From a virus: a stretch of 21,162 bases of DNA. Location: IMG/VR virus record IMGVR_UViG_3300042344_000338, positions 1 to 21,162 of that record. One strand, written 5' to 3'. Position numbers and translations under genes: made by a program. Shown here piece after piece: positions 1 through 21,162 of this stretch. The stretch's first letter is position 1, and the number at the start of each line of letters is the position of its first letter. A model generated the notes under the pieces. The model was not told where the DNA came from, made no database searches, and saw nothing but the letters and a program-made list of their open reading frames with translations.

Positions 1-101
1 CGCTGAACGGCGTTGCGTGGGATGACGATTCGCAAGTCTCGCGGCTCGTGCTGGAGAAGAGCTACGGAACGGAGGGCCGCACGACCGTGCGGATTTCGTG
101 A
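1..101 (+). CDS. RusA-like Holliday junction resolvase, C-terminal fragment
   Basis: This is the last part of a gene that begins before the window; reading from base 3 gives 32 residues ending at TGA 99-101. The peptide contains NGVAWDDDSQV followed by a basic, hydrophobic tail ending in TTVRIS. That is the pattern seen near the C-terminus of RusA-family endodeoxyribonucleases, in which acidic residues around a DDSQV segment help bind the metal and later strands complete the fold. RusA enzymes cut Holliday junctions and are common in phage replication/recombination modules, so this probably marks the end of that module. The stop codon overlaps the next start (TGATG). The N-terminal catalytic residues are outside the window, so activity cannot be judged. 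Confidence 0.7.
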   Translation, partial: LNGVAWDDDSQVSRLVLEKSYGTEGRTTVRIS

Positions 102-727
102 TGCCCGAGATCACTCTTGATGACGAGTTCGGCCGGGCGATCGTGCTCACGATTCAACGGCTCAACATCCAGAGCGTCATTGAGGTCGGCTCGTGGGATG
201 GCACGGGCTCGACCGCCGTGCTGATTCAAGCCCTAAAAGACACGCCCGATGCACGGCTCACTTGCATTGAGCCTGACATTCATCGGTACGCAGCCTTGCA
301 TCGCACAGTGGTTCAGTTCCCGTGGGTCACAACCATCCGCCGCCGCAGCGTCTCGCGGGCGGCGATGACGCCGAAGCGGTTCGAGGATGTATGGGAATCC
401 CCGTACAACCACCTGCCGTACCCCGATCACCTCGTGCGGGAGTGGTGGAACGAGATGCCCGCCGACCGCCCCGGTGAGCGTGGGTATCTGGAGACGCTCA
501 CTACCGAGCGATGGGATGCCGCCCTCATCGACGGGTGCGAGTTCGCGGGGTGGGATGACTTCCGGCTGCTCAAGGATCGCGTGCGGGTGCTGATGCTCGA
601 TGACGCGTATCACGCGTTCAAGTGTGCCCAGGCTCACGACGAGCTTGGGCACGATCCCGCGTGGCTCTGTCTCTGGTGCTCCATGTTCGTGCGGCAGGGG
701 GCAAGCATCTGGATGCGACTCACATGA
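101..727 (+). CDS. Class I SAM-dependent methyltransferase-like protein
   Basis: The 208-residue product has a glycine-rich loop VIEVGSWDGTGS at residues 26-37, which resembles motif I of class I (Rossmann-fold) methyltransferases, followed by an acidic strand end IEPD at 56-59 that would contact the SAM ribose. A later strand, ALIDGCEFAG (141-150), and the RVLMLDD segment (162-168) fit the alternating beta/alpha pattern. The substrate is unknown. I chose ATG 101 because it forms a TGATG junction with the upstream stop; GTG 98 is an alternative one codon earlier. It overlaps the next gene by ATGA, so it is probably co-translated with the glycosyltransferase/radical SAM cassette, suggesting a shared pathway that modifies a sugar or small metabolite. 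Fold assignment is moderately sure, and methyl transfer is an inference. Confidence 0.6.
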   Translation: MPEITLDDEFGRAIVLTIQRLNIQSVIEVGSWDGTGSTAVLIQALKDTPDARLTCIEPDIHRYAALHRTVVQFPWVTTIRRRSVSRAAMTPKRFEDVWESPYNHLPYPDHLVREWWNEMPADRPGERGYLETLTTERWDAALIDGCEFAGWDDFRLLKDRVRVLMLDDAYHAFKCAQAHDELGHDPAWLCLWCSMFVRQGASIWMRLT

Positions 728-1359
728 AGACCGTCGTGCTCGTCAGCGGGCAGATGCGAACGGCCGACCAGTGTGCCGCGGGCATCCGCTCGCTCTATCC
801 CGATGCGACGTTTGTGGTACACGCCGTCGCTGACGAGGACGCCGAGAAAGCGTTCTTGTTCCGCCCGGCGGTGACGGTCATCGAGCCGCAGCACGAGATG
901 CCCGAGCGGCGGGAGTATTCGTGGCAGATGGGTCGCGGCTGCCACGGGGTGCAGCGGGTGCTCAAGCAGTTGTGGGGGCTGCGTCGGGTCTGGCAAGTCT
1001 TCGAGGCGAGCGGCATCGAAGCCGATGTCATCGTGCGGTGCCGGGCCGACCTCGCGTTCAGCGTGCCGCCCGAGCCGTTCGAGGGCGCGGGCTGGCGGGT
1101 GCCGACGTTCGCGAACTGGTGGGGCTTCAATGACCGATTCGGCTTCGGCGACTTGCAAGCCATGCGACGCTACTTCATGCGGCTCGACCGGCTCGATGAA
1201 TACATCGACGCGGGCGGCATCTTCCATCCCGAGACGTTCCTCGGGTGGGCGATGCAGGGGATCGCGGCTCGGAGCACGCAGGCAGTGTTCGCGACGGTGC
1301 GGGCCGACGGCACGCGAGACGAGCCGCAGTGGTTCACGAACGCAGGAGACATCCGGTGA
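724..1359 (+). CDS. Glycosyltransferase-like protein (RADLxF / NDRFxxG type)
   Basis: The 211-residue protein begins MKTVVLVSGQMRT, a first beta strand and loop typical of a family of polysaccharide-biosynthesis proteins. It carries RADLAF at 107-112 and NDRFGFG at 136-142, followed by a helix with QAM. These two motifs resemble those of glycosyltransferase-like proteins in capsule loci, where an R-x-D-L segment and an N-D-x-F-x-x-G segment are conserved. The donor and acceptor sugars cannot be told from the sequence. The start ATG 724 overlaps the methyltransferase stop (ATGA), and its stop TGA 1357-1359 overlaps the radical SAM GTG start, so translation of the three is coupled. No signal peptide is visible; the protein is likely cytoplasmic. 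The family resemblance is by eye and the enzymatic role is inferred. Confidence 0.5.
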   Translation: MKTVVLVSGQMRTADQCAAGIRSLYPDATFVVHAVADEDAEKAFLFRPAVTVIEPQHEMPERREYSWQMGRGCHGVQRVLKQLWGLRRVWQVFEASGIEADVIVRCRADLAFSVPPEPFEGAGWRVPTFANWWGFNDRFGFGDLQAMRRYFMRLDRLDEYIDAGGIFHPETFLGWAMQGIAARSTQAVFATVRADGTRDEPQWFTNAGDIR

Positions 1360-3098
1360 AGGTGCTGTTCTCGAATCCGCCCTGGTGGGATGTCTCCGAG
1401 CAGTACCTCCGCTGCGGCGTGCGGGCCGGCTCCCGGTGGCCGTTCACCATGCCCGCGAACTCCATGCCGGGCGAGTTCAAGTTCGGGGGCTACCTCCCGT
1501 ACCCGTTCTTCTTGGGCTACGCGGCGACCTACGCGGCGGCGAACACGACGGCCGAGATTCGGTTCCGCGATTCGATCGCCCTGCGGGAGACCTACCAGAC
1601 CTACGCGGACTACCTCGCGGTCGGGAAGTTCGACATCGTAGTGATCGAGACGGCGACCCCGAGTTGGCAGCACGATGCCCAGGTCGTGCAGATGATTCAC
1701 AACGTGCTGCCCGCGGCGAAGATCGTCATCGCCGGGCCGATCACGACCACGAAGAGCGACGAGATCCTTGCGACGCTGCCGGTTCACGCGTGCCTCCGGG
1801 GCGAGTACGAAAAGAACGCAGTGAAGGTGATCGAAGGGGCGAGCGGCGTGATCGACTTCGATCTGCTCACGCTCGCGGAGATGAACGCGGCACCGCCCCC
1901 GTACATGGATGCGGAGATCGCACACAGGTACTTCGACTACAACCCGATCGGTCAGCAGTACCCGCACGCTCATGTGTGGTCGAGTCGGGGATGCCCGTAC
2001 AAGTGCCTCGCGGGCGACACGCTCGTGAACACGGTCGAGGGCATGGTGCCGATCCGCGATCTTGTGGGCCGCACCGATGTCGGAGTCTTCACGTATGACC
2101 GCGAGGCGAAACGGGCGAAGATCTCGACGCCCCGAGTCATCGCCAAGACCGGCGAGAACCAGAAGCTTGTGCGGGTTCACTTCGATGACGGGTCGCACAT
2201 CGACTGCACTCCCGACCATCGGTTCGTAGTGTGGAACTACGGAGAAAACAGTCAACTAATCGAGGCGTCGCATCTCTCTTCTGAGATGCAATGCGTCCGC
2301 GTCTCAGGGAAGGTTTACGTTCGCACCCTAGCAGTCGAGGAACTGCCGGGCCTGCACGACACGTACTGCATGGAGGTTCCCGATACGGGAGTCTTCTACG
2401 CGAACGACGTGCTCGTCAAAAACTGCTGCTTCTGCGTGTGGCCTGCCGCGATGACGGGGAACGATCCCGACGGCACAAACGTCCGCAAGGTTCGGCACTA
2501 CTCGCCCGAGTACATGGAGCCCTACCTAACCGGGCTCGTGCGTGACTACGGGTATCAGTCGATCTATTTCGACGATGACACGTTCAACCTGGGCAACTCG
2601 CACGTCGTGAAGATGTGCGAGGTGATGCGGCGAGTCGGCGTGCCGTGGTCGGCGATGTGCCGGGCCGACACGAGCAAGATGGAAACGTGGTCGCTGATGA
2701 AGGAGTCGGGCTGCTTCGGCGTGAAGCTCGGATTCGAGAGCGGCAATCAGTACGTGGTCGACAAGATCGTGAACAAGCACCTCGATCTGGAGTACGCCCG
2801 CGAGGTGGTGCATGAACTCAAGCGGATCGGAATGACGGTTCACGGCACGTTTACGGTCGGGCTGCCGGGCGAGACCCGCGAGCAGATGCAGGACACGGTG
2901 CGGTTCATCGAGTCGCTCCCGCTCGACTCGCACCAACTCTCTGGCACCGCCGAGATCGAAGGCACGCCGCTGCACACGCTTCGCACGGCAGGGCACCTCG
3001 ATGCCTACGAAGGGGCGAGCCTCCCGGCTGATGCCGAGATGCACACCGACGGCAACAAGCGGTTCGCGATGCTGGCCGAGGAGCTCCGCAACTCGTGA
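1356..3098 (+). CDS. B12-binding-type radical SAM protein interrupted by a mini-intein
   Basis: The 580-residue precursor would splice to a 440-residue enzyme. Residues 1-210 contain a Rossmann-like region (FDIVVIETATPSW, then KIVIAGP and ACLRGEYE) like the cobalamin-binding domain in front of many radical SAM enzymes, although no clear DxHxxG cobalamin ligand is seen. The radical SAM core starts at GCPYK (212-216), is broken by the intein (217-356), and resumes with CCFC (357-360). After splicing this reads CPYKCCFC, the exact CxxxCxxC motif that holds the 4Fe-4S cluster. Later landmarks are FDDDTFN, GFESGN and the VGLPGET loop, typical of the SAM-binding barrel. GTG 1356 overlaps the upstream TGA, and the stop overlaps the next GTG. 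The substrate is unknown; neighbouring sugar-transferase-like genes suggest carbohydrate or lipid-linked modification. Confidence 0.85.
   Translation: MKVLFSNPPWWDVSEQYLRCGVRAGSRWPFTMPANSMPGEFKFGGYLPYPFFLGYAATYAAANTTAEIRFRDSIALRETYQTYADYLAVGKFDIVVIETATPSWQHDAQVVQMIHNVLPAAKIVIAGPITTTKSDEILATLPVHACLRGEYEKNAVKVIEGASGVIDFDLLTLAEMNAAPPPYMDAEIAHRYFDYNPIGQQYPHAHVWSSRGCPYKCLAGDTLVNTVEGMVPIRDLVGRTDVGVFTYDREAKRAKISTPRVIAKTGENQKLVRVHFDDGSHIDCTPDHRFVVWNYGENSQLIEASHLSSEMQCVRVSGKVYVRTLAVEELPGLHDTYCMEVPDTGVFYANDVLVKNCCFCVWPAAMTGNDPDGTNVRKVRHYSPEYMEPYLTGLVRDYGYQSIYFDDDTFNLGNSHVVKMCEVMRRVGVPWSAMCRADTSKMETWSLMKESGCFGVKLGFESGNQYVVDKIVNKHLDLEYAREVVHELKRIGMTVHGTFTVGLPGETREQMQDTVRFIESLPLDSHQLSGTAEIEGTPLHTLRTAGHLDAYEGASLPADAEMHTDGNKRFAMLAEELRNS
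2004..2423 (+). other. Mini-intein (140 codons) inside the radical SAM cluster motif
   Basis: The in-frame insert starts with CLAGDTLV, a standard intein block A with nucleophile Cys1. It has a block B segment with T69-P-D-H72 (the TxxH that assists the first acyl shift) and ends VFYANDVLVKN, matching blocks F and G with the terminal Asn140. The +1 extein residue is Cys, as needed for the second trans-esterification, so this is a true intein candidate rather than a bacterial intein-like domain. At 140 residues, with no LAGLIDADG or HNH block between B and F, it is a mini-intein lacking a homing endonuclease. The penultimate residue is Lys in place of the usual His, and the block F His is also absent. 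Removing it exactly restores CxxxCxxC in the host protein. Confidence 0.92.
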
Positions 3099-3808
3099 AC
3101 GTCACGGTCTCCGCATACAACCGCCCGGCGTATCTCGAACAGACGCTCGCCGCGTTGCGTGAGTGCGACGGGATCGCCGACTGCCGGGTGATGGTGCTGA
3201 TCGACCCTTCGGAGGCATCGGTTCACTCAGCCGCTCTCGCGGCCCGATACGGCTTCGAGTCTGGCACCTATCCCGATCGGGTCGGGTGCAACCGGGCGAT
3301 CCGCAACGCCCTCGCGTTCGGGTTCAACGAGATGGAGAGCCAGTTTCACGTTCACTTCGAGGATGACACGGTTCCGACTCGCGATGCCCTGCGGTGGTTC
3401 GCGTGGGCTGGCGATCACTACCGAGACGATCCCGCCGTGATGAACGTCTCGGGCTACCAGAAGATCAGCAACGGTCGGCTCGGCGAGTGCGGGCTGCGTC
3501 GCTGGTTCACGCCGTGGGGCTGGGGCGTCTGGCGAGATCGGTGGCTCGGGCTGCACCTCGGGTGGGTTCGCGACGATTCGACTTCGTGGGATGTGATCGT
3601 GAACCACGCCCTGCGGGCTGGGCGATACGAAGCGTTCCCCACAGTGAGCCGCGTCCAGAACATCGGGGCAGAGCAGGGCACGCATGTGCCCAGTGCCGAG
3701 TGGCACGCCGAGCATCACCGCGTGGCGGTCACAGCGGATGACATCGACGGGCCGCAGCCCGAGGCGTGGCAGGAAGTGCGGAGGGCCGATCGTGCAGATC
3801 ACGATTGA
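3095..3808 (+). CDS. Glycosyltransferase family 2-like (GT-A) protein
   Basis: The 237-residue product opens with VNVTVSAYNRPAYLEQTL, the usual first strand and helix of GT-A glycosyltransferases, in which Y/F-N-R-P is a common turn. An acidic cluster FEDDT at 89-92 sits at the end of a strand (QFHVH) and is the likely DxD-type site binding the metal and nucleotide-sugar. An aromatic segment WFTPWGWGVWRDRW (137-150) is like the acceptor-side loop of related enzymes. No transmembrane segment is seen. GTG 3095 overlaps the radical SAM stop by GTGA. Its 3' end overlaps the next gene by 17 bases. It could transfer a sugar to a phage or host component; the substrate is not predictable. GT-A membership is fairly secure. 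Confidence 0.68.
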   Translation: MNVTVSAYNRPAYLEQTLAALRECDGIADCRVMVLIDPSEASVHSAALAARYGFESGTYPDRVGCNRAIRNALAFGFNEMESQFHVHFEDDTVPTRDALRWFAWAGDHYRDDPAVMNVSGYQKISNGRLGECGLRRWFTPWGWGVWRDRWLGLHLGWVRDDSTSWDVIVNHALRAGRYEAFPTVSRVQNIGAEQGTHVPSAEWHAEHHRVAVTADDIDGPQPEAWQEVRRADRADHD

Positions 3809-4655
3809 GGAAGTCGAAGCCCATCGGCCCGATGTGCTGCTCCCGCCCGATCCGGAGTTCGCCGAGCTCTACGCGATCGCCGTCGATGCTGGTCGCGAGC
3901 TCGCCGCCCGGTCGACCGTCGCGATGGTCGCCATCTGCCGCAACGCGATGCCGTGGCTGCCGCAGACGCTCGATCTCGTGGAGCGAACCGGGGCGATGTT
4001 CCGCGAGTCGGCGTGCTTCATCTTCGAGAACGACTCGGAGGACGGCACGAAGGATCTGCTCAAGGCGTGGGCCGATCACGACCGCCGCAAAGTCTCGCTG
4101 AACATCAACCATCGGCCGCACCTCTGCGGCGAGAAATCAGCCGCCCGCACCGATGCCCTAGCAGCCTACCGCACCGAGTGCCAGCGGTGGGTCACGAGCC
4201 GCGAGCCGGTCGACTACGTGATCGTCTTTGACTCCGACGCGTGGGGCGGCTGGAGCGTCGACGGCGTGGCGACCTCGCTGTACTGGCTCGATCGCACACC
4301 GGCTGCGGCAGCGATGGCGAGCTACTCGTGGTGCGAGATGAATACCAGCGTCGGCCCGTTCCCGGCGCACTATGACGCATGGGCCGCGAGATTGAATCAC
4401 TGGGGGGAGAGGGATCACGGTTGGTTCCACCATTGGCACCCCCCGGTAGGCTCAATGCCGGTGCGGTTCAACTCTGCCTTCGGGCAGTTAGCGGTGTATC
4501 GGCATGACTGCTACGTGAGGGGGCAGTATGCGGGCGGTGATTGCGAGCACGTTCTCATGCACCGCTCGATGGGCGGGCCGGTGTTTCTGAATCCGAGTTC
4601 GCGGTGCGTCTCCTTCTGGGTGCCAACGGATGGCGGGCGACACAAGCCGGATTGA
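3792..4655 (+). CDS. Glycosyltransferase-like protein, CAP59/GT69-like pattern
   Basis: This 287-residue protein has STVAMVAICRNAMPWLPQTL near residue 41, then an FENDSEDGTK loop (78-87) that resembles the ENGSxDGT segment of CAP59-type mannosyltransferases, and a DSD triad at 147-149 at the end of a hydrophobic strand (YVIVF), a good candidate for the metal/nucleotide-sugar site. A second aromatic, His-rich segment (residues about 205-220) may shape the acceptor pocket. I chose GTG 3792, 17 bases inside the upstream gene, because the coding pattern begins there and the longer upstream reading looks out-of-frame. It is the last member of the coupled cassette starting at 101. Family placement rests on the two motifs only, and specificity is unknown. 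Confidence 0.58.
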   Translation: MQITIEEVEAHRPDVLLPPDPEFAELYAIAVDAGRELAARSTVAMVAICRNAMPWLPQTLDLVERTGAMFRESACFIFENDSEDGTKDLLKAWADHDRRKVSLNINHRPHLCGEKSAARTDALAAYRTECQRWVTSREPVDYVIVFDSDAWGGWSVDGVATSLYWLDRTPAAAAMASYSWCEMNTSVGPFPAHYDAWAARLNHWGERDHGWFHHWHPPVGSMPVRFNSAFGQLAVYRHDCYVRGQYAGGDCEHVLMHRSMGGPVFLNPSSRCVSFWVPTDGGRHKPD

Positions 4656-5037
4656 TGCGGCGACGCTGCGACTCCAGTGGAACTCCTATCTGCCGATGGG
4701 AGCCATCTGCCAATACTGGACTGTCACGGTTCACCAGTTGGTGAGGCTTCGCGTCGCGTGGGAACTGCCGCCCCGCAACGATCGCAAGCGACGCTACAAG
4801 CCGAGCCGTGACGAGCGGCTCCTCGATCCCGACGCCGACGAGCTCGCCGCCAGCGAGTCGTGCCTCGACCTCGCCCCGATGGTCGCCGAGCGGGTGACGG
4901 TGGTGCAGGCTACGTGGACGGTGGCCGATTGGGCAGAACGTCAGGCGGTGAAGCCTGGGCCGTTCCGGCTTGCTCGCATCGACACGCCCGACGAAGCCCG
5001 CGATCTCGTGGACGAGGCCAGCGAGGGCGAGTGGTGA
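4630..5037 (+). CDS. Small protein with possible helix-turn-helix region
   Basis: The 135-residue product overlaps the upstream gene by 26 bases. Residues about 10-55 (LRLQWNSYLPMGAICQYWTV, then a basic ELPPRNDRKRRYK stretch) could form a GcrA- or homeodomain-like helix-turn-helix: a helix, the turn around PMGAICQYW, a recognition helix and a trailing ELPPR arm. The second half is acidic and probably helical. If the reading is right it might be a phage regulator, but the match is weak and no partner is evident. The ATG at 4630 lacks a clear Shine-Dalgarno sequence, so coupling with the upstream gene is likely. The stop overlaps the GTG of the next gene. Confidence 0.5.
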   Translation: MAGDTSRIDAATLRLQWNSYLPMGAICQYWTVTVHQLVRLRVAWELPPRNDRKRRYKPSRDERLLDPDADELAASESCLDLAPMVAERVTVVQATWTVADWAERQAVKPGPFRLARIDTPDEARDLVDEASEGEW

Positions 5038-5294
5038 AGAGCCTGCCCGACTATGTGGAGCGGCGGATCGTGCTCGAATACGGGCGGCAGTACGCGTATC
5101 TCTACATGACAACGGGCGACGGGAAACTCATCAAAGATCGACAGGAGTCATTTACGCAACCCTTTCGCTTAGAGCTTCGAGAGGCTCGCGAAGAAGCTCA
5201 GGCGGCGTGGGACGTTTTGTACGACTTCCTCAACGACACAATCAACTTCCCAACTGCGGGGAACGGCGAGGCGGATGGTACACCGGAGGAATAG
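5034..5294 (+). CDS. Hypothetical 86-residue protein
   Basis: I do not recognise this protein. It starts at GTG 5034, overlapping the upstream stop (GTGA), and reads as a soluble, charged protein with a basic first half (YVERRIVLEYGRQYAYLYM) and a helical, glutamate-rich second half (LREAREEAQAAW). The ending GEADGTPEE looks disordered. The DNA between about 5100 and 5190 is visibly less GC-rich than its surroundings. Its place in the coupled chain supports expression. No transmembrane segment, signal peptide or metal motif is visible. Confidence 0.6.
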   Translation: MKSLPDYVERRIVLEYGRQYAYLYMTTGDGKLIKDRQESFTQPFRLELREAREEAQAAWDVLYDFLNDTINFPTAGNGEADGTPEE

Positions 5295-5310
5295 CCCCGG
5301 AGTGCCAACT

Positions 5311-5610
5311 ATGCCAGCGTATGAGATGACAGCCGCCGAGACGGCTGAGTACGGCAACACGCTCAATATCTGGCAGGCGATCCGCCTGTTGCAAACGTGG
5401 AGCCCGCTGCTCGCGTATGGGCAGAAGTTCGTGCAGACGATCGACCCGTACCAGAAGGGGCTGATCGTGGGCGAGGCTGCCGAGTGGCTCGCGAGCAAGA
5501 CCGACAGCACGGTTGACGATCAACTCGTGCGAAAGCTCGCCGCCGTCGCCACCACGAAGGAAGGCGAAGACCTCATTCGATTCTGCCTCGGGCTTGCGGG
5601 CGTGAAGTGA
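5311..5610 (+). CDS. Hypothetical 99-residue protein
   Basis: This unrecognised protein is predicted mostly helical, with a mildly hydrophobic middle (IWQAIRLLQTWSPLLAYGQ) that is too polar for a clear membrane span and a C-terminal helix ending GLAGVK. I chose ATG 5311, which has GGAG eight bases upstream at 5299-5302; an in-frame ATG at 5275 with GAGG upstream is an alternative that would add 12 residues and overlap the previous gene. The stop overlaps the next start in a TGATG arrangement. The context, just before a two-span membrane protein and a papain-like peptidase, might place it in a lysis or host-interaction set, but nothing in the sequence gives its role. Confidence 0.6.
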   Translation: MPAYEMTAAETAEYGNTLNIWQAIRLLQTWSPLLAYGQKFVQTIDPYQKGLIVGEAAEWLASKTDSTVDDQLVRKLAAVATTKEGEDLIRFCLGLAGVK

Positions 5611-6221
5611 TGCTCGATCGTGAAACACTCCTACGCACCCTCGCAGTCGGGGCAGCCGTGGCGATCCTGGCCGCGCCGTATTGGCGTGTGGTGGCTGCTG
5701 CTCTCGAAGCGGCAGTCGCCGCCGCCCAGGCCCACGCCCACACCCTCGGGCGGCTCGCCGCCGCCGGGCTGATCGTGGCGGCAGCGTGGGGCAAGATCCC
5801 GCTGCCAGCGTTCGAGGTGCCCACCGTGCCGTCGGTGACGGTCGAGGAGCCGAGTGCCGAGATGCAGACGATCGTCGCCCCCGTCGCTGCCGCCCTGCGG
5901 TCGCTGCCCGCTGGCGATCGGATGCTCTGGGCTTCAACGTGGAGCAAGGCGGCGGTCGTGGTGGCTGGTGATGCGACCGCCCGTGAGGCGGCGTTCACCG
6001 AAACGCGTTCGCTCCAGGCGTTCACCGGGCTGGCTCTCGACATCGCATGGCGGCGGATCGGGCAGCACGAGCCGGGCTCGAACGAGCCGCTGCGGCAGGC
6101 TCTGGAAGCCGCCTACGGGGCGGCAGTCGGCACCGACGAGGTTCCGGTCACTCGCGACATTCGCGACCGTTACGCCGCGTTTGCAAAAGCCGTGGCATGG
6201 GCTGGCGTCCACGGGGGGTGA
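5610..6221 (+). CDS. Predicted two-span membrane protein
   Basis: The 203-residue protein has two alanine-rich hydrophobic segments, at about residues 8-24 and 47-62, separated by a short helix, followed by a long soluble part of about 140 residues. The soluble part has hydrophobic strands and helices and a charged C-terminus. Small phage membrane proteins next to a peptidase are often holins or anchors, but the large C-terminal domain is bigger than a classical holin and I do not recognise it. ATG 5610 overlaps the previous stop; GTG 5607 one codon earlier is possible. It is followed after three bases by the papain-like peptidase, so the two are likely translated together and may work at the membrane. 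Confidence 0.6.
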   Translation: MLDRETLLRTLAVGAAVAILAAPYWRVVAAALEAAVAAAQAHAHTLGRLAAAGLIVAAAWGKIPLPAFEVPTVPSVTVEEPSAEMQTIVAPVAAALRSLPAGDRMLWASTWSKAAVVVAGDATAREAAFTETRSLQAFTGLALDIAWRRIGQHEPGSNEPLRQALEAAYGAAVGTDEVPVTRDIRDRYAAFAKAVAWAGVHGG

Positions 6222-6224
6222 GCG

Positions 6225-7163
6225 ATGGCGGGCGAATCTTTCCTGCCGTTGTTCGGCTACCAACCAGACCCCGAGGGCTCGGCGGCGTTCGTCGCCTCCC
6301 TCCCGCACCCGACGCTCGCGGACGCCGGGCCGGATCTCCAGGCGGCGAAGACCGACGTTCACCTAGAGCGGGCTCTCCTCCATTGTTCGCCCTCGTGGAA
6401 GCGGGGCAGCCAGCCGATCGGTAGCTGCGTTGGCTGGGGGTTCGCGATGTCGGTGGACATCCTCGCGGCGTGCGACATCGTGCTCCGCAAAGAACCCGAG
6501 ACCTGGGGCGGTCGCACGATCGAGGCGAGCGTCTACGGCGTGAGCCGGGTCGAAGCTCGCGGGCGAACATCGGCACCGGGCGGGGACGGGAGCACGGGCT
6601 TTCATGCCGCCAAGGCTGTCAGGGATTGGGGCGTGCTGCACTACGGCCAGCAATACGGCAGCGTTCGGTTCGACCAGCAGTTCACCGGCACGCAGGAAAA
6701 GCAGTGGGGCCGCGACGGGATGCCGGATGAGTTGGAGCCCTACGCCAAGCAAAGGCGGTGCTCCGAGGTCACGCTCGTCAAGTCGTTTGACGATTGTGCG
6801 AAAGCGATCAGCAACGGCTACCCGGTCGCTCTCTGCTCGATGCGTGGGTTCTCGATGCGGTTCGCCGATCGAGGCTCTCTCGGCGGCGGGTGGCTCTCGC
6901 CCGCTGGCACTTGGGCACATTGCATGATGGGCTGCGCGGTGAGGTGGGATCGCCCCGCGATCCTCGTGCCCAACTCGTGGGGCAACTGCTACTCCGGTGC
7001 AGTTGACTCGCGGCTGCCCGAGGCGTTCCAGAAGTCGGCGGGCTGGGTCGATGCCGAAGTGATTGACTCGATGTGCAAGGGCGGCGACTCCTACGCCCTC
7101 GCGGGCTTCAGCGGCTTCAAGCCGACGGCACTTCCGAACGATTGGCTGGAGGGGATTCTTTGA
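6225..7163 (+). CDS. Papain-like (C1-type) cysteine peptidase
   Basis: The 312-residue protein has the order of catalytic landmarks expected for the papain fold: GSCVGWGFA with Cys68 at the start of the central helix (papain has GSCWAFS), His232 in TWAHCMMG, and Asn250 in PNSWGN, the classical NSWG turn. The Cys-His and His-Asn spacings are similar to papain. Residues 1-60 look like a short propeptide-like or structural region and no signal peptide is seen. It starts three bases after the upstream membrane gene. Possible jobs are cutting a host or virion protein, processing an injected protein, or a lysis function; none can be chosen from the sequence. Catalytic residues are intact, so activity is plausible. 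Confidence 0.8.
   Translation: MAGESFLPLFGYQPDPEGSAAFVASLPHPTLADAGPDLQAAKTDVHLERALLHCSPSWKRGSQPIGSCVGWGFAMSVDILAACDIVLRKEPETWGGRTIEASVYGVSRVEARGRTSAPGGDGSTGFHAAKAVRDWGVLHYGQQYGSVRFDQQFTGTQEKQWGRDGMPDELEPYAKQRRCSEVTLVKSFDDCAKAISNGYPVALCSMRGFSMRFADRGSLGGGWLSPAGTWAHCMMGCAVRWDRPAILVPNSWGNCYSGAVDSRLPEAFQKSAGWVDAEVIDSMCKGGDSYALAGFSGFKPTALPNDWLEGIL
7148..7154 (+). promoter_or_regulatory. Shine-Dalgarno site supporting a TTG start
   Basis: The sequence GGAGGGG lies five bases before TTG 7160 and inside the end of the peptidase gene. It decides the start of the following lipoprotein gene, whose first ATG would otherwise be nine codons later and would remove the charged start of the signal peptide. 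Confidence 0.6.
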
Positions 7164-7468
7164 ACATTCGCTGGCTCATCGTGTTCATGATCGCGTCGAT
7201 CGGCTGCGTCGCTTCGCTGCCGACCGACCCCGGCATCTCTGCGGATCTCGCGGTCGAGACCGCCCGCATGGTGATCGCCAGCCGGGCCGCGCCGCCTGCT
7301 CCTGCTCCTGACGCGGGGCGTTGTGAAAACTGCAACGGCACCGGAAAGATCGGCGATGGAAGAATCGTCATGCCTTGCCCCGAATGTGGCGGCGACGGTG
7401 TGAAGGGTGCGGAGAAGTCGGTGCTCCATCCTGCCGTGTTCGTGCCGTGCAAGGAGTGCAACTCGTGA
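7160..7468 (+). CDS. Putative lipoprotein with DnaJ-like zinc motif
   Basis: The 102-residue product begins with TTG and a short signal peptide: N-I-R-W at the start, a hydrophobic core (LIVFMIASI) and a lipobox-like S13-I-G-C16, so it is probably a lipoprotein or anchored by its N-terminus. After a Pro/Ala linker comes CENCNGTG (55-62) and CPECGGDG (73-80), two copies of the CxxCxGxG repeat seen in the DnaJ zinc region, followed by a last CKEC near the C-terminus. Four or more Cys probably bind a zinc ion. A combination of membrane anchor and DnaJ-type zinc region without a J domain is odd; it could act as an adaptor or redox/zinc protein outside the cytoplasm. Its stop overlaps the next GTG. 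Confidence 0.65.
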   Translation: MNIRWLIVFMIASIGCVASLPTDPGISADLAVETARMVIASRAAPPAPAPDAGRCENCNGTGKIGDGRIVMPCPECGGDGVKGAEKSVLHPAVFVPCKECNS

Positions 7469-7824
7469 CGGTCGCGGATCTCAAGCTCTTGATCTGGCGA
7501 AACGTTGGCATCCGACGGCACCTCGTCGGGCGTCAGGTGATCGATGACTTCACCGAGCTCGCCGTGCAGCACTGGGAGATCGAGGCGTACACGCACGCCG
7601 TCGATCCCGAGCAGCAAGCGGTCGTGACCGAGCAAGTGCTCAAGAGCGTCAAGCGGGGCTATCAAGTCGTGAGCGACAAGGAACCGCAGGAGTACGGATT
7701 CTTTTGGGCACTCGTGCTCCAGGCGGTCGCTTCGATCGTGGTGCAACTCATTCTCCGGTGGTGGATGGAAAGCCGGATGAACAAGGTGCGGATGCTGGTC
7801 TGGCAACAGGAGCTCACGCGATGA
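7465..7824 (+). CDS. Single-span membrane protein, unknown role
   Basis: The 119-residue product starts at GTG 7465 (overlapping the upstream TGA) and has one clear membrane segment at about residues 79-98 (FFWALVLQAVASIVVQLIL) with positively charged residues after it (RWWMESRMNKVR). The first 75 residues are charged and helical and would be soluble. I do not recognise the family. The position next to another small membrane protein and the peptidase/lipoprotein pair suggests a membrane complex or lysis function, but holin features are incomplete. It overlaps the following gene by ATGA. Confidence 0.6.
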   Translation: MTVADLKLLIWRNVGIRRHLVGRQVIDDFTELAVQHWEIEAYTHAVDPEQQAVVTEQVLKSVKRGYQVVSDKEPQEYGFFWALVLQAVASIVVQLILRWWMESRMNKVRMLVWQQELTR

Positions 7825-8087
7825 CTGACGCGGCGAAGGATACGCTCCTGTCGGTGCTCAAGGACTACGGCTTCGCGACCGTGGTAGCCCTCGCGTGCCT
7901 GTACGTCGGGCGGCAGGATGTGCTGCTCCCGCTCGTGAAGGCTCACACCGCGTTTCTTGACAAGCTCGCGACAACTCAAGTCGAGATCGCCGAGGCGATG
8001 CAGGAGCAGACGCGGTTGCTCTACGCGTTGCAGCCCAAGATGGGCGAGAAGACGATGACGGTCGAACGGATCGAGCCCGCCGAATAA
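7821..8087 (+). CDS. Small membrane protein, holin-like
   Basis: This 88-residue protein has one hydrophobic segment at about residues 16-30 (YGFATVVALACLYVG) followed by a long polar helix (residues 35-70) with a heptad-like pattern that may be a coiled coil, and a charged C-terminus. The architecture of an N-terminal membrane helix followed by a coiled coil resembles small phage BhlA- or hemolysin-type holins, but I cannot confirm it. It overlaps the upstream gene by ATGA and is the last gene before a 39-base gap that contains no recognisable signal. Confidence 0.55.
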   Translation: MTDAAKDTLLSVLKDYGFATVVALACLYVGRQDVLLPLVKAHTAFLDKLATTQVEIAEAMQEQTRLLYALQPKMGEKTMTVERIEPAE

Positions 8088-8126
8088 CGGCGTCACATCA
8101 ACCTACTCTAGCGACAGAGACTCACC

Positions 8127-8855
8127 ATGTGTGCCATGAGCCCCCGGTTGCTTCGCCCGCTGGCGTCGGGCTTCAACCCGAAGAGCATCGCCGGGCTTTC
8201 GCTGTGGCTGGACGCAGCCGACGCCAGCACCATCACGGTTTCCACTGGCGTGTCGGTGTGGGCCGACAAGAGCGGCAACGGCCGCAACGCCTCCCAAGCC
8301 ACGGGCGGCAAGCAGCCCGCCTACAGCAGCACCATCAACGGCAAAAACGTGGTGACGTTCCAAGGCACCGATGACACCATGCAAATCGGGGCCAACGCCG
8401 CCTTTAACGCTACGAGCCAGACGATCATTGTCGTCTCACGCCAGAACGCGAACGCCAACCAAGCCCTGTGGTACAAGGCCGACAGCAACTCTGCGGTCGG
8501 CGTGATTATGAGATACCGGTCTGCTCCGTTTTTCTGGCATTATCAGAAAAACGACGCAAGCGCGGAAACCTTGTTCCACAACGCCAGCACCAACAGCAAC
8601 GTCAACGTCTTCGTCACCGTGCTGGAGCCTGCCGCCCAGGCTGGCTACACAAACGGCTCTCTAGTCGCCAGCGCGACTGTAACAACCGCATACGACAACA
8701 ACAGCGGCCCATGGCTGGGGTCACGGCGAGACGTAGGCGAGTACCTGCAAGGTGACATTGCCGAGGTGTTGTTCTGGAACCGCGCCCTGTCAGCGTCGGA
8801 ACGCTCGCGGGTGGAACGCTACCTGGGCCGCAAGTGGGGAGTGACCGTCTCATGA
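8127..8855 (+). CDS. LamG/concanavalin A-like beta-sandwich protein
   Basis: The 242-residue protein has the pattern LSLWLDAADAST near residue 24, VWADKSGNG near 46, then repeated strands with aromatic and Asn-rich loops, and ends GDIAEVLFWNRALSASE, which matches the final strand of LamG/concanavalin A-like folds (I-D-E-V-x-V-W-N-R-x-L-S-x-x-E). Such domains bind carbohydrates and are used on phage surfaces for attachment or decoration. No signal peptide is seen. The start ATG 8127 has no strong Shine-Dalgarno. It may be a virion surface protein or accessory fibre domain. Codon use is richer in AAC and polar residues than its neighbours. It overlaps the next gene by ATGA. The fold call is good, the role is inferred. 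Confidence 0.72.
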   Translation: MCAMSPRLLRPLASGFNPKSIAGLSLWLDAADASTITVSTGVSVWADKSGNGRNASQATGGKQPAYSSTINGKNVVTFQGTDDTMQIGANAAFNATSQTIIVVSRQNANANQALWYKADSNSAVGVIMRYRSAPFFWHYQKNDASAETLFHNASTNSNVNVFVTVLEPAAQAGYTNGSLVASATVTTAYDNNSGPWLGSRRDVGEYLQGDIAEVLFWNRALSASERSRVERYLGRKWGVTVS

Positions 8856-9130
8856 TTCCGCACCGCTACTTCCGAGCCAGCCCGGCCACCTACGAGCAGA
8901 TGCGGGCCACACTGGACGCCGCGTGGGGCCTGCCCAACGACAAGGCGACCACCACCTGCATGGCTCCGCTGGCGACCGCCCCGCGTCACCCGAGCGGCGA
9001 TGTAGTGGTAGGCGTCCTGCCCGAGTGGTGCGATTGGGAACCGGCCGCCACGCTCCTGCCGCAACTGCTGGCGAGCGGGGCCGTCACCGAGATCACGGCG
9101 GCCGACTACTTCGCCTGCCTGGGCGAGTGA
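8852..9130 (+). CDS. Hypothetical 92-residue protein
   Basis: Unrecognised. The product has a basic, aromatic start (MIPHRYFRA), an internal stretch with VVVGVLPEW, and a C-terminal segment LLPQLLASGAVTEITAADYF that looks like a helix-strand unit. It overlaps the LamG-like gene by ATGA and could be a small chaperone or partner of that protein, as often happens with phage fibre genes, but this is only inferred from position. Confidence 0.55.
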   Translation: MIPHRYFRASPATYEQMRATLDAAWGLPNDKATTTCMAPLATAPRHPSGDVVVGVLPEWCDWEPAATLLPQLLASGAVTEITAADYFACLGE

Positions 9131-9153
9131 CGCTAGACCCACAATCCAACGAC

Positions 9154-9306
9154 ATGAGCGACCAGCCCATTGCGTGGCTTTTCCGCAACCCAGACGGCTC
9201 GGTGAAGTTCGTGCTGCACGACGCCGACCGTGCCGAGGCGTGGGGGCGAAACTTCAAGGGCACGGTCGTGCCGCTCTACGAAAAGCCGCAGGAGAAGCAG
9301 CCGTGA
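9154..9306 (+). CDS. Small phage accessory protein (PLY-type)
   Basis: This protein of about 50 residues reads PIAWLFRNPDG near its start and VVPLYEKPQ near its end. Many phages encode small accessory proteins with an A-W-x-x-x near the start and a P-L-Y-x-x-P ending, whose function is unknown. I prefer ATG 9154, where the conserved-looking part begins; GTG 9127, which overlaps the previous stop, would add nine residues and is a real alternative. The stop overlaps the following GTG start. Confidence 0.5.
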   Translation: MSDQPIAWLFRNPDGSVKFVLHDADRAEAWGRNFKGTVVPLYEKPQEKQP

Positions 9307-9494
9307 CCGGCATCGAACTCACCAACCACCTGCGTCTGCTGTCAGGCTACCACATGGGCACCGACCTGATCGACAGGCTCACCGCAGCCGAGCGGTTCCA
9401 GAAGCAGCAACGCGAGGCACTCGCCCAGGCGGCTGACGAGATCGAGCGGCTGACGGCAGAACTGCAAGCCAAGCAGGCCCAGCCCGTAGGCTAG
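9303..9494 (+). CDS. Small coiled-coil protein
   Basis: The 63-residue protein starts at GTG 9303 (GTGA overlap). Its second half, from about residue 28, has a clear heptad-like pattern with alternating Leu/Ala and charged residues (AADEIERLTAELQAK), so it is probably a coiled coil that oligomerises. No function can be named. It is followed by a 50-base gap. Confidence 0.5.
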   Translation: MTGIELTNHLRLLSGYHMGTDLIDRLTAAERFQKQQREALAQAADEIERLTAELQAKQAQPVG

Positions 9495-9544
9495 AAGCAA
9501 CGGCCACGAGTCGGGCCTGACCCGCGCCACCACGAGGTAACACC

Positions 9545-9901
9545 ATGTCCGAAGTTCGCATCAAGCGTCGCGTTCGTACGATCTCCCTGACCCTCGGCAC
9601 CGCAACCGCAGCGGCCACGGTCTTGCGACTCGATGACATGGCGGGCGGGATCATCTCGGTCGGCACGATGTCGACTTCGGCATCCACCCTCCAGATGTTC
9701 GGGGCTACCGATGAGGCTGGCCCGTATCGTCGCGTCTACGGAGCCGATGGATCTGCCGCCGATGTGACGCTCGCACCGAGCACCGCCGACGGGCGGATCT
9801 ACTCACTGCCCGATTCCGCCTACGCTCTGCCCTACGTGCGGATCGTGAGCGGCAACACCCACGCGACCGCTGTGCCGGCGGTGGTCGTGCTCAAGAGCTA
9901 G
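9545..9901 (+). CDS. Beta-rich small protein, possibly structural
   Basis: The 118-residue product is predicted beta-rich with many Thr/Ser/Ala/Gly residues (LGTATAAATVLRL, then SVGTMSTSASTLQMFG) and a short C-terminal strand (PAVVVLKS). It looks like a virion decoration or neck protein, similar in feel to the capsid-accessory protein at 18076, but I cannot align the two convincingly. The start ATG 9545 has GAGG at 9534-9537 upstream. It sits directly before the packaging module. Identity is not known. Confidence 0.6.
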   Translation: MSEVRIKRRVRTISLTLGTATAAATVLRLDDMAGGIISVGTMSTSASTLQMFGATDEAGPYRRVYGADGSAADVTLAPSTADGRIYSLPDSAYALPYVRIVSGNTHATAVPAVVVLKS

Positions 9902-9903
9902 GC

Positions 9904-10248
9904 GTGCCCACTCGCATACCCACCCACAGGCCGCTGCGTCTCCGCTCCGCTTCCCTCCAGGCGGCAGAGCAACTGAGGCCAAACGCGGCAGCCCGTGGGT
10001 ACTGCGACTCGCGGCACAAAACGTGGAGGCTCGCGGTGCTGACCCGCGACGCGTGGCAGTGCCAAGACTGCGGGCGTGTGTGTGCCGATCGACGCGAGGC
10101 CCACGCGGATCATGTGAGCCCGGTCGTGCATGGCACCGAGGTCTGCCGCGATGGGCGGTCGCGGTATGACGTTGCCGCTGGGCAGTGCTTGTGTGTGCGA
10201 TGCCACAGCCGGAAAACGAACAAAGAAAGTCGCTCGCAAGCAACGTGA
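9904..10248 (+). CDS. HNH endonuclease
   Basis: The 114-residue protein starts at GTG 9904, two bases after the previous stop. It has C53xxC56, the core HADHVSP (67-73) in which His and Asp form the active site, and C97xxC100-H101 followed by RKTNKE, the usual ending of phage HNH nucleases. The two Cys pairs bind a structural zinc ion. In HK97-like phages a small HNH protein next to the terminase is needed for specific DNA cleavage in packaging, and this one sits just upstream of the terminase genes (with one gene in between), so this role is likely. Confidence 0.85.
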   Translation: MPTRIPTHRPLRLRSASLQAAEQLRPNAAARGYCDSRHKTWRLAVLTRDAWQCQDCGRVCADRREAHADHVSPVVHGTEVCRDGRSRYDVAAGQCLCVRCHSRKTNKESRSQAT

Positions 10249-10272
10249 AAATCCGTACACTTCCATCTCCAC

Positions 10273-10280
10273 AAGGAGGT
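10273..10280 (+). promoter_or_regulatory. Strong Shine-Dalgarno for the second HNH gene
   Basis: AAGGAGGT lies five bases before ATG 10286. It is a near-perfect complement to the 16S rRNA 3' end, stronger than most starts in this window, and it rules out the much longer upstream reading in the same frame. Confidence 0.75.
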
Positions 10281-10285
10281 GGCGA

Positions 10286-11227
10286 ATGGCGTGCATGAAG
10301 TGCGGGTCGGATTGGGTGACGCTCAAGTGTAAGGACATGGTTTCCTGCCCCGAGTGCTGCAAGCAGCAACGGTGCAAGGCAAGGAAGCAGGGCAGGCTGC
10401 CGCCGGTTCAGTCGAAGCCGTGCGAGAGATGTGGGAGTCAGTTTGCCGTGCAAGGCTGTGCCGTCTCGGCTTCTAGGTTCTGCGACGATTGCAGGCTGCC
10501 GGCTAAGGGCGAGCGTCGCAAGAGGTGGGCCGAATCCAATCGAAAGGAAGCCACTCGCAGGCGTAGAGTCTGTCGAACGCTCGCGTCTTTCATGGCAGAT
10601 GTCCGAGCGGCAATGAGTGCTCAGTGCGCAGCTTCCGCGAAATGCCAAAGGACTCTAGACAATCCCCCGTGTATTTGTCGCAACTGCTCTAAGCCTTTCG
10701 TGTCTGACCCTCGTCATGCCAGCCGCTTTTGTTCTTGGCAATGCTGTGTGGCGTTCTGCGAACAAAGAACGTGCGAGACATGCGGGTGCACGTTTACGCT
10801 GCGAGCGACCGGGCGAAATGCAAGGTCAAAAAGAAAGCGACCGGAGTGCAAAAAATGCGTGAAGTCAAGATGGTTGAAGACCCCAGCCGGCAGGCGTTTT
10901 CGGAAGAAAGAGGAGCATCGAACTCGATGCCGAAAGTATGGCGTGCCTTACGACCCGAGCGTCAAGTCGCGTCTAGTGTTCGAGCGGGATAACTACGTGT
11001 GCCATGTGTGCGGCAGGCAGACGCTCATGATGTTTGCTTGGGTAGGCTCTGTGCCAGACGAAAGATCCCCGACAATCGACCACCACCCATATCCCCTGAG
11101 TGCCGGGATCAGCGGGCACGAGTGGCATAACGTCAGGTGTGCGTGCTGGGGCTGCAACGTCAGGAAGGGAGCAAAGATTGATCCGGTCGCGGCGGTCGCG
11201 GCCGGGCTTGATGCCAGGGGGGGGTAG
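10286..11227 (+). CDS. Zinc-finger-rich HNH endonuclease, probably mobile
   Basis: The 313-residue protein holds a chain of Cys pairs: C3-C6, C21-C24, C46-C49, C66-C69, C131-C134, C149-C153, C163-C166 and C188-C191, suggesting several small zinc ribbons that may bind DNA. A C-terminal HNH domain follows: C239xxC242, IDHH at 264-267, then HNVRCACWGCNVRKG (281-295). This arrangement is like free-standing homing endonucleases. It is Arg/Lys/Cys-rich and uses AGG and AGA Arg codons and AT-richer codons more than its neighbours, and it separates the packaging HNH from the small terminase. I infer a horizontal insertion. The start is fixed by a strong Shine-Dalgarno. It could also be an accessory nuclease. 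Confidence 0.75.
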   Translation: MACMKCGSDWVTLKCKDMVSCPECCKQQRCKARKQGRLPPVQSKPCERCGSQFAVQGCAVSASRFCDDCRLPAKGERRKRWAESNRKEATRRRRVCRTLASFMADVRAAMSAQCAASAKCQRTLDNPPCICRNCSKPFVSDPRHASRFCSWQCCVAFCEQRTCETCGCTFTLRATGRNARSKRKRPECKKCVKSRWLKTPAGRRFRKKEEHRTRCRKYGVPYDPSVKSRLVFERDNYVCHVCGRQTLMMFAWVGSVPDERSPTIDHHPYPLSAGISGHEWHNVRCACWGCNVRKGAKIDPVAAVAAGLDARGG

Positions 11228-11299
11228 CCTTGCCGGCACGTCTGAGGAAAACCAGAAGTTCCGGCGTGTGTACGCGTGGTTGAAATAGGAAGTTTGAAA

Positions 11300-11758
11300 A
11301 TGGGCCGGGGCCGAAAGCCAACGCCGAAGCCGATCCTGAAGCTCCGGGGCTCCCGCATTCGCGGGCCGCACGTCTCGGGCATCGACGCCCCGCCGGGCTC
11401 GCCGCCGGCCCCGGATTGGATGTGCCCGACCGCCCGTGCCGAGTGGGATCGCGTGGCCCCGATGCTTGAAGCGTCGAAGGTCATGAGCCCGCGACATCAG
11501 CAGACGCTCGCGGCGTACTGCGACGCGTTCGCCGACATGGTGACGGCTGACCGCGAGCTCCAGGCGAACGGCACGACCATCATGGACGACAAGGGTAGGG
11601 TGAGTAATCACCCGGCATGGCTCCGCAAGCGGGATGCTCGGAACCAGATGCTCAAGTTTGCAGCAGAGTTCGGGCTCACTGCCTCCGCACTCGCCAGGGT
11701 CTCGGCCATTGAGCAAACGCCGGAAAACGACGAAGACGCCGCCATCCTGTTCGGATGA
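11300..11758 (+). CDS. terS: Terminase small subunit (P27-like)
   Basis: The 152-residue protein begins MGRGRKPTPKPILKLRGS, the basic start typical of P27-family small terminases, followed by a Pro-rich stretch and a helical body with the segment ARAEWDRVAPMLEASKVM and then LAAYCDAFADM. TerS recognises the phage DNA and brings TerL to it. ATG 11300 has AGGA at 11287-11290; GTG 11276 upstream would add eight residues and is less likely. The 3' end overlaps the large subunit gene in another frame. Order HNH, TerS, TerL and portal is standard for this type of phage. Confidence 0.85.
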   Translation: MGRGRKPTPKPILKLRGSRIRGPHVSGIDAPPGSPPAPDWMCPTARAEWDRVAPMLEASKVMSPRHQQTLAAYCDAFADMVTADRELQANGTTIMDDKGRVSNHPAWLRKRDARNQMLKFAAEFGLTASALARVSAIEQTPENDEDAAILFG

Positions 11759-13271
11759 CTGCAACTGCTCATCGTGCCGGGCGGTGAAGTTCTTCGAGAA
11801 GTTCTTCACCCACGCCAAGGGCGAGAAGGGCGGGCAGCCGTTCCTGCTCGAACCGTGGCAACGCGACTACGTGCGGGCGTTGTTCGCCGAGCGTGACGGT
11901 CGCCGGCAAGTGCGAACGTCGCTGCTCGCGGTGCCTCGCAAAAACGGAAAGAGCACGCTCTGTGCCGGGCTGGCTCTCAAGCTCTTGATGGAACCCGAGC
12001 CGGGCGGCGAAGTCTATTCGTGTGCCGCGTCGCGGGATCAAGCCCGGCTCGTGTTCGATACCGCAAGGATCGCGGTCGAGCAGTCGCCGGTGCTGTCGAA
12101 GCATCTGAAGGTCTACCGCTCGGCGATCGTGTGCGAAAAGACGCACGCGACCTACAAGGCACTCTCGGCCGAGGCTGGCATCCAGCACGGGCTGAACCCG
12201 CATGGCGTGATCTTTGACGAGTTGCACGCCCAGCCGAACCGCGAACTCGTGGATGTGATGGCGACTTCGATGGGTGCCCGGTCGCAGCCGCTCATGATCT
12301 ACATCACGACGGCGGGGTATGACCGGAAAAGCATTTGTTGGGAAATCTGGAGGTACGCGGAGGCGGTCGCGTCGGGCGGCATCGCCGACGATCGGTTCCT
12401 GCCGGCGATCTTCTGTGCCGCCCCGGAGGCCGATTGGAAGGACGAAAAGACCTGGGCCGTCGCGAACCCGAACCTCGGCGTCTCGGTGAACTCGGACTTC
12501 CTGCGGAGCGAGTGCTCGCGGGCGGTCGAGATGCCCGCATACGAAAACACTTTCCGGCAACTTTATTTGAACCAGTGGACAGAGCAGGACATTCGCTGGT
12601 TGCGAATGGATCACTGGGCGCAGGGCAATGCCCCGTGCCCGGTTTCGCTCGACAAGCGGGAGTGCTGGGCGGGGCTCGACTTGGCGGCCACGTTCGACAC
12701 GACGGCTTTCGTGTTGCTGTTTCCCTTGGATGAAGGGCGGTACTGGGTCGAGCCGCACTTCTGGATTCCCGAGGAGAACATGCGGGAGCGGGTGCGACGG
12801 GACCGGGTTTCCTATGACGTTTGGGGTCGGCAGGGTCATCTCCATCTGACGCCGGGGAACGTCACTGACTTCGATCAAGTGCGGGCCGACATCAACCAAC
12901 TGGCGAAGAAATACAACATTCGCCAGATCGGAATCGACCGATGGAACGCCACGCAGTTAGCCAATCAACTGCAAGGAGACGGCATAAGCGTTGTAGGTTA
13001 CGGACAGGGCTATAGCTCGATGAGCGGCCCCGCGAAAGTGCTGGAATCGCTCACCGTGTCGGGCAAGTTGCTGCACGGCGGTCATCCGGTCTTGGCGTGG
13101 CAGGCGGGCAACGTGGCGATACAGCACGACCACAACGGAAACATCAAGCCGAGCAAGGCGAAGTCGAACGAGCGAATCGACGGGATCGTCGCCCTGGTCA
13201 TGGCCTTGGGCATCCATTCATCGACAGCGGCCCAAGGGCCAGCCACCGAACCCTCCATCCTCATCCTATGA
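11709..13271 (+). CDS. terL: Terminase large subunit
   Basis: The product is the packaging motor ATPase and nuclease. From TTG 11709 it is 520 residues. The ATPase part shows VKFFEKFFTHAKG, LLEPWQ (47-51), a Walker A motif VPRKNGKS (75-82) and a Walker B strand VIFDE (167-171). The nuclease part shows GLDLAATFDTTAF near D324, IGIDRWNA, and a final acidic site NERIDG with D491. The start is uncertain: TTG 11709 gives a natural MSKRRK start with AGGG nine bases upstream, GTG 11784 would cut into the conserved first helix, and ATG 11634 would overlap TerS by 125 bases. It ends in an ATGA overlap with the portal. The identity is certain, the start is not. Confidence 0.92.
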   Translation: MSKRRKTTKTPPSCSDDCNCSSCRAVKFFEKFFTHAKGEKGGQPFLLEPWQRDYVRALFAERDGRRQVRTSLLAVPRKNGKSTLCAGLALKLLMEPEPGGEVYSCAASRDQARLVFDTARIAVEQSPVLSKHLKVYRSAIVCEKTHATYKALSAEAGIQHGLNPHGVIFDELHAQPNRELVDVMATSMGARSQPLMIYITTAGYDRKSICWEIWRYAEAVASGGIADDRFLPAIFCAAPEADWKDEKTWAVANPNLGVSVNSDFLRSECSRAVEMPAYENTFRQLYLNQWTEQDIRWLRMDHWAQGNAPCPVSLDKRECWAGLDLAATFDTTAFVLLFPLDEGRYWVEPHFWIPEENMRERVRRDRVSYDVWGRQGHLHLTPGNVTDFDQVRADINQLAKKYNIRQIGIDRWNATQLANQLQGDGISVVGYGQGYSSMSGPAKVLESLTVSGKLLHGGHPVLAWQAGNVAIQHDHNGNIKPSKAKSNERIDGIVALVMALGIHSSTAAQGPATEPSILIL

Positions 13272-15427
13272 TCGCCAACGCTCACCGCATTCTGTGGCTT
13301 CCCGGCGAAGACTCCCGCAACTGGGATTATGAGTCGGGCGGCTGGGCTTCGAGCAACCGCAACCCGTCGGGCGTGAAGGTGGACGCCGAGACCGCGTTGC
13401 GTTCGACGGTGGTGCTCGCTTGCATCCGCGTGCTTTCGACCAGCGTCGCCGGGCTGCCGCTGCATCTCTACCGCCGGCTGCCGAGTGGCGGGAAAGAGAT
13501 CGCCCGCGAGCATCCGCTCTATCGCATCCTGCACACGCAGCCGAACTCATGGCAGACGAGCTTCGAGTGGCGAGAGCAGATGATGCTGCACTTGCTCTCG
13601 CACGGGTTCGCCCTTGATGAGAAGGTCTACTCGGGCGGGGCGATCAGCGAGATCGTGCCGCTGCATCCGAGCCGCGTGAAGACCGAGCAGTTGGAGAACA
13701 ACCGCCTGCGGTACACGTACCGCGAGGCGTCGGGCTCTTCGACGGTCTACACGCAGGATGCGGTGATGTCGGTGCGGGGGATGAGCGATGACGGCGTGAA
13801 CGGGATGAGCACGATTGAGCTCGCCCGCGACGCGATCGGGCTGGCTCGGGCGTGCGAGATCCACGGGGCGACGTTCTTCGGGAATGGTGCCCGGCCCGGC
13901 GTGATCTTGTCTACCGATCAGATGCTCTCGCCCGAGGCGGCCGAGAACACGAGGAACCAGTGGGAGAGGGCTCATCGTGGCCCAGACCGAAGCAACCGAA
14001 CGGCAGTATTGCAGGGGGGGCTCAAAGTTTCGGAACTCGGCGGGAACAACCAAGAGAGCCAGTTCCTTGAGGCTCGCCGGTTTCAAGTCGAGGAAGTGTG
14101 CCGCCTCTTCGGCGTGCCGCCGCATCTCGTGGGCGACCTCACGCGTTCGTCGTTCTCGAATATCGAACAGCAATCGCTCGACTTCCTGACGAACGGGCTG
14201 ATGCCGTATCTGCGTCGCATCGAGTCTTCGATCGCCCGCGATCTCTTGGAAGGCGATGACGAATACTTCGCGGAGTTCGACACTCGTGGCGTGCTGCGGG
14301 CTGACGCTGCGGGTCGGTCGAGCTACTACAACACGATGTGGAACCTTGGCGTGTTGAGCGTGAACGAGATCCGCTCACTGGAGAATCTGAATCCCGTCGA
14401 AAGCGGCGACACGCGGTTCGTCCAACTCAACATGACCACGCTCGATAAGGCGGCGGCAGAGCCGGAGCCGATGCCCGCGACCGTGGTCGAAGAGATCGTG
14501 GTAGACGAGACCGCTCCGGCTGCCGAGCCGGTCGCGGATGCCGCCCCGGCCCAGGCGGATGAACCGCAACTCGCCGACGTTTCGCTCAACGGTGCCCAGA
14601 TCACCGGCATCCTAGAGATCCTGACGCAAGTCAGTGGCGGGCTCCTGACCACCGACGCGGCTGGGGCGTTGATTCTCGCATCGTTCCCCAGCATCCCGCT
14701 CGCTTCGGTTGATCGCATCCTCGCGGGCACGAGCACGCAGGCTGCCGCTCCTGCGCCGGTCGCAGAGCCACCCGCTCCCGAGCCCGTCGCGGCCTCGCTT
14801 CCCGCGAGCCGGGCGATGACGATCAGCGTCGATTTCGACCGCACGTTCTCTGCCGATCCCCGGCTCTGGGGCGAGTTCGCCCGCAAGGCGGTCGCGGACG
14901 GCAATCGTGTCGTGATGATTTCTCGCAGGCCCGAGGCGGATCGAGAGGAGGTGATCTCATCTCTCGGCGACTACGCCGAGGCTTTCTCCGATGTGCTGCT
15001 CGTGGGTAGTGACACGCTCAAAGACGATGCGGCCCAGGCGGCCGGGATCGCCGTGGACGTGTGGGTGGACGATTCGCCTCAGTTCATTCGTAGCGAGCAG
15101 CGTGCCGCACCGGGTGCGGTCGCGGAGGGTGACTTCGTTTCGTGGGATTCGTCGGGCGGCCGTGCTCGCGGGCGGATCGACCATGTGATGGACTACGGCA
15201 CGTTGGACATCCCCGGCACCGATTTCAAGATCGACGCGACCGAGGAAGATCCCGCTGCACTCATCACGGTCTACGAAGAGGTCAGCGGCGGATGGCGGGC
15301 GACCGAGACGCAAGTCGGGCACAAGGTGAGCACGCTCACGAAGATCGACCCGCTCCCCGAGCCGCCGCCGGTTGAGGAGAGCTCCTACGGCAAGCCGAAG
15401 CGGAAGGGGCGGAAGCGTGGCAACTAG
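13268..15427 (+). CDS. Portal protein with C-terminal HAD-like domain
   Basis: This 719-residue protein is much longer than a usual HK97-type portal (about 400-500). Residues 1-390 are the portal core (STVVLACIRVLSTSVAGLPLHLY, GNGARPG, the EEVCRLFGVPPHLVGD segment). A Pro/Ala/Glu linker leads to an LNGAQI segment (about residue 440), as seen at the C-terminus of other phage portals. A second linker is followed by a HAD-superfamily-like domain: DFDRT (522-526), S552, K585 and D601-D602, matching the four HAD motifs. A GDFVSWDSSGG domain starts near 621, and the tail is very basic. It forms the packaging channel ring; the HAD part may be a phosphatase. The stop overlaps the protease gene by 11 bases. 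Confidence 0.9.
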   Translation: MIANAHRILWLPGEDSRNWDYESGGWASSNRNPSGVKVDAETALRSTVVLACIRVLSTSVAGLPLHLYRRLPSGGKEIAREHPLYRILHTQPNSWQTSFEWREQMMLHLLSHGFALDEKVYSGGAISEIVPLHPSRVKTEQLENNRLRYTYREASGSSTVYTQDAVMSVRGMSDDGVNGMSTIELARDAIGLARACEIHGATFFGNGARPGVILSTDQMLSPEAAENTRNQWERAHRGPDRSNRTAVLQGGLKVSELGGNNQESQFLEARRFQVEEVCRLFGVPPHLVGDLTRSSFSNIEQQSLDFLTNGLMPYLRRIESSIARDLLEGDDEYFAEFDTRGVLRADAAGRSSYYNTMWNLGVLSVNEIRSLENLNPVESGDTRFVQLNMTTLDKAAAEPEPMPATVVEEIVVDETAPAAEPVADAAPAQADEPQLADVSLNGAQITGILEILTQVSGGLLTTDAAGALILASFPSIPLASVDRILAGTSTQAAAPAPVAEPPAPEPVAASLPASRAMTISVDFDRTFSADPRLWGEFARKAVADGNRVVMISRRPEADREEVISSLGDYAEAFSDVLLVGSDTLKDDAAQAAGIAVDVWVDDSPQFIRSEQRAAPGAVAEGDFVSWDSSGGRARGRIDHVMDYGTLDIPGTDFKIDATEEDPAALITVYEEVSGGWRATETQVGHKVSTLTKIDPLPEPPPVEESSYGKPKRKGRKRGN

Positions 15428-16430
15428 GTATGACCACATCGACTTCACGCCCCCGGCGGGCGTCAAGTCGGAAGCGCAGAAAGGGCTCGATTGGCGAAGA
15501 GAGTTCGGCCGAGGCGGCACGGCAGTCGGCGTGGCTCGCGCAAGAGACCTGAGCAACGGCACGACGATCAGCTCCGAGACGGCACGCAGGATGAAGGCGT
15601 ACTTCGATCGGCACGAGATCGACAAGCAAGGCGAAGGGTGGAGCCCGAGCCAGGACGGCTTCCCGTCGAACGGTCGGATAGCGTGGGCTCTGTGGGGTGG
15701 AGACTCGGGGTATTCATGGAGCAAAAAGTTGGTGAGGCAGATGAACGCAGCAGACGAAGGCGCAAGGAGTAACGCGATGAACGTCGAGCGACGATCCCTA
15801 GCGATTGACGAGATCGAGTCGGCGGTTCCGCTGCTCGCGGTCGAGAGCCGCAGCGAAGACGGTGCCGAGCGAGAGTGGATCGTGGGCTACGCCGCGAAGT
15901 TCGGCGTCAACTCGCTCGATCTCGGCGACTTCGTAGAGCGAATCGACCCCGGTGCCTTCGGCATCGTCGCCGAGCGGCGCGGCCGCAAAAAGCCGCTGGA
16001 GACGCGAGCCCTCTGGAATCACGACGCGAACTACCCGCTCGCCCGCTACCCCGGCACGCTGCGGATGACCGTGGACGAGGTTGGGCTCCGGTATGAGTTC
16101 CCGGTGCCCGATACGACCTACGGCCGCGACATCGCCAGCAACATTCGGGCGGGCATCGTCAAGGGCTCGTCATTCAGTTTCACCGTGCCCAGCGGCGGCG
16201 ACTCGTGGGCGGTCGAGGATGGTCGCAGTGTGCGGACGATCCAGAAGATCGACACGTTGCTCGATGTCGGGCCGGTGACGTTCCCGGCGTACCCTGACGC
16301 CGATGTGACGGTGGCCCAACGGTCATTCGATCACTTCCGCCAAGAGCGGCGGCAGCACGAGGAAGCCCGCAAGTATCTCGCGGATCGGGCCGCGTTCTTT
16401 CGCGACGTTCTGAGGCAGCATGGCCGCTAG
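15417..16430 (+). CDS. HK97-type prohead protease with extra N-terminal domain
   Basis: The 337-residue protein from GTG 15417 has two parts. Residues 1-118 (YDHIDFTPPAGVKSEAQKGL, the GGTAVGVARARDL segment and IAWALWGGD) form a domain seen next to phage head genes, with no known activity. Residues about 121-337 are the prohead protease: an E-W-I-V-G-Y-A-A-K-F strand, catalytic-type His202 in ALWNHDAN, and the GSSFSF serine motif (Ser251/252), with a final strand VGPVTFPAYP. It cuts the scaffold part of the capsid protein. A strong internal start (AAGGAG 15764-15769, ATG 15777) would give the 217-residue protease alone. It overlaps both the portal and the zinc ribbon gene. Confidence 0.88.
   Translation: MATRYDHIDFTPPAGVKSEAQKGLDWRREFGRGGTAVGVARARDLSNGTTISSETARRMKAYFDRHEIDKQGEGWSPSQDGFPSNGRIAWALWGGDSGYSWSKKLVRQMNAADEGARSNAMNVERRSLAIDEIESAVPLLAVESRSEDGAEREWIVGYAAKFGVNSLDLGDFVERIDPGAFGIVAERRGRKKPLETRALWNHDANYPLARYPGTLRMTVDEVGLRYEFPVPDTTYGRDIASNIRAGIVKGSSFSFTVPSGGDSWAVEDGRSVRTIQKIDTLLDVGPVTFPAYPDADVTVAQRSFDHFRQERRQHEEARKYLADRAAFFRDVLRQHGR
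15764..15769 (+). promoter_or_regulatory. Internal Shine-Dalgarno for a short protease form
   Basis: AAGGAG, seven bases before the in-frame ATG 15777, is one of the best ribosome sites in the window. It lies exactly at the boundary between the N-terminal domain and the protease domain, so two products may be made from one gene. Confidence 0.6.
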
Positions 16431-16602
16431 TGGTGATTCGTGCCCCCGGTGCCGCGATGGCAAGTACGCCGTCGCGTCGAGTGTTCGCAGCGGCGAGTAC
16501 CAGACTCGCTATCTGCGGTGCCAGCGGTGCGGCTGCACCGACAAGCAGATCGTGCCCGGCAGTGAAGTGCGGCGAAAGTCTTTTACTGCCGACGCACGCT
16601 AA
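16420..16602 (+). CDS. Small zinc ribbon protein
   Basis: The 60-residue protein has C8xxC11 and C34xxC37 separated by a strand-rich segment with SGEYQTRYLRCQRC, a classical zinc ribbon of the kind found in phage proteins near the capsid genes and in transcription-related proteins (TFIIS-like fold). It has GAGG at 16412-16415 before ATG 16420 and overlaps the end of the protease gene by 11 bases. It could bind nucleic acid or a head protein; its role is unknown. Confidence 0.7.
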   Translation: MAASGDSCPRCRDGKYAVASSVRSGEYQTRYLRCQRCGCTDKQIVPGSEVRRKSFTADAR

Positions 16603-16609
16603 CTGCATG

Positions 16610-16658
16610 GTTTCGGGGCGTGACTCCTAGTTTCGGGATAGGCGAACGCGATCGCGTT
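16610..16658 (+). promoter_or_regulatory. Possible regulatory region before the capsid gene
   Basis: The 86-base gap before the capsid gene contains two GTTTCGGG direct repeats (16610-16617 and 16630-16637), exactly 20 bases apart, and a perfect 14-base palindrome, AACGCGATCGCGTT (16645-16658). Repeats spaced by about two helical turns followed by a palindrome suggest a protein-binding site, such as an operator or promoter control region for the capsid genes. No clear -35/-10 pair is visible, so this is a suggestion only. Confidence 0.3.
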
Positions 16659-16675
16659 GCCGTGAACCCGAATAC

Positions 16676-16680
16676 AGGAG
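16676..16680 (+). promoter_or_regulatory. Shine-Dalgarno for the capsid gene
   Basis: AGGAG lies eight bases before GTG 16689 and decides that start over in-frame codons further upstream, such as GTG 16662. Confidence 0.6.
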
Positions 16681-16688
16681 CGATCCTC

Positions 16689-18047
16689 GTGGACAAGATC
16701 AAGCAACTGCTCGAAGAGTTGGCCGCCGTCGTTGCCGAGATGGAGGCGATGACCGAGGACGCCCCCGAGGGTGAGGCTCCCGCCGAGCCGATGACCGAAG
16801 AGCAGGAGGCGTCGCTCCGGTCGCTCGAAGTTCGGGCCGACAAGCTCAAGGAGCGGATCGAGTTCCTGACTCGCGTGCAGGCGAAGGAACTGGAACTCCG
16901 CAGCGTTCTGGAGCGTGCTGCTCCCGCCAAGAAGATCGAAGCCACCGAGGAGACCCCCGTCGTGGAGAGTCGCGCCAAGGTTTACGCCGTTCCGAAGAAT
17001 CATCGTCCCCTGCGTGGCTTCCGCTCCGAGGAGCGGGCCTACCGTGCTGGCATGGCGATCCGTGCCGGCCTGTTCAACGATGACGAGGCCCGTCGGTGGT
17101 GCATGGATCACGGCGTCGAGAGCCGTGCCCAGGCTGGCGGCATCAACTCGCTCGGCGGTGTGCTGACCAATGACGAGCTCTCCAGCGAGATCATCCGGCT
17201 CGTGGAGGAGTTCGGTGCGTTCCCGGCCAACGCCCGCAACGTGGCGATGAACAGCGACACGCTGCTGATCGCCCGTCGCACCGGCGGTCTGTCGGCTCGC
17301 CCGATCGGCGAGAACGCCGCTCCGACCACCAGCGATGTGACGTTCGACAACGTGCAACTCGTCGCCAAGCTCTGGGGCGTCGATAACCGCGTGCCGATGT
17401 CGCTGATCGAAGACTCGGTGATTGACCTTGCCGATGCGATGGCGGTCGAGGTGGCGCAGGCTTACGCCGAGGCGTTTGACAACGCCGGGTTTATCGGAAC
17501 CGGGGCGGGGGCCGTGTATCACGGCACGGTCGGCGTGGCGGTCTCGATCAACGACGGCACGCACTCGGCGGGCGTCGTGACGGCTGACACGGGCAACAAC
17601 AAGTTCGACAACCTCGATCTGCTGGACTACACGAACGTGGTCGCCCGGCTGCCCCTGTACGCTCGGCGGAATGCCAAGTGGTACATCAGCCCGGCTGGCT
17701 ACGGCTCTTCGATGCTGCGGCTCCTCATGGCTGCCGGTGGCAACAACGGGGCCGATGTGGCCGGTGGCGGCGGACTGAACTTCCTCGGGTTCCCGGTCGT
17801 GCTGACGCATCCGCTGGAGAGTCGCCTGACCGGCACGGGTTCGGCGATCGCCTGCCTGTTCGGTGATCTGTCGCAGGCTTGCACGATGGGCACGCGGCGT
17901 GAGGTCACGGTGAAGACCGACTCCAGCCGGTTCATCGAGTTCGACCAGCTTTTGACCTTTGCCACAGCGCGTGTGGCGATGGTCGCCCACGACCTCGGTG
18001 ACGCCAGCAAGGCTGGCCCGATCGTCGCCCTCAAGTTCGCCTCGTGA
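16689..18047 (+). CDS. Major capsid protein, HK97 fold
   Basis: The 452-residue protein starts with a long charged coiled-coil region (DKIKQLLEELAAVVAEMEAM, then EEQEASLRSLEVRADKLKERI), the delta/scaffold domain removed by the prohead protease in HK97-type phages. The capsid body follows: RAGLFNDDEARRWCMDHGVESR, GGVLTNDELSSEIIRLVEEFG, FPANARNVAMNSDTLLIARR, SLIEDSVIDLADAMAVEVAQA and a C-terminal strand with FIEFDQLLTFATARVAMVA. These match the N-arm, the spine helix and the P/A domains. It assembles the icosahedral shell. GTG 16689 is chosen for its AGGAG. It sits directly after the protease and zinc ribbon genes, as expected. Confidence 0.93.
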   Translation: MDKIKQLLEELAAVVAEMEAMTEDAPEGEAPAEPMTEEQEASLRSLEVRADKLKERIEFLTRVQAKELELRSVLERAAPAKKIEATEETPVVESRAKVYAVPKNHRPLRGFRSEERAYRAGMAIRAGLFNDDEARRWCMDHGVESRAQAGGINSLGGVLTNDELSSEIIRLVEEFGAFPANARNVAMNSDTLLIARRTGGLSARPIGENAAPTTSDVTFDNVQLVAKLWGVDNRVPMSLIEDSVIDLADAMAVEVAQAYAEAFDNAGFIGTGAGAVYHGTVGVAVSINDGTHSAGVVTADTGNNKFDNLDLLDYTNVVARLPLYARRNAKWYISPAGYGSSMLRLLMAAGGNNGADVAGGGGLNFLGFPVVLTHPLESRLTGTGSAIACLFGDLSQACTMGTRREVTVKTDSSRFIEFDQLLTFATARVAMVAHDLGDASKAGPIVALKFAS

Positions 18048-18075
18048 TCTTTGACCCTCTAGGAGACTCCAGAAC

Positions 18076-18504
18076 GTGAACCATCTCGAATCCACCAAGA
18101 CGGTCGTCGGCACGACGGTGACGAGCTCGGCTGGCACCGCGACCCTGACCATCGACACCCTGGGCTATGACTACGCCTCGGTCGATGTGGTCGTGGCGAT
18201 CAGTGCGACTGCCGGGCATACGGCGGCGTCGATCCTGAACGTGCTGACGCTCTCGCAGGGCGACACCACCACGGCGGGCTCCTCGGTCTACACCGTGGCG
18301 GTTCCCGCTGCGAGCGTGGCCGTCACGAGCCAGCCCAGCGTGGTTCGGTTCGATGTCGATATGCGGGGCAAGAGCCGGTATCTGAAGATCGACGCGACCC
18401 CGGCCCAGAGCCTTGCGACCACGATCGTGGGTCGGCTCGGCAAGGGCGAGATCGCCCCCGAGTCGGCTTCCGCCAAGGGTGCCCTCGCGAAGTACACCGG
18501 CTGA
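18076..18504 (+). CDS. Probable capsid accessory or decoration protein
   Basis: The 142-residue protein immediately follows the capsid gene and starts at GTG 18076 with AGGAG at 18061-18065. It is beta-rich and Thr/Ser/Ala-rich, with strands like KTVVGTTVTSSAGTATLTI, SVDVVVAISA and YTVAVPAASVAV, and a flexible C-terminus. Small beta-rich proteins in this position commonly decorate or stabilise the shell. I see no sequence motif that proves this. It is followed by a strong hairpin, so it may share a high-expression transcript with the capsid gene. Confidence 0.6.
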   Translation: MNHLESTKTVVGTTVTSSAGTATLTIDTLGYDYASVDVVVAISATAGHTAASILNVLTLSQGDTTTAGSSVYTVAVPAASVAVTSQPSVVRFDVDMRGKSRYLKIDATPAQSLATTIVGRLGKGEIAPESASAKGALAKYTG

Positions 18505-18521
18505 CGCTTGACAGCCTCGAC

Positions 18522-18566
18522 ACAGTGGATGGCGGGTGCGGCATGAGCCGTGCCCGCCATCTCTGT
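18522..18566 (+). terminator. Strong hairpin after the capsid genes, likely terminator or processing site
   Basis: The core is a 14-base-pair stem, 18529-18542 with 18547-18560 (two G-U pairs), closed by an ATGA loop. The stem can be extended outward to 18522/18566 with a bulge. It is very GC-rich and followed by CTCTGTTTG, a weak T-rich tract. It lies in the only sizeable gap between the capsid accessory gene and the next gene. It could lower transcription beyond the capsid genes or protect the mRNA end; a perfect Rho-independent terminator would have more Ts. Confidence 0.5.
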
Positions 18567-18577
18567 TTGAGGGCTCC

Positions 18578-19312
18578 ATGATCGTCAAGGTCGGCGGTAC
18601 AGATGTCGATGTGCGGATTGAGTGCGTTCTCAGCGGGCCTAGATTTGGCCCGATTAGCAATATCTTCGGCTGGGCTCAAGCCCTCATGCCGCTCGGCATC
18701 CGCCCGACGCTCGGGCAAGGTGCGCTGTGGGGTCAGGTTTTGCAACGTTGCCTAGAGCAGTTCGTGGACTCGACCGAGTACATCCTCACGACCGATTACG
18801 ATTCGTTCTGGGATCGCAAGACGGTCGAGGAACTTGTCGCCCTCGCGATGGCTTTTCAGTGCGACGCCCTCGCTCCGCTGCAAGTGAAACGCGAAGACGG
18901 TCGCCCGATGTTCACGTTGCCCGGCACGCTCGACAAGCCGCCCGAGGGCGGGGCGACTGAACTGCCGATGTCGTGGTTCGCCGAGCCCGTGCAGGAAGTC
19001 GATTCGGCTCACTTCGGCTGCACGCTGATCTCGACCAAGGCTCTGAAGCGAACTCCGAAACCTTGGTTCCAAGACATCCCCAACGACAAGGGGGAGTACG
19101 GAGACGGCAGAACTGACTCGGACATCCATATGTGGAGGCAGTTCCGCAAGGGCGGGAATCGCGTCTACATCACGCCCCGCGTCTCGATCGGCCACGGCGA
19201 GTATGTCTCGGTCTGGCCGGGCAAGGATCTACAGTCTCCGGTGTTTCAGTACGTGGGCGACTACACCGCGAACGGTAAGCCAAAAACTGCATGGAGTCTG
19301 CCGAAATCGTGA
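18578..19312 (+). CDS. Glycosyltransferase-like (GT-A) protein in the head module
   Basis: The 244-residue protein begins with a strand (VRIECVLSGPRFGPISN) that resembles the donor-binding start of GT-A enzymes, has a DYD triad at 73-75 in ILTTDYDSFWDR as the likely metal/nucleotide-sugar site, then a loop LAPLQVKREDGRP. Towards the end it has DSDIHMWRQFRKGG and VSIGHGEY, similar to the last acceptor/metal His region. ATG 18578 has GAGGG at about 18569-18573. It sits between the capsid accessory gene and the connector genes, an unusual place for a sugar transferase, and may modify virion proteins. Its stop overlaps the next GTG. Family assignment is moderate and the substrate is unknown. Confidence 0.62.
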   Translation: MIVKVGGTDVDVRIECVLSGPRFGPISNIFGWAQALMPLGIRPTLGQGALWGQVLQRCLEQFVDSTEYILTTDYDSFWDRKTVEELVALAMAFQCDALAPLQVKREDGRPMFTLPGTLDKPPEGGATELPMSWFAEPVQEVDSAHFGCTLISTKALKRTPKPWFQDIPNDKGEYGDGRTDSDIHMWRQFRKGGNRVYITPRVSIGHGEYVSVWPGKDLQSPVFQYVGDYTANGKPKTAWSLPKS

Positions 19313-19548
19313 AAATCAAACTGGTACAGAACTACTCGACCTACACGGTCGGGCGGGTGGTCGAGTGCGAGAACGAGACAGCGGAGCGGCTCATCCGCGA
19401 CGGCATCGCCGTGCGAGAGTCGCAGATGGATCTGATCGAGACGGCGACAGCCGAGCCCGAGGTCGAGCGGGCTGACGCACGACCGCGACGCGGCAGGAAA
19501 CCGAATGCGATACCGCAGCCTCAAGACTCTGACTCAGCCGACGGTTGA
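19309..19548 (+). CDS. Small phage protein with basic C-terminal tail
   Basis: The 79-residue product starts at GTG 19309 (overlapping the upstream TGA), although ATG 19291 six codons earlier is possible. It opens with KIKLVQNYSTYTVGRVVECENETAE, a strand-rich unit with a V-G-R-V turn and an E-x-A-E-R-L-I-x-D-G segment, as in small proteins found between the capsid and gp6-like genes of many HK97-like phages. The C-terminus is disordered with R/G/P/Q/D residues. Its exact job is unknown; it is probably a head-completion or connector accessory. The next gene overlaps it by 44 bases. Confidence 0.55.
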   Translation: MKIKLVQNYSTYTVGRVVECENETAERLIRDGIAVRESQMDLIETATAEPEVERADARPRRGRKPNAIPQPQDSDSADG

Positions 19549-20101
19549 GCCGGTCTCGCTCGCCGAAGCCAAGTCGCACTGTCGGGTCGATACCGACGCC
19601 GACGATGCTCTGATCTCTGCCTACATCAAGGCGGCTCGCGAGTGGTGCGAGGCGTACTGCGACGAGACTTTCGTTCATGCCCAGTACCGCATGACGCTCG
19701 ATTCGTTCCCCGTGGAGATCGAGCTTCCTCGGCCACCGATGGCATCGGCTGGCACGACCACGGCGGTGAGCGTGACCTACACGCTGGAGAACCAGAGCAC
19801 CGCGACGCTCTCGACCTCCGAGTACCGCGTTGATCGAGACAGCGTGCCCGGCGTTCTCCGAACGAACTACAACGGCTCCTGGCCCTCGCATCTTCTGGAC
19901 TACAACGCCGTCACCGTTACATGGTGGGGCGGGCGTGACGCGACCGGGGCAAGCACCCCGCAGCGGGTGAAGAACGCGATCCTCTGGCTCGTGGGCATGT
20001 GGTACGAGCGGCGGATGGCGGCGGATGCGGTGAGCCTCTCGGAGATCCCGTTCGGCGTGAAGTCGCTGCTCGATTCCGCCAAGTGGGGCAGCTACCGATG
20101 A
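19505..20101 (+). CDS. Head-tail connector protein, gp6-like
   Basis: The 198-residue protein has VEPVSLAEAKSHCRVD (residues about 14-29) followed by DDALISAYIKAAREWCEAYCDETF, the helix pair that identifies the HK97 gp6-like connector family. The middle is a strand-rich segment and the C-terminal helix has AILWLVGMWYERRMAADAV. The connector ring joins the portal to the tail. ATG 19505 has AGGAA at 19495-19499, five bases upstream. It follows the usual order after the capsid genes and overlaps the next gene by ATGA. Confidence 0.86.
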   Translation: MRYRSLKTLTQPTVEPVSLAEAKSHCRVDTDADDALISAYIKAAREWCEAYCDETFVHAQYRMTLDSFPVEIELPRPPMASAGTTTAVSVTYTLENQSTATLSTSEYRVDRDSVPGVLRTNYNGSWPSHLLDYNAVTVTWWGGRDATGASTPQRVKNAILWLVGMWYERRMAADAVSLSEIPFGVKSLLDSAKWGSYR

Positions 20102-20505
20102 GCGTGTCGGGTCGCATCGCGATCGACGTTGAGTTCCTCGACCGCACGGCCACGGCGGCCGGGAGTTCGCTGAACACAATCGCACTGCGGAATGCGAGCG
20201 AGTACGCAACTGGCAAGGTGGCTGTTATCGCCGGAACGTGCAGCACGAGTGCCGTCACAGTGGCGACAGCCTTGGCTGCCTACCGCGACGCTGCCGGGGC
20301 TGCGGTTACGTTCGCATCTCTTGAGCGAGTGGCGTTCTCATCGCCGACTCTCGCGTACTTCGATTGCGAGCAGCGTGGGCTCGGCAGCGACAACATCATC
20401 GCCAGCAGGAACGGCGAGGTGACTGTCGTGGACACGCCGAGCGTGACGTTCGTCTACACGACCGCTGGCACTGCGTCCTACACGCTCGTGCTGTATGGAA
20501 CATGA
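20098..20505 (+). CDS. Neck-region beta-rich protein, paralog 1
   Basis: The 135-residue protein has RIAIDVEFLDRTATA near its start and ends GTASYTLVLYGT. It is beta-rich and Thr/Ala-rich throughout. Its ends and general pattern match the next gene, so the two are paralogs. It is located between the gp6-like connector and the head-tail adaptor, where neck or capsid-accessory proteins are found. No family name can be given. It starts by ATGA overlap with the connector gene. Confidence 0.7.
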   Translation: MSVSGRIAIDVEFLDRTATAAGSSLNTIALRNASEYATGKVAVIAGTCSTSAVTVATALAAYRDAAGAAVTFASLERVAFSSPTLAYFDCEQRGLGSDNIIASRNGEVTVVDTPSVTFVYTTAGTASYTLVLYGT

Positions 20506-20514
20506 GGCACGAGC

Positions 20515-20943
20515 ATGAGCGACGTTCGCGGCAAGTTCGTGATCGACGTTGACTTCACCGACCGCACCACGGCGACAGGCGTGCAGCGGATGAAGCTCGT
20601 GTCGCTTGCGTCTGCGACCGAGTACCCCGATGGCAAGATCGCGGTCGTTTCGGGCACGGTCGGCACGGCGGTTGTGAGCGTGCCGGTCGCCCCCACGACC
20701 TACAGGAACGCAGCCGGGAATCTGGTCTCGTTCGGCAGCGTGTCGCGGGTGGCGTTCCAGGCGAGCGGGCCGACGCTCGTGGCGTGCGACGGCATTGGCG
20801 GGTGCGGCGTCAATGATTGGACGATTTACTCGCGAGCGGGGCAGGTTGCGGTTTCGGAAGCGATAGAGACTGCCTCGTTCTCCATCAACGTGTTCGGCAC
20901 CGCTGGCACGGCATCATTCACGCTGGTGATGTATGGCACTTGA
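20515..20943 (+). CDS. Neck-region beta-rich protein, paralog 2
   Basis: The 142-residue protein starts KFVIDVDFTDRTTATG, shares GKIAVVSGT with GKVAVIAGT of the preceding gene, and ends GTASFTLVMYGT versus GTASYTLVLYGT. The similarity at both ends shows an old tandem duplication, with the middle diverged (here a GIGGCGVNDW loop). It starts nine bases after the first copy's stop, with GAGG at about 20503-20506, and overlaps the head-tail adaptor gene by 11 bases. A role in the neck or as an accessory virion protein is inferred from position. Confidence 0.7.
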   Translation: MSDVRGKFVIDVDFTDRTTATGVQRMKLVSLASATEYPDGKIAVVSGTVGTAVVSVPVAPTTYRNAAGNLVSFGSVSRVAFQASGPTLVACDGIGGCGVNDWTIYSRAGQVAVSEAIETASFSINVFGTAGTASFTLVMYGT

Positions 20944-21162
20944 CCCCGGCCGCCTTCGCGAGCGGATCACGATCCAGCAAGCCACCGAGCGACGCAACTC
21001 GCTCGGGGAGAGCACGCTGGAATGGTCGACGTTCGCGACGCGGTGGGCCAGCGTCGAAGGGCTCTCGTCTCGCGAGGTGCTGCTCTTGGGGCAGCAACAA
21101 ACCGAGGGCACGCACCGCGTGCGGCTGCGGTATCTCACGGGGCTGACGCAAAGTATGCGGCT
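20933..21162 (+). CDS. Head-tail adaptor (gp7/stopper-like), N-terminal part
   Basis: This gene runs off the window end; 76 residues are visible. It begins MALDPGRLRERITIQQAT, then has a strand with LEWSTFATRWASVEGLSSRE, followed by RVRLRYLTGLTQSMR. The R-x-R-I-T-I-Q start, the W-A-S-V-E segment and the R-Y-x-x-G-L ending are the signature of the phage head-tail joining (adaptor/stopper) family, which closes the neck after DNA packaging and connects to the tail. ATG 20933 overlaps the preceding gene by 11 bases. The C-terminal part is missing here because the window ends. Confidence 0.85.
   Translation, partial: MALDPGRLRERITIQQATERRNSLGESTLEWSTFATRWASVEGLSSREVLLLGQQQTEGTHRVRLRYLTGLTQSMR

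Follow-up and report, generated by a model that had tools for sequence, protein, structure and literature searches.

We have analyzed a block of five genes at positions 101-4655 of a 21,162-nucleotide stretch of viral DNA (the window, positions 1 to 21,162 of IMG/VR record IMGVR_UViG_3300042344_000338). The block is probably a phage glycan-tailoring operon whose radical SAM gene is split by an intein, and this intein would belong to a mobile HNH-homing lineage. Its position in the active-site motif of the radical SAM enzyme is the main feature of the block and was missed by the original prediction, which was made from this sequence alone. Comparison at the sequence level brought out the intein blocks, an exact empty site, an HNH-bearing sister, a clade confined to one insertion site and the association of the genes with each other.

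The block consists of five plus strand ORFs that overlap serially by 4, 4, 4 and 17 nt. The unbroken run of overlapping genes described originally is real, and all five are found in identical order in three other genomes (L002, L003 and L004); because of this conservation the arrangement is not attributed to chance. The terminases of L002, L003 and L004 are 99%, 51% and 38% identical to that of the window, respectively; the block has therefore been kept in mosaic phages. An upstream RusA-like gene runs straight into the cassette through a TGATG overlap, but it is context, outside the pathway. No sugar-nucleotide synthesis gene was found within the window cassette, which counts against a glycan pathway. 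The features are as follows.

1..101, + strand: 3' end of the gene for a RusA-like Holliday-junction resolvase (RusA Pfam match at the corresponding position of L002).
101..727, + strand: Methyltransf_24-type SAM-dependent methyltransferase (Pfam match weak in the window, stronger in homologues; module HMM).
724..1359, + strand: DUF7796 glycosyltransferase (GT) with a predicted GT-A fold (PF25072 over the cut-off; AlphaFold model).
1356..3098, + strand: intein-containing precursor of a radical SAM protein of B12-binding architecture, AprD4/HpnJ-like (profile matches, fold).
1356..2003, + strand: N-extein, 216 aa (exact empty site in L004 and L005).
2004..2423, + strand: mini-intein, 140 aa, without endonuclease domain (TIGR01445, intein blocks).
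2424..3098, + strand: C-extein, 225 aa, beginning with the second cluster cysteine (+1).
3095..3808, + strand: GT2-like glycosyltransferase (weak Pfam match; kept in L002-L004).
3792..4655, + strand: GT2_4/CAP59-like glycosyltransferase with a GTG start at 3792 (Pfam match; kept in L002-L004).

In L002 the insertion of a weak HNH gene (11398-12240), absent from the window, separates the last GT from the cassette ORF that follows it. Upstream of the cassette the same genome carries a trypsin-like protease and a DNA polymerase III beta clamp (5572-6357 and 3822-5000).

The Methyltransf_24 match of the window methyltransferase is under the cut-off (E 0.003), and homologues in L017, L018, L107, L110 and L113 score over it; the window protein matches the module HMM at 7e-40, although it is itself among the seed sequences of that HMM. 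The match of the second gene product to DUF7796 (PF25072) is over the cut-off (E 6.6e-7). The radical SAM ORF matches Radical_SAM over the cut-off (E 2.9e-12) and B12-binding under it (E 7.6e-4). For the last two genes, the GT2 match of the 3095-3808 product (E 0.003) and the Glyco_tranf_2_4 match of the 3792-4655 product (E 7e-5) are both under the cut-off, and the latter protein also has a marginal match to CAP59 (E 0.023).

Predicted structures gave the glycosyltransferase and radical SAM folds that had been anticipated from sequence. The AlphaFold model of the DUF7796 protein (pLDDT 91.6) is best matched by GT6 enzymes (Z 12.2, 171 residues, rmsd 3.1) such as BoGT6a (PDB 4ayj), which has a GT-A fold as well but belongs to a different family, with about 10% identity. 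There were 158 PDB matches at E <=0.001, and the best 50 of the 158 are glycosyltransferases or glycogenin. The model points to a GT-A glycosyltransferase, for which sugar transfer is predicted. The radical SAM model was built on the intein-free protein of L004 (pLDDT 89.7). Its best match is the diol-dehydratase AprD4 (PDB 6fd2; Z 30.7, 389 residues, rmsd 3.1), followed by MgmA, CysS, OxsB and TsrM. AprD4, which acts on the sugar-like paromamine, matches over the full-length fold at 22% identity, but the window protein is far under the cut-off of the AprD4 NCBIfam equivalog (87.1 of 500 bits). Judged by the model, the enzyme would be most like the sugar-acting AprD4.

Both hallmarks of the class are present, the CxxxCxxC motif (upon splicing) and the radical SAM core fold. 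The identification as a radical SAM gene thus stands, although what the ORF encodes is a precursor with an intein in it and no simple enzyme. Its earlier description as B12-type is sound as a statement about architecture. B12 dependence is unsupported, because none of the 25 members of the family has the DxHxxG cobalamin motif in its N-terminal domain; the sole occurrence is a chance match in the core domain of L028. Some cobalamin-dependent radical SAM proteins do lack this motif, so the enzyme may still use B12.

The intein is inserted in frame within the cluster motif, CPYK/CLAGD...VLVKN/CCFC, where slashes mark the junctions. The first cluster cysteine is residue 213 (1992-1994), and the second and third are encoded at 2424-2426 and 2433-2435. 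Joining of the exteins gives CPYKCCFC (CxxxCxxC), which is invariant across the family alignment. The NCBIfam profile intein_Nterm (TIGR01445) reached 46.4 bits, well over its cut-off of 24.5 (E 6e-12), and intein_Cterm (TIGR01443) fell just short, with 15.5 bits against 15.6. The window intein has Cys1, TPDH in block B, YCMEV with its Cys in block F and a C-terminal Lys-Asn; the Thr-x-x-His of block B, as TPDH, is nearly invariant among related inteins. By these residues 2004-2423 is a class-1-type mini-intein, and we infer from sequence that the 1356-3098 product splices.

The penultimate His, which is usual but not universal in class-1 inteins, is missing from the window intein and replaced by Lys. 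Among 22 related inteins this residue is Lys in 12, His in 7, and Ser, Ala and Arg in one each; the window junction is KN/C, and N/C is found in 22/22. Together with a rewritten linker and the lack of an endonuclease, the missing His would suit an intein that no longer splices, leaving the radical SAM gene a dead or decaying copy. We rank this under the best explanation and consider it unlikely: the frame is intact, Cys1, TPDH, the block-F Cys, the C-terminal Asn and Cys+1 are all retained, and Lys-Asn ends are the commonest type among the 22 inteins. Moreover, L002 keeps the same mini-intein, while the differences between its exteins and those of the window are mostly silent (dN/dS 0.04-0.07). 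Such purifying selection on the exteins argues that an active enzyme is made.

A mobile intein is the reading favoured by the alleles of related phages. The CPYKCCFC motif is unbroken in L004 and L005, which thus provide the exact intein-free site (proteins about 96% identical). The mini-intein of L002 is 98.8% identical to that of the window at the DNA level. In L003 the intein is 296 aa long and carries an HNH_3 domain, scoring over the Pfam cut-offs for both Intein_splicing and HNH_3, whereas the endonuclease domain is missing from the window and L002 inteins. The N-halves of the window and L003 inteins share 218/222 nt (dS 0.08), compared with dS 0.52-0.57 for the exteins; the C-half (last 90 nt) gives a noisier dS of 0.23. 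That silent divergence in the N-half is far under that of the exteins indicates recent movement. The central segment of the mini-intein (2227-2330) is unlike that of L003 despite near-identical flanks. Simple loss of sequence from the L003 form therefore does not account for the mini-intein, and the contrast between segment and flanks suggests recombination between inteins.

Relatives of the intein were gathered by scanning the viral collection from short peptide patterns, so the counts given here are lower bounds. There are 22 close relatives including the window intein, with L206 and L208 being near copies. All 22 interrupt a radical SAM protein just ahead of its second cluster cysteine, and Cys residues occupy -4, +1 and +4 in every case. 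In a maximum-likelihood tree these inteins form one clade (support 100/99), which excludes the viral inteins found at other positions; the next most similar inteins occupy unrelated insertion sites, many of them of the terminase type. The proteins that harbour them make up at least 8 groups, which share about 30% identity at most, and the proteins that were scanned hit a variety of B12-binding radical SAM subfamilies. The inteins of L191 and L190 are 69% identical and their exteins 29%; for L182 and L003 the values are 64% and 27%. This disagreement between intein and extein similarities is the mark of transfer between radical SAM families. Nineteen of the 22 inteins are longer than 200 aa, consistent with an endonuclease.

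A search of about 50,700 deposited phage records turned up no member of the lineage; there was one distant match (30%), in a gene annotated as dCTP deaminase. A cellular source was also sought, and the 240 + 349 genomes of two phyla gave no credible match (one match was interrupted by stops), an absence that is weak evidence; the same applies to plasmids, in which there was no match. Our literature search, mainly of open-access papers and directed both at inteins in radical SAM proteins and at phage radical SAM genes accompanied by glycosyltransferases, yielded no report of this intein lineage.

Inteins in radical SAM enzymes are already known, as scattered cases. MoaA is a radical SAM enzyme. 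The intein of Pyrococcus abyssi MoaA forms a disulfide between an N-extein Cys and Cys1 that blocks splicing of this oxygen-sensitive enzyme, according to a review (Callahan et al. 2011, in PMC10663303). It likewise sits in a radical SAM enzyme, but that enzyme is archaeal, cellular and of another radical SAM family, while the lineage described here is a phage one and carries HNH domains. For NF038136 (Rv2578c-family), also a radical SAM protein with an intein, a profile match running unbroken from SRGCPYK into the intein suggests the same site; however, the window protein scores 25 of 700 bits, far under the cut-off, and belongs to a different radical SAM family. Mycobacteriophage TerL inteins home to active-site motifs, have intein-free sister phages and spread by means of their endonuclease (PMC5050341). 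The lineage of the window intein is like them on all these points but differs in host protein and clade.

A tentative, rather doubtful extension is that one HNH intein lineage, adapted to the radical SAM cluster motif, hops between divergent families and, with Cys at -4, could act as a redox/iron-sulphur checkpoint releasing the enzyme under reducing conditions only. Such a gate is suggested by analogy with the MoaA intein and by the Cys at -4, a residue that the cluster motif itself requires.

In the pathway we propose, the DUF7796 GT-A transferase would attach a sugar to what is most likely a protein of the virion or a glycan of the host surface. The methyltransferase and the AprD4-like radical SAM enzyme would alter this sugar, and the two GT2-like enzymes would extend the chain. 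The [4Fe-4S]-binding CxxxCxxC of the radical SAM precursor, whose first cysteine is separated from the second by the mini-intein, would be restored by the class-1 pathway, with a Cys1 acyl shift, transfer to Cys+1 and Asn cyclisation; with CPYK joined to CCFC, the cluster could form. The window intein would be an endonuclease-free copy from a mobile HNH-homing lineage specialised on the cluster motif. Within this scheme we infer the sugar chemistry, the acceptor and the assembly of the cluster after splicing.

A glycan pathway had been predicted for the cassette, and this agrees with the GT and radical SAM folds and the conserved neighbourhood. The accompanying view that a radical SAM gene paired with GTs is unusual in a phage is not supported, as the pairing recurs in several phage lineages and, in part, in a bacterial flagellin locus. 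The homologues do not occur only singly in unrelated contexts, which would have counted against the original prediction. When the DUF7796 GT HMM was run on the loci from the radical SAM homologue searches, this GT was found near every phage homologue at >=50% identity and beside 0 of about 140 more distant loci; L183 and L184, truncated intein loci from a later scan, are outside this count. Conversely, radical SAM is present at 28/50 DUF7796 GT loci, and some of the other 22 have short flanks. The methyltransferase occurs at 23/28 GT loci with radical SAM and at 15/22 without; since it is at most GT loci even in the latter case, methyltransferase and GT look like the core of the module and radical SAM like an addition. 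Loci with this GT and methyltransferase and no radical SAM include L284, L291, L306, L314 and similar ones.

Some phages carry the module between terminase and portal genes, others between capsid and tail genes. The radical SAM and DUF7796 GT genes of the Opitutaceae MAG L026 adjoin genes for FliD, two flagellins and a GT41 enzyme; the module HMM found no methyltransferase there. The DUF7796 GT is absent from the DNA available around the closest bacterial radical SAM homologues, in L027-L031, which, like the GT loci without radical SAM, counts against the proposed operon. The homologue of Azospirillum tabaci (L028 8001-9734) has ~130 extra C-terminal residues.

These locations bear on what the cassette modifies. 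A sugar-bearing hypermodified phage DNA base, instead of a protein or surface glycan, would accord with the RusA gene just upstream, with a C5-cytosine DNA methylase further upstream in L002, and with the proposal that another, different phage radical SAM module modifies DNA (PMC11437467). Yet in several other phages the module is found between terminase/portal or capsid/tail genes, the Opitutaceae pair adjoins flagellins, no pyrimidine-hypermodification gene was recognised adjoining the module and no feature specific to DNA hypermodification was seen. We regard a DNA product as improbable and place it under the best explanation. As a version of the preferred glycan-tailoring operon, the cassette could alter host surface polysaccharide and not the virion, for example to block superinfection, and this we hold to be quite possible, if short of probable. 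The Pelagibacter and Azospirillum homologues do sit among cell-surface-type GTs and epimerases, but the packaging or structural placement in many relatives fits late expression and virion modification equally well or better.

Elsewhere in the window, the product of 18536-19312, among capsid/tail genes, has no family match over the cut-off; it contains TTDYDSFWD, resembling a GT-A sugar-binding motif, and is possibly a further glycosyltransferase. The product of 6225-7163 has SCVGWGFA, a later His and NSWG, recalling papain-type peptidases; a papain-like peptidase was not accepted, as this rests on motifs, with no Pfam match over the cut-off and no significant PDB match. Host assignment through the window TerL was abandoned, the best identities being 37-49% among 294 genomes from the phylum of a Planctomycetota MAG.

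Of wider interest is that a single clade of inteins sits at one catalytic cysteine across many divergent families of radical SAM enzymes from uncultivated phages. The empty, mini and full alleles in close phages amount to a natural experiment on homing, domestication and the possible gating of oxygen-sensitive enzymes by inteins. The module of methyltransferase, radical SAM enzyme and DUF7796 GT represents a form of glycan tailoring by phages that can be put to the test, and it hints at what the unnamed GT family DUF7796 may do.

Follow-up and report, generated by a model that had tools for sequence, protein, structure and literature searches.

A phage gene for a radical SAM enzyme is interrupted by a 140-residue insert that separates the first two cysteines of its iron-sulfur motif. 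The gene lies in the window, that is, the whole 21,162-nucleotide stretch of DNA analysed here (IMG/VR record IMGVR_UViG_3300042344_000338). This raises the question of what the insert is, and whether it resides there as a switch for the enzyme, as the original prediction had proposed, or as a selfish element. The reading we favour, with a probability of about 85%, is that the insert is a mini-intein, an endonuclease-less member of a selfish phage lineage of HNH inteins that inhabits the radical SAM triad.

The insert is a mini-intein within the cysteine triad

The insert spans positions 2004 to 2423 (plus strand, as do all features of the window given below), corresponding to precursor residues 217-356 (CLAGDTLV...VLVKN) between CPYK and CCFC, and contains no endonuclease. 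Profile comparison of the 140 residues alone, which the original prediction had called for, gave matches above the cut-off to both TIGR01445 (intein_Nterm; 46.4 bits, cut-off 24.5) and PF14890 (36.3 bits, cut-off 35.8). Within the folded whole precursor the intein reached a pLDDT of about 30, and this was remedied by folding it with 19 homologs, which yielded a Hint fold with a pLDDT of 93.5. The closest solved structures were the mini-inteins Npu DnaB (4o1r, TM 0.86), Ssp DnaB and NrdJ-1; the matches also included 3nzm, a redox-trapped DnaE intein that comprises its N-extein. The insert is an intein far beyond chance, as had been predicted from the letters alone.

Removal of the insert leaves 440 residues with the arrangement C-PYK-C-CF-C, i.e. 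CxxxCxxC, and the extein junction expected after splicing is ...GCPYKCCFCVWP... The same gene is empty in two close phage relatives, L004 (440 amino acids, 96% identity) and L005 (partial). L004 is collinear with the exteins and reads across the junction without interruption as ...SRGCPYKCCFCVWP..., with the triad CPYKCCFC, which bears out both the exact 140-residue boundaries and the restored motif. Likewise, all 80 cellular homologs fetched for the window extein were collinear at the junction, with an uninterrupted SRGCxxxCxxC. The empty alleles and these uninterrupted triads exclude a conserved, non-splicing domain of 140 residues. Protein splicing of the window precursor is likely, and the pattern of selection described below lends it indirect support. 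That the unspliced precursor could not hold a normal 4Fe-4S triad, as had been argued, follows from the position of the insert; every intein that interrupts a catalytic motif has this effect, which does not by itself amount to regulation.

The host gene encodes a radical SAM enzyme, probably of the B12-binding type

The precursor gene (1356-3098) starts with GTG and encodes 580 amino acids. It matched PF04055 above the cut-off (47.5 bits, residues 356-518), and its NCBIfam matches were of the HpnJ/BchE/AprD4 type. The extein model had a pLDDT mostly above 80, with AprD4 (6fd2), MgmA (9ccb), TsrM and MiaB as the best Foldseek matches. Both the CxxxCxxC motif after splicing and the AprD4/TsrM/MgmA-like fold mark the protein as a radical SAM enzyme. 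The cobalamin-binding domain PF02310 scored 19.7 bits, under its cut-off of 32.1, but is present in the structure model and is matched by 17 of 18 family precursors; the enzyme probably belongs to the B12-binding class, which corrects the original prediction. The N-extein (1356-2003) consists of the B12-binding-like domain through CPYK, as judged from the model and from collinearity with L004. CPYK (1992-2003) contributes Cys213, or Cys-4, which is invariant across homologs, and CCFC (2424-2435) supplies the second and third cysteines of the triad as Cys+1 and Cys+4. The C-extein (2424-3098) forms the radical SAM barrel that matches PF04055.

Four open reading frames surround the gene. Upstream lie a weakly methyltransferase-like frame (98-727; PF13578 under cut-off, E 0.003) and a DUF7796 frame (724-1359; PF25072 above cut-off, 29 bits). 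Downstream are two frames resembling family 2 glycosyltransferases (3095-3808, PF13641/PF00535; 3792-4655, PF13704/PF00535), with all these matches under the cut-off. Farther along, the same record contains genes for a large terminase and a capsid protein, and the predicted phage context is supported. In two relatives with triad inteins, L190 and L192, epimerase genes adjoin the radical SAM gene, and in L190 nucleotide-sugar and glycosyltransferase-like genes do so as well. Because of these neighbours, it is reasonable to suppose that the enzyme probably belongs to a phage gene cluster for sugar modification. Elsewhere in the window, two overlapping Cys/His-rich frames (9904-10248 and 10130-11227) show HNH-like motifs by eye and are possibly free-standing HNH endonucleases of the same phage.

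Splicing residues of the triad inteins

The window intein carries Cys1 in block A (2004-2006), the block B motif TxxH as T69-P-D-H72 (2208-2219), the terminal Asn140 and Cys+1, in agreement with class 1. Cys1 occurs in 22 of the 23 triad inteins examined; TxxH is shared with L002 and L003, and the family consensus is IDCTPDH. Three residues that are usual but not universal in class 1 are missing. Position 4 of block F is Cys122 (2367-2369) in place of the Asp common in class 1; Gly129 (2388-2390) replaces the block F His, as aligned to gp41-1; and Lys139 replaces the penultimate His before Asn140 (2418-2423). The two histidines normally serve Asn cyclisation. Of the triad inteins, 12 lack both, those of the window, L002 and L003 among them; in these, block F has Gly and the penultimate residue is Lys in 11 and Arg in one.

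Class 1 membership is still allowed, since only the N-terminal Cys or Ser and the C-terminal Asn, Gln or Asp are omnipresent in that class (PMC7664689). Class 1 inteins of mycobacteriophages, which likewise lie at conserved motifs and have a non-canonical penultimate residue, have been shown to splice without the penultimate His (PMC5050341). They occupy other host genes, however, and the block F His that can stand in there is missing in the clade of the window.

All 23 triad inteins examined carry cysteines at -4, +1 and +4, and a further one at position 4 of block F (Cys F:4), the nucleophile that starts splicing in class 3 inteins (PMC5222942). We nevertheless rejected class 3 for the window intein and its family because Cys F:4 coexists with Cys1 and the rest of the WCT motif is missing, the Trp position being F74 in the window. 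Cys122 possibly helps splicing. One triad intein, in L294 (3025-3783), starts with Pro (codon CCA) in place of Cys1 and keeps Cys F:4 and Cys+1; it could splice in a class-2- or class-3-like manner, or be dead.

Empty, HNH-bearing and mini alleles coexist in close relatives

The gene of the window exists in three allelic states. Besides the empty alleles of L004 and L005, L002 carries the same mini-intein as the window, and L003 carries a 296-residue intein with an HNH_3 endonuclease (33.2 bits, cut-off 24.8). The window form lacks an endonuclease and has an allelic relative with HNH_3, as would be expected if it descends from a homing intein. The extein tree places the empty L004 within the group of alleles that bear inteins. 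The nearest relatives of the window intein (L003, L285 and L187) are full length, so the loss of the endonuclease in the mini form is probably derived. In place of the HNH module is a central linker of 98 nucleotides (2233-2330), whose GC3 is markedly below that of the rest of the gene (0.59 versus 0.81-0.90), a sign of a different source. This linker showed no alignable sequence with the insert of L003. Because of these differences in composition and sequence, we rejected simple deletion of HNH from an L003-like intein; the comparison indicates that the mini form arose by exchange or remodelling of the central module. A second mini form at a radical SAM triad, of 166 residues without an HNH motif, was found in L196 (442-939), where the endonuclease seems to have been lost independently.

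Divergence between alleles was compared in the intein and its host gene. Third-position differences between the window and L003 amounted to 9/103 in the splicing halves of the intein and 118/440 in the exteins (Fisher p 5e-5), and the same comparison of L002 with L003 gave p 1e-6. Intein and extein had dS values of 0.13 and 0.54, respectively. The intein is therefore younger in these alleles than the host genes are, which points to its recent horizontal spread. The window and L002 are identical over 143 nucleotides to the right of the intein site, a stretch that may be a conversion tract. The very recent transfer between these two concerns the mini form, which has no endonuclease of its own, and counts against the homing reading.

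Redox gating is not needed to explain the intein

The strongest competitor of selfish homing is the proposed regulatory switch, in which oxidation (a disulfide between Cys-4 and Cys1) or metal would stall splicing, so that the oxygen-sensitive enzyme is active only in a reducing cell. A precedent is the MoaA intein of Pyrococcus abyssi. In that intein (Callahan et al. 2011), a disulfide between Cys-3 of the N-extein and Cys1 is reported to block splicing, and reduction to free it (PMC10663303, PMC3922620). By that description the MoaA intein resembles the window intein in residing in a radical SAM enzyme, in having an N-extein Cys near Cys1, and in restoring an oxygen-labile enzyme on removal; it differs in being archaeal and in that redox control was tested there. 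Its Cys is at -3, the position expected if that intein lies ahead of the third triad Cys, whereas here the Cys is at -4 and the insertion precedes the second. The cysteines common to the triad inteins, together with Cys1 in 22 of 23, would suit such a switch. Yet the presence of Cys-4 is explained by its role as a cluster ligand, which it has in all homologs, intein-bearing or not, and the spacing at triad inteins is CxxxC, not CxxC. Moreover, the close relatives L004 and L005 live intein-free, and recent mobility accounts for the presence of the intein without any benefit. No result supports the predicted response to oxygen, metal or redox state; the three kinds of allele and the recent spread fit selfish homing without regulation. 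Since Cys-4 lies next to Cys1 in each triad intein and MoaA offers a disulfide precedent, gating is still a reasonable possibility, by analogy, for the triad family in general. As the explanation of the window intein, we consider it improbable.

Somewhat less probable still is a degenerate Hint insertion that no longer splices and leaves the enzyme dead. The missing penultimate and block F histidines and the missing endonuclease could be read in this way. The intein, however, has accumulated 9 synonymous changes versus 1 non-synonymous change, indicating purifying selection, and the extein dN/dS was equally low (0.06-0.08) in every pair, intein-bearing or empty alike. Cys1, TxxH, Asn140 and Cys+1 are also intact, and the Hint model is of high confidence. 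These observations favour a splicing intein over a dead one.

Related inteins occupy the same site in non-orthologous genes

Profile-based queries, made with the intein and with its junctions, recovered homologous inteins exactly at C-x3-|-C-x2-C in 24 viral contigs, a count that includes the window and two near-duplicate pairs and is drawn from an IMG/VR set in which some contigs may be non-viral. The site is thus not unique to the phage of the window. Among 18 precursors scanned, Radical_SAM was matched in 17, B12-binding in 17 and HNH_3 in 13. Their exteins form at least 10 clusters below 35% identity, with closest curated families ranging from HpnJ-like to KedN5-like, and the GC content of the loci extends from 0.28 to 0.65. 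The inteins are far more alike than their hosts: L184 versus L181, L185, L189, L192 and L193 gave 70-74% identity for inteins and 19-21% for exteins, L131 versus L174 gave 70% and 24%, and L174 versus L177 gave 68% and 23%. A single origin of the triad inteins was not rejected (p-AU 0.39), and with bootstrap values of about 60-64% it is weakly supported. The intein looks like a parasite aimed at an active-site motif rather than at one gene. In L192, a free-standing HNH_3 gene (1740-2249) lies about 100 nucleotides upstream of the radical SAM gene that bears an HNH triad intein.

The common site, and exteins that are all of the B12-binding radical SAM type, might instead reflect old vertical inheritance within these enzymes, with no mobile lineage crossing gene families. 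This is quite unlikely, given the excess of intein over extein identity between families and the absence of the intein from all 80 cellular homologs of the window extein. At the cut-offs used, genomes of Pseudomonadota (398), Verrucomicrobiota (195), Desulfobacterota (297) and Cyanobacteria (292) yielded no intein at a radical SAM triad, with a query that recovered six of six known carriers as a positive control. Nor was one found in 50,697 records of annotated phages. The term phage lineage, as used for the mobile lineage we favour, applies within what was searched, namely viral and phage records and these four bacterial groups; radical SAM inteins are on record in Actinobacteria and Archaea.

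Several candidates were set aside. The best cyanobacterial matches were RtcB inteins, and the Desulfobacterota matches L341, L342 and L344 lie in host genes other than radical SAM. An exact DNA pattern for CxxxC-LAGDT was too narrow: the true radical SAM genes that it matched were all from relatives of the window, and the others were recovered by the intein profiles. In a Campylobacter phage paper that names both inteins and radical SAM, the two sit in different genes. Our search, mostly outside subscription literature, found no paper that describes phage inteins inserted at the triad of radical SAM enzymes.

Comparison with known inteins

Inteins in radical SAM proteins are already known from MoaA and from NF038136, an intein-containing Rv2578c family radical SAM protein. 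The NF038136 match begins before Cys1 (residues 210-295 versus profile positions 70-156), which suggests an intein at the same triad position in that family, seen here through its profile; the score is weak (25 bits, cut-off 700) and the extein family different. The prediction that an intein at the triad seems rare was therefore partly wrong, given 24 viral contigs and a family already in NCBIfam. What is new, as far as searched, is a lineage apparently confined to the triad motif across non-orthologous genes; both the family at this site and its phage lineage appear to have been uncatalogued and undescribed.

The HNH inteins of cyanobacterial RtcB (NF052663, RtcB_rel_intein2) have a similar layout and cross-match triad inteins at 80-93 bits, but are inserted after VDIG and end VFVHN|CGM. 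RtcB genes with such related inteins were seen in L254 and L257-L261. The phage ribonucleotide reductase inteins (L028, L146), NrdJ-1 and gp41-1 are also mini forms (fold matches 8ubs and 6qaz). The reductase inteins have DTYC at block F, like the block F Cys of the triad family; they differ in host gene and site, and form a separate, strongly supported clade. Such reductase mini-inteins of 143-147 residues occur in L146, L159, L161, L162, L164-L166, L173 and L028, with SNL before CV..., an end TGN before C[SN]EI, the DTYC block F and a penultimate Gly. In L214 (2053-5907), one viral structural-type gene contains two successive inteins. It is very improbable that the insert cleaves without splicing, as a bacterial intein-like (BIL) or Hedgehog-type domain would: the Hint fold is common to all and BIL2 and BIL structures were among the fold matches, but the best matches are inteins, an allelic form bears HNH, and the insertion lies exactly within an invariant catalytic motif with a terminal Asn and Cys+1.

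Discussion

On the selfish-lineage reading, the inteins would colonise a single site, where codons separate the first Cys from the second in C-x3-|-C-x2-C. The translated insert would fold as a Hint domain, in which Cys1, Asn140 and Cys+1 drive self-excision, and excision would join CPYK to CCFC and restore the 4Fe-4S ligands of the B12-binding radical SAM enzyme. HNH-driven conversion of empty alleles would spread the lineage, which may sometimes cross between non-orthologous radical SAM genes, and it would persist because the site encodes an indispensable motif. The mini form of the window would be a derived allele that no longer cuts and blocks the site. To a bolder version we give even odds: a phage HNH lineage dedicated to a cofactor-binding motif, whose endonuclease would cut the DNA encoding C-x3-C-x2-C and jump among non-orthologous genes and phages, and whose two potential nucleophiles would bridge class 1 and class 3. 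Those two potential starting nucleophiles are Cys1 and Cys F:4, the latter being kept in L294 beside Pro1.

With empty, HNH-bearing and mini forms of a single gene, these close phages illustrate the homing cycle on a small scale in nature. Since homing requires flanking homology, inteins are considered to move to ectopic sites very rarely (PMC1635734). Here, closely related inteins occupy the very same active-site position in radical SAM proteins that are only about 20% identical, and the question of how inteins reach new genes can be put directly to the test, given defined donors and empty targets. The triad inteins likewise provide ready tests of splicing at an Fe-S ligand, both of redox gating and of Asn cyclisation in the absence of the two usual histidines. 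If true, a lineage dedicated to this motif would represent ectopic intein movement of a kind thought very rare, and may naturally connect the splicing routes of class 1 and class 3.
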